From assembly GCA_017999915.1 (NCBI GenBank), contig JAGNKX010000007.1, positions 128,488 to 192,487 on the forward strand: a stretch of 64,000 nucleotides of DNA, given 5' to 3'. A model generated the notes under the pieces. The model was given only the letters and a program-made list of their open reading frames with translations. It was not told where the DNA came from and did not search any database. Shown here in pieces: positions 1 through 64,000 of this stretch. The DNA is from Spirochaetota bacterium (GTDB lineage Bacteria > Spirochaetota > UBA4802 > UBA5550). Both the position numbers and the translations under genes were made by a program. Every line of letters starts with the position of its first letter. Positions within the stretch are counted from its first letter, which is position 1.

Positions 1-190
1 CACCCCGCGCCTGCGGCGGGCTTTCGGGTGAACTCGTCGAACCGGCTTCGCCGGATTCGACTCAGACATCCACCCTTGTTAGGTTTGTCCGCCTGTCGGC
101 GGACGTTTTGTGGACCTGGTTGCAGGGAATGTACATGTATCTGTGTATGTGACTGGAAATGGTAAATATTGGAAAAGATGATGTTGGTAA
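1..190. other. Non-coding sequence at the window edge
   Basis: No convincing gene is seen here. The first 60 bases hold two short hairpin-forming stretches: a CACCC...GGGTG pair, and CCGGCTTCGCCGG inside a TCGAA/TTCGA-type frame near 38-58. They look like the end of a structured intergenic repeat continuing from outside the window. Reading frames crossing this region have no ribosome binding site and read through hairpin DNA, so I treat them as spurious. Confidence 0.4.
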
Positions 191-196
191 AAGCCT

Positions 197-473
197 TCCT
201 GCTTTCGCTCCGGAAGCAGGCCGGCTTCTATTCGCCATCCGTGGCGAAGCCGGCATTGCGACATCCCTGTCGGGAACACCTGCGGCATCCTCGCGACGCC
301 ACACTTCCTGTGCGGCGACCCGATTATTACCCGCGGCAGGGACGCCGCGGGAGGCGCGAGTCTGCAGGAGGCTGCATACGAGCGCCGAGCAGGTATGGGA
401 AAATCTTAGTTTCAAGCCCAGCCCGTCGAGGGAGCGAGCAGGAAGCGAGCCTGCAGGCGCGTCCAGGATGGAC
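197..473. repeat. Hairpin-rich foldback block, first copy
   Basis: This is a chain of small stem-loops. GCCGGCTTC (220-228) pairs with GAAGCCGGC (246-254) around an inner CGCC/GGCG stem. CGACA-tccc-TGTCG lies at 259-272 and CACA-cttcc-TGTG at 300-312. On the right side, TGCAG-gagg-CTGCA lies at 363-376 and GTCC-aggat-GGAC at 461-473. Loops in the left half carry TCC and those in the right half carry its complement, so the block as a whole resembles a foldback. The loop rule is shared with the blocks at 1874-2030, 45652-45906 and 51979-52080. It is non-coding; the edges are approximate. Confidence 0.5.
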
Positions 474-514
474 AAAAAGCGCCTGCCGCCTGAGCAACCG
501 GGGTGGCGGGGAGC

Positions 515-564
515 GCGAGGGGACCATAGCCCCGGGTTTAAACCCGGGGCTATGGTCCCCTCGC
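515..564. repeat. 50-bp perfect palindrome, copy 1
   Basis: This perfect palindrome is centred on TTTAAA (537-542). The half-arm begins GCGAGGGGACCATAGCC, and the middle reads CCCGGGTTTAAACCCGGG. The same 50 bases recur at 17166-17215. Downstream lie a GCCCCGG-t-CCGGGGC hairpin (600-614) and the string ACTCTCGGTCA (627-637); both also accompany the second copy, but in the opposite order. It looks like a dispersed intergenic repeat able to form a cruciform or a strong RNA hairpin. No gene overlaps it. Confidence 0.85.
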
Positions 565-725
565 AAAATACCCCGCCCGGAAACCCCGGTCATAACCATG
601 CCCCGGTCCGGGGCGAATGCAAACAGACTCTCGGTCAATTCATGGTGAGAATAAATAATTATCTTGACTATTATATAAGTGATAAACACTTATTATTAAA
701 ATCCGAACCATGTAATGGTAAAAAA

Positions 726-920
726 ATGAAAATCACAAAAAGCACCAAGGCCCCCGACGCAATCAAGATGTCTCCTGGCATCATGAAGATATTTAAAAAA
801 TACGACCTATACTGCCCAAAATGCAAGGGGATCGGCGAGGACACCATAGAGAAAATAGCCATCTGCAACGGCATGGATGTCCAGGCATTCCTGGACGAGC
901 TGAACGGCGCTCTGGAATGA
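726..920 (+). CDS. Small DUF1858-like protein
   Basis: This 64-residue protein resembles the DUF1858 domain (hybrid-cluster-protein-associated, ScdA N-terminal type). After a lysine-rich start it reads IKMSPGIMKIFKKYDLYCPKC, then GIGEDTIEKIAICNGMD and a C-terminal helix ending FLDELNGALE. The family pattern is a short helical bundle with a cysteine near the middle and a 'G.E(T/S)(I/L)' turn; family members are thought to take part in redox or Fe-S chemistry. I chose the ATG at 726 because the domain begins only about ten residues later. There is no good ribosome binding site, and an in-frame ATG at 642 would add 28 residues of AT-rich, unfamily-like sequence. It ends one base before rsmD, so the two are probably co-transcribed. 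Confidence 0.65.
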   Translation: MKITKSTKAPDAIKMSPGIMKIFKKYDLYCPKCKGIGEDTIEKIAICNGMDVQAFLDELNGALE

Positions 921-921
921 C

Positions 922-1503
922 ATGGCGGGCGTACGGGTAATAGCGGGGAAGCTGAAGGGGAGGTTGATCCCCTTTGACAACCGGAAATTCGACGACGCGG
1001 ATATCACACCCCAGAGGGTGAAGGGCGCCCTTTTTTCCATGATCGGGGAGTGGCTTTACGAAAAGGGTTTCCTCGATCTCTACGCCGGCTCCGGCCAGGT
1101 GGGCCTGGAAGCCCTGAGCAGGGGCGCTGACCCGGTCGTGTTCAATGATACTGACATTAAGAGACATCAATTCATAAAGTCATACTGCGCAGGCATCGGC
1201 ATCGAGCCCATGCCAATGATATTGAACCTCACCACTGAAAGGGCCCTCGCGTTTCTCAAGTTAAAAAGATATATCTTTCATTACATCTTCCTTGACCCGC
1301 CCTATGAAATGGTAAGGGCGGGTGTCCTCCTGCATCATGATCTCATACAGGGCATCGCCGATTCCGGCATCCTTGCCGGGGACGGCTCCATCATCCTTCA
1401 GCATTTCAGCCGTAACATCATGGATGAGGCCATAGGCCCCTGTCGCCTCGAAACGACGAAGATATACGGGAAAACGGCCCTGTCGGTGTATTCTATCGGT
1501 TAA
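922..1503 (+). CDS. rsmD: 16S rRNA (guanine(966)-N2)-methyltransferase RsmD
   Basis: RsmD methylates G966 of 16S rRNA in the assembled 30S subunit, using S-adenosylmethionine. The 193-residue protein opens with the family pattern VRVIAGKLKGR and continues with TPQRVKGALFSMIG, the SAM-binding stretch LDLYAGSGQVGLEALSRGA, and the catalytic DPPYE motif in the C-terminal half. Length is normal for the family. The start codon follows the preceding stop by one base, suggesting translational coupling to the DUF1858-like gene. The stop codon abuts the stop of the convergent membrane-protein gene. Confidence 0.93.
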   Translation: MAGVRVIAGKLKGRLIPFDNRKFDDADITPQRVKGALFSMIGEWLYEKGFLDLYAGSGQVGLEALSRGADPVVFNDTDIKRHQFIKSYCAGIGIEPMPMILNLTTERALAFLKLKRYIFHYIFLDPPYEMVRAGVLLHHDLIQGIADSGILAGDGSIILQHFSRNIMDEAIGPCRLETTKIYGKTALSVYSIG

Positions 1504-1776
1504 TCAGCGGCGGGAGAGAAAGAGCTTCCGCCCCAGCTTTTCAAGGCCGAGGCCTATGCCATACCATATGGCGGCATTGAGGGAAAGGGAAACCGTGAAC
1601 ATGAGGGCATTGTTGCCCCCGCCGAGGAAAATGAAAAACCAGGGGAAGGTGATAAAGAGATGAATAATGCACCCCTCGCCGCGGCAGTCCGATGACAGGA
1701 CAATGATGCTTATGGAAATCGCCAGGTAGAGGACCGCCAGGACCGCGCCGGGTATGGATATTTTTGACAATCGCAT
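1504..1776 (-). CDS. Small predicted membrane protein
   Basis: I do not recognise this 90-residue protein. It has three hydrophobic stretches: roughly residues 9-28 (GAVLAVLYLAISISIIVL), 38-53 (IIHLFITFPWFFIFLG) and 58-78 (LMFTVSLSLNAAIWYGIGLG). A short loop carries the pair SDCRGEGC, and the tail LEKLGRKLFLSRR is basic, so the C-terminus probably faces the cytoplasm. The gene is convergent with rsmD and touches its stop codon. It is likely a real small inner-membrane protein, since hydrophobic patterning is consistent along its length. Function unknown. Confidence 0.6.
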   Translation of the reverse strand: MRLSKISIPGAVLAVLYLAISISIIVLSSDCRGEGCIIHLFITFPWFFIFLGGGNNALMFTVSLSLNAAIWYGIGLGLEKLGRKLFLSRR

Positions 1777-1873
1777 TGTTGCTTTCCTCGTTACTTGTAT
1801 GATCCAATGATATCGGCAGCGCCTGCCCCTGTCAAACCAAATGCTCTGATGAAAAGGTCGAATTAAAATTTAG

Positions 1874-2030
1874 GGGGTTGGGCTATCCCGCTCGTCCGCC
1901 TCGTATAAGCAGAGCCAAATGCGACCTCCTGTCGCGGCTCTGCACTCGGACCTCCTGTCCAGCGCACCATGTTGACTCGGCGGAATCGGCGACATCCATG
2001 TCGCCTGCTCGCTGGGATAGCCACAACCCC
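1874..2030. repeat. Foldback hairpin element, second copy
   Basis: The outer stem pairs 1874-1889 (GGGGTTGGGCTATCCC) with 2014-2030, with one bulged base. Inside are GCAGAGCC/GGCTCTGC (1909-1916 with 1936-1943) enclosing GCGAC-ctcct-GTCGC (1921-1935), then GGAC-ctcct-GTCC (1948-1960), then a perfect eight-base stem GGCGACAT/ATGTCGCC (1988-2005). About 110 bases of the core are nearly identical to 45685-45796. It lies in the gap between the small membrane-protein gene and the glycyl radical enzyme, just upstream of a promoter, and contains no credible gene. Confidence 0.8.
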
Positions 2031-2042
2031 TTAATTCAATTG

Positions 2043-2072
2043 TTGACCAATAATAGTGTCAGATCATATAAA
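2043..2072 (+). promoter_or_regulatory. Probable sigma-70 promoter of the glycyl radical enzyme gene
   Basis: TTGACC (2043-2048) and TATAAA (2067-2072) are separated by 18 bases. The site lies 13 bases past the foldback element and about 90 bases before the ribosome binding site AGGGGAG of the gene at 2163. It leaves a leader of roughly 80 nucleotides. Confidence 0.5.
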
Positions 2073-2162
2073 AAATCTATCCGGAATTATCATTCCAGAC
2101 GACAGAGCCTTTCCCCGCGGTTATTATAATGACAATTCATATAATAAGCAGGGGAGTGAGCT

Positions 2163-5100
2163 ATGGAAACCGTCCATTATCAGCAAACATCTGACCAGCA
2201 GGCGCAGGGCGCCATTCTGCAAAGAATTCGGGGCGTTGATCCCGACAATCTGCGGGTAATGAAAATACAGAGGACCTGCGTCCATGACGGTCCCGGCATC
2301 CGCACCACCATATTTTTCCAGGGATGCGCGTTGAGGTGCCTCTGGTGCCAGAACCCTGAAGCGCTGTCATTTAACCCCGATACGGCCCCGGATGGTTCCA
2401 TGTCGATCCCCGATATAATTGAAATTGTTAAACGCGATAGGGAATATTATGACACAACCGGGGGCGGTGTTACCCTGAGTGGCGGCGATCCCCTTTTGCA
2501 GAACAGCGCCGGCCTCAAGGGGCTTCTGGCGGCGCTGAAGGATGAGCGGATCCATGTATCGGCCGAAACATCCCTCCATGTGCCCTGGGAGCATATCAGT
2601 GAGGCCGCGCCGTACATCGATCTTTTCATAGTGGACCTGAAGCTGGTCGGCGACGACGAGCGCCATAAAAAACTGACAGGTCAGAGCGGTGAATTGATAC
2701 GCGAAAACATTAAAAAACTGATATCCCTCAAGGCCAATGTACGGTTCCGCATGGTTATAGTGCCGGGATTCAACGATTCCGATGGCGATATCAGGGCAGC
2801 CGCTCAGTTTTTGCGGTCCTTGGGATATGACTCCATTGAATTGCTGAAATTCCATAACATGTATGAAGATAAGGCCAAACGGCTGGGCCTTGAAATGGAG
2901 TCGTTGAACATATCGCCTGAACAGAGCCTCACCGCCGCCCGGCGCGCAGAAGAGACGTTCAGGTCAATGAATATCAACGCGGTGTGCGTTGATCTCGACG
3001 CCGTCAGGCACCGGGCCGTTTTCACCCGGCGGGTCTATGACATACAGAACGCCATCAGGGAGAGCGGCCACAGCCTCTGCTTCGAGGTCTCCAGGCTGAA
3101 AACGAAATTCTATCGCAAAAACGGTTTCAAAAAGCCTAATCCGATCCACCGGGCCGAGCGCCTGGCCTACGTATTGAAGAACAAGAGCGTCATCGTATAT
3201 CCCGGCGAGCTGCTGGTGGGGAATTTCACCTCAAAGAGAAAGGGAGGCCAGGTGTGGGAGGAGCACTATGGCATTCTTTTCATGTCGATCCTTCACCAGA
3301 TCAACCGCCAGACCCCTGTTTCATTCCAGTGCTCCTTCAGGGACAAGCTTTCGTTCTATTTCAACATACTTCCTTTCTGGGTGCGGCACTGCCTGCTCAT
3401 GAAGGTGAACCGGAAGCTTTCGGACCTGATGCTCACCGTGGCCCGCTGCTCGGAGATGAACGCCGGGTTCAACAACAATATGGCCGCCGTGGCGCATTTT
3501 ATCGTCAACTACGAGCGCATCCTCGAGCTCGGGACCGAAGGCATCATCGGGGAAATCGAATCGATGCGGAAGGAGCGGCCGGACAATAACCAGGACTTTT
3601 ACAATGGAGCCATTATCGCCCTCAGGGGGCTGGAGGAGTTCGCCCTGAGATACTCCGAGGCCCTGAAATCAATGAGCGAAAAGGAGACGGACCCGGTCCG
3701 GGGGCAGGAGCTGGCGGAGATGGCCCGTATCTGCGGCCGCGTGCCTCGCCATCCTGCGCGCACCTACCATGAGGCGCTCCAGTCGATGATGTTCCTCCAT
3801 ATCGCCCTTTGCATCGAGTCCTATGAGAACGCCATTTCCCTCGGCCGCATCGACCAGATATTGTATCCTTACTATAAGAAGGACGTGGAGGAGGGGATCC
3901 TCACCTACGAGAAGGCGAAGGAGCTGCTGGCCCTGTATATCCTGAAGATGGACGAGGCCATCCTGGTTAACGACGGCGACACCTACCTCAGGATCGGCAG
4001 GCTCTTCGAGACCATGTCCACGGACCAGGCCCTGACGGCCGGCGGGCTGGGGAAGGACGGGAAGGACGCCACTAACGACCTCACCTACATGCTCCTGGAT
4101 ATTTGCGAGCTTCAGCCCTACGCCGTGAACATGACGGCCCGCATCCACAGGAACAGCCCCAGGGAATACCTGGAAAGGCTTGCCGAGGTGTACATCAACG
4201 GGGCGCCCATGCCGGCCCTGTATAACGACGAATTATATGTCGACACACTGATAAAGCATTACGACACCACCGTTGAAGACGCGAGGAATTATTCCATTGT
4301 AGGGTGCGTGGAGCCCAATGCCTCCGACGACCATTACGGCAATACGGACTGCGCAAACATGAATGTCACCCTGCCGCTCCTGCAGGCCCTGAAGGGCGAG
4401 GAACAGGACCTGTGGAATTTCGGATTCCTGGAGCAGATTGACAAGCTGGTCGCGAAATTCATCGAGTTCACCTTCAGGAGGGATAACAGGTTTTCGCGCT
4501 TTGTCTCTTCCCGCTATTCGGATTCCCGCCGCAGGAGAAAACTGAAGAAGGCGAAACCGCATTACGATCCTCCCGCAAACATGGAGGAGCTCCTCGACCG
4601 GTTCCAGGCCCGTTTGAATATACTGGCATCGTCCATACTGGCGGACCATCAGAAAATCGAGGGAGTGATACGGCAGCGTTTCGCGACTCCCCTTGCTTCG
4701 TCGCTCTCCCCCGGCTGCGTCGAAAGCGGCAGGGATGTTAACGAGGGCGGCGCCAGGTTCAACAGCAGCGGCATTCAGGGAGTGGGCATCACGGACGCGG
4801 CAGATTCGCTCCATGCCATCGACGAGGTCGTATTCAGGAAAAGGCTGTACACGATCCGCGATATCATCGACGCCATCGACGATAATTTCGAGGGAGAACG
4901 CAATCAGCAGATCAGGAATGCTTTGCTGGATGTGAAGAAGTTCGGCCATGACGAGTCCCCGAAGGCGATCGAATGGGTCAACAGGGTTCTGCAAATTTAC
5001 GTAAATGCACTCAATTCCGTGGAGAACTGTCCGCGCGGCGGCATCTACACCGCCGGTTATTATGCTCTCAATGTCAGTGACGTGTACGGCGCGAAAACAC

Positions 5101-5507
5101 CGGCCCTGCCATCGGGCAGGCTCCGGGGCGTGCCCCTGGCAAACAGCATTACTCCCCATTACGGCATGGAGGTGTCGGACCTGCTGTCGTCGCTGAACTC
5201 GGTCGCGGGCATCGATTTCGTGAGCTACGCGCCCAACGGCACCACGGTGACTTTCACCATCGACGCGGCCCTCTTCCAGGGGCCTGACGGAGTGAAGAAC
5301 CTCGCCGGCATCATCGACACCTATTTCATGAAAGGTGGCATGCAGTTCCAGCCCAACGTGCTGAACCGCGAGATACTCCTTGACGCCTATAACAATCCGG
5401 AAAAGCACAGGTATCTCCTGGTCCGGGTCGCTGGCTACTGCGCGTATTTCAACGATCTGTCCGACGAATTGAAGAAGATCATCATAAACAGGACCTGCTA
5501 TTCCTGA
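2163..5507 (+). CDS. Activase-glycyl radical enzyme fusion (CutC/PflD-like lyase or dehydratase)
   Basis: This single 1114-residue chain has two parts. Residues about 30-285 are a radical SAM activating enzyme: Cys55, Cys59 and Cys62 form CX3CX2C, DGPGIRT precedes them, and SGGD (106-109) follows. There are no cysteines between, so the usual ferredoxin-like insert of most activases is absent, as in PflA. Residues about 290-1114 are a glycyl radical enzyme with the catalytic motif GCVEP (Cys715, Glu717) and the C-terminal loop RVAGYCAYF, where Gly1091 should carry the radical. The single Cys followed by Val-Glu rules out pyruvate formate-lyase, which has two adjacent Cys, and points to the dehydratase/C-X lyase side of the family. 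The substrate is unknown. AGGGGAG supports the ATG. No separate activase, shell protein or aldehyde dehydrogenase lies nearby. Confidence 0.88.
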   Translation: METVHYQQTSDQQAQGAILQRIRGVDPDNLRVMKIQRTCVHDGPGIRTTIFFQGCALRCLWCQNPEALSFNPDTAPDGSMSIPDIIEIVKRDREYYDTTGGGVTLSGGDPLLQNSAGLKGLLAALKDERIHVSAETSLHVPWEHISEAAPYIDLFIVDLKLVGDDERHKKLTGQSGELIRENIKKLISLKANVRFRMVIVPGFNDSDGDIRAAAQFLRSLGYDSIELLKFHNMYEDKAKRLGLEMESLNISPEQSLTAARRAEETFRSMNINAVCVDLDAVRHRAVFTRRVYDIQNAIRESGHSLCFEVSRLKTKFYRKNGFKKPNPIHRAERLAYVLKNKSVIVYPGELLVGNFTSKRKGGQVWEEHYGILFMSILHQINRQTPVSFQCSFRDKLSFYFNILPFWVRHCLLMKVNRKLSDLMLTVARCSEMNAGFNNNMAAVAHFIVNYERILELGTEGIIGEIESMRKERPDNNQDFYNGAIIALRGLEEFALRYSEALKSMSEKETDPVRGQELAEMARICGRVPRHPARTYHEALQSMMFLHIALCIESYENAISLGRIDQILYPYYKKDVEEGILTYEKAKELLALYILKMDEAILVNDGDTYLRIGRLFETMSTDQALTAGGLGKDGKDATNDLTYMLLDICELQPYAVNMTARIHRNSPREYLERLAEVYINGAPMPALYNDELYVDTLIKHYDTTVEDARNYSIVGCVEPNASDDHYGNTDCANMNVTLPLLQALKGEEQDLWNFGFLEQIDKLVAKFIEFTFRRDNRFSRFVSSRYSDSRRRRKLKKAKPHYDPPANMEELLDRFQARLNILASSILADHQKIEGVIRQRFATPLASSLSPGCVESGRDVNEGGARFNSSGIQGVGITDAADSLHAIDEVVFRKRLYTIRDIIDAIDDNFEGERNQQIRNALLDVKKFGHDESPKAIEWVNRVLQIYVNALNSVENCPRGGIYTAGYYALNVSDVYGAKTPALPSGRLRGVPLANSITPHYGMEVSDLLSSLNSVAGIDFVSYAPNGTTVTFTIDAALFQGPDGVKNLAGIIDTYFMKGGMQFQPNVLNREILLDAYNNPEKHRYLLVRVAGYCAYFNDLSDELKKIIINRTCYS

Positions 5508-5567
5508 TGCCGGGATGGCGGAAAGGGGCAACATATATATACGACATGTTGCTTCTCAAGATTTGTC

Positions 5568-5598
5568 ATTTCGAACCCCGCTTGGCGGGGTTCGAAAT
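5568..5598. terminator. Strong intergenic hairpin after the fusion gene
   Basis: ATTTCGAACCCCGC (5568-5581) pairs perfectly over 14 bases with GCGGGGTTCGAAAT (5585-5598) across a TTG loop. It can be extended by AAGATTT/AAATCTT-type flanks. No uracil tract follows, so it may end transcription with Rho, protect the 3' end, or simply be a repeat: its outer bases resemble the 'aagattt...cgaaatgac' unit that follows. Confidence 0.5.
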
Positions 5599-5622
5599 CT
5601 TGAACGTGACGTATCATTGATA

Positions 5623-5665
5623 AGATTTCTCCTCATACCGGAGTACCGGTATTCGTCGAAATGAC
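5623..5665. repeat. REP-like unit (GATTTCTCCTC...TCGTCGAAATGAC), copy 1
   Basis: The ends GATTTCTCCTC and TTCGTCGAAATGAC flank a hairpin ATACCGG-agta-CCGGTAT (5635-5652). The same ends occur at 8518-8548 around a different middle. The rest of the 5508-5884 gap holds only this repeat, the preceding hairpin and the glnS promoter; I see no gene. Confidence 0.6.
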
Positions 5666-5792
5666 AGTTTTACAACAGGTTTATGATGAAAAACAGGTTG
5701 CTTGAATTATTAAGTACATGTAAAATCCCTGCACGCGGGCGTTATTTTCCTGTGGTTAACAGTCAATAATGCATTAAACTTCCGTATATTTC

Positions 5793-5822
5793 TTGACGTA
5801 TATCTCCATCGGGGCTTGTTAT
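5793..5822 (+). promoter_or_regulatory. Probable glnS promoter
   Basis: TTGACG (5793-5798) and TGTTAT (5817-5822) are spaced by 18 bases and lie about 60 bases upstream of the glnS start. It is the only good sigma-70-like pair in this gap. Confidence 0.5.
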
Positions 5823-5884
5823 CATACAGAGTGGCCCGCCGGACAGAGGCGCGGCCTCAATGATTGCGACCAGGAGCAGGACAT

Positions 5885-7570
<1,686 letters not shown>

Positions 7571-7580
7571 TGCAGTAATA

Positions 7581-7735
7581 CCCTCACCCGCCCCTCCGGG
7601 GCACCCTCTCCCATTAATACCGGAAAAAAGGAGAGGGTTTCCGAAGCAAACGGCAGAATATGTGATACCATAATATCGCCCCCCTTCTCCTTTCTTCAGT
7701 TTTTAATGGGAGAAGGGGCCGGGGGATGAGGGGCG
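7581..7735. repeat. Inverted pair of CCCTCACCC/CTCTCCC repeats
   Basis: The left unit (about 7581-7638) reads CCCTCACCCGCCCC, a CTCTCCCATTAAT stretch, then GGAGAGGG. The right unit (about 7680-7735) is the same pattern inverted: CCCCTTCTCC, then TTTTAATGGGAGAAGGGG and GGGGATGAGGGG. Such units are common intergenic repeats in bacteria. The right unit overlaps the last codons of the transglutaminase-like gene, whose C-terminus (HPPAPSPIKN) is therefore repeat-derived. Confidence 0.7.
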
Positions 7736-8508
7736 CCAATGTATGTTACCGTCAGGTCCTGTATTGCCGATACGGCCCTCAGGTAGGGAAGGGGCGCCTC
7801 GGCCTTGAGGCTGTGATAGGTGAAGGCGATGTACCGGTTGAGCTTCTCTTCTCCAGGCCTGGTGGCGTCCACCAGGCGCCAGCGCCCTTTCCAGAAAGCT
7901 TCGGCCCACATATGGTATACGAAGACGTCCCGCTTTCCCATGAACTCGCCGGCAAGGTACATGCCTGCCACGGCACGGGCCGGCACCCCGAGCTTCCTGA
8001 GCAGCGCCACGGCAAGGACGCTGTGCTCGGTGCAGTCGCCCCGCTTCATTCTATAGATCTGTGACGCCGGAATGATGGGTATGCCCAGGGTCTTGTCACT
8101 TATGCGGCGGTACACGAAATCCTCAACGGCCCTGACCGGGTCTTCCTGATCATGGAGCTGCGCCGCCGCTCCGGATATTTCCGGAGAAGAGAGGTTCAGG
8201 AACCGCGTGTCTTTTAGAAAGCCGGAAAGCTCTTCAATGGTCGTGGAGACCCGGGGAATCAGGCCTGCCTGGATGTCTATGGTTTTCTTCCGATTGCCGA
8301 TCCGCTGGCGCACGATTTTTTGACAGGTTGTTTCTATAAGGGTGAATTCCGTATCGGATGATTCGATCCGGTAGCGGGACATTTTTTCGCTGTAGATCGA
8401 TGGCCTGAAGTTCTTCACCTTGATGGTATAATTGAATGGGTCGGCTGCATGAAGTGTTGGTGTGAAAAGGATTATGACCAGGGTGGATAATGATAATTTT
8501 CTGAACAT
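7696..8508 (-). CDS. Exported transglutaminase-like protein
   Basis: This protein of about 270 residues has an N-terminal signal peptide (FRKLSLSTLVIILFTPTLHA). Its C-terminal half is a transglutaminase-like (PF01841-type) domain with the expected catalytic triad: Cys in RGDCTEHS, His in YHMWAEAF and Asp in LVDATR. The family includes peptidases and amidases of unknown targets; the export signal places it in the periplasm or outer envelope. I start at the ATG giving MFRKLSL, since the upstream extension lies in repeat DNA. The last ten or so residues come from a dispersed repeat, suggesting the original stop was lost. No operon partner is obvious. Confidence 0.75.
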   Translation of the reverse strand: MFRKLSLSTLVIILFTPTLHAADPFNYTIKVKNFRPSIYSEKMSRYRIESSDTEFTLIETTCQKIVRQRIGNRKKTIDIQAGLIPRVSTTIEELSGFLKDTRFLNLSSPEISGAAAQLHDQEDPVRAVEDFVYRRISDKTLGIPIIPASQIYRMKRGDCTEHSVLAVALLRKLGVPARAVAGMYLAGEFMGKRDVFVYHMWAEAFWKGRWRLVDATRPGEEKLNRYIAFTYHSLKAEAPLPYLRAVSAIQDLTVTYIGAPHPPAPSPIKN

Positions 8509-8517
8509 TATATTACG

Positions 8518-8582
8518 AATTTCTCCTCGTTGCACTCGTCGAAATGACATCGGTGGATGTCACGTGTCCCCTCAGGGGGACA
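8518..8582. repeat. REP-like unit, copy 2, with two hairpins
   Basis: AATTTCTCCTC...TCGTCGAAATGACAT (8518-8550) repeats the ends seen at 5623-5665. It is followed by TGACAT-cggtgg-ATGTCA (8545-8562) and GTCCCC-tca-GGGGGAC just after. It separates the lipoprotein gene from the transglutaminase-like gene on the minus strand and may act as a terminator for the former. Confidence 0.55.
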
Positions 8583-8591
8583 GGGGGGCCC

Positions 8592-9281
8592 TCAGTCCAG
8601 CACCAGCTCCAGCCTGTTGTTGAGCATGGTGATGACCGTTTTCTGGGTGATGCCGTCATCGTCGATATAGGAGTCGATGTTTTTCAGGTTCTCGATGGAG
8701 AAGCCCAGGTGGATCAGGCTCCTGGTCTTTCCCTTGATGCGCACATCCTCCCTGCCCAGGACCTTCACCAGGACCAGGACCGGCTCCTCGGTGTCCACGG
8801 AGGGCTCGTAGATGTAATTCCTGATGACGGTCCCTTTCCTGAATTCGTTTTTAATGAGCTCCTTCATGAAGTAATTTCCCTCGAGGATGAAGGGTTTGTC
8901 GATGGTGAAGGTCGATTTTGCCTCGCCGGTGTCGAGATCAACCGCGTTGCCTTTAAAAACCGCCACGGTTTTAACTTCGCTTTCCTGTCCGTTCTGGATC
9001 GTCTTGTTGTACAGCTCCAGCTTCACCGGTTTGAAGTCCAGTGTCTCGGTGATGATCTGGCGGGAGGTGTTCTTGATGTAGCCCGCGTCCATTTCCATGT
9101 CCATGGTGGATACGTATCGGCTCCCGATAATTTTATTGGAGGTGACGGCCTTGCCGATGGGAGCGCCGTTGACCAGGAGGGTGTACTTCCAGGTCCCGGT
9201 GGGGATGCCGCTGGCCCCCCTGCCGCAGGCCCCGGCTGACACCATGAGAATTGCCGTGAAGAGCAGCAGCTTTTTCACCAT
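8592..9281 (-). CDS. Predicted lipoprotein of unknown function
   Basis: This 229-residue protein starts MVKKLLLFTAILMVSAGACGRG, a short signal peptide with a lipobox-like cysteine (VSAGAC; spirochaete lipoboxes are relaxed). The mature part is rich in beta strands (GTWKYTLLVNGAPIGKAV, YVSTMDMEM, KLELYNKTI) and loosely recalls DUF3108-type barrel proteins, but I cannot assign it. I chose the ATG at 9281 because GGAGG lies nine bases upstream; the ATG nine bases earlier sits directly on that GGAGG. It starts 37 bases after the gltX stop and is probably co-transcribed with it. Confidence 0.65.
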   Translation of the reverse strand: MVKKLLLFTAILMVSAGACGRGASGIPTGTWKYTLLVNGAPIGKAVTSNKIIGSRYVSTMDMEMDAGYIKNTSRQIITETLDFKPVKLELYNKTIQNGQESEVKTVAVFKGNAVDLDTGEAKSTFTIDKPFILEGNYFMKELIKNEFRKGTVIRNYIYEPSVDTEEPVLVLVKVLGREDVRIKGKTRSLIHLGFSIENLKNIDSYIDDDGITQKTVITMLNNRLELVLD

Positions 9282-9318
9282 GGCGTTCATCCTCCCTATC
9301 CTGTTGGTCCGCGTCTTT

Positions 9319-10761
9319 TTATTTGCAGTACCGTTCATAGCAGTATTCTATTCTCTTCTTGCATTTCTCGAAGCCGATCACCGGCATCGACTGGTCCAGC
9401 TCAGGGCCCTTCTGCCTTCCGGTGATGATGGCGCGGAGGGGCATGAACAGGCTCTTCCCCTTCAGGGCCGTGTTCTCCTTTACGCGGTTCGCCAGGGATG
9501 ACGCGAAATTACCGGCATTGAGCTCCGACCGGAAGAGCTCCCTTGCAGCGGCGATGACGAGCTTCCCTTCCTCGGTTTTCAGCATGGCATCCGCGTCTGC
9601 ATCGGGCTCGTTCACCTCGTTGAGGAAGATGCCGATAAGGCCGCCGATATCCGACAGGAGCTCGCACGATTTCCTGAGTATCGTCACGATGTCCTCGATG
9701 GTCTTCCGGTCGATTGAATCGATAGTGTATCCCGCTTCCTTAATGTGCGGAATGAACAGGTCGGTCAGAGCCGGGACCGGGTATTCCCGGATGTACATGC
9801 CGTTCATCCAGCGGAGCTTCTGGAAGTCGAAGATGGGCGCGTTCTTTGAGAGCTTGTCCAGGTCCACCTGGCTGATGATGGCGTCCAAGGGGAGTATCTC
9901 GTCGCCGCTCTCAGAAGCCCACCCGAGCATGGACATGTAGTTCATGAGAGCCTCCGGCAGGTACCCCTGCCTGCGGTACATCTCCACCGAGGTGATGCCG
10001 TGGCGCTTGGAGAGCTTGGAGCGGTCCGGACCCATGATAAGGGGCAGATGCGCGTATTCCGGCTCGGGCAGGCCCAGGGCGCGGGCCACCAGGAGCTGCT
10101 TCGGCGTGTTGGAGAGGTGGTCGTCGCCGCGGATGACCAGGCTGACCTTCATCAACGCGTCGTCTATGATGACGATGTAGTTGAAGACCGGCACGCCGTC
10201 GGACCTGATGATGATGAAGTCGCCGCCGATGTTGCTGCTGTTGAACTCGACCGGGCCCTTGATGCGGTCGTTGACCACGATGGAGGTGTTGTCCGGCACC
10301 CTGAACCGCACCGTGGGCCTGCGCCCCTCGGCCTCGAGCTTTTTCCGCTCCTCGGCGCTCAGGTTTCGGCACCGGCCGCTGTAGGCGTAGGATTCGGCCT
10401 CGCCGTCGGCGCCTTTCTTCATGGCGTCCAGCTCCTCCTTGGTGCAGTAGCAGTAGTAGGCGCTGCCGTCGGCTATGAGCTTCTCGGTGTACTTCCGGTA
10501 GATGTCGAAGCGCTCCGACTGGCGGTAGGGGCCGAAATCGCCGCCCTTATCCGGTCCTTCGTTCCAGGAGATGCCGAGCCACGCAAGATCCTGGTAGATC
10601 GACAGCTCCGACTCCTTCGTGCTCCGCTCCATGTCGGTGTCCTCGATGCGGAGGACAAAGGAGGCGTTATTTTTTTTCGCGATAAGAAAATTCATTATGG
10701 CCGTCCGGGCGTTTCCCACGTGAAGGAAGCCGGTGGGGCTCGGGGCGAATCTGACTCTCAT
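9319..10761 (-). CDS. gltX: Glutamyl-tRNA synthetase
   Basis: GluRS charges tRNA-Glu with glutamate. At 480 residues it has the usual bacterial length. The HIGH region is FAPSPTGFLHVGNARTAI and the KMSKS loop is KLSKRHG. A cysteine-bearing insert (YYCYCTKEELDAMKK, then RCRNLS) fits the zinc-binding region of many GluRS enzymes. The C-terminal helical domain binds the anticodon. Because glnS is also present, this GluRS is probably discriminating and need not mischarge tRNA-Gln. It lies in a minus-strand group between the YgiT-like gene and the lipoprotein gene. Confidence 0.96.
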   Translation of the reverse strand: MRVRFAPSPTGFLHVGNARTAIMNFLIAKKNNASFVLRIEDTDMERSTKESELSIYQDLAWLGISWNEGPDKGGDFGPYRQSERFDIYRKYTEKLIADGSAYYCYCTKEELDAMKKGADGEAESYAYSGRCRNLSAEERKKLEAEGRRPTVRFRVPDNTSIVVNDRIKGPVEFNSSNIGGDFIIIRSDGVPVFNYIVIIDDALMKVSLVIRGDDHLSNTPKQLLVARALGLPEPEYAHLPLIMGPDRSKLSKRHGITSVEMYRRQGYLPEALMNYMSMLGWASESGDEILPLDAIISQVDLDKLSKNAPIFDFQKLRWMNGMYIREYPVPALTDLFIPHIKEAGYTIDSIDRKTIEDIVTILRKSCELLSDIGGLIGIFLNEVNEPDADADAMLKTEEGKLVIAAARELFRSELNAGNFASSLANRVKENTALKGKSLFMPLRAIITGRQKGPELDQSMPVIGFEKCKKRIEYCYERYCK

Positions 10762-10820
10762 GGGGTTCTCCTTGGTATTTCCGGGTTCGACGCCGGCGGG
10801 GCCGGCCGCGGGTACGCTTT

Positions 10821-11054
10821 TTAATAGTCGTACAGGTTGGTCGACGGCTTGCCGGTCACGATCTCCTTGGTGTCGCGCTCGATGCGGTTTACCAGCTGCT
10901 GGATACTGTCAACGGTTTCCTCTGAAAAGAGGACCTTGTCGCAGCGCGTACACTTGAAGGCCGGGATGTTGTCGATGATGAGCGAGAAATTCTTTTTGCT
11001 CACCCGATACGAGCTCTTGCCGTCTATGAGCGCGCCGCCGCAATCGCAGTTCAT
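10821..11054 (-). CDS. YgiT-type zinc finger protein
   Basis: This 77-residue protein has a four-cysteine zinc site: CDC near the start and CTRCDKVLF at about 35-43. The linker FSLIIDNIPAFKC is typical of the YgiT/MqsA N-terminal domain. The C-terminal part (ETVDSIQQLVNRIERDTKEI) is a helix without the HTH domain of full MqsA antitoxins. No MqsR-like toxin gene is adjacent, so an antitoxin role is not supported here. The start codon is clear and the next gene downstream is gltX. Confidence 0.75.
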   Translation of the reverse strand: MNCDCGGALIDGKSSYRVSKKNFSLIIDNIPAFKCTRCDKVLFSEETVDSIQQLVNRIERDTKEIVTGKPSTNLYDY

Positions 11055-11269
11055 GGAATGTTCCCCTTACAGCCTGGTAGTGTCGTCCCGGTACGGGCGG
11101 ATGGCGACCGCCCGGCCGCGATTTTCTGCATCAAGTCGGCCATAATATGGCCGGTATGGAATTCCGATGTCAAGATATAATTTCTTGACAAAATGTTTTT
11201 GTTCCGCGGTGAATAGCATAGTCCGTCCTGCCGGATTGCGCGGGGGAATTCAATCATAGGAACGTCGAC

Positions 11270-12028
11270 ATGAACATCAATATAGACAGGGCCGCCGAGA
11301 TCATCGAGAGCGCGGGCAGCGTCATAGCCCTGACCGGGGCCGGCATTTCCACCGAGAGCGGCATTCCCGATTTCAGGAGCAGGGGAGGCCTCTGGGAGAA
11401 GTTCGATCCGGGCGAATACGCGACCATCGACGTCTTCTACGAGAACCCGGAAAAGGTGTGGCGGATGCTCTTCGAGATGATAGACCTGGTGCGGACCGCG
11501 AAGCCGAACCCGGGCCATGCGGCCCTGGCTGAGCTTGAAAAAATGAAGAAGCTCCAGTGCCTGATAACGCAGAACATCGACAACCTCCACCAGGACGCGG
11601 GGAGCGTCAACGTGGTCGAGTACCACGGCAACGTGAGCCGTCTCGAGTGCCTCCAGTGCGGCCGGACCTACGGGAAGAAGGATATCGACGTCGGGTCCGT
11701 TGTTTCCTCGAGGATATCCCCACTCTGCAAAAAGTGCGGGACAGTGCTTAAGCCAACGGTGGTTCTCTTCGGCGAATCGATACCCCACGACGCCACGGTT
11801 CGCTCCGAGAAGGCGGCCCGGAAGGCCGACGTCGTCCTGGTGATCGGCACCTCGGCCGTGGTTTACCCGGCCGCCGGCATACCCCTCATCGTCAAGCAGA
11901 ACAACGGCGCCATCATAGAATTCAACACCGAAGAGACCGGGCTCACCTCCTACGCCACGGACGTTTTCGTCAAGGGCAAGACCGGGGATACCCTCCCGGA
12001 GCTGCTGCGGCGGTTAAAATCCCGCTGA
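11270..12028 (+). CDS. cobB: Sir2-family NAD-dependent protein deacylase
   Basis: Sirtuins remove acyl groups from lysines using NAD and release nicotinamide. The 252-residue protein has the NAD-binding GAGISTESGIPDFRS, the TQNIDNLHQDAG motif, the catalytic histidine in EYHGN, and a zinc site with two cysteine pairs (CLQCG and CKKCG). The end motifs GTSAVVYPAAGIP and EFNTEETGLT are also present. The window between motifs lacks the Tyr/Arg (YxxR) that marks the desuccinylase class, so deacetylase activity is more likely. It is the first gene of a group with mutL, coaC, coaB and amrB. The ribosome binding site (AGGA) is weak. Confidence 0.93.
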   Translation: MNINIDRAAEIIESAGSVIALTGAGISTESGIPDFRSRGGLWEKFDPGEYATIDVFYENPEKVWRMLFEMIDLVRTAKPNPGHAALAELEKMKKLQCLITQNIDNLHQDAGSVNVVEYHGNVSRLECLQCGRTYGKKDIDVGSVVSSRISPLCKKCGTVLKPTVVLFGESIPHDATVRSEKAARKADVVLVIGTSAVVYPAAGIPLIVKQNNGAIIEFNTEETGLTSYATDVFVKGKTGDTLPELLRRLKSR

Positions 12029-12039
12029 CGGATGACGCC

Positions 12040-13824
12040 GTGGACCGGATCAAGCTGCTGCCAGACAGCGTCAAGAAGAAGATCGCGGCCGGCGAGGTCG
12101 TGGAGGGGCCCTTTTCCGTCATCAAGGAGCTGATGGAGAATTCTATCGACGCCGGGGCCTCCCGCGTCGACGTGCAGGTCCTCGAGGGCGGCCTGCGGAA
12201 GATCGCGGTGCGGGACGACGGCCGCGGCATGTACCGCGACGACGTGCCCCTGGCGGTGATGGAGCACGCCACCAGCAAGATAGGCGACATCCATGACATA
12301 GAGTCTATCGGCTCCTACGGGTTCAGGGGCGAGGCGCTGTCGAGCATATCCTCGGTTTCCAGGCTGACCATCCTCTCCCGCCGCGCCGACGAGGAGAGCG
12401 GGGCCCGCCTTACCGGGACCGAGGACGGCTTCGAGACGGCCGATTACGCCGGCCCGCCGGGCACCGCTATCATAGTGGAAAACCTCTTTTACAATGTCCC
12501 GGCCCGGAAAAAATTCCTCAAATCCGTCCGCACGGAACAGCGCCTAATCAGGGATATCTTTTTGAAGATAGCCCTTCCTCATCCCGAGATCGCCTTCACA
12601 CTTGACGTTGACGAAGGCCGCCAGCTCACCCTGAACAGCGCCGGCGGCATAGAGGAACGACTGGGGCAGATATACGGCAGAGGCATCATGGATGACCTGT
12701 ACCCTGTCACCCTCCAGGACCTGAAAGTGACCATGAGCGGTTTCCTGTCGAGGCCGCACTACCTCAGGCCGAACCGCGCCATGCAGATCCTCTACGTTAA
12801 CCGGAGGCCCGTGGAGCACCGGTACCTGGGATTTCTCCTCTCGAAAGCCTACGAGGCCGTGGCTCCCCGGGGAAAGCACCCCGCCGGCATCATCCTGATC
12901 GATATCGATCCGCGCCTGGTGGACGTCAATATCCATCCGGCCAAGAAGGAAGTGAAGCTCTTCGACAGCCATTACATCGACCGCCTTATCCTCGCCCTGG
13001 GGGAGAAGGCCGTAAGCCGGGAGCATTCAGTGGGGGAGAGGCTCTTTGCGGCGGGGACAGCGGCGCAACAACTCCCCCCTGCCATCCAGGGAAGGGCTTC
13101 TTCAGGCAACGATGATCAGGGAAACCGCCCTGTGGAAGATTTAGGGGGAGCCTCGATGTTCGGCGGAGGGCCGTCCCCTACAGGGAAGGACAGATTGTTC
13201 ACCCCAACCCCGTCATCTTACATAAAAGACGCAGCGGACCTGTATCACGATATCGAAGAGAGCAAGGCGCCGCGGATCGTCGGTGTCGCCTTCGGCACCT
13301 ATATCATACTGGAAAAGGACGGCCTTCTTTATTTCATCGATTTTCACGCGGCCCATGAGCGCATCATATACGACGCCATGATGGAAAAAAAAGAGGCGCC
13401 CGAAATCCAGCGCCTCGCCTTTCCTCAGATCATGGAGCTATCCCTTGACGACCACGCCCTGGTCCTTGAAAATATTGACATATTTTCAGAAAATGGGTTT
13501 GACATTGAGGATTTTTCTGATAATTCGATAAAGATATCGTCGGTGCCTGCCGCGGCCCGGGACTCTGACGCGGCCGAACTCATGACGGATTTTCTCGAGT
13601 CGGTGCGCGGGGAATACCGCGCGTCAGACATCCGGGAGAAGATGGCGGCCACCGTGGCGTGCCACGCGGCGAAGAGGGCGGGGGACCGCCTGAGCGTAAG
13701 CGACATGGAGGCCCTCGTGAAGGGCATCTTCGGCGCGGGACGCCGGCTGGTATGCCCCCACGGCAGGCCCTTCGTGTACCGGATGGAAAAGGGCGATATC
13801 GAAAGGATGTTTAAACGCCAATGA
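12040..13824 (+). CDS. mutL: DNA mismatch repair protein MutL
   Basis: MutL couples mismatch recognition by MutS to strand incision and excision. The 594-residue protein has an N-terminal GHKL ATPase (ENSIDAGA, DDGRGM, YGFRGEALSSI), a transducer domain, a low-complexity linker near 340-400, and a C-terminal dimer/endonuclease domain. The endonuclease motif reads DFHAAHERIIYD, against the consensus DQHA..E....E. The supporting ACHAAKR and CPHGRP motifs are intact, so nicking activity is likely but the Gln-to-Phe and Glu-to-Asp changes are notable. It starts with GTG, 11 bases after the sirtuin stop. The stop overlaps the coaC start. Confidence 0.95.
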   Translation: MDRIKLLPDSVKKKIAAGEVVEGPFSVIKELMENSIDAGASRVDVQVLEGGLRKIAVRDDGRGMYRDDVPLAVMEHATSKIGDIHDIESIGSYGFRGEALSSISSVSRLTILSRRADEESGARLTGTEDGFETADYAGPPGTAIIVENLFYNVPARKKFLKSVRTEQRLIRDIFLKIALPHPEIAFTLDVDEGRQLTLNSAGGIEERLGQIYGRGIMDDLYPVTLQDLKVTMSGFLSRPHYLRPNRAMQILYVNRRPVEHRYLGFLLSKAYEAVAPRGKHPAGIILIDIDPRLVDVNIHPAKKEVKLFDSHYIDRLILALGEKAVSREHSVGERLFAAGTAAQQLPPAIQGRASSGNDDQGNRPVEDLGGASMFGGGPSPTGKDRLFTPTPSSYIKDAADLYHDIEESKAPRIVGVAFGTYIILEKDGLLYFIDFHAAHERIIYDAMMEKKEAPEIQRLAFPQIMELSLDDHALVLENIDIFSENGFDIEDFSDNSIKISSVPAAARDSDAAELMTDFLESVRGEYRASDIREKMAATVACHAAKRAGDRLSVSDMEALVKGIFGAGRRLVCPHGRPFVYRMEKGDIERMFKRQ

Positions 13825-14351
13825 AAAAGATCATACTGGGGATATCATCGTCCATTGCGGCGTACAAGGCCTGCGACCTCATCAGGCTCTTCGTTAAAGG
13901 CGGATACTCGGTCCACGTGGTGGCCACCGAGAATGCCCTCCACCTGGTGTCGCCCCTCACCCTGGAGACCCTGTCGGGCAATCCCGTTTACAGCGAGCAG
14001 TATTCGCGGGAGCGCCGCGAGATGGGGCACATCGAGCTGAAGACCGACGCATCCCTCTTCCTGGTGGCGCCGGCCACGGCTAACGTCATCGGCAAGTTCG
14101 CCTGCGGCATAGCCGACGACCTGCTGTCCACCACCTTCCTGTCGGTGACATGCCCGGTCATGATGGCGCCGGCAATGAACCCGAACATGTACCGTCATCC
14201 GGCGGTTCAGAGGAACATCCAGACCCTGAAGCAGTGGGGCGTCGCTTTCATCGAGCCCGCGGCCGGGGAAGTGGTGTGCGGCGACGATGGAATCGGCAAG
14301 CTCGCCGATATCGAAGCGATATACGGGGCGGCGGTCAATGCAATTAAGTGA
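13821..14351 (+). CDS. coaC: Phosphopantothenoylcysteine decarboxylase (CoaC, split from CoaB)
   Basis: This flavoprotein decarboxylates 4'-phosphopantothenoylcysteine in coenzyme A synthesis. The 176-residue protein starts MKKIILGISSSIAAYKACDL and has the family motifs PLTLETLSGNPVY, HIEL, APATANVIGKFACGIADDLLS and the PAMNPNMY flavin/substrate motif. Most bacteria fuse it to CoaB; here it ends at the fusion point and coaB is a separate overlapping frame. The four-base overlap with mutL and the 14-base overlap with coaB indicate tight translational coupling. Confidence 0.93.
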   Translation: MKKIILGISSSIAAYKACDLIRLFVKGGYSVHVVATENALHLVSPLTLETLSGNPVYSEQYSRERREMGHIELKTDASLFLVAPATANVIGKFACGIADDLLSTTFLSVTCPVMMAPAMNPNMYRHPAVQRNIQTLKQWGVAFIEPAAGEVVCGDDGIGKLADIEAIYGAAVNAIK

Positions 14352-15024
14352 GAGAAAGGCCATCATCACCGGCGGACCCACAAGGGAGTGGATCGACCCC
14401 GTGCGGTTCATATCGAACCCCTCGACGGGAAAGATGGGCGTGGCCATTGCCGACGTCTGCTCCGGCCGGGCCCGGGAGACCGTCTTCATTCACGGTCCCA
14501 TCGATTCGTCCCTGGTGAATGCCAAGAAATACCGCTGTGTGGCGGTGGAAAGCACCGTGGACATGCTCAAGGCGGTGGCCGGCGAGCTCTGCGAGAACGC
14601 GGTCCTCGTCATGGCCGCGGCGCCGGCCGATTACTCCCCGGTGTCCAGGTCCGACAGGAAGATAAAAAAATCGGATGAGAACCTCCTGCTGGAGCTCAAA
14701 AAAACTCCAGACATCCTCAGGGAAGTCGCGGCCATGAAGCGGGACGGCCGCATCAATAACGTTTTCACCGTCGGTTTCGCCGCCGAGACGAACAACCTCG
14801 ATGAATACGCCCTGAAGAAGCTATCCGAAAAGAACCTGGACATGATCTGCCTCAATGACGTCTCGCGGAGCGATGCTGGGTTCGGATCCGATACCAACAT
14901 CATAACCATATTCTTCCGAAACGGCGTCCGCAAGGACCTTCCCCTCATATCGAAGCACGAGGTCGCGGCGCGGATCGTCGAAGAGATCGAGTCGCGCCTT
15001 CCCCGATACCTGATATCCCAGTAG
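14338..15024 (+). CDS. coaB: Phosphopantothenate-cysteine ligase (CoaB, separate chain)
   Basis: CoaB joins 4'-phosphopantothenate to cysteine using a nucleotide triphosphate. The 228-residue protein begins MQLSERKAIITGGPTREWID and carries the conserved RFISNPSTGKMG, AAAPADYSP and LLLELKKTPDIL motifs; FAAETNN and N-D in CLNDVS complete the substrate site. I start at the ATG at 14338, which makes a protein of normal CoaB-domain length; an upstream ATG at 14287 only adds residues read through coaC. It overlaps coaC by 14 bases in another frame. The next gene, amrB, follows after 13 bases. Confidence 0.93.
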   Translation: MQLSERKAIITGGPTREWIDPVRFISNPSTGKMGVAIADVCSGRARETVFIHGPIDSSLVNAKKYRCVAVESTVDMLKAVAGELCENAVLVMAAAPADYSPVSRSDRKIKKSDENLLLELKKTPDILREVAAMKRDGRINNVFTVGFAAETNNLDEYALKKLSEKNLDMICLNDVSRSDAGFGSDTNIITIFFRNGVRKDLPLISKHEVAARIVEEIESRLPRYLISQ

Positions 15025-15037
15025 CAGGAGGTGTGCT

Positions 15038-15856
15038 ATGTACCGAAGAAAGCCGGCCGTGGCAGGGTCATTCTATCCTTCAAATCCGCAGCGCCTCGGC
15101 GTGATGATCGATTCATTCCTGGCTGAAGCGCAGGGAGCTGCCTCCGGGGAAAACGTCGTGGGCGTCATATCGCCCCACGCGGGGTACGTGTATTCAGGGC
15201 CGGTGGCGGCCTATGCCTTCCACCGGATACCGGCCGACACGGAGCTGGTGATCGTGCTGGCGCCCTCGCACCGGGCCCGTTTCAATGGCGCGGCCATCCT
15301 TGCCGAGGGCGTTTTTGAAACTCCCCTGGGCGACGTCGCCATCGACGCCGAGATCGGATCCAGGCTCAGGGGCCGCGATTATTTCGGGACCATCAAGGAG
15401 GCCCATGAGCTCGAGCATTCCCTGGAAGTGCAGGTCCCCTTTTTGCAGAAGGTGCTGAAAAGCTTTAGCCTGGTTCCCATCATCATCGGCACCGTGGACA
15501 TAACAGTCTGCCGCGGCATAGCCGAAGGGATCCACGCGGCCCTGGCGGATGAAAAGCGGAAGTACGCGGTCGTCATATCCACGGACCTTTCGCACTATCA
15601 TCCCTACGACGCCGCCCGGACGCTGGACAAGCGCTTCAGCGACGCCCTGAGCTCCTTTGACGAGAAGAAGGTGGAGGATGTCATATCGAGCGGCAAGGCC
15701 GAGGCCTGCGGGGAAGGGCCGGTCCTTACCGGAATGGTGCTGTGCCGGCTCCTGGGGGCAAAAAACGTTGAAATCTTGAAGTACGCCAATTCCGGCGACA
15801 CGGCCGGATCAAAGGACCAGGTGGTGGGGTACCTGGCGGCGGCCTTCGTAAAATAA
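15038..15856 (+). CDS. amrB: AmmeMemoRadiSam system protein B (MEMO1 family)
   Basis: This 272-residue Memo-family protein has the metal-site residues expected of the fold, which is related to extradiol dioxygenases: PHAGYVYSGPVAAYA, the ELEHSLEVQVPF motif with its histidine, and DLSHYHPY. Human MEMO1 binds metal; the bacterial role is unknown. In many prokaryotes it travels with AMMECR1 (amrA) and a radical SAM protein (amrS). Here amrA lies 1.5 kb downstream and no amrS is seen in the window. A clear AGGAGG precedes the ATG. The gene is at the end of the sirtuin-mutL-coaCB run. Confidence 0.92.
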   Translation: MYRRKPAVAGSFYPSNPQRLGVMIDSFLAEAQGAASGENVVGVISPHAGYVYSGPVAAYAFHRIPADTELVIVLAPSHRARFNGAAILAEGVFETPLGDVAIDAEIGSRLRGRDYFGTIKEAHELEHSLEVQVPFLQKVLKSFSLVPIIIGTVDITVCRGIAEGIHAALADEKRKYAVVISTDLSHYHPYDAARTLDKRFSDALSSFDEKKVEDVISSGKAEACGEGPVLTGMVLCRLLGAKNVEILKYANSGDTAGSKDQVVGYLAAAFVK

Positions 15857-15873
15857 ATAGAGGTTGAGGGGAT

Positions 15874-16182
15874 ATGAAAGAAAAAGGTAAAAAATTGACA
15901 CGGGCGGAATACCTGCGCCTCTCCGGCGCCGGCATCATCGCCGCCATGGCTGTCCTTTCGCTGGGCATGGGCTGCTCGGGGGGCACTTCGGGAGACTCAG
16001 GGGGCGATACGGGAAAGAAGGGATGCGCCGATTGCCCGGCCCGGAAAAATTATGACAAAGATCCGGCATCACTGACGGGGCGACTGTGGAAATGGCACAT
16101 CCGGTTCTGCCCGGGGTGGAAGGGCTATATCTCCTCGCTGCCGGAGGATGAGAGAAGGGCGGTGCTGGAGAAGTACAAATAG
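15874..16182 (+). CDS. Small Tat-like lipoprotein with a cysteine/tryptophan domain
   Basis: I cannot name this 102-residue protein. The N-terminus KKLTRAEYLRLSGAGIIAAM resembles a twin-arginine signal but has only one arginine, and it ends in the lipobox LGMGC. A Gly/Ser linker follows, then KGCADCPARKNYD, RLWKWHIRFCPGWKGYISSLP and ERRAVLEKYK. The CxxC pair plus a third cysteine could bind metal or an Fe-S cluster, or form disulfides. It follows amrB by 17 bases and may be part of the same transcript, ending at the palindrome 16183-16202. A role alongside the Memo/AMMECR1 pair is inference from position only. Confidence 0.65.
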   Translation: MKEKGKKLTRAEYLRLSGAGIIAAMAVLSLGMGCSGGTSGDSGGDTGKKGCADCPARKNYDKDPASLTGRLWKWHIRFCPGWKGYISSLPEDERRAVLEKYK

Positions 16183-16202
16183 CTGCGGGTTTAAACCCGC
16201 AG
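16183..16202. terminator. Perfect 20-bp palindrome between convergent genes
   Basis: CTGCGGGTTTAAACCCGCAG starts at the last base of the stop region of the small lipoprotein and ends at the stop of the convergent gene. It shares the GGGTTTAAACCC centre with the 50-bp palindromes at 515 and 17166. It probably serves as a bidirectional terminator, although no T-run follows. Confidence 0.5.
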
Positions 16203-16203
16203 T

Positions 16204-17070
16204 TTACCGAACGATCCCCGCAACGGGCCGGTATATCCAGAATTTTCCCGATATCATGCCGTTTAGGTCGACCTCTGAGGTTATGACAAACCTTTTGCCG
16301 TCAGTGTTCTGGTGGGCGAGCTTGAATTTTTTCTTCTCTATAACGGCGAGGATGATCGCCGTGTGATCCGGGGCGCCCAGGGTGCGAAACATTTTACCGC
16401 CGTTTTCGAGCCGCTTCTCGATCCTCACCGATTTGAACTGGATGATGTCTCCGGCCCTTATCTCATCCCTGTCCGGGTCGAGGAGTCGGCCGAACTGGAA
16501 GGGCCGGTTCCAGTCGGCCCCGGCTGCGTCCAGGGCCTCCTGCGCCAGGTCCCAGCATTCGCCGGACCCCACGGTCTTTCCCATGGAGCTCTTCGCATAG
16601 GACAGGATGCTCTCGCCGATGTCGAGGCTGCTGAAGTCGTTCGGCAACGCCCTGTCGGAGCGTACATTAAAGGCGCAGAGGCCGTTAAGGTTCAGCGCGG
16701 AAACCGATTTTTTCCCAAAGATCGTCACGGAATATTCCCCCGGACCGTCCTTAAGGATGTACTTGAAATTGAATTTCTTTCCCTTCATGATATAAGTAAT
16801 CTGCCTGGGATTTAACCCGGCGTTTTTCTTTGCGATCCTGACCATAAGGGCCGGAAGGGAACAGTCACCCTCCAGCGGGAGGAGATACCCTGTCGAAGCC
16901 GGCGGAGGGGTCAGTGTGAAGACTCCCCTGGCGTCGATGTAGTAGGTGACAGGGGATGATGCTTCTTTAGCCATGCCATGGTGTGACAATTGTGACGCGA
17001 TTATGGTCGTGAGAGTCATGGCGATGATTAAAGACTTTTGAACTAGACTGTGGTAGTTTTCATTTTTCAT
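16204..17070 (-). CDS. Exported cysteine-peptidase-like protein
   Basis: This protein of about 288 residues has a signal peptide ending near SHHGMAKEA. The first half resembles a beta-sandwich; the second half has the pattern GSGECWDLAQEALDAAGADW, then GDIIQFKS and GAPDHTAIILAV. That cysteine helix followed by a histidine in a beta strand recalls NlpC/P60 or CHAP amidases and the C-terminal domain of fungal BBC1. This is inference from pattern. I chose the ATG at 17070 because AGGTG lies eight bases upstream; the GTG at 17100 has none. It sits inside the amrB-amrA interval on the opposite strand. Confidence 0.6.
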   Translation of the reverse strand: MKNENYHSLVQKSLIIAMTLTTIIASQLSHHGMAKEASSPVTYYIDARGVFTLTPPPASTGYLLPLEGDCSLPALMVRIAKKNAGLNPRQITYIMKGKKFNFKYILKDGPGEYSVTIFGKKSVSALNLNGLCAFNVRSDRALPNDFSSLDIGESILSYAKSSMGKTVGSGECWDLAQEALDAAGADWNRPFQFGRLLDPDRDEIRAGDIIQFKSVRIEKRLENGGKMFRTLGAPDHTAIILAVIEKKKFKLAHQNTDGKRFVITSEVDLNGMISGKFWIYRPVAGIVR

Positions 17071-17159
17071 TGTATTATCACCTGATATATGATGATTCAC
17101 TATTAATAAAGATGTTTAATAAAATCAATATTTTTATTTAGATGTGAGTATGGATACAT

Positions 17160-17267
17160 TGTAATGCGAGGGGACCATAGCCCCGGGTTTAAACCCGGGG
17201 CTATGGTCCCCTCGCAATAATGCCGACCGACTCTCGGTCAAACCTCGCCCCGGTCCGGGGCATTACA
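17160..17267. repeat. Composite palindromic element, copy 2
   Basis: The element is bounded by the inverted repeat TGTAATGC (17160-17167) and GCATTACA (17260-17267). Inside are the 50-bp perfect palindrome (17166-17215), GACCGA-ctc-TCGGTC (about 17225-17239), and GCCCCGG-t-CCGGGGC (about 17247-17261). All three internal parts recur at 515-637. It occupies much of the 17071-17375 gap; the remainder shows nothing coding. Confidence 0.8.
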
Positions 17268-17375
17268 GCAATAATAATTGACATTCCCGCAAGGATATCA
17301 ATAATGCTGATAATTGCTGTAAAGCGTGCCAGCCTTTGAATAAAAGGGGCATGGACCCCTGCCGGAGGCAATGCC

Positions 17376-17954
17376 ATGATAGAACTTGATAAGGATCAAC
17401 AGGTCAAGCTGCTGAAACTGGCGAGAAATACCATAGCCGAGGAGCTTGGGCTGGATGCAGGTGAACGACTCGAATTCAACGACGCCATCTACGCGGAAAA
17501 GTGCGGGGCCTTTGTGACCCTCCATGTAAGAGGCCGCCTCAGGGGCTGCATCGGATATATCAAGGGAGTGAAAAATATTCCGGAGACAATCACGGACATG
17601 GCGAAGGCGTCCGCCTTCAATGATCCGCGCTTCCCGCCGCTCAGGAAAGAGGAGTACGGCGGCATTGATATCGAAATATCGGTGCTGTCTCCCATTGAGC
17701 CGGTGGAAAGCGTTTCGGAGATCAAGGTTGGGAGGGACGGCCTGATCATATCGCGCGGCTACAATTCGGGGCTCCTGCTTCCCCAGGTCCCGACCGAGCA
17801 GGGATGGGACCTGGAGATGTTCCTCGTCAATACCTGCTACAAGGCGGGCCTTCCCGGCAGTGCGTGGCAGCAGAAGGGAACCAAGATCGAGAAATTTTCA
17901 GCCCAGGTCTTCGGCGAGAAGGAATTGGGATTAATCAAAGAAAAAAGCGAGTAA
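17376..17954 (+). CDS. amrA: AmmeMemoRadiSam system protein A (AMMECR1 family)
   Basis: This 192-residue AMMECR1-domain protein has the hallmark LRGCIGYIKG motif, preceded by CGAFVTLHVRGR and followed by AFNDPRFPPL and the ISVLSPIEPV strand. The C-terminal part (LLLPQVPTEQGWDLEMFL) fits the family. The biochemical role is unknown; in prokaryotes it is usually linked to Memo and a radical SAM protein. GGAGG lies eight bases before the ATG. It is followed after eight bases by a gene of unknown function, and is separated from amrB by the small lipoprotein, an opposite-strand gene and a repeat. Confidence 0.92.
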   Translation: MIELDKDQQVKLLKLARNTIAEELGLDAGERLEFNDAIYAEKCGAFVTLHVRGRLRGCIGYIKGVKNIPETITDMAKASAFNDPRFPPLRKEEYGGIDIEISVLSPIEPVESVSEIKVGRDGLIISRGYNSGLLLPQVPTEQGWDLEMFLVNTCYKAGLPGSAWQQKGTKIEKFSAQVFGEKELGLIKEKSE

Positions 17955-17962
17955 CATCCACC

Positions 17963-18607
17963 ATGCTTGAAGATATCATATCAGTCATACCGGATGATTT
18001 CAAGGGTGTCGAAGGCGACGTGATCCGGATCGACATGAAGAAGCTTCGCGCCGAATACGCCTACTGCGGCCTCTGGTACGGCAGGGACGGGAGCGCGGAG
18101 AGCGCGGTTACAACGTCCCTGTATTATTCCGCCGGCGGCAAGCGGCCCCCTGACGCAGGCGAAGAGATCAAGGAAAACAGCTTCCAGCAGGCAGGCCGGT
18201 TCAGGATTCCTTCCGGTCACGACAGTGTATGGATAGCGGCGCGGGTTTCCGACGATGCATACTGCAAGATGCAGCTGTCGCCCTTCAGGAAGGAGTTCGC
18301 CTACATCAATTACAAGGTGATCAAGAACAGGGCAAGCGGCGTGGAGGTGCTGGGAAGCGGGGTGCTCCGGGGCGGCGACGCATTCTTCGCGAAGATCGGC
18401 ATCGAGGACATGGCGGGGACCGTGGACTACAGGGATACGGTTCTCTACCTGGTGCTCATTCCGGACCCGCCTCCCGACGACTGGGACGCCGGCTCCTGTA
18501 TCGGCGTCCAGGGTCTCCCGGTCCTGGTACCGCCGTGCCGCTTCGAGGCGGACAGGAATTATTCGGAATGGAACGGGCAAAACCCTCTTGACGGAACCGG
18601 CCGATGA
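17963..18607 (+). CDS. Hypothetical protein downstream of amrA
   Basis: I do not recognise this 214-residue soluble protein. It starts MLEDIISVIPDDFKGVEGDV and appears mostly beta, with many Gly/Asp turns (WYGRDGSAESAVTTSLYYS, GRFRIPSGHDSVWIAARVSDD). A tail with two cysteines (SCIGVQGLPVLVPPC) ends the domain. No signal peptide is evident. I start at the ATG at 17963, eight bases after the amrA stop; a longer frame from 17804 would run through amrA. The tight spacing suggests co-transcription with amrA. It ends before a hairpin at 18626. Confidence 0.65.
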   Translation: MLEDIISVIPDDFKGVEGDVIRIDMKKLRAEYAYCGLWYGRDGSAESAVTTSLYYSAGGKRPPDAGEEIKENSFQQAGRFRIPSGHDSVWIAARVSDDAYCKMQLSPFRKEFAYINYKVIKNRASGVEVLGSGVLRGGDAFFAKIGIEDMAGTVDYRDTVLYLVLIPDPPPDDWDAGSCIGVQGLPVLVPPCRFEADRNYSEWNGQNPLDGTGR

Positions 18608-18625
18608 CCCATGATGGGCATCAGC

Positions 18626-18649
18626 AAGCGCGGTTTCGAAGCCGCGCTT
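18626..18649 (+). terminator. Hairpin AAGCGCGG/CCGCGCTT
   Basis: An eight-base stem (18626-18633 with 18642-18649) closes a loop TTTCGAAG. It lies between the gene at 17963 and the lipoprotein at 18680. The GCGCGGTTTCGA...CCGCGCTT string recurs at 44900-44923, where it clearly ends a gene, so this is probably a terminator or a repeat used as one. Confidence 0.5.
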
Positions 18650-18679
18650 ACATGCATTTGATTGTTATCGGAGCGTTTG

Positions 18680-19129
18680 ATGAAAAAATCTATCATCCTG
18701 TTTTTGATTCCGCTTCTAACCCTTGCGGTTTTCTCCTGCAAAAAAGAAAAGAAGTTCGCGGAGCCTGAATACATTTTCGCCAAGTGGGCCCGGGCCATAG
18801 AGTCGCTGAATTACAACGATTACGCCTCCTGCGAGGCCTATCCGAAAAGCGAGGGCGTGTTCCGGGAAATGTTCCGTGACACCTATTACGCCGACCTGAT
18901 GGTGACCGACGTGGAAAAGCTTCACGAGGACAATGTCCTCAAGGACCACCGCGGGAAATCATACATAAAACGGAACGTGCAGTTCGAATGCTCCGAGATG
19001 CGCCGGCGAGACCGGAAGCCGCTGCGGCTCCTGCGGGGCGACGTCGATTTCATCTTCTACGTTGGAGAAGACCGGCCGAAGAAGGGCTGGCTCATGTGGA
19101 ACCGCAAGATCATCAGGATCGAGCGGTAA
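18680..19129 (+). CDS. Small lipoprotein upstream of lolC/E
   Basis: This 149-residue protein begins MKKSIILFLIPLLTLAVFSC, a lipoprotein signal peptide with the processed cysteine at residue 20, followed by KKEKK. The mature domain (YIFAKWARAIESLNYNDYASCEAYPKS) looks like a compact alpha/beta domain of the kind that scores as NTF2/SnoaL-like in some envelope proteins; this is a loose resemblance only. GGAG eight bases upstream supports the ATG. It is followed after 16 bases by a LolC/E-type permease, so a role in envelope lipoprotein traffic is possible but unproven. Confidence 0.7.
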   Translation: MKKSIILFLIPLLTLAVFSCKKEKKFAEPEYIFAKWARAIESLNYNDYASCEAYPKSEGVFREMFRDTYYADLMVTDVEKLHEDNVLKDHRGKSYIKRNVQFECSEMRRRDRKPLRLLRGDVDFIFYVGEDRPKKGWLMWNRKIIRIER

Positions 19130-19145
19130 GGGGCGGCGCCGACCA

Positions 19146-20498
19146 ATGAGCCTGTACGAATTATTCATCGGATTCCGGTATCTGAAATCCAAGAAGAGCC
19201 AGGGCATCGTGTCCACCAACACGCTCCTCTCGATACTGATCGTGTTCCTGGGCGTCTTCATCCTTATCGTGGTGCTCTCCGTCATGAACGGCTTCCAGGC
19301 CGCCATCAAGGACAAGATCCTCGATGTCGATTCCCATGTCACCGTGCAGAACATGTACGGGCCGTCCGAGGGGAGCGGTATCCGCAATTACGAGTCCCTG
19401 GTCGGGAAGATCAGAAGCATCGAGGATGTCCGCTCCGCCGATCCTTACATCATGTCCCAGGGAATGATCCGCCTCGGCTCCACCATCTCGCCGGTGATGG
19501 TCCGCGGCATCGGCCGGAACGGCGTCATCCCTCCGGATGTGGCCAAGTTCATCATAAAAGACGCGGGCGATTTTTCCAAGAAAGGGAAGCGCCGCCTTTC
19601 GGGAAAAACCGTGGCCGAGTTCTTCAACACGCGGTCCGTCTTCATCGGCCAGGAAATGGCGACGAACAATAACATCCTCATCGGCGACTCAATCGAGCTG
19701 ATCGTGGCCAAGGGCGCCCTGGCCCTGCGGACCGGCCTTACCCCCGGCATGGAGCAGTTCAGGGTGATCGGCTTTTTCAAGACCGAGTATTACGATTATG
19801 ACACCAAGCTGGTCATCCTTTCGCTCCCGCAGGCCCAGCGCCTTTTTGAGATCGGCGACGCGGTGACCGGGATCGGCATCAAGATCCGGGACGTGTACCG
19901 GGCGGCGCGGGTGTCCGAGCGGATCAACGCCCTCCTCGGGTACGAGTACCTCACCATGACCGCCGAGGAAAAGAACCGCAACCTCTTTTACGCGCTCCAG
20001 CTGGAAAAGCTCATCATGATGATAATACTCTTCCTGGTCATCATCTCGGCGGGGTTCACCATCATGGGAACCCTGGTCATGGTGGTGATGGAAAAGCGCA
20101 AGGCCGTGGGCATATTGAAATCGATGGGGGCCAAGCCGAACTCCATCATGGTTATCTTCATCCTGGAAGGCTTTTTTATAGGCATCATAGGGTCCCTCCT
20201 CGGGGTCATTTGTGGCATAGCCGCGGCCCTCAACCTCGACGCGATCATCCGGTGGGTCGAGGGCGCCATCAACGGGATCATGGGCTGGATCTACGGCATT
20301 TTCAACATGGGAATCTACACCAGGATAAACCTGGTGCCGAGCCATGTCTACTATATCGAGGGGATCCCCACGGAGGTCAACCCGGAGCTGGTGGTGTTCA
20401 TCGCCATCGTCGCCGTGTTCCTCTGCACCGTCGCGGCGATTTTTCCCGCCTGGAGCGCATCGCGGCTCCAGCCGGTGGAGACCATCAGGTATGAATAG
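19146..20498 (+). CDS. lolE: LolC/LolE-family lipoprotein-releasing permease
   Basis: This 450-residue inner-membrane protein has the LolC/E layout: one N-terminal membrane helix (TLLSILIVFLGVFILIVVLSVMNG), a large periplasmic domain (about residues 55-270), and three C-terminal helices of the FtsX domain (LIMMIILFLVIISAGFTIMG; VIFILEGFFIGIIGSLLGVI; ELVVFIAIVAVFLCTVAAIFPAW). The cytoplasmic loop KRKAVGILKSMGAKPNSIM is diagnostic. With the LolD ATPase 43 bases downstream it should extract lipoproteins from the inner membrane toward the outer envelope. LolC and LolE cannot be told apart from one gene; a single permease would form a homodimer, sometimes called LolF. Confidence 0.9.
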   Translation: MSLYELFIGFRYLKSKKSQGIVSTNTLLSILIVFLGVFILIVVLSVMNGFQAAIKDKILDVDSHVTVQNMYGPSEGSGIRNYESLVGKIRSIEDVRSADPYIMSQGMIRLGSTISPVMVRGIGRNGVIPPDVAKFIIKDAGDFSKKGKRRLSGKTVAEFFNTRSVFIGQEMATNNNILIGDSIELIVAKGALALRTGLTPGMEQFRVIGFFKTEYYDYDTKLVILSLPQAQRLFEIGDAVTGIGIKIRDVYRAARVSERINALLGYEYLTMTAEEKNRNLFYALQLEKLIMMIILFLVIISAGFTIMGTLVMVVMEKRKAVGILKSMGAKPNSIMVIFILEGFFIGIIGSLLGVICGIAAALNLDAIIRWVEGAINGIMGWIYGIFNMGIYTRINLVPSHVYYIEGIPTEVNPELVVFIAIVAVFLCTVAAIFPAWSASRLQPVETIRYE

Positions 20499-20541
20499 GG
20501 GCGGCGCAGCGCTAATTTCAGGCGGATCATAGGATCGGACG

Positions 20542-21219
20542 ATGGAGAACAACGTCATAGTAAAAGCGGAGAACATCGAGAAGATATACGGCTTCGGCAG
20601 GAGCGCCCTCAGGGTCCTCAAGGGGGTTTCCCTGGAGATCGGCAAAGGGGAGATCATTTCGATCGTTGGCCCCTCGGGGGCCGGAAAATCGACCCTGCTG
20701 AACATCATCGGGTGCCTGGATTACTTTCAGAACGGCGCCATGACCGTGATGGGCAGGGACATCACCAATCTCTCCGTGGAAGACCTCTCCGGGTTCAGGA
20801 ACAGGCACATCGGCTTCATCTTCCAGTCCCACAACCTTCTTCCGGAGTTCACCGCCCTGGAGAATATAATGATCCCCCTCATGATCAGGAGGGCCAAGAA
20901 GGGCGAGGCCAGGTCGAGGGCCCTGTCCCTCCTCGACCGGTTCAACCTGGCGGACCGCGCCCATCACAAGCCGTCGGAGCTCTCCGGCGGCGAGTGCCAG
21001 CGGGTCGCCATCGCCCGCGCTATCGTGGGCAAACCGGACATCCTCCTGGCCGACGAGCCGACGGGCAACCTCGACCAGGCCAATTCCCGGATGCTCACCG
21101 ACATGCTCCTTGACCTGGGGAGGGAGGAGGGCACCACCATCGTGATCGTGACCCATGACCGTGACATTGCCGCCCGGACCGGGAAAACCATAACCCTGAT
21201 AGACGGCAAGATAGAATGA
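20542..21219 (+). CDS. lolD: LolD-type ABC transporter ATPase
   Basis: This 225-residue ATPase powers lipoprotein release with the preceding permease. It has Walker A GPSGAGKST, the Q-loop in FIFQSHNLLPEFTALEN, the ABC signature LSGGECQRVAIARA, Walker B ILLADEPTGNLD and the H-loop THD. The phrase LPEFTALENIMIPL is typical of the LolD/MacB group. It has no membrane segment. The start is the ATG at 20542, and the gap to the permease is short enough for one transcript. Confidence 0.93.
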   Translation: MENNVIVKAENIEKIYGFGRSALRVLKGVSLEIGKGEIISIVGPSGAGKSTLLNIIGCLDYFQNGAMTVMGRDITNLSVEDLSGFRNRHIGFIFQSHNLLPEFTALENIMIPLMIRRAKKGEARSRALSLLDRFNLADRAHHKPSELSGGECQRVAIARAIVGKPDILLADEPTGNLDQANSRMLTDMLLDLGREEGTTIVIVTHDRDIAARTGKTITLIDGKIE

Positions 21220-21229
21220 TGTTTTTCGG

Positions 21230-21258
21230 TGGCTTTTTTTGTGGATATTCCATATAAT
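21230..21258 (+). promoter_or_regulatory. Possible promoter of the PilZ protein gene
   Basis: A perfect TATAAT (21253-21258) lies in an otherwise AT-rich gap after lolD, with a weak TGGCTT 17 bases upstream. A hairpin GGCGCGG...CCGCGCC sits between it and the next start. The -35 match is poor, so confidence is low. Confidence 0.35.
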
Positions 21259-21308
21259 ATGGTTATAACAGGGCGCGGTGATACGGCCGCGCCGGCGGCG
21301 GGTCATTA

Positions 21309-22397
21309 ATGGCTGAAACAATCAAGACAATATCCGACAGCGGCCAGTTCGAGGAGATATTCAAGAAGTTTTACTCCGGCAGGGATGTCTTCATCAAGAC
21401 CAAGAGCGGCGACCTGGCGATCCAGTTCCTCGGCTACAGCAGCGGCAATGTGGCCTTTCGGATACCCAGGGTCAAGAACGTACCCGAAACCATTGTCGTT
21501 CTCACCCGCATGGGAGAAAACACCATCTATGCCAGCCTGAAGTCCATCGAGCGAAACGAGGATACCTTTATCTTCCTTCCCATGAAGTTCCAGGTCATAT
21601 CCGAGGCGCGCAGGGAAGAGCGGACCAGCGTCAGCGCGGCCGACGGCAAGAACATACTGTACGCGACCAACCTCATATCCGAATCGATGATACAGGGGGC
21701 CCTTGAATCAAATGAAAAAAGGATCACCCTCATAAAGGAAAAGATTGCCGATGATCTCAAGGGAAAGTTCAACAGGGCGCGCGTTTTTTTCATGAATGAA
21801 TCGAGGATCGACGCCAGGATGAAGTACTTCATGGGCTCGTGGAATCCCATCTTCATGAAGGACCGGGAAAAGGAGCCGACGGAAGCCGACAAGAAGGATT
21901 TTCAGTTCTACCTGGGCGAGATTTACTCGAAGGACTACAAGCTGTCAAGCCAGAAGGAGCTCGTTTCAGAGGCGTCGGTTCCTTTCATTTATAAGAATAT
22001 CATACCCTACGGCTATATCCAGGTCAACAACAAGAAGCCGATGGACGACAACCACCTCACGGTCGTCAAACGACTTGCCGCCATGATCAACGAGCACATG
22101 ACGAAAGACAACCTCTTCGTTCCCGCCCAGGACAGGTTCATCGTGACCGATGTCTCCAAGAAAGGGCTTGGCATCGTTTTCAGGGACCGGCGGCAGTTGC
22201 GCTATTTCGTGAAGGATTCCCAGGCGGTCATCGAGCTTCACCTGCCGGATTCGAACAAGGCCACCATGGGGGTCATCGTGCGCAACACGATCTTCAACGA
22301 AGGCGGCACCATCAGGGTGGGTTTCGAGATCATGCACATAGACGCCATCAGCGAGGTCAATTACGACGAGTACCTGGAATTGCTGAAAAAAGATTAG
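21309..22397 (+). CDS. PilZ-domain protein resembling the Leptospira DUF1577 family
   Basis: This 362-residue cytoplasmic protein seems to have three parts. An N-terminal beta domain (about 1-100) ends in FLPMKFQVISEARREERT, a PilZ-like R..RR-type stretch. A middle segment (about 105-270) has charged helices and resembles DUF1577. A C-terminal PilZ-like barrel (about 275-362) carries RFIVTDVSKKGLGIVFRD, which fits the PilZ D.S..G motif. PilZ domains bind cyclic di-GMP, so this may be a second-messenger effector. The DUF1577 link is from memory of Leptospira proteins and is the main taxonomic hint. It lies between lolD and the flagellar cluster. Confidence 0.65.
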   Translation: MAETIKTISDSGQFEEIFKKFYSGRDVFIKTKSGDLAIQFLGYSSGNVAFRIPRVKNVPETIVVLTRMGENTIYASLKSIERNEDTFIFLPMKFQVISEARREERTSVSAADGKNILYATNLISESMIQGALESNEKRITLIKEKIADDLKGKFNRARVFFMNESRIDARMKYFMGSWNPIFMKDREKEPTEADKKDFQFYLGEIYSKDYKLSSQKELVSEASVPFIYKNIIPYGYIQVNNKKPMDDNHLTVVKRLAAMINEHMTKDNLFVPAQDRFIVTDVSKKGLGIVFRDRRQLRYFVKDSQAVIELHLPDSNKATMGVIVRNTIFNEGGTIRVGFEIMHIDAISEVNYDEYLELLKKD

Positions 22398-22413
22398 ACC
22401 GCCAAGAGGCAGC

Positions 22414-22737
22414 CTATTCTTTCTTCCGCGCCTTCGCCTCGTTTTTCAGCTTCTTCTTTTCCATCTTCAACCTGGCCTTTTCAGCCGCGGCCCGGGACGC
22501 GGCGGGGGAACGGTCCCTGTCGGCGCCGGCGGTTTCCGCGGCAATGCCGCCGGTTTCCCCGGAAACGGCGCCGGCCTCTCCCTTTTTCCTGCTGCGGGCG
22601 GCTTTCACCTTTTCAATCAGGTATGTGGCGAATTTCTTGCCGAACTGGGCGATGAATCCGGCCACCAGGATGGTGACGGCCCATTTCAGTATAGTTTCGG
22701 CCGTGGCGGAATCTATGATGTTGGTGGTGTCTGTCAT
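22414..22737 (-). CDS. Small membrane-anchored protein with charged tail
   Basis: This 107-residue protein has one membrane helix (ILKWAVTILVAGFIAQFG, about residues 15-33). Its long cytoplasmic tail is rich in Lys, Arg, Ala and Glu (KARLKMEKKKLKNEAKARKKE at the end), probably helical or disordered. I use the ATG at 22737 (MTDTTNIID), which has AAAGG upstream; an ATG six codons earlier lacks a site. The tail composition could favour nucleic acid or membrane surface contact, but the function is unknown. It is convergent with the PilZ gene, ending 16 bases from it. Confidence 0.55.
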   Translation of the reverse strand: MTDTTNIIDSATAETILKWAVTILVAGFIAQFGKKFATYLIEKVKAARSRKKGEAGAVSGETGGIAAETAGADRDRSPAASRAAAEKARLKMEKKKLKNEAKARKKE

Positions 22738-22800
22738 TGGCGTATTACCTTTCATCAATAGTAATTAATTCTATATTTTGTGTCTATTAATATAATAGAC

Positions 22801-22902
22801 TTGTTGCAAAACTGCGTCTCGCGCTCGCAGGGCCCCCCCTGCGGGGGGCTTATAAGGGGCTACGCCCCTTAGACCCCTTTAAAATACCTAGTTTTGCATC
22901 AA
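22801..22902. repeat. MITE-like element with TTGTTGCAAAACT inverted ends
   Basis: TTGTTGCAAAACT (22801-22813) and AGTTTTGCATCAA (22890-22902) are inverted repeats matching at 12 of 13 bases. Between them are GC-rich hairpins (CAGGGCCCCCCCTG; AAGGGGCTACGCCCCTT). Just outside on the left is the palindrome GTCTATTA-ata-TAATAGAC (22782-22800). The left end plus flank (AATAGACTTGTTGCA) recurs at 39959-39978. No transposase is present, so this is best read as a miniature element or remnant. Confidence 0.6.
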
Positions 22903-22920
22903 CTCTAATAAAAATGTTTT

Positions 22921-23010
22921 ATGAATCCTCGGTTGCCGAGCGAAGCCGAGTCATGGCGGGCGGGAGCCTCCAGCCCCCTGTGATCGGGAGCAACCCATGC
23001 CTCCTGTTTA
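22921..23010. repeat. Diverged foldback element
   Basis: GGTTGC (22931-22936) pairs with GCAACC (22990-22995). CTCGG-ttg-CCGAG lies at the left end. On the reverse strand the string GGTTGCTCCCGATCACAGGGGG resembles the end of the block at 51979-52080 (GTTGCTCCCGCTCAC); only part of it is conserved. The rest of the 22738-23180 gap is AT-rich, with no gene and no clear flagellar promoter. Confidence 0.45.
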
Positions 23011-23180
23011 AATAATATAAATTAATTATAAAGCTGCACAAAACCACCCAATGTATGCAAAAATCAAACCGAATAACAAATCCGACCGGCGACATTAATT
23101 TATTCTCATCTTAAGCCCCATTATTACCGATTATAAAAATGATTACGTATATCCAATTATGTCCTGTTCGGAGATGTGCC

Positions 23181-23681
23181 ATGGAACATCATATATCTGA
23201 AATGCTGAGAATACTTAAGGAGGAAACCGGCCTTTTCGAGAAGCTCTGCTCCCTTGAAAAAGAGAAGACCGGGGCCATCGTTGAACATAACGGCAAGCTC
23301 ATGGAGAAAATTTCTATCGAGGAGGAGGGGCTCCTGTCCATGATCGAAAACCTGGAATCGGCGCGCCTCAGGCAGGTCGGCGACTACATGAGAAAGCGGC
23401 GTATCCGGACGGACAATGTGACCCTGTCGGACGTGGCCGCCACGGCTGAACAACCCGTTTCCGAGAACATGCGGCTCCTGGGCCGCGGCCTGAAAGAGGT
23501 CATGATGAAGCTGGGGCGCCTGCAGGAAACCAACAGGGCCCTCATCAACGACAACATGGAGTATTACAATATACTGCTGACGGGGCTGCGCAGGAACGGC
23601 GCCCTGGATGCCGGGTACGGCAGCGACGGCAGGGAAGAGGAAAAGCTGAAAAATTCCATCCTGTTCAACCAGACAGCGTAA
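23181..23681 (+). CDS. flgN: FlgN-family flagellar export chaperone
   Basis: FlgN is a small helical chaperone that delivers the hook-filament junction proteins FlgK and FlgL to the flagellar export gate. This 166-residue protein is almost all helix (ISEMLRILKEETGLFEKLCS, then KLMEKISIEEEGLLSMIENLE) and ends in the conserved 'LQETNRALINDNMEYYNILL' stretch. I use the ATG at 23181 (MEHHISEML), with GGAG upstream; an in-frame ATG at 23139 adds 14 residues without support. It is followed after 11 bases by flgK, the expected partner. Confidence 0.85.
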   Translation: MEHHISEMLRILKEETGLFEKLCSLEKEKTGAIVEHNGKLMEKISIEEEGLLSMIENLESARLRQVGDYMRKRRIRTDNVTLSDVAATAEQPVSENMRLLGRGLKEVMMKLGRLQETNRALINDNMEYYNILLTGLRRNGALDAGYGSDGREEEKLKNSILFNQTA

Positions 23682-23692
23682 GGAGCACGGCG

Positions 23693-25600
23693 ATGAATTC
23701 AACATTCATGGGTCTTGAAATAGGGAAGAAGGGGCTGATGACCCACCAGCAAGCCCTTCACACCACCGGTCACAACATCTCCAACGCGGAGAACAAGGAA
23801 TATTCGCGCCAGCGCGTTGTGATAACCGCGGCGGACCCGCTTTACGTGCCGGCCCTGAACCGCTCCAACACGCCGGGCAACATCGGCCAGGGCTCCGTCG
23901 TCTCCTCCGTCGAGCGCATCCGCGACAGCTTCATCGACGACCGGATCATGGTCGAGAAGAACAACGCCGGATACTGGAAGGTGCGCAACGAGTTCGTGTA
24001 CCAGATCGAGGCCATATACAACGAGCCTTCCGAGGAGTCGGTCCGTAACCGCCTCGACGAGCTCTGGAAGTCGTGGGAGGAGCTTTCCAAGTACCCCGAG
24101 GAGCGCTCCACGCGGGAGGTCGTGAAGGAGAAGGCCGTCAACCTGTCACACGAGGTGAACTACGCCTACAACCAGCTCTACGATCTGCGGATGAACGCGA
24201 ACCGGCAGATCGAGGGCAGGGTCAACCAGCTGAACATGTACGGGAAGGACATCCGCGACCTGAACGAGCGGATACTCAAGGCCGAGGCCCTGGGCGACAA
24301 TCCCAACGACCTGAGGGACCGCCGCGACGCGCTCATCGAGAAGATGTCGCAGCTGGTGAATATCAGCGTGGGCAGGAGCGACAAGGACGAGACCATCGTC
24401 TACATCAGCGGCGAGAACTTTGTCCAGGGCGAGGTGTTCCATCCCCTGGCTCTCGAGATGGACCAGACGAACGACGGACTCTTCAAGGTCGTGTGGAAAG
24501 ATTCCGGCCGGGACGTCGATATCCGCCACGGCGAGATCGCGAGCCTCATCGATATCAGGGACAAGGTCATCCGCCAGAACATCAACGATATCAACTCCTT
24601 CGCGATCAATCTCGTGGACCTGACCAACGAGGTGCACCGCGACGGCTTCAGCAGGCGCAACGAGACCAATGTCGATTTTTTCAGGCACCTGGTCATCAGC
24701 GACAACGTTGACGGCAATTTCGACCTGACCAACGACGGGGTGAACGACGTGACCGCCATCTTCAAGGTCTCCGGGAACAACAGGATAGACGCGTCGGCCG
24801 CCATCGGCATCAACGGCACCCTCACCTTCGTGAACAACACGGAGCTCGAATCGAACGTTCAGATCGACTACAGCGCCTCTGACACGGCCCTCACGATCAT
24901 AAAAAAGATAAACGACGCGCACATGGGCGTCGTGGCATACATGAACCACAACGGCCAGCTGGCCCTCAAGGCCACCACGGCCCAGGACATGGACAGGAAG
25001 AATTTCATGATCAGGCACCTGGAGGATTCCGGCCAGTTCCTGGTGGGGCTCACCGGGATACTGAAGCAGTCCGGGCCCCAGGGATCTTTCGATTACCGGC
25101 GGGTCAACGATATCATAAAGTTCCTCCCGAGCAGGGAGCATGTCACGATCACGCCCAAATTCAACCCGGCGGCCCACATGGCCGTTTCGGACACGATCAT
25201 AGCAGACGTAGACCGGATCAGCGCGGCCCGCGGCAAGGATGTCGGCGGGACGGGCGATGTGAACACGTCGAACGGAATCGGCGATGGCAGCAACGCGCTC
25301 CGGATAGCACATATACGGCACAAGAACGCCATGGTGGACACCAATACCACGTTCAACGACTTCTACACCGCGGTCATTTCCCGGACGGGGACCCAGGGGG
25401 AGGAGGCGAAGGACCGGGTCAAGAACCAGGAGACCCTTCTCAAGAACCTGGTCAATCTCCGCGAATCGATATCGGGAGTGAACCTTGACGAGGAGATGTC
25501 GAACATGGTGGCGTTCCAGCACGGATACAATGCCGCGGCGCGCGTTATCACCACGATGGACCATATGCTGGATACCATAATTAACAGGATGGGGGTATAA
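23693..25600 (+). CDS. flgK: Flagellar hook-associated protein 1 (FlgK)
   Basis: FlgK is the first junction protein between hook and filament. At 635 residues it has the standard ends: the N-terminal heptad region starting MNSTFMGLEIGKKGLMTHQQALHTTGHNISNA, with NAENKEYSRQRV, and the C-terminal helix ending in GVNLDEEMSNMVAFQHGYNAAARVITTMDHMLDTI. The middle is a variable surface-exposed domain. AAGGAG precedes the ATG. The final four bases run into flgL (stop at 25598-25600, next ATG at 25604), so the two are co-translated. In spirochaetes the filament lies in the periplasm. Confidence 0.95.
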   Translation: MNSTFMGLEIGKKGLMTHQQALHTTGHNISNAENKEYSRQRVVITAADPLYVPALNRSNTPGNIGQGSVVSSVERIRDSFIDDRIMVEKNNAGYWKVRNEFVYQIEAIYNEPSEESVRNRLDELWKSWEELSKYPEERSTREVVKEKAVNLSHEVNYAYNQLYDLRMNANRQIEGRVNQLNMYGKDIRDLNERILKAEALGDNPNDLRDRRDALIEKMSQLVNISVGRSDKDETIVYISGENFVQGEVFHPLALEMDQTNDGLFKVVWKDSGRDVDIRHGEIASLIDIRDKVIRQNINDINSFAINLVDLTNEVHRDGFSRRNETNVDFFRHLVISDNVDGNFDLTNDGVNDVTAIFKVSGNNRIDASAAIGINGTLTFVNNTELESNVQIDYSASDTALTIIKKINDAHMGVVAYMNHNGQLALKATTAQDMDRKNFMIRHLEDSGQFLVGLTGILKQSGPQGSFDYRRVNDIIKFLPSREHVTITPKFNPAAHMAVSDTIIADVDRISAARGKDVGGTGDVNTSNGIGDGSNALRIAHIRHKNAMVDTNTTFNDFYTAVISRTGTQGEEAKDRVKNQETLLKNLVNLRESISGVNLDEEMSNMVAFQHGYNAAARVITTMDHMLDTIINRMGV

Positions 25601-25603
25601 CGC

Positions 25604-26866
25604 ATGAACCGCATAACCAACCAGATGATCAACAACACCATGAACTATAACCTGCAGCGGCACCAGTCGGAGATGGACCGCATACAGAACACCCTGGCCA
25701 CGGGGAAAAGCGTCAATATGCCGCGGGACAACCCCATCGCCAGCACGAACCAGATGCTCTACCGCACCCGCCTTACCGAGCTCGACCAGTTCACCAGCAA
25801 CCTGAACGAGAGCAAGTCCAGGCTCGACGAGGTGGACACCGCGCTCCAGTCGACGCTGCGCATCTTCCAGCGGATCAGGGTGCTCACCGTGCAGGGGGCC
25901 AACGGCATCTACACTTCCTTTGAATTGAAGGAGGCGGCGGCCACGGAGGTGAACCAGCTCCTGGACGAGCTCGTGGCGATCGCCAACACCAAGGGCGCCA
26001 CCGGCAGGTCCGTCTTCGGCGGTCACCAGACCGGCACCGAGGACCAGCCGAATCCCTGGGTCCCCATCTACCAGACCCTGACCGCCGGGAACCAGGGCGA
26101 CGCCATGATCGGCGTCGAGTATCGCGGCAACATCGGGAAGATGAAGCGAGAGGTGTCCAAGGGCGAGTACATGGACGTGAGCGTGCCGGGGAACGAGGTC
26201 TTCTGGGCGACGAACCAGATCCTCACGTCCAACAAGGACGTCGCGGCCTACACGGCCCCCACCAACCAGTCCGTCAAGATCGACGGCCGCGAGATCAACA
26301 TATCGGCCGGCGACAACATCGATATCATCATAGACAAGCTGAATAACGCGGGGCTGAGCATCCGCGCCTCCAAGGGCGGGCGCAACAACCTGATCATGGA
26401 GTCGACCACGCCTCACCAGATATGGCTGGAGGACGTGGGGAGCGGCACGGTTTTAAAAGATCTGGGTATGCTCAATCCCAACTTCCCGGAGCCTCCCAAC
26501 AACATCGACCCCACGGTCACCATCGGCGGCATGTCCGTATTCGAGATGGTCATCCAGCTCAGGGACGACCTGGTCAGGGGCGACCAGGAGCTGATCGGCG
26601 GCCGGGACCTGGGCCTCATCGACCTCGGCCTGGAGAACATCCTGAAGCACGTCTCGGCCATGGGCGCGAAGACGAACAGGGTGGAGGAGCTGGCCAGGCG
26701 GACCGAGTACGACAAGGGAAACGTCACCACGATGCTCGCCAACACGGAAGGGATCGATTACGCGGAAACCATCATGAACTTCAAGTGGCTGGAGAGCGTC
26801 CACCGGTACGCCCTGGCGATCGGGGCGAAATCGATCATGCCGACCCTGATGGATTTCCTCCGGTAG
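25604..26866 (+). CDS. flgL: Flagellar hook-associated protein 3 (FlgL)
   Basis: FlgL is the second junction protein and contacts flagellin. The 420-residue protein opens with MNRITNQMINNTMNYNLQRHQSEMDRIQNTLATGK, the flagellin-like N-terminal helix, with NMPRDNPIASTNQM. The C-terminal helix (KTNRVEELARRTEYDKGNVTTMLANTEGIDYAETIMNFKWLE) is also flagellin-like. Gene order after flgK and before fliW-csrA is typical of spirochaetes. A hairpin follows between this gene and fliW. Confidence 0.94.
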   Translation: MNRITNQMINNTMNYNLQRHQSEMDRIQNTLATGKSVNMPRDNPIASTNQMLYRTRLTELDQFTSNLNESKSRLDEVDTALQSTLRIFQRIRVLTVQGANGIYTSFELKEAAATEVNQLLDELVAIANTKGATGRSVFGGHQTGTEDQPNPWVPIYQTLTAGNQGDAMIGVEYRGNIGKMKREVSKGEYMDVSVPGNEVFWATNQILTSNKDVAAYTAPTNQSVKIDGREINISAGDNIDIIIDKLNNAGLSIRASKGGRNNLIMESTTPHQIWLEDVGSGTVLKDLGMLNPNFPEPPNNIDPTVTIGGMSVFEMVIQLRDDLVRGDQELIGGRDLGLIDLGLENILKHVSAMGAKTNRVEELARRTEYDKGNVTTMLANTEGIDYAETIMNFKWLESVHRYALAIGAKSIMPTLMDFLR

Positions 26867-26918
26867 GAAAAAAATTGTTGCATGGTTGAGTCGAATTGAC
26901 ATAGAATGTCTTACGAAG

Positions 26919-26938
26919 GCGAGGTCGCGTGACCTCGC
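26919..26938 (+). terminator. Hairpin between flgL and fliW
   Basis: GCGAGGTC and GACCTCGC form a perfect eight-base stem around GCGT. No T-run follows, so it may slow, process or partly end transcription after flgL. It lies 20 bases before the fliW start codon and leaves the AAAGGAG binding site free. Confidence 0.45.
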
Positions 26939-26957
26939 TTGCAAAAGGAGATCGTTT

Positions 26958-27413
26958 TTGAGCATTAAAATCAAAACCAGGCCTTTCGGCGAAATTGAGA
27001 TAAGGGATGAGCAGGTGATCGATTTCCCAGACGGAATCCTCGGTTTCGACGACGTCAGGAAATTCGTCCTCCTGGACGCCCATGACGAGAATTCCCCGCT
27101 GAAATGGCTGCAGGCCTATGAAGAGCCGGGGCTGGCCTTTGTCATCATACGCCCGGTGGATTTCATGCGCGAATACGAGCTGGTGGTGTCCATGAACGAT
27201 ATCGAGGCGGTCGGCGCCGACACGGCGGAGCACCTGATCGTCTTCGCCATCGTCACCATACCGTCAAACCCGTCGGAAATGACCGCGAACCTCCAGGGGC
27301 CCATCATCATCAACCCCCAGAAGAGGCTCGGCAGGCAGGCGATATCCCTGAGCGACAGGTACAGCGTGCGGCACAGGATACTCGATGAGATGAAAAAGGC
27401 CGCCGAGGGTTAA
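26958..27413 (+). CDS. fliW: Flagellar assembly factor FliW
   Basis: FliW binds CsrA and blocks its repression of flagellar mRNA; when flagellin accumulates, it displaces FliW. The 151-residue protein has the family pattern [41 protein letters not shown], and the C-terminal [16 protein letters not shown]. The start is TTG at 26958, with AAAGGAG about eight bases upstream; a longer frame from 26886 would run through the hairpin. It ends four bases before csrA. Confidence 0.94.
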
Positions 27414-27417
27414 TGGT

Positions 27418-27675
27418 ATGCTGGTACTGGCACGCAGATTGAACGAAAGCATCATGATCGGCGACGATATCGAGGTCGTCATCATCGACATTAAAGGCGA
27501 CCAGGTCAAGCTCGGCATCCGCGCTCCCAAGAGGGTCACCGTTCACCGGAAAGAGATCTATGACGAGATCAGGAAGGAAAACATCGCCGCCATGGATTCG
27601 ACGTTCAAGGCCGAGGAGCTGAAGGAAATCTCCGAGATTTTCAAAAAGGGCAAAGACGAGATGGAGAAAAAATAG
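27418..27675 (+). CDS. csrA: Carbon storage regulator CsrA
   Basis: CsrA is a dimeric RNA-binding protein that blocks translation of mRNAs carrying GGA sites near the start codon. This 85-residue copy has the core [20 protein letters not shown] and [20 protein letters not shown]. It has a C-terminal extension of about 25 residues ([25 protein letters not shown]), longer than the 61-residue E. coli protein, as in several spirochaete and Gram-positive forms. Coupling with fliW allows the FliW-CsrA-flagellin switch. The stop is eight bases before the next gene. Confidence 0.95.
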
Positions 27676-27683
27676 CCGGCGCG

Positions 27684-28349
27684 ATGGATCTGTTCGCCAT
27701 ACCCTATTTCCCGTACCTCATCATCGCCCTCGCGGCGGTTTTTACCGCCCGCGAGTATGTCACCTATCACGAAATAATAAAGCTCAAGTACGTCTTCACA
27801 CCCCTGGTCACCGCCATCATCGCGGGCCTGGTGATCCTGTCGATGCATGACGGCGGCATTACGACCTACCGCGTGCTGGTGCTGTCGGCGCTGATATGCT
27901 CCATCGTCGCGGACACCATGCTCATGGTGGTCGAGGTGAGCCTGATGGAGCAGGGGATCGTCTACTTCATGATGGGCCACGTCATGTACATCGCGGCGTT
28001 CTCGCTGGATTATGATTTCAGCGGGTGGAACGTGGCCGTCGCCTCCGTGCTGCTGGTCATCCTGGCAATGTTTTACCGCGGCATCAGGGGGGCCGTGGGA
28101 AAGCTCCGGATCCCCATCCTGGTGTACGCCGTGGTGCTCTGCACCATGCTCTTCTTCGCACTCTCTCAATTCAACAAGGATTTCTCCCGGAAAGAGGTTC
28201 TACTCATCGTTGGGGCGCTCCTCTTCGTCATGTCCGATTTTTTACTTGCCTATCTTTCCTTCATTAAGCCCCACAGGCGGGAATCGGTCATCGTGTGGGC
28301 CGTGTACGCTCCGGGACAATTCCTGATCGCCCTTTCCTGTTTCAGCTGA
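27684..28349 (+). CDS. YhhN-family membrane protein (lysoplasmalogenase-like)
   Basis: This 221-residue polytopic membrane protein belongs to the YhhN/TMEM86 family; animal members hydrolyse the vinyl-ether bond of lysoplasmalogens. It has about seven to eight hydrophobic helices and the family signatures KYVFTPLVTAIIAG, SIVADTMLM, GHVMYIAAF and LLFVMSDFLLAY; the paired Asp residues in SIVAD and MSD are thought to be catalytic. It follows csrA by eight bases and may share its transcript. Whether this organism makes plasmalogens is not shown, so the substrate is inference. Confidence 0.8.
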   Translation: MDLFAIPYFPYLIIALAAVFTAREYVTYHEIIKLKYVFTPLVTAIIAGLVILSMHDGGITTYRVLVLSALICSIVADTMLMVVEVSLMEQGIVYFMMGHVMYIAAFSLDYDFSGWNVAVASVLLVILAMFYRGIRGAVGKLRIPILVYAVVLCTMLFFALSQFNKDFSRKEVLLIVGALLFVMSDFLLAYLSFIKPHRRESVIVWAVYAPGQFLIALSCFS

Positions 28350-28517
28350 TTCGTGTGATAATGCATCCCTCCTACCGCCATTTTATCTAGAATCGAGTAA
28401 TATCTCCCACGCCCCCACGGGCGGCTGTGGTAAAAAAGCCATATTATCGCTTTAAAATCCAAATATTAGTGGACGCGTTACCGAATATTCTGTACAACTA
28501 TTACAGAACGCCGGCGA

Positions 28518-31500
28518 ATGTCTGACAATATCAATCGGCGTTGTTTGGCTTTCGGGTTCGGCACTGATATGAGTATATTAAGCGGATATACACTGACAGA
28601 GAAAATAGCCGAGGGCGGGAAGTCCGTAGTATACCGGGGCATACGTGAAAGCGACAACCTGCCTGTTATACTGAAAATAATCCGCGAGGCCAATCCCTCC
28701 CTTTCGGATATCGCCCGCTTCAAGAAAGAATATGAGCTCATCAAGGCGGTGAGGATCGACGGCGTCATCAAGACCTACGGCCTTATCGAAGAGAAGGACC
28801 GCATCGCCATGGTGCTGGAGGATTTCAATGGCGTCTCGATCAAGGAAATCATCAACAAGCGAAGATTCGACATCGAGGAGTTCCTGGAGGTCGCGGTGCT
28901 CGTTGCCGAAACTCTCGGCTACATTCACGAGAACAAGATAATCCACAGGGACATCAAGCCCCACAACCTGCTGTACAACACGTCGACGGGCGAGGTCAAG
29001 ATAACCGATTTCGGGATATCGTCCCTCCTGGGGCGGGAACATGAGAACATATACGACCCCTGGATCATTTCCGGGACACTCCCGTACATGTCGCCCGAGC
29101 AGACCGGGAGGATCAACCGGCCCATTGATCACCGGACCGACCTCTATTCCCTCGGCGTAAGCTTTTATGAGATGCTCACCGGGTCCGTTCCCTTCACATC
29201 CAAGGATCCCCTCGATATACTCTACTGCCACATAGCCAGGGAGCCGGTGCCGCCGGACCGGCTCAACGGCGATATACCGGATATAATCTCGGACATCATC
29301 CTGAAGCTCCTGGCAAAGAACGGGGAAGACCGGTACAACAGCAGTTACGGCCTCAAATCCGACCTTGAGGAATGCGCCCGGCAGCTGAAAAAATACCGTA
29401 AGATCAACCGGTTCGACCTGGGACATGATGATTATTCTAACAGGTTCATCCTGCCCCGGGCCCTCATCGGAAGGGAACGGGAGAAATCCCTGATGATGGA
29501 CGCCTTCAACCGCGTATGCCAGGGGGCCGTGGAGATGGTGGTCGTGACCGGGCCCCAGGGTGTCGGAAAATCGTCGCTGGTCAGTGAGCTGGAAAAGATG
29601 ACAGCCGGCCAGAACGGCTATTTCATCTCCAGTAAATACGAAATGACGCGGCAGAGCGTGCCCTACAGCGCCCTCATCCATTCGTTTCAGAAGCTGATGC
29701 TGCGCATCCTGGCGGAGGGTGAGGAGCGGGTGTCCCGCTGGAGGAACTGCATTATGAGGGCCCTGGGAAGCAATTGCCGGGTCATGATCGACGTGATACC
29801 GGAGCTCGAGATGATCATCGACCGCCAGCCGGACCTCCCGGAAATCGATCCTGAAAAATCCCAGTACCGGTTCAAGCTGGTCCTCGGCGAATTCATCCGG
29901 GTCTTCACAAAACGCGAGCATCCCCTGGTGATCTTCCTCGACGACCTGCAGTGGGCCGATGCGGCAAGCCTCCAGCTGATATCCCGGCTCATGAACGATT
30001 ACACCACCGGGTACCTGCTTCTCATCGCGGCATTCCGCGATTCCGAAGTCGGTCCGGACCATCCCCTTACCGGAGTCCTTGCCGGTTTCAGCGACAGGAT
30101 AAGCAGGATCACCCTGGACCCTCTCACTGCCGGAAACATCAGCGAATATCTTTATTACATCATCAACAGCAGGAAAAGCGATGTCTTCCCCCTTGCGGAA
30201 GTGCTGTACAATAAGACAAACGGCAATCCTTTCTTCCTGGTCAACCTGCTCAGGGCGATCTACGACAGCCGTTACCTCCGGTTCGTCTCATCGGAGGGAT
30301 GGGAATGGGACATTGAAAGGATCATAGGTATGCAGGTATCCGAGAATGTGGTGGAGCTCATGACGGAGCGGTTTGCCGCCATGGATGCGGAAACGCAGAA
30401 TGTCTTAAAGATCGCCGCCTGCATCGGGAACCGCTTCGATCTTGAAGATATGGCCATCCTCCTGGGAAAGAATATCGATGACGCCCTCTCTGATCTGCAG
30501 AAGGCCATCGACGAGGGCCTGGTTTATCTTTCCAACAAGTATTATTATTTTCTCCATGATAAGATACAGGAGGTGATCTATTCCCTTCTGCCCGCGGCCG
30601 AAGAGTCCATGATGCATTACCGTATCGGCCGGCTGCTCATCGGCAGGGTCAGGGATGAAGAGCTCCATGAAAAGATCTTTTACATCGTGAACCAGATGAA
30701 TGCCGGTTCGTCGCAGGCTTCGACCCGGGACGAGCGCATCGAGATCGCCCGCCTCAATCTCATGGCCGGGCACAAGGCGAAATCGGCCACCGCCTACGCG
30801 GAGGCCCTGAATTATTTCAGGTCCGGCATTGCGTTGCTGGAAAGCGACTCGTGGGAGTCTGATTACCGGCTGACCTATGACCTTCATATCGAAAAGGCCG
30901 AATGCGAGTACCTGGACGGGGACTATGACGGCGCCTTCGGGCACCTGGATTACATACTCGATCGCGCCCGCGGCTCCATCGACAGGGCCCGGGTCTACGA
31001 TAAAAAGGTCATCATGTATACAAGCCTGGGCTCGCACCGCCTGGCAATGGAATACGGCATTGAGGCCCTGAAGCTCTTCGGCATGAGGATACCCCCGAGG
31101 CCGGGCCGCCGTCATATCATCCTGGAAATGGCAAAGGCCAGGATCAAGCTGGGGAAGAGGCGCGTCGACGACCTGGCCAATTCCCCTGATATCGTGGATC
31201 CGGAGATCACCATGATCCAGACCCTCTGCATGAATACGGGGACCGCCGCCTATTTCGTCGACAATGACGTCGTTGCCTTCCTGGCCATGAAGCTTGTGAA
31301 CCTGACCCTGGAGCACGGAAACTCGAAGATCGCCTCCTTCGCCTACCTGTCCTACGCCCTGATACTGGGGTCCGGCATGGGCAGGTACGGATCCGCCTAC
31401 CGGTATGGCATGCTGGCCCTTGAGCTGAACGATAAATATAAGAATGCTGACCTGGAGCCGCGGCTCCTCTTTATTTTCGGGTTTCTGGTCAGCCACTGGA

Positions 31501-33761
31501 GAAAGCACTATTCCCGGACACTGGATCTCCTGAACAGGTCATACCGGGTGGGAGTCGAGACCGGCGACCTCAATTTTGCGGTATACTCGGCAATAAACAG
31601 CATCCAATACCGGATCAGGTACGGCGGAGACCTGGATGAGATATACAATGACCTGGCGGGTTACAGGGATTTCGTTTACCGGGTGAAGAACGAGGAGTTC
31701 ATCTTCGAGTTCATCATGGCGCAGCGCTATATCCTGAGCCAGAAGTCGAGGACCCGGTCGATCTCGGATTACAGCGATGATGAATTCAACGAGAAGGAAT
31801 TCGTGGAGAAGATCAGGCAATACCGGGTCACCCTGCACAGTTATTACATTTATAAGATGATCTCATTGTACCATGCACGCGAGTACGATGATGCCCTCGG
31901 GATAGCCGCCATCGTCAAGGACACCATGAGGGACGTCTTGTTCGGCCAGACCAATGTCGTGTTTTATTATTTCTTCCACTCCCTTTCGCTGGTCGCGTCC
32001 ATTCCCGGCCTGCCGGAGGGCGCCAGGCGCAGCCGGTTGATTCAGGTTATGAAAAACCAGCGCCGCCTCGGGAAGTGGGCCCATAACTGCCCGGAAAACT
32101 ACCGTTCCATGTATCTCCTGGTCAGGGCCGAAGTGGCGGCGGCCCGGGGCAGGTACTCCCGCGCAGCCGACCTGTACGGCGAGGCGATCAAGGAGGCGCG
32201 GGCCAACAATTCCCTGCTCTGCGAGTCTATCGGCAACGAGCGCGCCGCGATGTTCCACCTTTTCCGAGGCAATGAATTCATCGCCCGGGCGTACCTGGTT
32301 GAGGCCCATTACTGCTATACGAAATACGGCTCCGCGGCGGTTGCCCACAGGATAGGCCGGGAATATCCCCAATTCATCAGCGGTGAATACCTGGCGGCGT
32401 CCCGTGAATCGCACAAGGATCATTCGAGCAGTTCATCGGGCATACAGGGCATCGACTTCACCATGCTGTTGAAGACGACCCAGATCATTTCCGGAGAGAT
32501 CGTGCTGGAAAAGCTCCTGAAAAAGCTTACCATCGTGATAGGCGAATGCGCGGCCGCGACGAAGGGGGCCCTCATAATGGAAAAGGACGGGGCCCTGGTC
32601 ATCGAGGCGAGCGGCGACATCGCCACGGGGCGCATCGAGGTGCTGAAAAGCATACCCATCTATGCCAGCGGGGAGATATCGTCGGCCATCGTGCACTACG
32701 TGGCCCGCACCATGGAAAACCTCGTTCTCAACGACGCCGCCAACATGGGCCTGTTCGTGAACGATCCGTACATACGGAAGAATCGCTGCAAGAGCGTCCT
32801 CTGCCTGCCCATCATGTCCCAGGCAAAGCTGACCGCGATCTTTTACGCGGAGAACAGCCTGACCACCCAGGCCTTCACCGAAGAGCGGATCGAGCTCCTG
32901 AAGACACTGGCCTCGTACGTGGCCATTTCGGTAGACAACGCGAGCCTTTACGCCAAGCTCGAGGACAAGGTGAAGGAGAGGACCATGGCCCTGGAATACG
33001 CCTATGAACAGGTTAACCGCGCGTATCAGACGATCCAGGAGGACATCTCCCTGGCTCGGCGCATCCAGGAGAATATCTTGCAGAGCCGGCTGGGCCAGGA
33101 TTCGCGATTTTCCCTCGATATCCGTTTTTATCCGATGAGCGAGGTGGGCGGAGATATCTATGATATCGTGGAGATAAAGCCGGGGATACTGCGCGTGCTC
33201 CTCGCGGACGCCACCGGCCACGGGATACAGGCGGCCCTGGTTACGATGCTCATTAAGAGCGAATATGAAAAGCTCAAGTATCAGCATATCGCTCCCTCGG
33301 AGCTGATGGGGATCCTGAACAAGGAGTTTTTCATCCGCTACGGGAACATGTCGGTGCTCTTTTCGTGCATCATCGTCGACATCGATATCAATACCCGCTC
33401 AGTGCGGTACGCCTCCGCCGGCCATCCCGACCAGTACATCATACAGAAAGGCGATGTCACGGTGCTGAAGCGGACCGGCAAGATCGTCGGGTTCGGCCGC
33501 GACCTCGCCTACGGGTGCGACGAGATACCCATATCCCTGGACGACAAGCTGGTCCTCTTCTCGGACGGCATCTACGAGGAGTTCGACCTGGACATGAAGG
33601 AGTATGGCGAGCTGAGGCTGAGGGAGGTCATACGGAAATGCTCCCGCGAGCCGGTGCAGATCATAGCCCGCAGCATCATACAGGACGTGCGCGATTTCAC
33701 CGGCTCCGACCGGATAAACGCCAATGACGACGTGACCATCATCGGCGTCGAGATGCGGTGA
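28518..33761 (+). CDS. Giant signalling protein: Ser/Thr kinase, AAA ATPase, GAF and SpoIIE/PP2C phosphatase
   Basis: This 1747-residue protein has an N-terminal protein kinase domain (about 20-300): glycine loop EGGKSVVYRG, IHRDIKPHN with His143-Arg144-Asp145, and DFG at 164-166. A large STAND/AAA-type ATPase follows: Walker A GPQGVGKSS (345-353) and Walker B LVIFLDDLQWAD (Asp475-Asp476). About 690-1300 is helical, TPR-like. A GAF domain (about 1315-1475) and a coiled coil (about 1475-1525) lead to a SpoIIE-type PP2C phosphatase (Asp1546, Asp1564 in ADATGHG, Asp1683 in FSDG). It resembles cyanobacterial HstK-type proteins but ends in a phosphatase rather than a histidine kinase. The start at 28518 is uncertain; an ATG at 28569 is also possible. 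Confidence 0.9.
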   Translation: MSDNINRRCLAFGFGTDMSILSGYTLTEKIAEGGKSVVYRGIRESDNLPVILKIIREANPSLSDIARFKKEYELIKAVRIDGVIKTYGLIEEKDRIAMVLEDFNGVSIKEIINKRRFDIEEFLEVAVLVAETLGYIHENKIIHRDIKPHNLLYNTSTGEVKITDFGISSLLGREHENIYDPWIISGTLPYMSPEQTGRINRPIDHRTDLYSLGVSFYEMLTGSVPFTSKDPLDILYCHIAREPVPPDRLNGDIPDIISDIILKLLAKNGEDRYNSSYGLKSDLEECARQLKKYRKINRFDLGHDDYSNRFILPRALIGREREKSLMMDAFNRVCQGAVEMVVVTGPQGVGKSSLVSELEKMTAGQNGYFISSKYEMTRQSVPYSALIHSFQKLMLRILAEGEERVSRWRNCIMRALGSNCRVMIDVIPELEMIIDRQPDLPEIDPEKSQYRFKLVLGEFIRVFTKREHPLVIFLDDLQWADAASLQLISRLMNDYTTGYLLLIAAFRDSEVGPDHPLTGVLAGFSDRISRITLDPLTAGNISEYLYYIINSRKSDVFPLAEVLYNKTNGNPFFLVNLLRAIYDSRYLRFVSSEGWEWDIERIIGMQVSENVVELMTERFAAMDAETQNVLKIAACIGNRFDLEDMAILLGKNIDDALSDLQKAIDEGLVYLSNKYYYFLHDKIQEVIYSLLPAAEESMMHYRIGRLLIGRVRDEELHEKIFYIVNQMNAGSSQASTRDERIEIARLNLMAGHKAKSATAYAEALNYFRSGIALLESDSWESDYRLTYDLHIEKAECEYLDGDYDGAFGHLDYILDRARGSIDRARVYDKKVIMYTSLGSHRLAMEYGIEALKLFGMRIPPRPGRRHIILEMAKARIKLGKRRVDDLANSPDIVDPEITMIQTLCMNTGTAAYFVDNDVVAFLAMKLVNLTLEHGNSKIASFAYLSYALILGSGMGRYGSAYRYGMLALELNDKYKNADLEPRLLFIFGFLVSHWRKHYSRTLDLLNRSYRVGVETGDLNFAVYSAINSIQYRIRYGGDLDEIYNDLAGYRDFVYRVKNEEFIFEFIMAQRYILSQKSRTRSISDYSDDEFNEKEFVEKIRQYRVTLHSYYIYKMISLYHAREYDDALGIAAIVKDTMRDVLFGQTNVVFYYFFHSLSLVASIPGLPEGARRSRLIQVMKNQRRLGKWAHNCPENYRSMYLLVRAEVAAARGRYSRAADLYGEAIKEARANNSLLCESIGNERAAMFHLFRGNEFIARAYLVEAHYCYTKYGSAAVAHRIGREYPQFISGEYLAASRESHKDHSSSSSGIQGIDFTMLLKTTQIISGEIVLEKLLKKLTIVIGECAAATKGALIMEKDGALVIEASGDIATGRIEVLKSIPIYASGEISSAIVHYVARTMENLVLNDAANMGLFVNDPYIRKNRCKSVLCLPIMSQAKLTAIFYAENSLTTQAFTEERIELLKTLASYVAISVDNASLYAKLEDKVKERTMALEYAYEQVNRAYQTIQEDISLARRIQENILQSRLGQDSRFSLDIRFYPMSEVGGDIYDIVEIKPGILRVLLADATGHGIQAALVTMLIKSEYEKLKYQHIAPSELMGILNKEFFIRYGNMSVLFSCIIVDIDINTRSVRYASAGHPDQYIIQKGDVTVLKRTGKIVGFGRDLAYGCDEIPISLDDKLVLFSDGIYEEFDLDMKEYGELRLREVIRKCSREPVQIIARSIIQDVRDFTGSDRINANDDVTIIGVEMR

Positions 33762-33778
33762 TAGAATACCCCGCGGGA

Positions 33779-34591
33779 TCAGTTGAGGAGGATATGGTTT
33801 TTCCCGAAAAGCCGGAGGCGTCCCGGCGACAGGGGGTGGCACCGCACCGTCCTGAAGGGCTTCAGCATCGGCGCAACGATGTCGCGGTCCGCGTAGATCC
33901 TCCGGCCGATCATGTCCGCGGCGTAGTTCCTGCGCATGCCGTCAATCAGTATGACGCAGCGCGGGCTTTCGGGATGCTCCGCCGACCTCATGAATAGGTC
34001 CTTCACCGTGACCGTGCGGCCGTCGATGCCGAGGGCAAGGCTGTCCGGCTCCGCGGCGGATATGACGGCGGCGCGTATGTTCTTCATGATGGTAATGGTC
34101 GAGAAGGGGGCGATGAACCAGGAGCAGTTCCTCTCAAAAGTGACCCACTTGTGACGGCGCCCCGCATAGTCCCGTTCGGGCTCTTCCCCTTCCGTCACGA
34201 TGGCGGGCAGCTCGTCATGGGAGAGCCTCGGGAAATCCTCGAAGCTCGTGTTCCGGTTGTCCGCGATCTTCATCAGGAGGCCGTAGACCAGGTTGAAGTC
34301 CAGGCTTTCCCTGGTATAGCGCTTCCGGTACGATTCGAGGACCGCCTTGAGGCGCATCACCGCTTCCGTTCCGTGGATGATGTTGTACCCTGAATATATG
34401 GATGAAAGAATGTCCAGCTGCCGTGTTATGTCCGCGTAGGCCGTTTCAAAATCGACGTATTTGTACTCCAGCTCATGGATCGATTTCTCGATTTCATTGT
34501 GGATATGCTCGATCTTCTGGAGATTGAAGTTCCACAGTTCCCCGTAATCACGGTAGGTCGCCTTGCTTCGTTTATCCGGTTCGGAGTTCAT
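33779..34591 (-). CDS. Hypothetical protein with coiled coil and possible CheW-like end
   Basis: I do not recognise this 270-residue protein. Residues about 10-60 and 75-115 form charged helices (EKSIHELEYKYVDFETAYADI), likely a coiled coil. The second half (KWVTFERNCSWFIAPFSTITIMK, then RCVILIDGMRRNYAADMIGRRI and PLSPGRLRLFGKNHILLN) is beta-rich. It faintly recalls a CheW or CheA regulatory domain, which would suit a scaffold role; this is a weak guess. It is convergent with the kinase gene, 17 bases from its stop, and no promoter is clear. Confidence 0.6.
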   Translation of the reverse strand: MNSEPDKRSKATYRDYGELWNFNLQKIEHIHNEIEKSIHELEYKYVDFETAYADITRQLDILSSIYSGYNIIHGTEAVMRLKAVLESYRKRYTRESLDFNLVYGLLMKIADNRNTSFEDFPRLSHDELPAIVTEGEEPERDYAGRRHKWVTFERNCSWFIAPFSTITIMKNIRAAVISAAEPDSLALGIDGRTVTVKDLFMRSAEHPESPRCVILIDGMRRNYAADMIGRRIYADRDIVAPMLKPFRTVRCHPLSPGRLRLFGKNHILLN

Positions 34592-34785
34592 TGACGTAAT
34601 TCTATACTATCCTTCCGGAATAGTCAATAATTTTTGCATATCGTCCCAAATTACTTGACTTTGACGCCGATTTTCCAAAAATAGTTACTTCACGTTCATC
34701 CTGTCGCATGCGGTTGTCCAACGACCGGCAGTGCCTGTTCGGGAAATAGGGGGGGGCACAGCGCCCCACGTAAAGAGGTATCATT

Positions 34786-35544
34786 ATGATTGGAAAAAAA
34801 ATTCGCCTTCAGCGGTTGATCAACCGCAACACGGGGAAGACTATCATCGTTCCCATGGACCACGGCGTCACCGTGGGACCGATCCCGGGCCTCATCGACA
34901 TGGCCCAGACCGTCAACCGGGTCGCCGACGGCGGCGCCAACGCCATCCTGATGCACAAGGGGATCGTTGAGACGGGACACAGGAATTCCGGCAAGGATAT
35001 CGGCCTTATCGTGCACCTGTCCGCCAGCACCGTGCTGTCGCCCGATTCCAACGCCAAGACCCTGGTATGCACCGTTGAGGAGGCCGTGCGCCTCGGGGCG
35101 GACGGGGTTTCGATCCATGTTAACATCGGGGCCAACACGGAATCCGACATGCTGAGCAAGATGGGCAACGTGTCCCGGGCGTGCCGGGACTGGGGAATGC
35201 CGCTCCTGGCCATGATGTACACGCGGGGATCCAAGATCAAGAACGAATACGACGTGAATGTTGTCAAGCACGCGGCCCGGGTCGGCGCCGAGCTCGGCGC
35301 CGACATTGTAAAGGTCAACTACACCGGTTCCCCGGAATCGTTTTCCGACGTGGTGAAGGGGTGCCCGGTGCCGGTCGTCATTGCCGGCGGCGAAAAGATG
35401 GAGACCGACGAAGAGATACTGGAAATGGTGCGGGGCTCGGTACAGGCCGGCGGCGCCGGCGTATCCATCGGCCGCAACGTGTTCCAGCACGACGACCCGA
35501 CGACCATCGTGAAGAAAATTTCTGAAATCGTTCACGGAAAATAA
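34786..35544 (+). CDS. aroA': 2-amino-3,7-dideoxy-D-threo-hept-6-ulosonate synthase (archaeal-type aldolase)
   Basis: This 252-residue class I aldolase matches the methanogen ADH synthase, which condenses L-aspartate semialdehyde with a 6-deoxy-5-ketofructose phosphate to start aromatic amino-acid synthesis without DAHP. It begins [24 protein letters not shown]; the phosphate-binding IAGGEKM and GAGVSIGRN motifs are present, and the Schiff-base lysine is in [12 protein letters not shown]. It is only three bases from a DHQ synthase II gene, the next enzyme, which makes this assignment much firmer than a plain fructose-bisphosphate aldolase. AGAGGT precedes the ATG. Confidence 0.88.
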
Positions 35545-35547
35545 GGA

Positions 35548-36555
35548 ATGAAGGAAATCTGGCTCCACCTGGCATCGTGGGACAAGAAGCTCGTGACCGA
35601 GGCGCTCGAGGCGGGCGTTGACGCCATCATCACCGCCGCGGACGAATTCGTCCCCCGGATCAAGGAGCTGGGGCGGATGGCGGTCATCGCGCCGGCCCAG
35701 GGCGACCGGAAGATACCCGATGACGTGGAGATGATCGTCATAAAAAACAAGGACGACGAGAAGAGGGCCGCGGAAGCCCTGAAGAGCCGCGTGGTGGTGG
35801 CCCGCACCACGGACTGGAACATCATCCCCCTGGAGAACCTGATACCTCGGGGAGGCGAGCGCCTCTACACCTTCGTGAGGAATTCCTCGGACGCAAAGCT
35901 CGCGGCGGGGATCATGGAAAAGGGCGTGGCCGGCGTGGTTCTCGAGACCGACGATCCCTCCGAGATAGGGAAGACCGTCCGCTATATTAAGGATCTCGAC
36001 AGCGAAACCTACCGGATGGCAAGCCTCGAGGTGACCGGCATCAGGAACATCGGCATCGGCGACCGCGTCTGCGTCGATACCTGCAGCAATATCAATCCGG
36101 GCGAGGGCCTTCTGGTGGGCAACGGCAGCCAGGGCATGTTCCTCGTTCACGCGGAGAACATAGAGAACCCCTACGTCGCGCCCCGTCCCTTCCGCATCAA
36201 CGCGGGAGCGGTCCATTCCTACGTGAAAGTACCCGGGGGCGCAACCAGGTACCTCGGCGAGCTGAAGACCGGCGACCCGGTGCAGATCGTTACCAGCGGC
36301 GGCGGCACCTATACCTCCTACGTGGGGCGCTCCAAGATAGAGAAGCGGCCGATGCTGGTCGTCTACGCCACGGACGGCCAGGGCGGCGAATACTCGGTGG
36401 TGCTGCAGAACGCCGAGACGATCAGGCTAACGGCCCCGGATGGAAAGGCCGTCAGCGTAGCGCAGCTGAAGCCCGGCGATCATGTGCTGGGGTGTCTCGA
36501 AAAGGGCGGGCGCCATTTCGGGATGGCGGTGGATGAAACGATCAAGGAGCAGTGA
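35548..36555 (+). CDS. aroB': 3-Dehydroquinate synthase II
   Basis: DHQ synthase II (MJ1249 type) oxidatively deaminates and cyclises the ADH synthase product to 3-dehydroquinate, with NAD. The 335-residue protein starts KEIWLHLASWDKKLVTEALEAG and contains the family motifs VARTTDWNIIPLENLIP, VCVDTCSNINPGEGLLVGN and RPFRINAGAVHSYVKVPGG. It is not related to classical AroB. The gene is common in archaea and found in some bacteria. It lies three bases after the ADH synthase, so the pair replaces the DAHP route to shikimate; no DAHP synthase or aroB is seen in this window. Confidence 0.93.
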   Translation: MKEIWLHLASWDKKLVTEALEAGVDAIITAADEFVPRIKELGRMAVIAPAQGDRKIPDDVEMIVIKNKDDEKRAAEALKSRVVVARTTDWNIIPLENLIPRGGERLYTFVRNSSDAKLAAGIMEKGVAGVVLETDDPSEIGKTVRYIKDLDSETYRMASLEVTGIRNIGIGDRVCVDTCSNINPGEGLLVGNGSQGMFLVHAENIENPYVAPRPFRINAGAVHSYVKVPGGATRYLGELKTGDPVQIVTSGGGTYTSYVGRSKIEKRPMLVVYATDGQGGEYSVVLQNAETIRLTAPDGKAVSVAQLKPGDHVLGCLEKGGRHFGMAVDETIKEQ

Positions 36556-36567
36556 CGCGCGGCCGCG

Positions 36568-36960
36568 ATGAAGAACGATAAAAGCAAGGGGATGATCGAA
36601 GCCGAGATCAGCGACGCCCTGGTCAGGTTCGAAAAGGAGTACATGGGCAGGGGGCCCGTCGAGACACGGACCTACATCGTCGAGGACATGATCATCGTGC
36701 GGCTCAAGGGCGTTCTCACCAGGGCGGAAGAGCAGCTGGCCACGAGCGACGAGGGGCTCGTGCTGATCAAACAGGTCCGCCTTAAGCTCATGGAAAAGGC
36801 GCGGTCCCTGCTGGAATCCATCATCGGCGATATCACGGGATGCACCGTTAAAAGCATGCATACCGACATCAGCACCGCGACCGGCGAGCGGGTGATCATT
36901 TTCATGTTGGACAGCGACCTGGGAGAAAAAATTTTGTCCGCCAGGACAAAAAAAGATTGA
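36568..36960 (+). CDS. DUF2294-family protein
   Basis: This 130-residue protein matches the DUF2294 pattern: MIEAEISDALVRFEKEYMGRGP, then ETRTYIVEDMIIVRLKGVLTRAEEQL, a central RLKLMEKARSLLESIIGDITGC helix, and the final strand ATGERVIIFMLDSDLGE. It has no signal peptide. The family has no firm function and is scattered among bacteria. It follows the DHQ synthase II gene by 12 bases and is probably in the same transcript, but I see no chemistry linking it to the shikimate route. Its stop directly precedes a further ATG. Confidence 0.8.
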   Translation: MKNDKSKGMIEAEISDALVRFEKEYMGRGPVETRTYIVEDMIIVRLKGVLTRAEEQLATSDEGLVLIKQVRLKLMEKARSLLESIIGDITGCTVKSMHTDISTATGERVIIFMLDSDLGEKILSARTKKD

Positions 36961-37083
36961 ATGAAAGGGGACTTCATTTCTACTGGCTATGACAGCGAAG
37001 TGGAAGACCGCATTGAAGGCCTTATTGAGCTCATGAGCATCCTGCAGGGGAGTTTTTCGGAGCCTGGTTTACGGAGCCGATAG
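36961..37083 (+). CDS. Possible 40-residue protein coupled to the DUF2294 gene
   Basis: An ATG follows the DUF2294 stop with no gap and opens a 40-codon frame ending at TAG (37081-37083). The peptide begins MKGDFISTGYDSEVEDRIE and continues with a short amphipathic helix (GLIELMSILQG). AAAGGGG lies inside the frame and not upstream, so initiation would depend on coupling. It is too short to judge by composition. It could be a real micro-protein or the remnant of a longer gene. Confidence 0.3.
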   Translation: MKGDFISTGYDSEVEDRIEGLIELMSILQGSFSEPGLRSR

Positions 37084-37122
37084 AAAAACCCTCATTATTA
37101 AATAATAAGGTTGTTGATAGGT

Positions 37123-37175
37123 AAGCCAGCATCAAATTCCTTTCAGCAGGGAGGGACAGAGGTGTTGGCTTTTTT
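37123..37175 (+). terminator. Terminator with a long loop after the shikimate group
   Basis: AAGCCAGCA (37123-37131) pairs with TGTTGGCTT (37163-37171), one G-T pair included, and a run of six T follows at 37170-37175. The 31-base loop contains TTTC...GGGAGG. It probably ends the aroA'-aroB'-DUF2294 transcript. A structured loop before aspC could also be regulatory, but I know of no matching riboswitch. Confidence 0.6.
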
Positions 37176-37267
37176 ATTATAGGGCGCTTTCCCCCGGTGC
37201 CTGCGCCGGCGAGGGGCGCCGCAACATCGATGGTCGCAACGTATAATTTATAAAAAGGTATACCGCT

Positions 37268-38479
37268 ATGAAGCTCTCGAAAAGGATCATGAATGTCAAA
37301 CCGTCGGCCACTCTGGAACTCACCGCCCTTGCCAACAGGCTGAAGGCCCAGGGAGTCGACATCATCGGCTTTGGAGCGGGCGAGCCGGACTTCGACACGC
37401 CTCAATCGATAAAGGACGCTGCGAAGAAGGCCATCGATACGGGCAAGACAAAATACACGCCCGCGGGGGGGATCGTCGAATTGAAAAACGCGGTCATCGC
37501 CAAGTTTCAGAAAGAGAACGGCCTGGAATACAGGCTTCCCGAGGTCACGATCAACTGCGGCGGAAAGCATTCATTTTACAACCTGATGCAGGTGATACTC
37601 GATCCGGGCGACGAGGTTATCGTGCCTGCGCCGTACTGGGTTTCATACCCCACCATGGTGGAGCTTGCCGAGGGGAAGGCGGTCATCCTTGACTGCCCAG
37701 AATCGACAGGCTTCAAGCTGACCCCGGAGCAGCTGAAAAACGGCATTACCGCGAAGACCAGGGCGATTGTCATCAATTCGCCGTCCAATCCGACCGGCTC
37801 AGCCTATAACAGGAAAGAGCTCGAAGCCATCGCGAAGATCGTCGAGGACAAGGATATCATACTCATTTCCGATGATATTTATGAATCAATAGTATATGAC
37901 GATTTTAAATTCTGCAATATCGCCAACATATCCGATGCGTTGAAGAAAAAGACCATCGTCCTGAACGGCGTCTCCAAAACCTACTCCATGACCGGCTGGC
38001 GGATCGGCTACATGGCCGGCGATTCCGACATCATCAAGGGCGTGGAAAACCTGCAGAGCCAATCGACATCGAACCCGACTTCAATCGCCCAGTGGGCCGC
38101 TGTGGAGGCCCTGGCCGGGGACCAGTCGGTGAAGGATGAGATGCTGGCCGCCTTCCGGAGAAGAAGGAAGATAATCGTGGACGGCTTGAATTCCATTACC
38201 GGCGTTTCCTGCATGCACCCGGACGGCGCGTTCTACGCCTTTCCGCGGGTGAGCGGCATCTTCACGCTTCCCCGCTGGCCGGAGGTAAAGGCCAAGTATG
38301 GCAGCAAGGGCAATTCCTCGGTCCTCTGCTCCTATCTGATCGACGAAGCGCGGGTGGCCGTGGTGCCCGGTATCGAATTCGGCAACGATGACTATATACG
38401 TCTTTCCTTCGCGACCTCGGATGAAAACATCAAGAAAGGAGTCGAGAGGATAGGCGAAGCGGTCCGGAAGCTGGCATAA
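37268..38479 (+). CDS. aspC: Aspartate aminotransferase, class I/II
   Basis: This 403-residue PLP enzyme interconverts aspartate and 2-oxoglutarate with oxaloacetate and glutamate. It has the type I family pattern: KPSATLELTALANRLKAQG, FGAGEPDFDTP, the NSPSNPTGS motif, SDDIYE, and the PLP lysine in LNGVSKTYSMTGWRIGY; the carboxylate-binding arginine is in YIRLSFATSD. AAAGG lies upstream of the ATG. It sits after the shikimate group's terminator and 25 bases before citrate synthase, so oxaloacetate may link the pair. Confidence 0.93.
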   Translation: MKLSKRIMNVKPSATLELTALANRLKAQGVDIIGFGAGEPDFDTPQSIKDAAKKAIDTGKTKYTPAGGIVELKNAVIAKFQKENGLEYRLPEVTINCGGKHSFYNLMQVILDPGDEVIVPAPYWVSYPTMVELAEGKAVILDCPESTGFKLTPEQLKNGITAKTRAIVINSPSNPTGSAYNRKELEAIAKIVEDKDIILISDDIYESIVYDDFKFCNIANISDALKKKTIVLNGVSKTYSMTGWRIGYMAGDSDIIKGVENLQSQSTSNPTSIAQWAAVEALAGDQSVKDEMLAAFRRRRKIIVDGLNSITGVSCMHPDGAFYAFPRVSGIFTLPRWPEVKAKYGSKGNSSVLCSYLIDEARVAVVPGIEFGNDDYIRLSFATSDENIKKGVERIGEAVRKLA

Positions 38480-38503
38480 GCGGCCTTGATATGGACGACA
38501 ATA

Positions 38504-39793
38504 ATGAATGATGCAACGCTGAAATACGGCGGTAAGGAGTACACCTTCACGGTCATAGAGGGGACCGAGGGCGAGCGGGCCATCGACATCAGCGCCCTGC
38601 GGAGCAGTACGGGCTTGATCACCCTTGACGTCGGGTACCAGAACACCGGCTCCTGCCTGAGCTCCATCACTTATATCGACGGCGACAGGGCCGTGCTCCG
38701 CTACCGAGGGATTCCCATAGAAGAGCTGGCCGAGAAGGCAGCTTTCACCGAGACGGCCTACCTGCTCATCTATGGTCATCTGCTCAATGAAGATGAGCGG
38801 AAGGTGTTTTCCCAGCGCCTCACGGACAATTCCATGATCCACGAGGAGATGCTCCGTTTTTTTGAAGGGTTCCCCATCGGCGCGCACCCGATGGCGATCC
38901 TGAGCACCATGGTGAACGCCCTTTCGGTATATTATCCACAGTTCTTTACCGACGATTTCGAGAGCGGCATCTTCGACCTGATGGCGGTCATCCTGATATC
39001 CAAGATCCGCACCATCGCGGCCTACTCCTACAAACACTCGATAGGCGAACCTTTCGTTTATCCGCGCCATGACCTCCGTTATTGCGCGAATTTCCTCTAC
39101 ATGATGTTCAACAGTCCCGTCAGGCCCTACGAGGTCGACCCCGATATCGACAAGATACTGAACATCCTCCTCATCATCCATGCCGACCACGAACAGAACT
39201 GCAGCACCTCCACGGTCCGCCTGGTGGGAAGCAGCATGGTGAACCTCTACTCTTCGATCTGCGCGGGCATCTGCGCCCTCTGGGGGCCCCTCCACGGCGG
39301 CGCCAATCAGCGTGTGATCGAGATGCTCGAAGGCATCAATGAGCGGGGACTCACCGTCAGGCAGTGCATCGACCAGGCGAAGGACAAGAACAGCTCCTTC
39401 AAGCTGTCCGGGTTCGGACACCGCATCTACAAGAACTACGATCCCCGGGCGAAGATATTGAAAGAAAAGTGCGATCAGCTGATCAGGAAGTACAATATCC
39501 ACGAGCCCCTGATCGACATAGCCATGGAGCTGGAGCATGCCGCCCTCAGGGACGACTATTTCATCGAGCGGAAGCTCTATCCTAATGTCGATTTCTACAG
39601 CGGCATCATTTACCGGATACTGGGCATACCGACTGATATGTACACGGTCATGTTCGCCATAGGCCGCCTGCCCGGCTGGATAGCCCAATGGAAGGAGATG
39701 CACGATACCAGGCCCTTCAAGATCGGAAGGCCGCGCCAGGTTTACATCGGCGAAAAAAACAACAGTTACGTCCCCCTGGATAAAAGGAAGTAG
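38504..39793 (+). CDS. gltA: Citrate synthase
   Basis: Citrate synthase condenses oxaloacetate with acetyl-CoA. The 429-residue protein is the bacterial hexameric type, with an N-terminal domain (LKYGGKEYTFTVIEGTEG). The catalytic residues are the histidines in HADHEQNCSTSTVR and GPLHGGANQ and the aspartate in the GFGHRIYKNYDPRA block. I use the ATG at 38504 (MNDATLKYGG); a TTG at 38486 is also in frame but has no better site. It lies 25 bases after aspC. Acetyl-CoA for it could come from the NifJ enzyme encoded next. Confidence 0.95.
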   Translation: MNDATLKYGGKEYTFTVIEGTEGERAIDISALRSSTGLITLDVGYQNTGSCLSSITYIDGDRAVLRYRGIPIEELAEKAAFTETAYLLIYGHLLNEDERKVFSQRLTDNSMIHEEMLRFFEGFPIGAHPMAILSTMVNALSVYYPQFFTDDFESGIFDLMAVILISKIRTIAAYSYKHSIGEPFVYPRHDLRYCANFLYMMFNSPVRPYEVDPDIDKILNILLIIHADHEQNCSTSTVRLVGSSMVNLYSSICAGICALWGPLHGGANQRVIEMLEGINERGLTVRQCIDQAKDKNSSFKLSGFGHRIYKNYDPRAKILKEKCDQLIRKYNIHEPLIDIAMELEHAALRDDYFIERKLYPNVDFYSGIIYRILGIPTDMYTVMFAIGRLPGWIAQWKEMHDTRPFKIGRPRQVYIGEKNNSYVPLDKRK

Positions 39794-39958
39794 GGTCCGG
39801 GCTACGGCGAATAGGCATTGTTATTTAGTCTTGGCGGATTGTTATCTGTAATATAACAATATAGTATTCGCCGTCAGTACTTTAGCTTGACTTATTATAC
39901 GTGTTTTACTAACTTGAATAGTAACAGTAAAATAGGCAAATATGCGATTTTATAGATC

Positions 39959-39978
39959 AATAGACTTGTTGCATAACT
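39959..39978. repeat. Solo end of the TTGTTGCAAAACT element
   Basis: This stretch, beginning AATAGACTTGTTGCA, matches 19 of 20 bases of 22794-22813. No matching right end is nearby, so it is a solo end or a remnant. It lies about 80 bases upstream of nifJ, inside its leader or promoter region; the 39794-40057 gap otherwise holds AT-rich DNA without a clear promoter pair. Confidence 0.5.
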
Positions 39979-40057
39979 AGTGTGAGACTCAGTTTCGCAA
40001 GAAGTATAAACAGTAACCATTATACATTGCAGAATATTTTTCAGAAGGAGATTATCG

Positions 40058-43000
40058 ATGTCCCCTAAAAAAAAGATGAAATCAATGGATGGCAACATGG
40101 CGGCAGCCCATGTGTCATATGCTTTTTCCGAGGTCGCGACGATTTATCCCATTACCCCCTCTTCACCAATGCCTGAATACGTGGATGAATGGGCCGCGCG
40201 GGGAATGAAGAATATCTTCGGGGATGTCGTCAAGGTAGTTGAAATGCAGTCTGAAGCGGGCGCCGCGGGAGCCATGCATGGCGCCCTTCAGTCCGGAGCG
40301 CTGACAACGACCTATACCGCTTCTCAGGGACTTCTTCTCATGATCCCCAACATGTATAAAATGGCGGGCGAGCTCCTTCCCGGCGTCATGCATGTCAGCG
40401 CCCGGTCCCTGTCCACCCATGCCCTGTCGATTTTCGGCGACCAGTCGGACATTTACTCGGTCCGCCAGGCGGGGTTCGCCATGCTTGCTACCGGCGGAGT
40501 CCAGGAGGTCATGGACCTGGGCGGCATAGCCCACCTGGCCGCCATTAAAAGCCGTGTTCCATTCATGCACCTCTTTGACGGGTTCCGGACCTCTCATGAA
40601 ATACAGAAGATCGAAGTGCTCGACTTCGAGGATTTAAAACAACTCCTCGATATGGATTCCCTCGATCAGTTCCGCAAACGCGCCCTGAACCCGCAAAACC
40701 CAGTGACCCGGGGCACGGCCCAGAATCCCGATATTTATTTCCAGCTCAGGGAAGCGAGCAATTCCTACTATAATGCCGTGCCTGACATCGTTGAAGATTA
40801 CATGAAGGAGATAACCAGGCTGACGGGGAGGGAATACCATCCCTTTGTCTATTACGGATCCCCCGATGCGGAGAACATCTTAATAGCCATGGGATCGGTC
40901 ACCGAAACGGCCAGGGAGACCGTGGATTACCTCATCGGCAAGGGAGAAAAGGCCGGCCTCATATCGGTCCACCTCTACCGGCCGTTCTCAGAGAAGTATT
41001 TCCTGAAGGTCCTGCCGAAAACGGTGAAACGCATCGCCGTCCTTGATCGGACCAAGGAGCCCGGCGCCAACGGCGAGCCCCTGTATCTCGACGTGCGGGA
41101 CATGCTGTATAACAGGAAGGAGCAGGTCCTTATCGTCGGCGGGCGCTACGGCCTCAGCTCCAAGGATACGACCCCGAACCAGGTCCTCGCGGTCTTTGAC
41201 AACCTGAAGCTTCCGGAGCCGAAAAACGGGTTCACCATCGGCATTACCGATGATGTCACATTCACGTCCCTTCCCGTCAAGGATATAGTCGACACTGCGC
41301 CGGCCGGGACCTTTGCGGCAAAATTCTACGGCATCGGCGCGGACGGAACCGTGGGCGCCAACAAGAATTCCCTCAAGATCATCGGCGACCACACCGACCT
41401 TTTTGCCCAGGCCTATTTCGCCTACGACGCCAAAAAGTCGGGCGGGGTGACCGTCTCTCATCTCCGGTTCGGGAAAAAAGAGATCAAATCAACCTATCTG
41501 GTCACCAGCGCGGATTTTGTCGCCTGCCACGTGCCGGCGTATATCGAGCAGTATGACATACTCAAGGGACTCAAAAAGGGAGGGACCTTCCTTCTTAACA
41601 GCATCCAGGACGCCGAGGAAACAAAGAAGCGCCTCCCGGACCATATCAAGAAATATCTCGCGGATAACGAGATCAAGTTCTACATCATCAATGCCACGAA
41701 AATCGCCGAAGAGATCGGCCTGGGTACGCGCACCAACAGCATCATGCAGGCGGCATTTTTCAAGCTTGCCAACGTGATCCCGTACGATGACGCGGTCAAG
41801 CACATGAAGGGCGCCATTGACAAGACCTACGGCAAGAAGGGCGACGATGTCGTGAAGATGAACTACGCGGCCATAGACCGGGGAGCGGACGGGTTGGTGA
41901 AGGTCGATGTCCCCGTGGAGTGGAAGAACATCAAGTCTGAAAAGGAAAAGGCCCGGGGCGATGTGCCGGAGTTCATAAAGAAAATCGCCGACCCGATGAA
42001 CCATCTTGACGGGGACAGCCTGCCGGTAAGCGCCTTCTCCAACATGCCCGATGGGACCTTCCCCCAGGGGACGTCGGAATATGAAAAACGCGGCATTGCG
42101 GTCAACGTGCCGGAATGGCAGCCTGACAGCTGTATCCAGTGCAACCAGTGCGCCTATGTCTGCCCCCATGCCGTGATCCGTCCCTTCCTGCTCAATGAGA
42201 AAGAGGCGGCGGCCGTTCCGGCGGGGACGACCCTCGTCGATGCCAAGGGCAAGGGCCTGGAAGGGCTCAAGTTCAAGATCCAGATCAGCCCTCTCGACTG
42301 CACCGGGTGCGGCAACTGCGAGCAGACCTGCCCGTCGAAGCCGAAGTCCCTTGTCATGAAGCCCCTGGGAACCCAGCTTCCCGAAAACGAACGGTGGAAC
42401 TATTTCAGGAACAATGTAACGTATAAAGACGCCCTCATGGCGAAGAATACCGTGAAGGGAAGCCAGTTTGCTCAGCCCCTCTTCCAGTTCTCCGGAGCAT
42501 GCGCCGGCTGCGGCGAAACGCCCTATATCAAGCTCATCACCCAGCTTTACGGAGAACGGATGATGGTAGCCAACGCGACGGGCTGTACGTCCATTTACAG
42601 CGGTTCGGCCCCCAGTACGCCATACTGCGTGAATGCCGAAGGCTGCGGTCCCTCCTGGGCGAGTTCGCTTTTTGAGGACAACGCCGAATACGGATACGGG
42701 ATGCAGATCGGCGTGGAACAGCTCCGCGACCGTATCGCGGAGTGTTCCCGCCGGCTGATAGCCGGGGACGCGTCGCCCGAGCTTAAGGCCGCTCTCCAGG
42801 AATGGCTGGACGGCAGGAACAACCCGGAGGCCTCGCAGGCGGCGGCGAAAAAGATCATACCGCTCCTGGAGAAAGACGGCAGCGAGCCGGCGAAGATAAT
42901 CCTGGACTTCAAGAAGTACCTGGCCAAGCGCTCCATATGGGTCTTCGGCGGCGACGGCTGGGCATATGATATAGGGTACGGCGGACTTGACCACGTTCTC

Positions 43001-43588
43001 GCCTCCGGTGAAGACGTCAACATACTGGTCCTCGATACGGAAGTGTATTCCAATACCGGCGGCCAGTCCTCCAAGTCGACCCCGGTTGCCGCGGTTGCGA
43101 AATTCGCCGCGGCGGGCAAGCGGGTGCGGAAGAAGGACCTCGGCATGATGGCGATATCCTACGGATATGTCTACGTCGCCCAGATCGCCATGGGCGCCAA
43201 CCAGGCCCATACCCTCAAGGTCATGCAGGAGGCGGAAGCCTATCCCGGTCCGTCCCTGATCATCGCCTATGCGCCCTGCATCAACCACGGCCTCCGGGCG
43301 GGCATGGGCAAAACCCAGCTTGAAGAGAAGCTTGCTGTCGAGAGCGGCTACTGGCACCTGTATCGCTACAATCCGCTCCTCGAAAAAGAAGGGAAGAATC
43401 CCTTTATCCTCGATTCGAAAGAGCCTGACTGGTCCAAGTTCCAGGGCTTCTTGCAGGGCGAGGTGCGATATACGTCACTAAAAAAGGAGTTCCCGGCGGT
43501 GGCAGACGATCTCTTCAAATCGGCGGAGGAAAACGCGAAGTGGCGTTATAATTCCTACAAGCGTCAGGCTAGCCTGGAATATAAATAA
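40058..43588 (+). CDS. nifJ: Pyruvate:ferredoxin (flavodoxin) oxidoreductase
   Basis: This single-chain 1176-residue enzyme oxidises pyruvate and CoA to acetyl-CoA and CO2, passing electrons to ferredoxin or flavodoxin. The domain order is as usual: N-terminal POR domain with YPITPSSPMPEYVDEW, a middle domain, the gamma domain, a two-cluster ferredoxin domain (CIQCNQCAYVCPHAV and CTGCGNCEQTCPS), then the TPP-binding domain with CAGCGETPYIKLI, GGDGWAYDIGYGGLDH and DTEVYSNTGGQSSKSTP. AAGGAG precedes the ATG. A strong terminator follows at 43613. It indicates anaerobic pyruvate metabolism. Confidence 0.97.
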   Translation: MSPKKKMKSMDGNMAAAHVSYAFSEVATIYPITPSSPMPEYVDEWAARGMKNIFGDVVKVVEMQSEAGAAGAMHGALQSGALTTTYTASQGLLLMIPNMYKMAGELLPGVMHVSARSLSTHALSIFGDQSDIYSVRQAGFAMLATGGVQEVMDLGGIAHLAAIKSRVPFMHLFDGFRTSHEIQKIEVLDFEDLKQLLDMDSLDQFRKRALNPQNPVTRGTAQNPDIYFQLREASNSYYNAVPDIVEDYMKEITRLTGREYHPFVYYGSPDAENILIAMGSVTETARETVDYLIGKGEKAGLISVHLYRPFSEKYFLKVLPKTVKRIAVLDRTKEPGANGEPLYLDVRDMLYNRKEQVLIVGGRYGLSSKDTTPNQVLAVFDNLKLPEPKNGFTIGITDDVTFTSLPVKDIVDTAPAGTFAAKFYGIGADGTVGANKNSLKIIGDHTDLFAQAYFAYDAKKSGGVTVSHLRFGKKEIKSTYLVTSADFVACHVPAYIEQYDILKGLKKGGTFLLNSIQDAEETKKRLPDHIKKYLADNEIKFYIINATKIAEEIGLGTRTNSIMQAAFFKLANVIPYDDAVKHMKGAIDKTYGKKGDDVVKMNYAAIDRGADGLVKVDVPVEWKNIKSEKEKARGDVPEFIKKIADPMNHLDGDSLPVSAFSNMPDGTFPQGTSEYEKRGIAVNVPEWQPDSCIQCNQCAYVCPHAVIRPFLLNEKEAAAVPAGTTLVDAKGKGLEGLKFKIQISPLDCTGCGNCEQTCPSKPKSLVMKPLGTQLPENERWNYFRNNVTYKDALMAKNTVKGSQFAQPLFQFSGACAGCGETPYIKLITQLYGERMMVANATGCTSIYSGSAPSTPYCVNAEGCGPSWASSLFEDNAEYGYGMQIGVEQLRDRIAECSRRLIAGDASPELKAALQEWLDGRNNPEASQAAAKKIIPLLEKDGSEPAKIILDFKKYLAKRSIWVFGGDGWAYDIGYGGLDHVLASGEDVNILVLDTEVYSNTGGQSSKSTPVAAVAKFAAAGKRVRKKDLGMMAISYGYVYVAQIAMGANQAHTLKVMQEAEAYPGPSLIIAYAPCINHGLRAGMGKTQLEEKLAVESGYWHLYRYNPLLEKEGKNPFILDSKEPDWSKFQGFLQGEVRYTSLKKEFPAVADDLFKSAEENAKWRYNSYKRQASLEYK

Positions 43589-43612
43589 GAGTATAATAAT
43601 CGATATTTACAA

Positions 43613-43647
43613 AACATATCCCCGCGAAAGCGGGGATATGTTTTTTT
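43613..43647 (+). terminator. Rho-independent terminator of nifJ
   Basis: AACATATCCCCGC (43613-43625) pairs perfectly with GCGGGGATATGTT (43630-43642) around a GAAA tetraloop, followed by a run of T to 43647. This is among the clearest terminators in the window. Confidence 0.93.
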
Positions 43648-43778
43648 AATGGCGCAGCCGATTCCCGCTTGCGCGGGAAAGGGCGGAGGCATAGTATTGG
43701 CCCGTTTTTTATGTTACATAATCGCCGCAATGCTGCACCGTATCGATATATGCGGGGGGAATTCATAAGGAGAATACA

Positions 43779-44885
43779 ATGGAAGAAAAGATTTACTGGA
43801 TAGATTTTAACACCATGGAGAGGTTCATGGTCGACGTCCTAAAGGCGGCAGGAGTGCCCGATGAGGACGCCAGGATCTGCGCGGACATACTCATCACGTC
43901 GGACAAGCGGGGCATAGATTCCCACGGCATAAACCGGCTCAAGCCGATATATATCGACCGCATAAAAGACGGGATCCTCAATCCCATTACCAAAATGGAA
44001 GTGGTGAGGGAGGGGCCGACCACGGCGGTCATTGACGGCCATGACGGCATGGGCCACGTGATCGCGAAGAGATCCATGGATATGGCCATAGACAAGGCCC
44101 GGAAGTTCGGCATGGGGATGGTGGCCGTGCGCAATTCATCCCATTACGGCATCGCAGGCTATTTCACCATCAAGGCGGCGGAGGCGGACATGATCGGCAT
44201 CACCGGCACGAACGCCCGTCCCAGCATCGCGCCGACCTTCGGCATCGAGAACATGCTGGGCACCAATCCCCTTGTGTTCGGCATACCCACCGACGAGGAG
44301 TTCCCCTTCGTGATCGACTGCGCCACGTCCATTTCGCAGCGCGGGAAGATCGAAGTTTACGCCCGCCAGGGGAAGGTAATGCCCGAGGGGTGGGTGATCG
44401 ATAACCAGGGGAACTCGACGACTGACGCGAATGAGGCCCTTAAGAAGCTCATCGACGGCACCGCGGCCCTGACGCCCCTGGGCGGTATCGGCGAGGACGG
44501 CGGCGGGTACAAGGGCTACGGATACGCCACCGTCATTGAAATATTGTGCGCCGCCCTCCAGGCCGGAAGCTTTCTGAAAATGCTCACCGGCTTCGACAAG
44601 GGCAGGAAAGTCCCCTATCACCTGGGCCATTTTTTCATGGCCATCGATATATCCCATTTCATCGATCCGGCTGATTTCAAAAAGACGGCCGGCGACATTC
44701 TCAGGGAAATCCGGTCATCGAAGAAAATGCCGGGCCAGGAGCGGATCTACACGGCAGGAGAGAAGGAATACCTGGCATGGCTGGACCGTAAAGACCGGGG
44801 CGTGCCGGTCAACAAGAGCCTCCAGGAGGACATTGTCGCCCTGCGGGACAGCCTGAACATCAAGGGATATGATTTCCCGTTTTAA
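43779..44885 (+). CDS. Ldh/malate dehydrogenase-2 family NAD(P)-dependent oxidoreductase
   Basis: This 368-residue protein belongs to the Ldh_2 family (malate/L-lactate/ureidoglycolate/sulfolactate dehydrogenases), which is unrelated to classical MDH. It shows DSHGINRL near the start, the conserved histidine in RNSSHYGIAGYF, NARPSIAPTFG, and ENMLGTNPLVFGIP. It uses NAD or NADP with 2-hydroxy acids. The substrate cannot be fixed from sequence; malate or lactate suits the neighbouring nifJ. AAGGAG precedes the ATG and a strong terminator follows the stop. Confidence 0.88.
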   Translation: MEEKIYWIDFNTMERFMVDVLKAAGVPDEDARICADILITSDKRGIDSHGINRLKPIYIDRIKDGILNPITKMEVVREGPTTAVIDGHDGMGHVIAKRSMDMAIDKARKFGMGMVAVRNSSHYGIAGYFTIKAAEADMIGITGTNARPSIAPTFGIENMLGTNPLVFGIPTDEEFPFVIDCATSISQRGKIEVYARQGKVMPEGWVIDNQGNSTTDANEALKKLIDGTAALTPLGGIGEDGGGYKGYGYATVIEILCAALQAGSFLKMLTGFDKGRKVPYHLGHFFMAIDISHFIDPADFKKTAGDILREIRSSKKMPGQERIYTAGEKEYLAWLDRKDRGVPVNKSLQEDIVALRDSLNIKGYDFPF

Positions 44886-44893
44886 TCTGCCGC

Positions 44894-44930
44894 AATGAAA
44901 GCGCGGTTTCGAGACCGCGCTTTCATTGTT
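44894..44930 (+). terminator. Terminator hairpin of the Ldh-family gene
   Basis: AATGAAAGCGCGGT (44894-44907) pairs over 14 bases with ACCGCGCTTTCATT (44914-44927), loop TTCGAG, followed by GTT. It lies between convergent genes and may serve both. The central GCGCGGTTTCGA...CCGCGCTT also occurs at 18626-18649. Confidence 0.8.
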
Positions 44931-44945
44931 CCTTCGGCGACCGTA

Positions 44946-45554
44946 TCACTTCACCCATATTATCTTGTCAAAATTCCTCACGCCCTGCTGCTGAATGAAG
45001 CTCTTCCATTTGCCGCTTACGGCCGCGCCGGCGAGGTCCGCGTTCCGGAAATGAGCGTACTGGACGAGGCCGTTCCGGTCCATGATTTGATTTATAACGG
45101 TCATATCGGAGCCTTCCGCGACGCCGGCCGTCATCAGCGCGTCACGCACGTCGGCGCCGCTCAGGTCGGCGTCGTATAAATAGGCGCCGACGAGGTTTGC
45201 CTTCCTTAAAACTGCGTTCCTGAGATGCGTGTTCCTGAGATTGGCCCCGCGGAGGTCCGCGCCGGTGAGATCGGCTGCGCTCAGCTCGGCCTCCCTGAGG
45301 TCGGCGTTAACGAGCCGTGAGTTTTTAAGATTGGAGAAACTGAGATTGGTCTTAACGAGCCTGGCCCTGGCGAGGTTTATGTTTTCGAGGTTTGTGTTAT
45401 AGAAATCCATCCCGGAGAGGTTGATCCCTTCGAGTTTTTTGCTTATGAATATCCTCCTCACTATGAAGCGGCGGCAGTCTGTCGCGAGCAGTGCCGACAG
45501 GAGGAGCAATGTCACGCAAAGTAAAATCTTCTGTGGTATCAGGGGCGGTTTCAT
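44946..45554 (-). CDS. Exported pentapeptide-repeat protein
   Basis: This 202-residue protein has an N-terminal hydrophobic signal (ILLCVTLLLLSALLATDC) with a possible lipobox cysteine, then about 18 tandem A(D/N)LXX units: LEGINLSGMDFYNTN, ADLREAELSAADLTG, ANLRNTHLRNAVLRK and others. These form a right-handed quadrilateral beta helix. The C-terminal tail (VSGKWKSFIQQQGVRNFDKIIWVK) is different. Most such proteins have no known role; a few mimic DNA, but export makes that unlikely. It is convergent with the Ldh gene. Confidence 0.85.
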   Translation of the reverse strand: MKPPLIPQKILLCVTLLLLSALLATDCRRFIVRRIFISKKLEGINLSGMDFYNTNLENINLARARLVKTNLSFSNLKNSRLVNADLREAELSAADLTGADLRGANLRNTHLRNAVLRKANLVGAYLYDADLSGADVRDALMTAGVAEGSDMTVINQIMDRNGLVQYAHFRNADLAGAAVSGKWKSFIQQQGVRNFDKIIWVK

Positions 45555-45644
45555 ATGTCGCGGATCGTTTTAATCGTTCTTGAATTCCTTAAATGATACG
45601 TGAAAAACGTATTAGTCAAGTATTATTATTAGCAATTACGCAGC

Positions 45645-45913
45645 GGGATTTGGGTAGCAGTCGTAAATTAGGGGTGCATGGGCCATCCCGCTCGTCCGCC
45701 TCATATAAGCAGAGCCAAATGCGACCTCCTGTCGCGGCTCTGCACTCGGACATCCTGTCCAGCGCAGCTTGTTGACTCGGCGGAATCGGCGACATCCGTC
45801 GCTGCTACTGCCAGGATGGCAGTAGTGTCGCGAAGGGCATGGAGGCCCGTGAGCGACCTCGCTGGGATGGCTCCATGCCCCCCCCCCTAAAATTATACTG
45901 CTACCCGGGATTT
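45645..45913. mobile_element. Foldback element with terminal inverted repeats and 7-bp flanking direct repeat
   Basis: The element (45652-45906) starts GGGTAGCAGTCGTAAATTAGGGG and ends with its near-complement CCCCTAAAATTATACTGCTACCC. Next inside, CATGGGCCATCCC pairs with GGGATGGCTCCATG. The core (45685-45796) is almost identical to the copy at 1890-2005, with the same GCGAC-ctcct-GTCGC and GGAC-atcct-GTCC hairpins, plus an extra block containing ACTGCC-agga-TGGCAGT. GGGATTT flanks the element directly on both sides (45645-45651 and 45907-45913), as expected of a target-site duplication. No transposase is encoded. The 45555-45990 gap holds nothing else but a promoter. Confidence 0.7.
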
Positions 45914-45932
45914 GCCGTTTAAGTAAATTTTC

Positions 45933-45961
45933 TTGACATTATTGATATCAGGGGATGAAAA
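45933..45961 (+). promoter_or_regulatory. Possible promoter of the EF-Tu-domain-2-like gene
   Basis: A perfect TTGACA (45933-45938) is followed, 17 bases on, by TGAAAA, a weak -10. It lies 27 bases beyond the mobile element and about 30 bases before the start codon, so the element did not separate it from the gene. Confidence 0.4.
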
Positions 45962-45990
45962 TTAACCCAACATCTGTAAGGAGTTCCATC

Positions 45991-46245
45991 ATGGAAGAAG
46001 AAAAAGTCGGCATCATTGTCAAGTATTTCGCCAAGCCCAATGTGGCCGCCATTGAATTGACCGACGGCTCGCTGAAAGTCGGGGATACCATCCGCATTCA
46101 TGGCCATAGCACCGATTTTCAGCAGCAGATCGATTCTATGCAGATCGAACACGCCACAGTGACAGTAGCTGAAAAGGGCGCGTCGATAGGCATCAAGGTC
46201 AAAGACCGCGTCCGCGAACATGATGTCGTCTATATCGTGAAGTAG
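45991..46245 (+). CDS. Small translation-factor-like protein (EF-Tu domain 2 fold)
   Basis: This 84-residue protein is a lone beta-barrel resembling domain 2 of translational GTPases: KVGIIVKYFAKPNVAAIELTDGSLKVGDTIRIHGHSTDF and then VKDRVREHDVVYIV. It has no GTPase domain. Similar small proteins are widespread in anaerobes and archaea, but their function is unknown. AAGGAG with good spacing supports the ATG at 45991; an in-frame ATG at 45955 adds 12 residues. It lies between the foldback element and a solo copy of that element's end. Confidence 0.8.
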   Translation: MEEEKVGIIVKYFAKPNVAAIELTDGSLKVGDTIRIHGHSTDFQQQIDSMQIEHATVTVAEKGASIGIKVKDRVREHDVVYIVK

Positions 46246-46385
46246 GCGGGCTTTATACTCTTATACAGAATCCAAGAATTCTGCCGGGGGGGAACTATGC
46301 GGAAAAACGCCCCGGATACCTGCAAATAGATATCGATTCCTCGCAGCTTTCCTGTTATAATCTTGAACCTTCCAACCAGTACCGG

Positions 46386-46407
46386 CCCTGATTTACGACT
46401 GCTACCC
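46386..46407. repeat. Solo inverted copy of the foldback element's end
   Basis: This 22-base stretch is the reverse complement of 45652-45673 at 21 of 22 positions (GGGTAGCAGTCGTAAAT core). It faces the element across the small EF-Tu-like gene, about 480 bases from its right end. The remaining 46246-46534 gap is AT-rich with no gene. Confidence 0.65.
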
Positions 46408-46534
46408 CTGATTTTCAGCGTTTAAATTATAAAAAAAGCTTGCTTACTTCTGCGAATGGTATTACATCAATGTTGTATTGAGCCATTGTGCGCTTGAGAT
46501 GCCGACCGCCAGATATACAGGAAGGGGGTTTTGA

Positions 46535-46738
46535 GTGAACAGCGTTTATAAAGTCATAGAAATCATCGGGACCAGCGACACGTCCTGGGAAGACGCGGCT
46601 AAGAACGCCATAGAAACCGCATCTAAATCCTTAAAGGATATACGGGTCGCGGAAGTGAAGGAGCTTGATATCAGCGTCGACAACAACAAGCTTGTCTACC
46701 GCATCAAGCTGAGATTATCATTTAAGTTCGTGGATTAA
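46535..46738 (+). CDS. Dodecin-family flavin-binding protein
   Basis: Dodecins form hollow 12-mers that store flavin or, in some cases, CoA. The 67-residue protein has the full pattern: VYKVIEIIGTSDTSWEDAAKNAIETASKSL, with the flavin-stacking tryptophan in SWEDA, and VAEVKELDISVDNNKLVYRIKLRLSFKF. The start is GTG at 46535, with a GGGGG stretch upstream. It stands alone between small genes. Confidence 0.93.
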   Translation: MNSVYKVIEIIGTSDTSWEDAAKNAIETASKSLKDIRVAEVKELDISVDNNKLVYRIKLRLSFKFVD

Positions 46739-46869
46739 TAGTATATGCTTGTTTACGGGATCCTGTGAGGAGAGATCGTTGCCATCACGGTTTTCCCTGC
46801 AGGTATGTCCGGTGTTGCCGGTATGGGGCAGCAAGGAGATAAGCAATAATACGCGCGAGAAGGTGCGCC

Positions 46870-47220
46870 ATGGGGTTGTTCGATCAGATTACTGAAATCG
46901 CAAAAGGCCTGGGAGGCCAGAAGGGCGCCAACCAGGGACTGCTGGAAGGGGTCGCGGACATGCTGAAGGGGGGCGGCCTCCGAAACGTCGTTGACACCTT
47001 GATGGGCAGCGGCCTTGAAGACGTCGTAAAATCCTGGGTGGGAACGGGAGGCAACAAACCGATCAGCGTCGAGCAGCTGAAGAGCGCCCTCGGTCCCGAG
47101 AAGCTCGAGGAGCTCGCCTCACGGGCCGGCATCCCGGCGGACCAGGCGTCAAAGGTGCTCAAGGACATCCTGCCGGACATCATCGACAAGCTGACGCCGA
47201 ACGGAAAGGTATCGGAATAG
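46870..47220 (+). CDS. YidB-family (DUF937) protein
   Basis: This 116-residue protein resembles E. coli YidB: MGLFDQITEIAKGLGGQKGANQ, a glycine-rich middle (MLKGGGLRNVVDTLMGSGLED), WVGTGGNKPISVEQLKSALGPEKLEELA, then PADQASKVLKDILPDIIDKLTPNG. The second half is a three-helix domain that recurs in the family. The function is unknown; it is cytoplasmic, with no signal peptide. It precedes namZ by 38 bases. Confidence 0.88.
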   Translation: MGLFDQITEIAKGLGGQKGANQGLLEGVADMLKGGGLRNVVDTLMGSGLEDVVKSWVGTGGNKPISVEQLKSALGPEKLEELASRAGIPADQASKVLKDILPDIIDKLTPNGKVSE

Positions 47221-47258
47221 CGTGATATCCGCAGGTGCGGGGAGGATCATCATAGGAC

Positions 47259-48422
47259 ATGATACATACCGGTCTTGACCGTCTCCTCGCCAGATCCGAT
47301 ACGCTGAGAAACAGAAACGTAGGGTTGATCGCGAACCATACGTCCGTCAACAACGCCCTGAGGTACAGCTGGGACCTCCTGAGCGGCGAAGGCGTCGAAA
47401 TCAGAAAGATCTTTTCGCCGGAGCACGGCCTTTTCGGAACCGAACAGGACCAGGTCCCCGTTTCCGGCCGTATCGATTTCCCTTTCGACATCATCAACCT
47501 GTACGGGGAGACCGGCGATTCGCTCGCGCCGGTCCGGTCCCATCTCGCCGGGCTCGATTGCGTCCTGTTCGACATACAGGATATCGGAACGCGGTATTAT
47601 ACCTATGTGAACACGATGGTATTGTTCCTGAAGGAGCTTCATTCGCAGGACATCGAATTGATGGTCCTTGACCGCCCCAATCCCCTCGGCGGGAACGCCG
47701 TGGAAGGCCCTGTTTTAAAAAAAGGATTCGAATCCTTCGTGGGACTGCTGCCGGTGCCGGTGCGGCACGGGCTCACTGCCGGGGAGCTTGCCCGCCTCGC
47801 CGTTGACTATTTCAAGCTTGACGTCAATCTCAGGGTGATCGAGATGACCGGGTGGAGCCGCGACATGTTCTACGATGACACGGGTCTGCCCTGGGTCCCG
47901 CCTTCGCCGAATATGCCGACCCTTAAAACCGCCTTTGTGTATCCCGGCATGTGCCTGTTCGAGGGCACCAGCGCGTCGGAGGGGAGGGGAACCACGACGC
48001 CCTTCGAGATGATAGGCGCGCCGGGGGTCAGCCCCCGGGACCTCGCGGATCGCCTCAATGAATGGGATCTGCCGGGCGTTTATTTCAGGCCGGTATATTT
48101 TAAGCCGACGTTCAATAAATTCCGCGGCGAAACCGTCGGCGGCGTGTATATTCACGTCACTGACCGGGAGATATTCAGGCCTTTTCTTGCCGGTATCGCC
48201 CTGGTATGCGCCCTCCGCGATATGATGCCCGGGTTCCAGTTTTTATCAGGCGTATACGAATTCAACGACAGGCATCCGGCTTTCGACCTCCTCGCCGGCG
48301 GCTCGGTTATCCGGGAAATGATATGTGAGGGTAAGCCCCTTGATAGGATAGAGGCCCTGTGGGAGAAAGAGGAAAAGGTCTTCGCCGGCATTACCGGGGA
48401 ATATCACATCTATCCCCAATAG
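47259..48422 (+). CDS. namZ: DUF1343 protein, NamZ-like exo-beta-N-acetylmuramidase
   Basis: NamZ family enzymes remove N-acetylmuramic acid from the ends of peptidoglycan fragments. The 387-residue protein has the family pattern GLDRLLARSDTLRNRNVGLIANH, FSPEHGLFG, LFDIQDIGTRYYTY, LDRPNPLGG, WVPPSPNMPT and EGTSASEGRGTT. It has no obvious signal peptide, unlike Bacillus NamZ, so it may act on imported muropeptides in the cytoplasm. The GGAGG-like site is weak but the start is clear. It is not near other recycling genes here. Confidence 0.9.
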   Translation: MIHTGLDRLLARSDTLRNRNVGLIANHTSVNNALRYSWDLLSGEGVEIRKIFSPEHGLFGTEQDQVPVSGRIDFPFDIINLYGETGDSLAPVRSHLAGLDCVLFDIQDIGTRYYTYVNTMVLFLKELHSQDIELMVLDRPNPLGGNAVEGPVLKKGFESFVGLLPVPVRHGLTAGELARLAVDYFKLDVNLRVIEMTGWSRDMFYDDTGLPWVPPSPNMPTLKTAFVYPGMCLFEGTSASEGRGTTTPFEMIGAPGVSPRDLADRLNEWDLPGVYFRPVYFKPTFNKFRGETVGGVYIHVTDREIFRPFLAGIALVCALRDMMPGFQFLSGVYEFNDRHPAFDLLAGGSVIREMICEGKPLDRIEALWEKEEKVFAGITGEYHIYPQ

Positions 48423-48443
48423 CCGCTCATCCGCCTGAACGCG

Positions 48444-49397
48444 TTATTCCTTCGTGAGGTCCTCGATTATCTTGAGGGATGAATGCGTGCAGGTCATGTC
48501 GTCTTTATAAAGCGTGTCAATGATGATGATGATCTCGGTGCGCACGTTTTTCTGGATGATGAAATAATATTCCCCCGCCAGCTTGCGTACCAGGTCGATT
48601 CCCCGGCCCGTTTCCGAAATCAGGTCCGTGACGTCCTCCTGCGTTTCCCACGCCCTGTCCAGCAGAATGTTCTGTTCGATGACCTTGTTTATGCTGTCCA
48701 GGATCTTCATCCGCGACAGCTTCCCGTTGTAGTCGTCAATGGCTATACCGTAGGTGTGCTCGGACCGGCCGAAATAGATGTCCACGAACTCGTCATCATC
48801 GAGCTGTACGGCGATGCGCAGCTTTTTCTCGTCAGTGAGCCCGTGGGAATGATACACGGCGTTGATGACCATCTCGTTGAGGATAAGCGTCATGGTTGTC
48901 TTGTTTTCGATCGTGAATCCCCAGCGCTCTATTTCCTGGATAATCAGTGCGACGGCCTTCTTGATCTGTTTCGAGGCGGTAATGCGTATTTTTTTCGTCT
49001 CGATGATGCCGGGTATGTAATTGTGGAGGCCGAAGATGTTTTTCTTTGTTATGAGCTTATCCGCGAGATTGAGGATCTCTTCTTTCCGGAAGGGCTTGCA
49101 CAGGACGTTGCCGATCCCTTCCTTGAAAATTACGTCGAAAAAGGTGTCAATGTTACGGTCGGTCGTCATAATCGTCGGGATATAAGGATAGGCCTTCTGG
49201 ATATAATTGTACAGGTCGAAGGCGTTGTCTCCCGGCAGCTCGACTTCCGATACGACGAGATCGAAGTCGATGGACTTCAGCTTTTTCATGGCGTCATAGG
49301 CGGACTCGCATAATTCAACGCTATAGCCTCCGTCCCTGAACATTTTCACCAGGGAGTCCTTCATTATGGAAAAATCAACGATTAGAACATTGTACAT
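48444..49397 (-). CDS. Atypical response regulator fused to a SpoIIAB-like ATPase domain
   Basis: This 317-residue protein has an N-terminal receiver domain (1-120) and a C-terminal histidine-kinase-like ATPase domain (about 175-300). In the receiver, Lys101 (CKPF) is kept but the phospho-acceptor position is glutamate (Glu51 in LVVSEVELPG), and only one acidic residue, Asp8, remains at the N-terminal site. The receiver may therefore not be phosphorylated. The ATPase domain has the N box LILNEMVINAVYHS and resembles anti-sigma factor kinases, with a G-box-like ETGRGI. There is no dimerisation/histidine box. I start at the ATG at 49397, with AAAGGTGG upstream. It may control a sigma-factor switch. 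Confidence 0.82.
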   Translation of the reverse strand: MYNVLIVDFSIMKDSLVKMFRDGGYSVELCESAYDAMKKLKSIDFDLVVSEVELPGDNAFDLYNYIQKAYPYIPTIMTTDRNIDTFFDVIFKEGIGNVLCKPFRKEEILNLADKLITKKNIFGLHNYIPGIIETKKIRITASKQIKKAVALIIQEIERWGFTIENKTTMTLILNEMVINAVYHSHGLTDEKKLRIAVQLDDDEFVDIYFGRSEHTYGIAIDDYNGKLSRMKILDSINKVIEQNILLDRAWETQEDVTDLISETGRGIDLVRKLAGEYYFIIQKNVRTEIIIIIDTLYKDDMTCTHSSLKIIEDLTKE

Positions 49398-49649
49398 GCC
49401 GGCAATCCACCTTTTGAATCTGCAATTAATTGGCCGCACAATTGATTATTGTGCAACAAAAATATGGAAAAAACTACAGAAAATGACTCCTTCTGTCCGA
49501 AAATAATATTGAAATAATGGATTCAGCTGATATTATATAAAGGAATGGTATTACGCATCCGCCGATTGGGCGGGAATGAATATACCTCTAATGGAATAAG
49601 GAACGAGATAATTCTACAGCAATGTAACTGACAGAGAGTGGAGGACATG

Positions 49650-50351
49650 ATGAAGAAAGCAATGATAATGGCGGCGTGCGTGATTCTTTCGGCGGCTATC
49701 GCCGGGGCGCAGGAAAAGGAGAAGAAGGGAAGCGACCAGGAATATAAATTGACCTCTCAGACCCTTGACCAGCAGGGCTCGGAGCTCGATAAGCAGGTCA
49801 CGAACTACTCGGCCAGAATGGCCGACATCATTAAAAAATATAACCTTCTCAAGACGACGGGCATCAGGATAATTCCCTACCAGACCACCTACGCCCAGGG
49901 CCAGGATTACATCGAGATGGAAAAATACAGCTTCATCAAGGACGACATATATAACAAGGATGTCGTCGGCGTGCAATCGAGGAAGATCAAGCTCTACACG
50001 AACGGCGATACGCTTTCCAAGATCGAATCGGAAATATATGACCATTTCTACTGGGCGGGTACTTCGAATATCGTTCGTATCACCGATCCCAGCCCCACCA
50101 CGGATGGGACCGATGATATCGTCTTCACCCATATCGTGAACGGAAGGACCTATCTTGAAAACAAGAAGCTTTCTGAAATAAAGAACACCACCGCCTATCC
50201 GATACGCAACGACCTGAAAAGGGAGTTCCTTGTGCCGCATATGTCATACTTCATGAATTCGCTGCTGTTCATCGCAGAAGCGTATTTTAAAGGGATGAAA
50301 GACGCCGAAGAAGGCATGACCGAGTACTTGAAGAAAGCGAAAAAATTCTAG
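49650..50351 (+). CDS. Secreted protein of unknown function
   Basis: This 233-residue protein has a signal peptide (KKAMIMAACVILSAAIAGAQ) and a mature domain rich in Lys, Asp and Tyr with no recognisable motif. Its length and content (IIKKYNLLKTTGIRIIPYQTTYAQG, DDIVFTHIVNGRTYLENKK) loosely suggest a spirochaete periplasmic structural protein; a link to the Leptospira flagellar sheath proteins FcpA/FcpB is a guess from memory. I chose the ATG at 49650, five bases after GGAGG; 49647 is also possible. A clear terminator follows at 50381. Confidence 0.6.
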   Translation: MKKAMIMAACVILSAAIAGAQEKEKKGSDQEYKLTSQTLDQQGSELDKQVTNYSARMADIIKKYNLLKTTGIRIIPYQTTYAQGQDYIEMEKYSFIKDDIYNKDVVGVQSRKIKLYTNGDTLSKIESEIYDHFYWAGTSNIVRITDPSPTTDGTDDIVFTHIVNGRTYLENKKLSEIKNTTAYPIRNDLKREFLVPHMSYFMNSLLFIAEAYFKGMKDAEEGMTEYLKKAKKF

Positions 50352-50380
50352 TACATTGATATACTTTAATCATGGAAGAG

Positions 50381-50414
50381 AAGAAGGCTGTCCAATGCGA
50401 CAGTCTTCTTTGTT
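50381..50414 (+). terminator. Terminator after the secreted-protein gene
   Basis: AAGAAGGCTGTC (50381-50392) pairs with GACAGTCTTCTT (50399-50410), with a single G-T pair, loop CAATGC, then TGTTTT. It isolates the secreted-protein gene from ugd. Confidence 0.75.
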
Positions 50415-50474
50415 TTCGGAAGCCTTTTGATTGATGGCGGCTGCCAAGGTATATGACCGGTATACATAAAATTG

Positions 50475-50503
50475 TTGACACTATTTGATATCAAATATGT
50501 TAT
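50475..50503 (+). promoter_or_regulatory. Strong sigma-70-like promoter of ugd
   Basis: A perfect TTGACA (50475-50480) and TGTTAT (50498-50503) are separated by 17 bases. The spacer contains the palindrome TTTGATATCAAA, a possible operator. The predicted leader is about 100 bases. Confidence 0.7.
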
Positions 50504-50613
50504 TCCAAACAATTGATTATACGGCAGTATCCGATTCCGGCATGGGAATCCTGTTGTTAAACCGAGTTGAAAATAATCTATTATTATCCTACTGAAATAA
50601 ACCGGAGAATGTT

Positions 50614-51936
50614 ATGAAACTTTCTGTCATCGGCACCGGCTATGTCGGTCTCGTTACCGGCACCTGCTTCGCCGACATGGGAAACGACGTGTGGTGCATC
50701 GATATAGACGAGAAGAAAATCCAGGGCCTGAAAAACGGCATTTTGCCGATTTACGAGCCCGGTCTCGATGAAATGGTGAAGAGGAATCATACTGAGGGAA
50801 GACTCAGGTTCACGACGAACCTGAAGGAGGGTATTTCAGAATCGATGTACGCCTTCATAGCCGTGGGAACGCCCTCCGATGAAGACGGGTCGGCTGACCT
50901 TCAGCACGTCCTCGAGGTGGCCCGCCAGATAGGCAGGTGCATAGAGAAATACATCGTTATCGTCGACAAGTCGACGGTTCCGGTGGGCACGGCGGAAAAG
51001 GTGCGACAGGCCGTCAGGGAAGAGCTTGAGAAGAGGGGAAGGGGTGACATCGCCTTTGACGTTGTATCCAATCCCGAGTTTCTCAAGGAAGGGAACGCAG
51101 TGGAGGACTTTATCAGGCCGGACCGCGTCATCATCGGCGCGGACAACAGCCGGTCCGCGGACCTGATGCGGGACCTCTATTCGACCTTTGTCCGCAAGGG
51201 CGACCGCGTCATGACCATGGACATACCTTCCGCTGAACTGTCGAAATACGCCGCCAACGCGATGCTGGCGACGCGGATCAGCTTCATGAACGAACTCGCT
51301 CACCTGTGCGAAGCGTCCGGCGCAAACATCGAGAGCGTGCGAAAAGGCATCGGTTCTGACAGCCGGATCGGCAACGCCTTCCTGTACGCGGGCATTGGGT
51401 ACGGCGGATCCTGTTTCCCCAAGGACGTCAAGGCCCTTATCTATACGCTGAAGGATTTTGGTTTTGACGCCAAGATATTGAGCGCCGTGGAGTCGGTGAA
51501 CAAGGACCAGCGTACTTTCTTTGTGAACAAGATTGTCGGCCACCTGGGAGAGAACCTCGAGGGGAAAAGTTTCGCGGTATGGGGCCTTGCCTTTAAGCCG
51601 CAGACCGATGACATGCGGGAAGCCCCGGCCATTGATATCATCACCGAGCTGAGAAAACGCGGCGCCTCTTTCAAGGCTTATGATCCCATCGCGGTGGAAA
51701 ACGCGCGGAAGGTCATCGGCGATGAGAGAATCGAATACGTGAAAAACAACTACGATACGCTGAAGGGGGCCGACGCCCTCCTGCTCCTTACGGAATGGCA
51801 TCACTTCAGGAAGCCCGATTTCGACAAGATTAAGTCGCTGATGAAAAAGCCGGTCATCTTCGACGGAAGGAACCAGTATGAGCCGGATAAGATGAAGGAG
51901 CTGGGGTTTACGTATTATAGTATAGGCAGGAATTAA
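50614..51936 (+). CDS. ugd: UDP-glucose 6-dehydrogenase
   Basis: Ugd oxidises UDP-glucose to UDP-glucuronate with two NAD, feeding surface polysaccharides. The 440-residue protein starts KLSVIGTGYVGLVTGTCFADMG (NAD fold) and has VDKSTVPVGTAEKVR, NPEFLKEGNAVEDF, the catalytic cysteine in GIGYGGSCFPKDVKAL, and the C-terminal domain WGLAFKPQTDDMREAPA. The binding site is CCGGAG before the ATG. It has its own promoter and no glycosyltransferase neighbours here. Confidence 0.96.
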   Translation: MKLSVIGTGYVGLVTGTCFADMGNDVWCIDIDEKKIQGLKNGILPIYEPGLDEMVKRNHTEGRLRFTTNLKEGISESMYAFIAVGTPSDEDGSADLQHVLEVARQIGRCIEKYIVIVDKSTVPVGTAEKVRQAVREELEKRGRGDIAFDVVSNPEFLKEGNAVEDFIRPDRVIIGADNSRSADLMRDLYSTFVRKGDRVMTMDIPSAELSKYAANAMLATRISFMNELAHLCEASGANIESVRKGIGSDSRIGNAFLYAGIGYGGSCFPKDVKALIYTLKDFGFDAKILSAVESVNKDQRTFFVNKIVGHLGENLEGKSFAVWGLAFKPQTDDMREAPAIDIITELRKRGASFKAYDPIAVENARKVIGDERIEYVKNNYDTLKGADALLLLTEWHHFRKPDFDKIKSLMKKPVIFDGRNQYEPDKMKELGFTYYSIGRN

Positions 51937-51978
51937 AACCACCCAAGTTTATACATGACATCTTGACTCATCCAATTG

Positions 51979-52080
51979 AGGGGCGCATGTTGCTCCCGCT
52001 CACCCGCCAAAATAGTACGTCCTGTACTATGTCGGGCGGGGGCATCCTGCCCCCTGTGAGCGTGAACAACTCGCGCCCCT
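51979..52080. repeat. Foldback hairpin element, fourth copy
   Basis: The outer arms AGGGGCGC and GCGCCCCT lie near the ends. Inner arms GCTCAC (51998-52003) and GTGAGC (52056-52061) pair, as do CCCGCC and GGGCGG. Two hairpins sit inside: AGTAC-gtcct-GTACT (52014-52028) and GGGGGC-atcct-GCCCCC (52038-52054). It lies between the convergent ugd and tatD genes. The core sequence differs from the copies at 1874 and 45652, but the loop rule and CCCGCTC start are shared. Confidence 0.7.
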
Positions 52081-52124
52081 TATTTCATTATCATAATAAG
52101 ATCCTAATATAGCATAATTATTCT

Positions 52125-52895
52125 TTATACCCGCAAATTAAACAACCTCATCGCGTTTGCCGTTGTATGCTCCGCCACCTGTTCGACCGTATCCCCCGTG
52201 ATCTCCACCGCGGCCTCAAGGCTGTAAAGAATATAGTGAGGCCTGTTGATCTCGCCGTGCTTCTGGACCGGCGGGATATCGGGGCTGTCGGTCTCCAGGA
52301 GGAAATGCCCTGGGTAGATCCTCTTCATGACGGCTGCGCGTTTTTTACTGTTGCGGTAGGTGAGGGTGCCTCCCATGGAAAAGGAGAGGCCCAGCCTGAT
52401 GAGCTCGTCGGCGAGCTCGGGGCTTCCCGAGAAGGAATGTATGATGCCGCCGGCGCGCAGCGGGCCGCCCTGCTTGAGCGACAGGATCAGCTCGTTGAAG
52501 GCGCCGCGGCAGTGTATGATCACGGGAAGGTCGATCTCCCTGGCAACGGAAAGCTGGGCCTCAAAAAAATCCAATTGCCTGTCGAAGGGCACCATCTCGC
52601 TTTTCCTGTCGAGGCCTATCTCGCCGATGGCGACCGCGCCCAGGTCCCGGGCGGCGTACAGTCCCTGGATCGCGTCCCGGTAGCTCTCCCGGATATACCA
52701 GGGGTGGATCCCCAGGGCGCATTCCACCTCGGCATAGCGGTCTGCGATGCTCCGGGATAACTCCCACTGGCCAGGCGTAATCGACGAGGTTATGAGCTTG
52801 ACGATGCCGGCGCAGCGGGCCTCGTTGATGACACGGTCAAGATCATTGACGAAATGATCGCTTTCGAGATGGCAGTGGGCGTCGACCAGGTTCAT
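52125..52895 (-). CDS. tatD: TatD-family metal-dependent hydrolase
   Basis: TatD enzymes are two-metal DNases/hydrolases of the amidohydrolase fold. The 256-residue protein starts MNLVDAHCHLESDHF (metal-binding HxH), has GEIGLDRKSE, a histidine pair in LPVIIHCRGAF and HSFSGS, and ends with LETDSPDIPPV. All the metal ligands are present. It is upstream of nothing on the same strand but follows yjbQ by three bases, so the two are co-transcribed (yjbQ first). Confidence 0.93.
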   Translation of the reverse strand: MNLVDAHCHLESDHFVNDLDRVINEARCAGIVKLITSSITPGQWELSRSIADRYAEVECALGIHPWYIRESYRDAIQGLYAARDLGAVAIGEIGLDRKSEMVPFDRQLDFFEAQLSVAREIDLPVIIHCRGAFNELILSLKQGGPLRAGGIIHSFSGSPELADELIRLGLSFSMGGTLTYRNSKKRAAVMKRIYPGHFLLETDSPDIPPVQKHGEINRPHYILYSLEAAVEITGDTVEQVAEHTTANAMRLFNLRV

Positions 52896-52898
52896 GGA

Positions 52899-53318
52899 TC
52901 ATTCACCGATTATCTTAACCAGGACCTTCTTGGGCCTCATGCCGTCGAATTCGGCGTAATAGATCTGCTCCCAGGGACCGAAATCGAGCTTGCCCCCGGT
53001 AACGGCCACAACCACCTCCCGTCCCATGACCGACCTCTTGATATGGGCGTCGCCGTTATCCTCGCCGGTGCGGTTGTGACGGTATCGGGAGACAGGCTCA
53101 TGGGGCGCGAGGCCCTCAAGGAAATCATCGAAGTCCTGGATGAGGCCGCTCTCGGCGTCGTTGATGTAGACCGAGGCGGTGATATGCATGGCGTTCACCA
53201 GGCAGATTCCTTCCCGGACGCCGCTTCGTATGACAAGGTCTTCGACGGTATCGGTAATGTTGATATAGTCACGGCGCTTTTTCGTATTGAAGGTAAGGTG
53301 TTCTGTCAGAGATTTCAT
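52899..53318 (-). CDS. yjbQ: YjbQ/UPF0047-family protein
   Basis: This 139-residue protein belongs to the UPF0047 family, which has weak thiamine-phosphate-synthase activity in E. coli. It carries [36 protein letters not shown], with the conserved histidine, and the metal/phosphate region [27 protein letters not shown], then [16 protein letters not shown]. The length is normal. The gene runs into tatD. Its own promoter is not clear in the gap 53319-53662. Confidence 0.92.
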
Positions 53319-53540
53319 TGCCAGCTCCTTGCCCCATTCGTTGAGGGGAGTATATCATGGACAAATTCTAACATGATGTGTTTGAATCATGCAATTAAAA
53401 TTAGATCGATTACGGCATTTTTTGATTTTTTATGGGGCCTGAAAATTGTCAGCCCTGACACATGAAAAAATGCTGTTAGATAAATATTTTAATTGAATTC
53501 TGACCAATATTGTCCACCATGGTTTTTGTTTTGTCACCCG

Positions 53541-53560
53541 TTAAGGGCAACCGCCCTTAA
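53541..53560. terminator. Hairpin TTAAGGGC/GCCCTTAA
   Basis: A perfect eight-base stem around AACC lies in the divergent gap between yjbQ and glpA. No long T-run follows; it may be an operator or a small structured element. Apart from this and the glpA promoter, the 53319-53662 gap shows no gene. Confidence 0.4.
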
Positions 53561-53606
53561 TAAAACTGTATCCTGTTAAGATGATCTCACCGGTATTGTT
53601 AAACTA

Positions 53607-53636
53607 TTGACAAGAAAATGCCGGATCAAATGTAAT
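53607..53636 (+). promoter_or_regulatory. Sigma-70-like promoter of the glp-hdr operon
   Basis: A perfect TTGACA (53607-53612) and TGTAAT (53631-53636) are 18 bases apart. The start codon of glpA lies 27 bases beyond the -10 box, so the leader is short. Confidence 0.65.
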
Positions 53637-53662
53637 AGTTGCTTTCAACAAGGAGCGAATAG

Positions 53663-55219
53663 TTGCAGACACAGGTTCTAGTTATCGGCGGCGGCGCCAC
53701 CGGCACGGCTGTAGCCCGCGATCTGGCTTTGCGCGGCGTGCAGTGCATCCTGGTGGAAAAAGCCGACCTCAATGCCGGAGCGTCCGGAGGGAACCACGGC
53801 CTTCTCCACAGCGGCGGCAGGTACGTTTCCAACGACCAGGAGGCGGCGCGGGAATGCAAGCTGGAAGGCGATATCATAAAAAAGCTGATGCCCCAGTGCG
53901 TCGAGAATACGGGAGGCCTCTTTGTCGCCGTTGAAGGGGATGACGAGAAGTTCATCGCTGACTATCCCTCCTTCTGCGCCCAGTGCGGAGTCCCCTGCGA
54001 GGCCATATCGCCCGAGGAGGCGCGCGACCTGGAGCCGACCCTTTCCGAAAGCGTCATCGCCGCCTACAAGGTAGAGGACGCCTCGGTCGATCCTTTCAAG
54101 CTCACGCTCCTCAACATCAACCAGGCCATTTCCCTCGGCTCGCGGCGACTTCGCAGCACCAGGGTGATCGGTTTTGATATACAGGATAAAAAGATACGGC
54201 GCGTGCTGGTCCGAAATGTCAATACCGGCAATGAATTCCATATTGAGGTCGAGCAGGTGGTCAACTGCGCCGGCGCCTGGGCAAACCAGGTCACCGGTCT
54301 TGCCGGCATCGAGATTCCGATCCAGTATTCCAAGGGAACCCTCCTTGTCACGAACGACAGGATCAACTACCGCATCATCAACCGTCTCAGGCGCCCGTCC
54401 GACGCGGACATCCTGGTGCCGGGCGGCACCGTATCGATCATCGGCACTACCTCGACGCCGGTGGAGGACCCGGATAAAATTTACCCGACCGTGGAAGAGG
54501 TGGACCTGATAGTCCGAGAGGGCGCTGTAATGGTCCCGGTGCTTGAGCGGAGCCGTTTCGTCCGGGCCTACTGCGGCGTGCGGCCCCTCTTTGGCAGGGG
54601 AGGCGGCTCCGACGGGAGGAGCATCAGCCGCGGCTTCGCGCTCCTGGACCACTCAAAGGAGAACGTGGACAACCTGACGACCATAACCGGTGGCAAGCTC
54701 ACCACCTTCAGGCTGATGGCCGAGAAGACCGTCGACCTGGTCTGCCGGAAAATGGGGGTAACCGCCCCCTGCCTGACCGGGACCGAGCCGCTTCCGACGA
54801 CCACCGGCGGCCAGTGGACCGAGCCGGGCATATCCCCCAAGAGATGGATGCGCTCCCACGAAGAGGGCGATATGATGATCTGCGAATGCGAGATGGTCAC
54901 CAGAAAAGCCATCGACGAGATCATCGAATCCCTGAAAAGTCACAATGAGAAAGTGACGCTTGTCGACCTCTGCCTGAGGACCCGCCTCGGCAGGGGCGCC
55001 TGCCAGGGGGCCTTCTGCGGCATGAGGGCGGCCGCCTACCTGTATGAGCGCGGCGAGTTCACCGGCCGGGAGGGGCTCATCAGTATCGGGAAGTTCTTCC
55101 AGGAGCGCTGGAAGGGAATACACTCCATTCTCTGGGGCGACCAGCTGATACAGGCGGAGCTCATGGAATCGATCCATTGCGGCCTCTTCGATGAAGAGCT
55201 GCACACACAATCCAGTTGA
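53663..55219 (+). CDS. glpA: Anaerobic glycerol-3-phosphate dehydrogenase subunit A
   Basis: GlpA is the FAD catalytic subunit that oxidises glycerol-3-phosphate to dihydroxyacetone phosphate. The 518-residue protein starts with the Rossmann motif VIGGGATGTAVARDLALRG, has GNHGLLHSGGRY and the FAD-site TTITGGKLTTFRLMAEK, and ends in a BFD-like [2Fe-2S] domain (MICECEMVTRKA, then GRGACQGAFCGMR). The start codon is TTG at 53663, preceded by AAGGAG. It heads an operon with glpB and two Hdr-like subunits rather than a standard glpC. Confidence 0.95.
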   Translation: MQTQVLVIGGGATGTAVARDLALRGVQCILVEKADLNAGASGGNHGLLHSGGRYVSNDQEAARECKLEGDIIKKLMPQCVENTGGLFVAVEGDDEKFIADYPSFCAQCGVPCEAISPEEARDLEPTLSESVIAAYKVEDASVDPFKLTLLNINQAISLGSRRLRSTRVIGFDIQDKKIRRVLVRNVNTGNEFHIEVEQVVNCAGAWANQVTGLAGIEIPIQYSKGTLLVTNDRINYRIINRLRRPSDADILVPGGTVSIIGTTSTPVEDPDKIYPTVEEVDLIVREGAVMVPVLERSRFVRAYCGVRPLFGRGGGSDGRSISRGFALLDHSKENVDNLTTITGGKLTTFRLMAEKTVDLVCRKMGVTAPCLTGTEPLPTTTGGQWTEPGISPKRWMRSHEEGDMMICECEMVTRKAIDEIIESLKSHNEKVTLVDLCLRTRLGRGACQGAFCGMRAAAYLYERGEFTGREGLISIGKFFQERWKGIHSILWGDQLIQAELMESIHCGLFDEELHTQSS

Positions 55220-55235
55220 GGAGCGCTGACACCGC

Positions 55236-56564
55236 ATGGCACTGCCGAAATCACATAATTACGATCCAGCCCATGTCTTTGACGTCATGGTCATAGGCTC
55301 CGGCATAGCCGGCATGGCCGCCTCGCTCTTCGCCGTCAACCGGAAGCTTTCCACCGTGCAGGCCGGGAGCGCAGGCGGAACGCTCTTCACCAGCGGGCTC
55401 TTTGACCTTCTTTCTGTGTACCCCATCGGGGAAAAAAGGCTCTGGGAAAATCCCTGGGAAGCCATTGACGCCATGCGCCGCGACGGCTCGAGACATCCCT
55501 ACGGCCGCATCTCCAACGAAGACATCCAGGTCTCCTTCGATGAAATGATATCCTTTCTCGGCGCATCGGAGATGAAGCTGCGCTTCGACCAGAACCGCAA
55601 CCTCAAGGTGATCACCTCCATGGGCACCATCAAGTACAGCTACTGCGTCCCGGAATCGATGTGGCACGGCGTCGAGGCCTACGAAACCAAGGCCCCGTGC
55701 CTTATCGTCGATTTTCACGGCCTCAAGGAGTTCGGCGCCCGCCAGATCGCCGTCACCCTGAAGGGGGAGTGGCCTTCGATCCGCACGCTGCGCGTCGCCT
55801 TTCCCGGCACGGCGGGACGCGACGAGATCTACGCGGTCCATCTCGCCCGTGACCTGGAGCTGTCGGAAACGCGCGAGGCCCTGGCCCGTCTCATAAAGCC
55901 TGAGCTCGGGGACGCCAGGTTTGTCGGGCTCCCGGCGGTCCTCGGCATTAAAAGGACGTCCGTCATCACGGCCCATCTTTCGAAGCTCCTCGGCGTCCCG
56001 GTCTTCGAGATACCGATGATGCCCGCTTCCGTACCCGGCTTCAGGCTGAAGGAGATCTTCGACTCGGAGCTTCCTCAGAAGGGGCTCCTACGGCTCATCG
56101 ACAAGCGGGTGGAATCGGTCAACCGCTCCGAAAACGGCAATTTTCTCCTGAACATAGGGGGCAACGACCAGTCGCAGATCATCCAGGCGCGGTCGGTAAT
56201 ACTGGCCACCGGCAGGTTCATGGGCAAGGGGCTCCTCTCCGACCGGAAGGGCATTTTCGAGCCCCTCTTCAATCTGCCGCTTCACCAGCCCGCTGACAGA
56301 ACAGCATGGCACCATGAGCGGTTCCTTCACCCGGCCGGTCACCCGATCAACAGCGCCGGCGTTGAGGTCGACGGCCTGTTCCGTCCCGTTGACGGCGAGG
56401 GGAAGCCAATCTATGAGAATCTTTTCGCGGCCGGGACGATCCTGGCCCATCAGGACTGGATGAGGATGAAGTGCGGCTCCGGTCTTGCCATAGCCACCGC
56501 CTACGCTGCGGTCAACGCCTTCATTGAGAATTTTATGAAAACATCCGCAAGGGAAAGCGCGTAA
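55236..56564 (+). CDS. glpB: Anaerobic glycerol-3-phosphate dehydrogenase subunit B
   Basis: GlpB is the FMN subunit passing electrons from GlpA. The 442-residue protein begins, after a short leader, FDVMVIGSGIAGMAASLFAVN, with GSAGGTLFTSGLFDLLSVYP and the C-terminal WMRMKCGSGLAIATAYAAVNAF, both typical of GlpB. It has no transmembrane segment. The start is 16 bases after glpA, and the stop overlaps the next start by one base (TAATG), which supports a stoichiometric complex. Confidence 0.93.
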   Translation: MALPKSHNYDPAHVFDVMVIGSGIAGMAASLFAVNRKLSTVQAGSAGGTLFTSGLFDLLSVYPIGEKRLWENPWEAIDAMRRDGSRHPYGRISNEDIQVSFDEMISFLGASEMKLRFDQNRNLKVITSMGTIKYSYCVPESMWHGVEAYETKAPCLIVDFHGLKEFGARQIAVTLKGEWPSIRTLRVAFPGTAGRDEIYAVHLARDLELSETREALARLIKPELGDARFVGLPAVLGIKRTSVITAHLSKLLGVPVFEIPMMPASVPGFRLKEIFDSELPQKGLLRLIDKRVESVNRSENGNFLLNIGGNDQSQIIQARSVILATGRFMGKGLLSDRKGIFEPLFNLPLHQPADRTAWHHERFLHPAGHPINSAGVEVDGLFRPVDGEGKPIYENLFAAGTILAHQDWMRMKCGSGLAIATAYAAVNAFIENFMKTSARESA

Positions 56565-58297
56565 TGGCAAAGACCCTGCTCGAATCGACGTTTCTTTTTG
56601 TGTGTCTCTACATAGCCCTGGCCGTATGCGCCGGTGGCATCCTGTTCCGCGTGGGGCGGTGGGCCGTCTCGGATATCGGGCCCCGGGCCGGCATCATCCC
56701 GGTATGGAAGCGCCTGGCCGCCGCGGCAAAGGGGTTTGCCGCAACGGTCTTCAGCCTCAGGTTTTTTCTTTTCTTCAAGGCCCTTCTCCTGGATGTCATT
56801 CTCCAGGCCAGGATTCTTAAAACCGACCCGCTGCGGTGGATCATGCACATCTGCCTCTTTTTCGGGTTCACGCTGCTTCTCCTCATGCACGCCCTTGACG
56901 AGCTGGTGACCAAGAAATTTTTCCCCGAATATTTCTCTACCCTTGACCCCTTCCAGTTGCTGCGAAACATCTTCGGGCTCATGGTGATCGTCGGCGTGGC
57001 CATAGCCATATACCGCCGCGTGCGCCTTCGCGCCCCGATGCTCGTCACCAGGTACGCGGACCGGTACGCGGTGGCCATCCTTGCCGTAATCATGATAAGC
57101 GGCTTCTTCGTGGAGGCGTCGAAGCTTGTTTCCGAGAGCGTATTTAACAGGATGATGAAAGAGTATTCCCCGGCCGGCGGCCCCGCGGACGAGGTCGCGG
57201 TCAAGGCCTACTGGTCCAGGGAATACGGCACGGCTTTCGCGGATTTCGCGGTCACCATAACGCCGGAATTGCTGGAGAAGGGGAGGCAGCTCAACAGCGA
57301 AAGCTGCGCGTCCTGCCATGCGCCGGCCAGATCGGCGTTCATATCGTACCCCCTTTCAATGGTCATAAGGCCGGCGGCCGTGCCGATGGACAGGATCAAG
57401 GCTGACATTATCATTTATTACATCCATGTTCTGGCCTGCTTCATAGGCCTTGCCTATCTCCCCTTCAGCAAATTTTTCCATATCATCACCGATCCCCTCA
57501 CCTTGATCGTGAACGGCATGTCCGATAAAAAAAAGGTGAACCTGGCGGCCGCCATGCCCCGGAGGGCCATGGAGCTGGACGCCTGCACCGATTGCGGCGC
57601 CTGCAGCCGTCACTGCTCGGTGGCGCCGGTGTACCGCATGACCGGCAACGAGGAGATCCTGCCGTCCCGGAAGATGCGCACCGTCAGGTCCCTCTGCTCC
57701 GGGAAAGCCATTGAGGCCGGCGAACTCCGGAAGATATCGGAGGGAGCCTTCATCTGCACGTCCTGCTTCAAGTGCACCGAGGTCTGCCCCACCGGCATCA
57801 ACCTGCAGGACCAGTGGGCGGCCTCCAGGGAGCTTCTCGCGGAAAAGGGCTATCCGCTGCCCCACGTGTGGGTGAAGCGGTTCAGCGCCTCGGAATGGTC
57901 CGACCGGATAAAGGTCAGGGACGCGTCGCTGGCCCGTGATGTCGATACGATCAAGGGGCGGTATTATAATCTTACGGCCGATTCCAACGTGTTCGCCCCC
58001 TGCATCCAGTGCCAGACCTGCACCAACGTGTGCCCGGTCGTGGCCGCCCGGACCGACCGGGAGGACGCGGTGGATATCACGCCACAGAAGATCATGAACC
58101 TTCTACGGCTGGGCCTTAACGACCTCGCCATGGGATCGCGGATGGTCTGGGACTGCGCCACCTGCTACCAGTGCCAGGAAAACTGCCCCCAGGGGATAAA
58201 GGTCACGGACATCATTTATGAGCTTAAGAACAAGGCATACGAGCATTTTAAGGATATTGACCGGACAGGCGATACTACTAAGGACGACGATTCCTGA
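56564..58297 (+). CDS. Membrane electron-transfer subunit: cytochrome b-like domain, c-type heme site and four Fe-S clusters
   Basis: This 577-residue protein is not classical GlpC. The first 310 residues form about six membrane helices of the NarI/HdrE/QmoC cytochrome b type, with a soluble segment holding the c-heme motif CASCH (Cys248, Cys251, His252). The C-terminal half has four CX2CX2CX3C clusters: Cys341-351, Cys398-408, Cys480-490 and Cys531-541, that is, two HdrC-like ferredoxin modules. It should carry electrons from GlpAB to the quinone pool or to a periplasmic acceptor. It shares one base with glpB. The CCG domains of GlpC are on the next gene. Confidence 0.85.
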   Translation: MAKTLLESTFLFVCLYIALAVCAGGILFRVGRWAVSDIGPRAGIIPVWKRLAAAAKGFAATVFSLRFFLFFKALLLDVILQARILKTDPLRWIMHICLFFGFTLLLLMHALDELVTKKFFPEYFSTLDPFQLLRNIFGLMVIVGVAIAIYRRVRLRAPMLVTRYADRYAVAILAVIMISGFFVEASKLVSESVFNRMMKEYSPAGGPADEVAVKAYWSREYGTAFADFAVTITPELLEKGRQLNSESCASCHAPARSAFISYPLSMVIRPAAVPMDRIKADIIIYYIHVLACFIGLAYLPFSKFFHIITDPLTLIVNGMSDKKKVNLAAAMPRRAMELDACTDCGACSRHCSVAPVYRMTGNEEILPSRKMRTVRSLCSGKAIEAGELRKISEGAFICTSCFKCTEVCPTGINLQDQWAASRELLAEKGYPLPHVWVKRFSASEWSDRIKVRDASLARDVDTIKGRYYNLTADSNVFAPCIQCQTCTNVCPVVAARTDREDAVDITPQKIMNLLRLGLNDLAMGSRMVWDCATCYQCQENCPQGIKVTDIIYELKNKAYEHFKDIDRTGDTTKDDDS

Positions 58298-58342
58298 CCG
58301 GAGGCGTGACCGCTGGAACAGGAAAATCAGGATACGGGATAT

Positions 58343-59227
58343 ATGAAATTCGCGTTTTTTAAAGGGTGCAAGATACCATACTACCTCAGCCAGTATGAAA
58401 CATCGACCAGGGCCGTGCTGAAACCCTTCGGGGTCCGCCTGGTGGACCTGGATTTCAACTGCTGCGGATATCCCAACAGGGACCTCTATTTCGAGTCCTT
58501 TGTCCTGTCAGCGGCGAGGAACCTCGCCCTGGCGGAAAAGAAAAGGCTCGATATCGTCACTCCCTGCAAGTGCTGCTACGGCAGCCTCAAGCACGCGGAG
58601 CACTATCTCCATGAAAACGAAAAGCTTCGCAGGGACATCAACGCCGAGCTGGCGAAGGAAGGCCTGTCATGGAAGGGCACCATCAGGGTGCACCACCTCC
58701 TGACGGTGCTCTGCGACGAGATCGGCCTGCCGGCGATATACGCAAGCATCGTCAGGCCCCTGGGCGGCCTCAGCGTGGCGGCCCATTACGGGTGCCACGC
58801 CCTGCGGCCCAGCAACGTGGTCCACTTCGACGATCCCCTTGCCCCGTCGATTTTCGAGGATCTCATATCGGCCACCGGGGCAAAGCCGGTGGATTGGCCC
58901 CGCCGCCTCGACTGCTGCGGCAACCCCCTCCTGGGGAAGAACAACGCCATATCCCTCGCCCTGATGAGCGCGAAAACGGCGGACGCCGCTGAATCCGGCG
59001 CCGACTGCATCTGCACGGCCTGCACTTATTGCCAGATCCAGTTTGACGCGGTGCAGAATGCCGAGACTCCCGAGGAGCGGAAATCCTCTATGGTGCCGGC
59101 CATCCTCTACACCCAGCTCCTCGGCCTGAGCATGGGCCTGCACGAGAGGTCGCTGGGCATCAGCAAAAACGTCCTTGCCATCGAGAAGCTCGGCCCGGCG
59201 TGGAAGCTTCTGCCCGGGGCGTTCTGA
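58343..59227 (+). CDS. HdrB-like CCG-domain protein
   Basis: This 294-residue soluble protein carries two CCG domains, as in heterodisulfide reductase HdrB. In the first, Cys9, Cys40-Cys41, Cys75 and Cys78 fit CX31-39CCX35-36CXXC; the second spans HYGCHALRP, LDCCGNP and CICTACTYC. Such motifs bind the non-cubane [4Fe-4S] cluster that cleaves disulfides in HdrB. In GlpC the same domain is fused to the ferredoxin part; here it is a separate chain 45 bases after the membrane subunit. It probably links GlpAB to the membrane subunit; thiol/disulfide chemistry is possible but not shown. Confidence 0.88.
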   Translation: MKFAFFKGCKIPYYLSQYETSTRAVLKPFGVRLVDLDFNCCGYPNRDLYFESFVLSAARNLALAEKKRLDIVTPCKCCYGSLKHAEHYLHENEKLRRDINAELAKEGLSWKGTIRVHHLLTVLCDEIGLPAIYASIVRPLGGLSVAAHYGCHALRPSNVVHFDDPLAPSIFEDLISATGAKPVDWPRRLDCCGNPLLGKNNAISLALMSAKTADAAESGADCICTACTYCQIQFDAVQNAETPEERKSSMVPAILYTQLLGLSMGLHERSLGISKNVLAIEKLGPAWKLLPGAF

Positions 59228-59230
59228 CCA

Positions 59231-60154
59231 TCAGTGAACATCCGGCTTGGGTTCGTCCGCTGAAGGGTGAGAGCCCTTTTTCTCCAGTATGCGAGTGAGC
59301 TCGTTCTTATCGAAGTGGTACTTTTTCATACAGAAGGTGCAGGTTATTTCCGCTCCGCCGTCCTCGTCGATCATTTCCCGCAGATCCTCCCGGTGAAGGC
59401 TCCCCAGCATGGCGCGGATCATCCTCCTGTCGCACCGGCAGGACGCCCGCACCGGGCGCGAATCGAGGACCGTCAGCACTTCGTTGTTGAACAATCCCTT
59501 TAACACGTCCCGGATATCCTCTCCCTCCCTGAGTCTTTCGCCGAGGGACCGCTTCATCGACGCGATGTTCTCCTCGACCCTGGCGATTGATTCCTCCGGC
59601 GTGCCGGGAAAGGTCTGGATGAGGATACCCCCCGAAGAGGTGATGGCTCCCTCACGGTCAAGGGTCAGGGCTATGATGACCGCCGACGGGACCTGTTCCG
59701 AGACAGTGAGATAGTAGGCCACGTCTCCCGCCACTTCGCCGGTGTGAAGGGGGATGACGCTGGTATAGGGCTCCTTCATGCCGATGTCCCTGCGCACGGT
59801 GAGGAAGCCGGCACCGATCGTCCTGGAGAAGCTGAGCGCCTCCAGCGAGCCGTTCATGTCGGGCTGCGGGTTTGCCACGTAGCCCCTGATGTTGCCCCGG
59901 GCGTCCGCCTGGGCGTGGATTTCCCTGATAGGGCCGCTTCCCTCGATCTTTATCAGCAGGCTCTGGTCGGAATCGGGCTTGAGCATTGCGCTGAGGAGAG
60001 CCGCGGCCGTCACGGTCCTGCCCAGGGCCATGGTGGCGTTGGGCGATGTGTTGTGAAGGGACGTGATCTCTCTTGCGACATTCATCGATGTCACGGTGTA
60101 GGCCCTGAGGTTCAGGCGCTCGCAGATCATTCGTGTAAGCAGGTCATTGTTCAT
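59231..60154 (-). CDS. hslO: 33 kDa redox-regulated chaperonin (Hsp33)
   Basis: Hsp33 is activated by oxidation of a zinc-bound cysteine cluster and binds unfolding proteins during oxidative stress. The 307-residue protein has the family core (NATMALGRTVTAAALLSAML, GRTV helix) and the C-terminal CRCD...CTFCMKKY zinc site. The domain swaps (GGILIQTFPG) are as expected. The gene converges with the HdrB-like gene, with three bases between stops. It may follow the secreted-protein gene at 60217 on the same transcript. In an anaerobe it fits defence against accidental oxygen. Confidence 0.94.
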   Translation of the reverse strand: MNNDLLTRMICERLNLRAYTVTSMNVAREITSLHNTSPNATMALGRTVTAAALLSAMLKPDSDQSLLIKIEGSGPIREIHAQADARGNIRGYVANPQPDMNGSLEALSFSRTIGAGFLTVRRDIGMKEPYTSVIPLHTGEVAGDVAYYLTVSEQVPSAVIIALTLDREGAITSSGGILIQTFPGTPEESIARVEENIASMKRSLGERLREGEDIRDVLKGLFNNEVLTVLDSRPVRASCRCDRRMIRAMLGSLHREDLREMIDEDGGAEITCTFCMKKYHFDKNELTRILEKKGSHPSADEPKPDVH

Positions 60155-60216
60155 AGGCTTGATAAATACATGGTGTCAGATAATTCATTGATTTACGCCG
60201 GTCCCGGGAATTATGC

Positions 60217-61410
60217 TTATTTTTCCCCCAACCGCCTGCATCCCCTCGCCGTATCGGAGCAGGATGTGCCGCACCGCTCGGTGACCGAGGGACAGCATGA
60301 TTCTATGATACCATCCCATTTTTTTTCAGAAAGGGAATAGTTGAGATAACCGCTGACAACGCATTCGTATACCGCCCGGACCTTTTCGGTCCTGCGAGGG
60401 GTGTAATCATCGCCGGGGATTATTTTATTCTCGTCAATAACGAAAAGCGCCTGCACGGTATAAGGGGCTTTTGTGCCAAAATTCTCGGCCGGGTCTTTTT
60501 TTATTATTTCGAATTTTTCCACAACAACATTATTTTTCTTCAACCCGTATTCGTTTCCGAAGGCATTCCTGAGTATCCTGGCCGCTTCATCATCACTGAC
60601 GGGCGGTACGGTGCTCACCGTTCCCAGTTCCCTGCACATGGTGCCGATGTGGCAGTCGTCCGTTTCCTGTTCCTTGTACATGCAGCTGATCTTTACCTGG
60701 TCCCATTTCCCGTTCTCGTGTGCGAGGGTCGAGATCATCAGGCATTCATAGGCCGTTGCCGAGTTATAGATTATCTTTTCCAGGTCGGCGTGTATCTTGA
60801 CCGTCACGCGGAATTCGGGTACGCAGAGGCGCCACGATCCCTTTTTACCCAGGATCGTTATTCCCCGCACGCGGAGGTCGGGATTTGCCCTGGTCATCGC
60901 GTCGGTTATGATTTTCTTGATTTCGTCATCCTTCAGGGGGGGATGCTTCTTTTTCGTCCGGGTGACCTGCCTTGATCCGACCTGCATTATATCCAGGAAG
61001 ATCCATTCGGTCTCGAGCCTGTAAAAATATACTTCCCAGACGTCGCACATGGTGATGCCGCAATCGGTAAGCTTGACGGTAAGGGCCACCTGGTGCGCCT
61101 GGGCAGGGACTTCCTGCGCCCCCCTCCGTTCAGTATAATTCCTTATATTGCCGATATAGGTCGCCTTGATTTTCCTGCTCTCCGGGGGATCCTTGTATAC
61201 GGCGTTGAATTCCTTAAGGACGCGGTCTTTCGTGATTACCGCGGTTTTCGACGCCTCTTTCCTTTTGTCGCCGACGGTCTTAGCCGCGGCCGTCTTCTTC
61301 GGCGCCGCTTTATTTTTTTTCGGCGCCGCTTCACCGCTTATTGCAACTAGGGAGCAGGAAATCAGCAATACGCCGAGGACCGAGGCGGCCCGCTTATAAT
61401 GTGATACCAT
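60217..61410 (-). CDS. Secreted protein with three diverged tandem domains
   Basis: I do not recognise this 397-residue protein. A signal peptide (KRAASVLGVLLISCSLVAISGEAA) is followed by a Lys/Ala/Pro-rich linker (about 30-60). Three domains of about 100 residues appear to repeat: each begins with a DDE(I/A)-type helix and ends near a 'kWd.i..sC' strand (EWIFLDIM; KWDQVKISCMY; KWDGIIESCCP). Cysteine pairs occur in each. I chose the ATG at 61410 because GGAGG lies just upstream; 61449 would start in the radical SAM gene. It overlaps that gene by 17 bases and is probably co-translated. Confidence 0.65.
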   Translation of the reverse strand: MVSHYKRAASVLGVLLISCSLVAISGEAAPKKNKAAPKKTAAAKTVGDKRKEASKTAVITKDRVLKEFNAVYKDPPESRKIKATYIGNIRNYTERRGAQEVPAQAHQVALTVKLTDCGITMCDVWEVYFYRLETEWIFLDIMQVGSRQVTRTKKKHPPLKDDEIKKIITDAMTRANPDLRVRGITILGKKGSWRLCVPEFRVTVKIHADLEKIIYNSATAYECLMISTLAHENGKWDQVKISCMYKEQETDDCHIGTMCRELGTVSTVPPVSDDEAARILRNAFGNEYGLKKNNVVVEKFEIIKKDPAENFGTKAPYTVQALFVIDENKIIPGDDYTPRRTEKVRAVYECVVSGYLNYSLSEKKWDGIIESCCPSVTERCGTSCSDTARGCRRLGEK

Positions 61411-62467
61411 TGATGCCTCCGCGTGGGCGCTCTGATCCGGGGCGCTCATCGATTATCTGTACATCCGATACTGGACCCGCGGAATAGCGGATCCCCGCAA
61501 GGTTGAAACGCTTCTGTAAATAATTGATATTGTCCCTGGCGCTGCCGACGAATTCCTCCGTGTTTTTATCCGGGAGGACCAAGTGAATGCGCCCGTGGGG
61601 AGGGACGGTATTTGCCACGAGATAACGGCTGATCAGCTCGGCCATGAGGTCCCTCCTGACGCGGGATTTGACAAGAAAACCGAAGGAGGGATGATAGGGG
61701 CCGGCGACAATGTTTTTCGACTGCCCCGGTCCCAGGGGATGGAGGCCTGTGCGGATGATCGGAATGTCATGATCCATGAAAATCCGGTGAAGGTCCTTGC
61801 AAAGGTCCACGGCATCCTCCATCGACAGTGGGCTGTATTCACCCGAGGCCCAGAGACGCTCGAGAAATGTTCCTTTAAGGACGACGGCGGGATATATCCT
61901 GACCGCCGAGGGGCCCGCCTGCGCGGCGCTGCGGGCGGTTCGCAGGGCGGATTCCCTTGTTTCTCCCGGCAGCCCCGCCATGAGCTGGATTACGAAGTCG
62001 AAGCCGTTACGTTTAATGCATTCCACCGCGGCAAAGACGTCATCGGCGCTGTGTCCCCGGCTCGCCGCCGACAGCACCTTGTCGTCAAGGGATTGGACGC
62101 CTATCTCGACGGTCGTCACGCCGTACTTTTCAAGAAGGGCCAGCGATTCGTTGGAGATATAATCGGGCCGCGTTGACAGGCGAATTCCGTGGATTGCGCC
62201 CGTTTCCAGGTGATGGCGTGCCCGGCGGAGAAAGGATTCCTGTATCTCCTTCTTTATCCCGGTGAAGCTGCCGCCGAAGAAGGCAAGCTCGATCCGCTTC
62301 ACCGTCTTCCGTACATGGGGCAGGTATCGCAGGACCGTATCGTCGACGATATCCGCTCCGGCTTCGGCTTCGGCAGGGGTCGTGCTCCACTGGTCGCAGA
62401 AAATGCAGCGGTGCGGGCACCCGAGATGGGGGATGAATACGGGTATTGTTATCTGGTGCTTGCCCAT
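61394..62467 (-). CDS. Elp3-like radical SAM protein
   Basis: This 357-residue protein carries the radical SAM motif GCPHRCIFCDQ, then FFGGSFTG (glycine motif), STRPDYI, and TVEIGVQSLDDKVL, the core pattern of the Elp3/HemN-like COG1243 group. It lacks the C-terminal GNAT acetyltransferase domain of true Elp3. The similar bacterial proteins are of unknown function; tRNA or thiol modification is a guess. It is the first gene of the minus-strand run leading to hslO. Confidence 0.85.
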   Translation of the reverse strand: MGKHQITIPVFIPHLGCPHRCIFCDQWSTTPAEAEAGADIVDDTVLRYLPHVRKTVKRIELAFFGGSFTGIKKEIQESFLRRARHHLETGAIHGIRLSTRPDYISNESLALLEKYGVTTVEIGVQSLDDKVLSAASRGHSADDVFAAVECIKRNGFDFVIQLMAGLPGETRESALRTARSAAQAGPSAVRIYPAVVLKGTFLERLWASGEYSPLSMEDAVDLCKDLHRIFMDHDIPIIRTGLHPLGPGQSKNIVAGPYHPSFGFLVKSRVRRDLMAELISRYLVANTVPPHGRIHLVLPDKNTEEFVGSARDNINYLQKRFNLAGIRYSAGPVSDVQIIDERPGSERPRGGINGITL

Positions 62468-62684
62468 CGTGATATGGAATAGTTATCTCTCCTGCGCCGA
62501 TGGCCTCGATCCGGGCTGGATACCGGTCCGTAGCGGAAGCGTGTATTGATAATTCGGCATCGGAGGTTATTAATAATAGAAAAGTGATAATTGGATTTCA
62601 AGGATTTTTTTGGTGTAATCCTGATGAAAATAGGGAAACCAATAATGAAAGACGGCCAGGCCGCTTGTAAAGCGAAAAAAATTA

Positions 62685-62714
62685 TTGACAGAGCCGTGCT
62701 ATAAATTCTAATGC
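62685..62714 (+). promoter_or_regulatory. Possible fmdB promoter
   Basis: A perfect TTGACA (62685-62690) is followed after 18 bases by TAATGC, a moderate -10. The site lies about 50 bases before the start of fmdB; the rest of the 62468-62763 gap is AT-rich without a gene. Confidence 0.45.
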
Positions 62715-62763
62715 CTCAAAATCGGGAAAACCACCCGATGGCATAAAAGCAGGAGAGATGGCT

Positions 62764-63051
62764 ATGCCGACATATGAATATGAATGCCTGGAATGCAAGA
62801 ACAGATTCGAAGTATTCCAGTCTATGAGTGATGAACCTATAACGAAATGCGAAAAGTGCAGCGGTAAAGTTCGTAAGCTGTTCGGGACAGCCGGCATTAT
62901 TTTTAAAGGGTCCGGGTTCTACGTCAATGATTACAAGAAGAACGGAGAAATGAAGAAACGGGCCGGGAAAGGAAACGATAGTTCGGAGGCGGCATCCTGT
63001 CCGGCCTCCGGTACCTGCGCCGCGGGTTGTTCCGGGGGATCTTCGGAATAA
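62764..63051 (+). CDS. fmdB: FmdB-family zinc ribbon protein
   Basis: This 95-residue protein has the FmdB/CxxC_CxxC_SSSS zinc ribbon: MPTYEYECLECKNRFEVFQ, then ITKCEKCSGKVRKLFG and IIFKGSGFYVNDYKK. The C-terminal tail is rich in Ser, Gly and Cys (SCPASGTCAAGCSGGSS), an uncommon cysteine-rich end. FmdB is named for a gene near formamidase; the biochemical role is unknown. I start at the ATG at 62764, which gives the classic MPTYEY start with GGAG eight bases upstream; an ATG two codons earlier sits on the binding site. Confidence 0.9.
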   Translation: MPTYEYECLECKNRFEVFQSMSDEPITKCEKCSGKVRKLFGTAGIIFKGSGFYVNDYKKNGEMKKRAGKGNDSSEAASCPASGTCAAGCSGGSSE

Positions 63052-63100
63052 CCGCAAAGTCATGCCGATGCCGTATAGCCTTGCACGTGTCACCCCACCC

Positions 63101-63132
63101 AAAAAAACGCTCCCGCGACGGAGCGTTTTTTT
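63101..63132. terminator. Bidirectional terminator between fmdB and the last gene
   Basis: A run of A followed by ACGCTCC pairs with GGAGCGT followed by a run of T (about 63101-63132), loop CGCGAC. The symmetrical A and T tracts suit termination on both strands of this convergent pair. Confidence 0.85.
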
Positions 63133-63146
63133 ATATCCTCTCGATG

Positions 63147-64000
63147 CTATTTCTTTGCTTTTGCCTTCCTGATCATCTGCGCCTTTTTCTGCGAATATAT
63201 GGACATGAGATATTTCTCGATGTTGAGGATGGCCTGGCCGGTGATTTTTTCATCTTTGACCTTCTCCCCGGCGAGGGAATCGGCGAATTCGCGGATTCCC
63301 TCGGGCGACTGGATTATATCGGGGTTCACCATTAAATATTCCATGTCGGGGATGAGGTACTGCTGGCTGCGGATGGGGTAGAGCACTTTCCGCGCGTTGT
63401 AAATGGGTATCACTATCTTGAGGTTGAGTTTCCTTATGTCGTTGATGATAATCTCGATGTCGGCTTCATTGGCCGGCAGCAGGTCTATGTAGTTGGAGAG
63501 TACGATCAGCTTCGCGTTGCTGTTCTTTATCTTGAATACGATGCTCTTTGCCTCGCCCCTGGCCAGGGGGCGGTACTGTTCCGTCTCGTTCTCGGACAGG
63601 GAATCCCGCTCAATCGCTCCGGAAATCGGTTCGTCCTTTTTAGGCGCGAAGAGGGACATGAAAAAATCGGATATGGCTTCGATCAGCGACCGGCGCTTGC
63701 GGGCGGCTCTCTCCTCTCTATCAACGGCCGTTTCCTTGAAGTAGCTGTTCTGGTAATTATCGTACTCATCGATGATCCGGTGCATCTTTTTCATGCTCTC
63801 GTCCTTGTCCAGGACGGCCCTTGCGTTGTCATCGGACAGAAGAAGGTTCCGGCCGGCGTTGCACAGGAGGTTCATCTCGTCGAAAATCTTTTCCCTCTCC
63901 GAATGGCTCATCTCCATGAGCACATCCGGTTTTTCCAGTATCAGGTCGTGGAGCTCCGTAAGCCTGGGGAGGAGAAAGGCCCCGTCTATGAGATAGATAA
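63147..64000 (-). CDS. Hypothetical protein, 5' end outside the window
   Basis: The frame is open to the window edge, so at least 284 residues are encoded and the true start lies beyond 64000. An internal GTG near 63923 is not the start: the reading frame upstream of it encodes IYLIDGAFLLPRLTELHDLI without a stop. Features are a helical N-terminal part, a basic segment (REERAARKRRSLIEAISDFF), then an alpha/beta domain (NAKLIVLSNYIDLLPANEADIEI; KLNLKIVIPIYNARKVLYP). The C-terminus is lysine-rich (IYSQKKAQMIRKAKAKK). I see no catalytic motif and assign no function. Confidence 0.75.
   Translation of the reverse strand, partial: IYLIDGAFLLPRLTELHDLILEKPDVLMEMSHSEREKIFDEMNLLCNAGRNLLLSDDNARAVLDKDESMKKMHRIIDEYDNYQNSYFKETAVDREERAARKRRSLIEAISDFFMSLFAPKKDEPISGAIERDSLSENETEQYRPLARGEAKSIVFKIKNSNAKLIVLSNYIDLLPANEADIEIIINDIRKLNLKIVIPIYNARKVLYPIRSQQYLIPDMEYLMVNPDIIQSPEGIREFADSLAGEKVKDEKITGQAILNIEKYLMSIYSQKKAQMIRKAKAKK

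Follow-up and report, generated by a model that had tools for sequence, protein, structure and literature searches.

Anaerobic glycerol-3-phosphate (G3P) dehydrogenases are textbook quinone reducers that pass their electrons on via GlpC. The Escherichia coli enzyme, GlpABC, reduces menaquinone (PMC11962113), and its GlpC combines a dicluster with two CCG domains in a single soluble-type protein that lacks membrane helices, heme b and heme c and whose first CCG domain lacks the CxxC cysteines. EtfD from Mycobacterium smegmatis (9ojn) is an Fe-S/heme b electron wire to menaquinone (PMC13083937). Like related ETF:menaquinone oxidoreductases, it joins a five-helix cytochrome b domain, a dicluster and CCG domains. 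EtfD is a single chain that holds one heme b and two cubane clusters but lacks heme c, and it serves ETF. Judged by description, the closest described gene type is that of HdrF in Desulfobacterium autotrophicum HRM2, where hdrF1 and hdrF2 are clustered with glpAB and HdrF1/F1' is formed from two genes (Strittmatter et al. 2009, PMC2702500). HdrF carries membrane helices with HdrC- and HdrB-like domains, adjoins glpAB or etfAB, and was suggested to act in dicarboxylate degradation and proton pumping; a CxxCH heme site is unmentioned in the main text of that paper. In Pseudodesulfovibrio methanolicus, glpAB, glpK and heterodisulfide-reductase-like genes are drawn as one cluster and annotated only in a figure legend, with neither architecture nor function proposed (PMC11505543). 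The pairing of glpAB with hdr genes was thus already noted in 2009, but a heme exit and a spread over four phyla, as described below, seem to be undescribed in the literature.

The window analyzed here is a 64,000-nucleotide stretch of DNA from a Spirochaetota bacterium, in which positions 53663-59227 hold glpA, glpB, a membrane Fe-S/cytochrome gene and an hdrB-like gene, all head to tail on the + strand. The four open reading frames lie exactly where the initial annotation had placed them, and motifs and equivalog scores bear out its reading of the row. A Shine-Dalgarno-like AAGGAG (53650-53655, read directly from the sequence) stands 5' of the TTG start of glpA (53663-55219, 518 aa), and glpB (55236-56564, 442 aa) follows after 16 nt. 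The sequence TAATG at 56562-56566 creates a 1-base overlap between glpB and the membrane-subunit gene (56564-58297, 577 aa), which is separated by 45 nt from the hdrB-like gene (58343-59227, 294 aa). We propose that the block probably encodes a G3P dehydrogenase in which a split EtfD/HdrF-like wire, terminating in a periplasmic heme c, takes the place of GlpC, with menaquinone and/or a periplasmic cytochrome as acceptor. Gene set, motifs, conservation, co-inheritance and probable topology are drawn from sequence comparison.

GlpA, the FAD-dependent sn-glycerol-3-phosphate dehydrogenase subunit A, scores above curated equivalog cut-offs (TIGR03377, 590.5 bits, cut-off 552.8; NF008313, 511.6, cut-off 425), as does the flavoprotein subunit GlpB (NF003725, 569.4 bits, cut-off 345; TIGR03378, 211, cut-off 174), so that by profile search the adjacent genes encode the catalytic pair of an anaerobic G3P dehydrogenase. 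GlpA is 41% identical to its E. coli counterpart over 518 columns, and GlpB 26%. A BFD-like [2Fe-2S] domain is assigned to GlpA residues 405-460 (54875-55042) by a PF04324 match that, at 26.3 bits, barely exceeds the cut-off of 26. In a profile search of the genome, a check proposed in the initial annotation, no standard glpC rose above the cut-off (best 39.6 bits versus 279.9). The membrane subunit itself falls below both GlpC cut-offs (TIGR03379, 30.8 bits versus 279.9; NF008369, 47.1 versus 278). Compared with E. coli GlpC, two proteins are found instead of one; together they have twice as many cubane clusters and add a cytochrome domain in the membrane. Blocks of this kind would account for glpAB operons without glpC.

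The membrane subunit is an EtfD/HdrF-like electron wire, in which a five-helix cytochrome b/c domain precedes two 4Fe-4S diclusters. The membrane domain (residues 9-303; 56588-57472) is NarI/EtfD-like according to its hydropathy and charge pattern, the AlphaFold2 model and PF02665 (25.2 bits, cut-off 22.9), which is matched by 26 of the 28 family members. The first dicluster spans residues 337-412 (57572-57799; PF13183) and contains eight invariant cysteines, and the second, spanning residues 478-545 (57995-58198; PF13187), resembles HdrC and the N terminus of GlpC and matches solved HdrC (5odc_C; phmmer E = 2.5e-11). The four CxxCxxCxxxC motifs are at C341, C398, C480 and C531. The earlier label 'QmoC/HdrE-like' is imprecise: the subunit is not a strict QmoC or HdrE, as it reaches 85.7 bits against the QmoC cut-off of 300 (NF038018) and its membrane domain comes first, ahead of the two diclusters. 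Architecture and glpAB context agree with the description of HdrF.

A single CASCH motif for heme c attachment (Cys248-His252; 57305-57319) sits in the loop that joins the final two membrane helices. It is invariant in all 28 glpAB-linked homologues, at identities down to 37%, and is also kept in three paralogues at 39% identity, which rules out a chance CxxCH. Each of the 27 complete glpAB-linked membrane subunits carries four cubane-cluster motifs and a single CxxCH. Four histidines (28/28), Met197 and the cluster cysteines are likewise invariant, and the histidines are likely suited to ligate two hemes b. His95 (56846-56848) and His306 (57479-57481) are the likely ligands of a heme on the cytoplasmic side, and His109 (56888-56890) and His288 (57425-57427) those of a heme on the outer side. 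The CxxCH loop (94 aa; K+R 8.9, D+E 13.0) is likely outside and the cluster domains inside, as judged from the charge pattern, in line with the initial proposal of a heme-bearing membrane exit. Genes for c-type cytochrome maturation are present in the genome as CcmC/CcmF-like sequences, though the CcmA, CcmC and CcmF matches all score under curated cut-offs. A CxxCH on the predicted periplasmic side together with these genes points to a c-type cytochrome with predicted heme binding.

EtfD (9ojn) is also the closest solved fold to the AlphaFold2 model (Z = 23.8; 3.8 Å over 344 residues; next match 8.4). The model is of no more than fair quality (mean pLDDT 76.7), with poor confidence at residues 458-504, which belong to the second dicluster. 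It places a five-helix cytochrome domain and a dicluster in one fold, as predicted for an EtfD-like wire. Foldseek matches ranked under EtfD and HdrC are noise, and the absence of a NarI chain from the list is uninformative either way. Unlike EtfD, the wire here is split over two chains and has four cubane motifs, a heme c and, in all likelihood, a second heme b, and its donor is GlpAB rather than ETF. One CxxCH, four histidines, four cubane motifs and a CxCC partner give a search signature for the variant.

We infer the occupancy of clusters and hemes, the order and direction of electron flow, and the acceptor as follows. GlpA would oxidize glycerol-3-phosphate to dihydroxyacetone phosphate in the cytoplasm, and electrons from the GlpA/GlpB flavins and the [2Fe-2S] domain of GlpA would enter the CCG clusters of the HdrB-like subunit, acting as relays. 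From there they would pass through the four cubane [4Fe-4S] clusters and two membrane hemes b to the periplasmic-side heme c of the membrane subunit, and finally to menaquinone and/or a periplasmic cytochrome. The block may instead be a plain G3P:menaquinone oxidoreductase with its exit at the hemes b, as in EtfD and GlpABC, leaving heme c as a side site or as a means of tuning the outer quinone site. We give this reading somewhat less than an even chance. In its favor, EtfD, the closest solved fold, passes electrons to menaquinone via one heme b, E. coli GlpABC is a menaquinone reducer and the block contains no candidate cytochrome acceptor. Against it, EtfD has one heme b only, and here both the heme c site and the histidine pair for a likely outer heme b show no variation over four phyla, a constraint that suggests a chain spanning the whole membrane. 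Tentatively, the complex could be a G3P:periplasmic-cytochrome oxidoreductase, moving electrons from a cytoplasmic sugar phosphate through Fe-S clusters, two hemes b and heme c, and so from one side of the membrane to the other, where periplasmic carriers would take them up with no need for quinone. Were this so, the complex would represent one input form of a modular heme c wire through the membrane, which other lineages plug into MTHFR/HdrA. The search for a periplasmic c-type cytochrome acceptor, which covered one multiheme family (PF14537), returned none.

The HdrB-like subunit has two complete CCG motifs, retains all ten cysteines of the two noncubane clusters of HdrB, and matches solved HdrB (5odc_B; phmmer E = 1.8e-56), although its TIGR03288 score of 226.8 bits is under the cut-off of 345. 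Besides scoring under the HdrB and QmoC cut-offs, the block differs from HdrBC/HdrDE and QmoC in its heme c, in an extra, putatively capping cysteine, and in the lack of HdrA or QmoAB. The extra residue is Cys77 of C75-K-C77-C78 in CCG domain 1 (58565-58576), invariant in all 22 aligned homologues and a putative cluster ligand; the soluble HdrB paralogues of the same genome read CASC and CAAC and lack it. A histidine that pattern matching placed at position 77 of two HdrB homologues was spurious, both genes being interrupted by a stop or frameshift.

CCG domains that serve just as electron relays are common, as in GlpC and EtfD. The initial annotation had raised the possibility of thiol chemistry. 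In an enzyme of that kind the HdrB-like subunit, drawing on G3P, would reduce or oxidize the disulfide or trisulfide of a partner, for instance DsrC. The full set of noncubane-cluster cysteines would suit such an enzyme, the genome encodes dsrA as well as a DsrC that retains both cysteines at its C terminus, and a CCG/heme c/HdrA complex of HotSeep-1 has been proposed to act on DsrC (PMC10553843). However, Cys77 occupies the position of EtfD His583, which caps its cluster and renders it non-catalytic (PMC13083937). Because an invariant extra cysteine sits where EtfD has its capping histidine, thiol chemistry is unlikely; moreover, 7 of the 20 genomes carrying the complex lack a DsrC match, with gaps in metagenome-assembled genomes (MAGs) a possible cause.

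All six genomes sampled from the genus keep the order of the four genes, which recurs in Desulfobacterota, Pseudomonadota and Myxococcota, four phyla in total with the spirochaete. Most relatives sampled are MAGs, and locus gene content was read from tblastn maps, counting only glpB loci with enough downstream sequence (n = 67). The block is present at 27 of these, and the membrane pair is missing at the other 40, many of them sulfate-reducer glpAB loci. A widespread G3P dehydrogenase variant with a cytochrome b/c wire exit is thereby suggested in sulfate reducers, spirochaetes, myxobacteria and betaproteobacteria. The GlpB tree needs 6 changes, rather than a single one, to separate loci that have the wire from those that lack it, so gain or loss of the wire relative to glpB happened repeatedly. 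Relatives of the membrane/HdrB-like pair are also seen on their own or next to HdrA and MTHFR genes, raising the question of how the methyl branch of the Wood-Ljungdahl pathway exchanges electrons with membranes. For paralogous blocks, an SdhAB-type partner guessed from protein sizes proved wrong, the genes being a histidine kinase and an MTHFR-like protein.

Such independent occurrence of the pair, and of glpAB without it, could mean that the operon holds two separate machines, with GlpAB working alone or on another anchor and the pair serving other donors. This is improbable, as the membrane subunits linked to glpAB group together, with support of 100/96, apart from all others, the four subunits diverge in step, and glpB overlaps the membrane gene by one base here. 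The single complex put forward initially is instead favored, because gene order is kept over four phyla, the linked subunits form one clade and the four subunits show distance correlations of 0.94-0.98.

It is very improbable that the complex works in reverse in vivo, taking electrons from the periplasm or from quinol to reduce dihydroxyacetone phosphate for lipid synthesis. Every step is chemically reversible and no glycerol gene adjoins the block in this genome, but glpK is present on another contig. In a Pseudodesulfovibrio locus of our sample, which resembles the cluster drawn for P. methanolicus, glpK follows the homologous block, and this position indicates glycerol breakdown. The genome also encodes three GlpD-like proteins, all scoring under GlpD cut-offs; with these and glpK on another contig, the four-gene complex need not be the sole G3P route.

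The block consists of four genes arranged head to tail on the + strand. The first, glpA (53663-55219), has a TTG start with AAGGAG upstream and scores 590.5 bits against an equivalog cut-off of 552.8, and glpB (55236-56564) scores 569.4 bits against 345. A gene for a 577-residue membrane subunit (56564-58297) shares one base with glpB; after it comes one for a 294-residue HdrB-like subunit with two complete CCG motifs (58343-59227). In the membrane subunit, a membrane domain precedes a CASCH motif (C248-H252), which lies in a long loop before the final membrane helix, and then two 4Fe-4S diclusters. The neighboring TatD-like and Hsp33 genes are unrelated to the block. The assembly (5.46 Mb, 99% complete) has uncultured Spirochaetes MAGs as its closest public relatives.

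The initial annotation saw Hdr-like subunits in place of glpC, and a typical glpC is indeed absent elsewhere in the genome, the best TIGR03379 score being 39.6 bits against a cut-off of 279.9. The arrangement is real and more general than could be seen from this sequence alone. Within the genus, each of the six genomes sampled has these four genes in this order, with membrane subunits 63-80% identical. Scanning genome contigs with a GlpB alignment located 76 glpB loci, of which 67 extended over 1 kb past glpB and were usable. The membrane subunit gene directly follows glpB in 27 of these 67, and the HdrB-like gene comes after it in nearly all loci with enough sequence; these loci belong to Spirochaetota, Thermodesulfobacteriota, Pseudomonadota and Myxococcota. 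In two other loci (genomic stretches L114 and L118), a GlpC-like gene instead lies upstream of glpA. Each of the 27 complete membrane subunits contains one CxxCH and four CxxCxxCxxxC motifs, no more and no fewer. A tree of 65 membrane subunits gathers the 30 linked to glpAB in a single clade (support 100/96), apart from those encoded alone or next to HdrA or MTHFR genes. Among the four subunits, pairwise distances are correlated (0.94-0.98; none of 2000 permutations reached such values), though shared species history contributes. Two Proteobacteria MAGs carry interrupted HdrB-like genes, with an in-frame stop in L093 (11986-12792) and a split over two reading frames in L108 (12017-12822), from either sequencing error or decay.

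The residues invariant among 28 membrane subunit homologues include C248, C251, H252, H95, H109, H288, H306 and M197. The first three form a predicted heme c site, for which M197 is a possible sixth ligand. The four other histidines lie at both ends of two membrane helices, an arrangement found in di-heme cytochromes b such as NarI; their pairing here is putative. Family-averaged hydropathy gives five clear membrane helices and a weaker segment at 66-79. Loop charges place the N terminus and the 94-residue CxxCH loop (K+R 8.9, D+E 13.0) outside and the cluster domains inside, consistent with a heme-bearing membrane exit. The AlphaFold2 model is of fair quality (mean pLDDT 76.7, with residues 458-504 poor), and among solved structures it matches mycobacterial EtfD best (9ojn; Z 23.8, r.m.s.d. 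3.8 Å over 344 residues), far above the second-ranked structure (Z 8.4). EtfD passes electrons to menaquinone through a linear [3Fe-4S], a noncubane [4Fe-4S], a pair of cubane clusters and a single heme b (PMC13083937).

Thiol chemistry had also been suggested for the complex. The HdrB-like subunit keeps all ten cysteines of both noncubane clusters and, on that ground alone, such chemistry is allowable; the question of a thiol partner is fair because the genome encodes dsrA and also a DsrC in which the two C-terminal cysteines are present. Against it stands the first CCG domain, C75-K-C77-C78, in which C77 is invariant (22/22) and occupies the position of EtfD H583. In EtfD (C581-x-H583-C584), this histidine completes the second cluster, which its authors hold to be thereby non-catalytic (PMC13083937). 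The soluble HdrB copies of the same genome instead have CASC and CAAC at this position, and the CxxC is missing from E. coli GlpC. CxCC occurs in nearly all HdrB-like partners across the wider heme c wire family. Moreover, DsrC has no match in 7 of 20 genomes with the complex; these are MAGs and some gaps may be artefacts, although Burkholderiaceae-type or myxococcal genomes make up the majority of the seven and give a consistent picture. From the motif position, we infer that C77 caps the cluster and the HdrB-like subunit would therefore relay electrons.

The dsrA gene scores above its cut-off (562 bits), a second hit beside it fits dsrB, and a CbiA/DsrN-like gene is also present. Together with DsrC, these genes (stretches L249, contig 6 positions 96500-112500, L215 and L217) may equip the spirochaete for sulfite reduction or oxidation. 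The occurrence of dsrAB in Spirochaetota has been reported previously (PMC10591310).

Judged by sequence, the block most likely oxidises glycerol-3-phosphate and delivers the electrons through a cytochrome b/c wire. The substrate is supported by a Pseudodesulfovibrio locus in which a glycerol kinase gene, scoring above cut-off, follows the block. In the window genome, a true glycerol kinase (663 bits) is encoded once, on a different contig, and three GlpD-like proteins all score under the GlpD cut-offs. The acceptor could be menaquinone or a periplasmic cytochrome. Maturation genes for c-type cytochromes, also sought following the initial annotation, are represented by CcmA-, CcmC- and CcmF-like genes clustered on contig 1; their scores fall under curated cut-offs, but the tryptophan-rich motifs of CcmC and CcmF are visible.

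Gene blocks of this kind are already known. HdrF1-3 of Desulfobacterium autotrophicum, named by Strittmatter et al. in 2009, combine up to six membrane helices with HdrC- and HdrB-like parts; glpAB adjoins two of them and etfAB the third, and HdrF1/F1' is divided between two genes (PMC2702500). The main text of that paper makes no mention of CxxCH. A Pseudodesulfovibrio glp cluster has likewise been drawn with heterodisulfide-reductase-like genes (PMC11505543). In the open-access full texts searched, neither the heme c nor the capping cysteine nor the occurrence in several phyla came up, and as far as these texts go the block is a variant with features that appear undescribed.

The wire seems to be modular; in the window genome, its glpAB version is the only one. 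In other Spirochaetota, a paralogous membrane/HdrB-like pair with ~40% identity and the CxxCH kept is flanked by an MTHFR-like gene on one side and a long HdrA2-like gene on the other (1490 residues; L039 811-9169 (-), L041 745-8909 (-), L040 11961-14514 (+)), possibly encoding a membrane-linked methylene-THF reductase complex. In Desulfobacterota, the pair is found beside HdrA or alone, the latter as a two-gene unit with no recognisable donor gene (L183-L196, L199). Contig 1 of the window genome also encodes a soluble HdrB with a 1496-residue HdrA2/glutamate-synthase-like fusion (L046 879-6227 (-)), reminiscent of the D. autotrophicum HdrL type.
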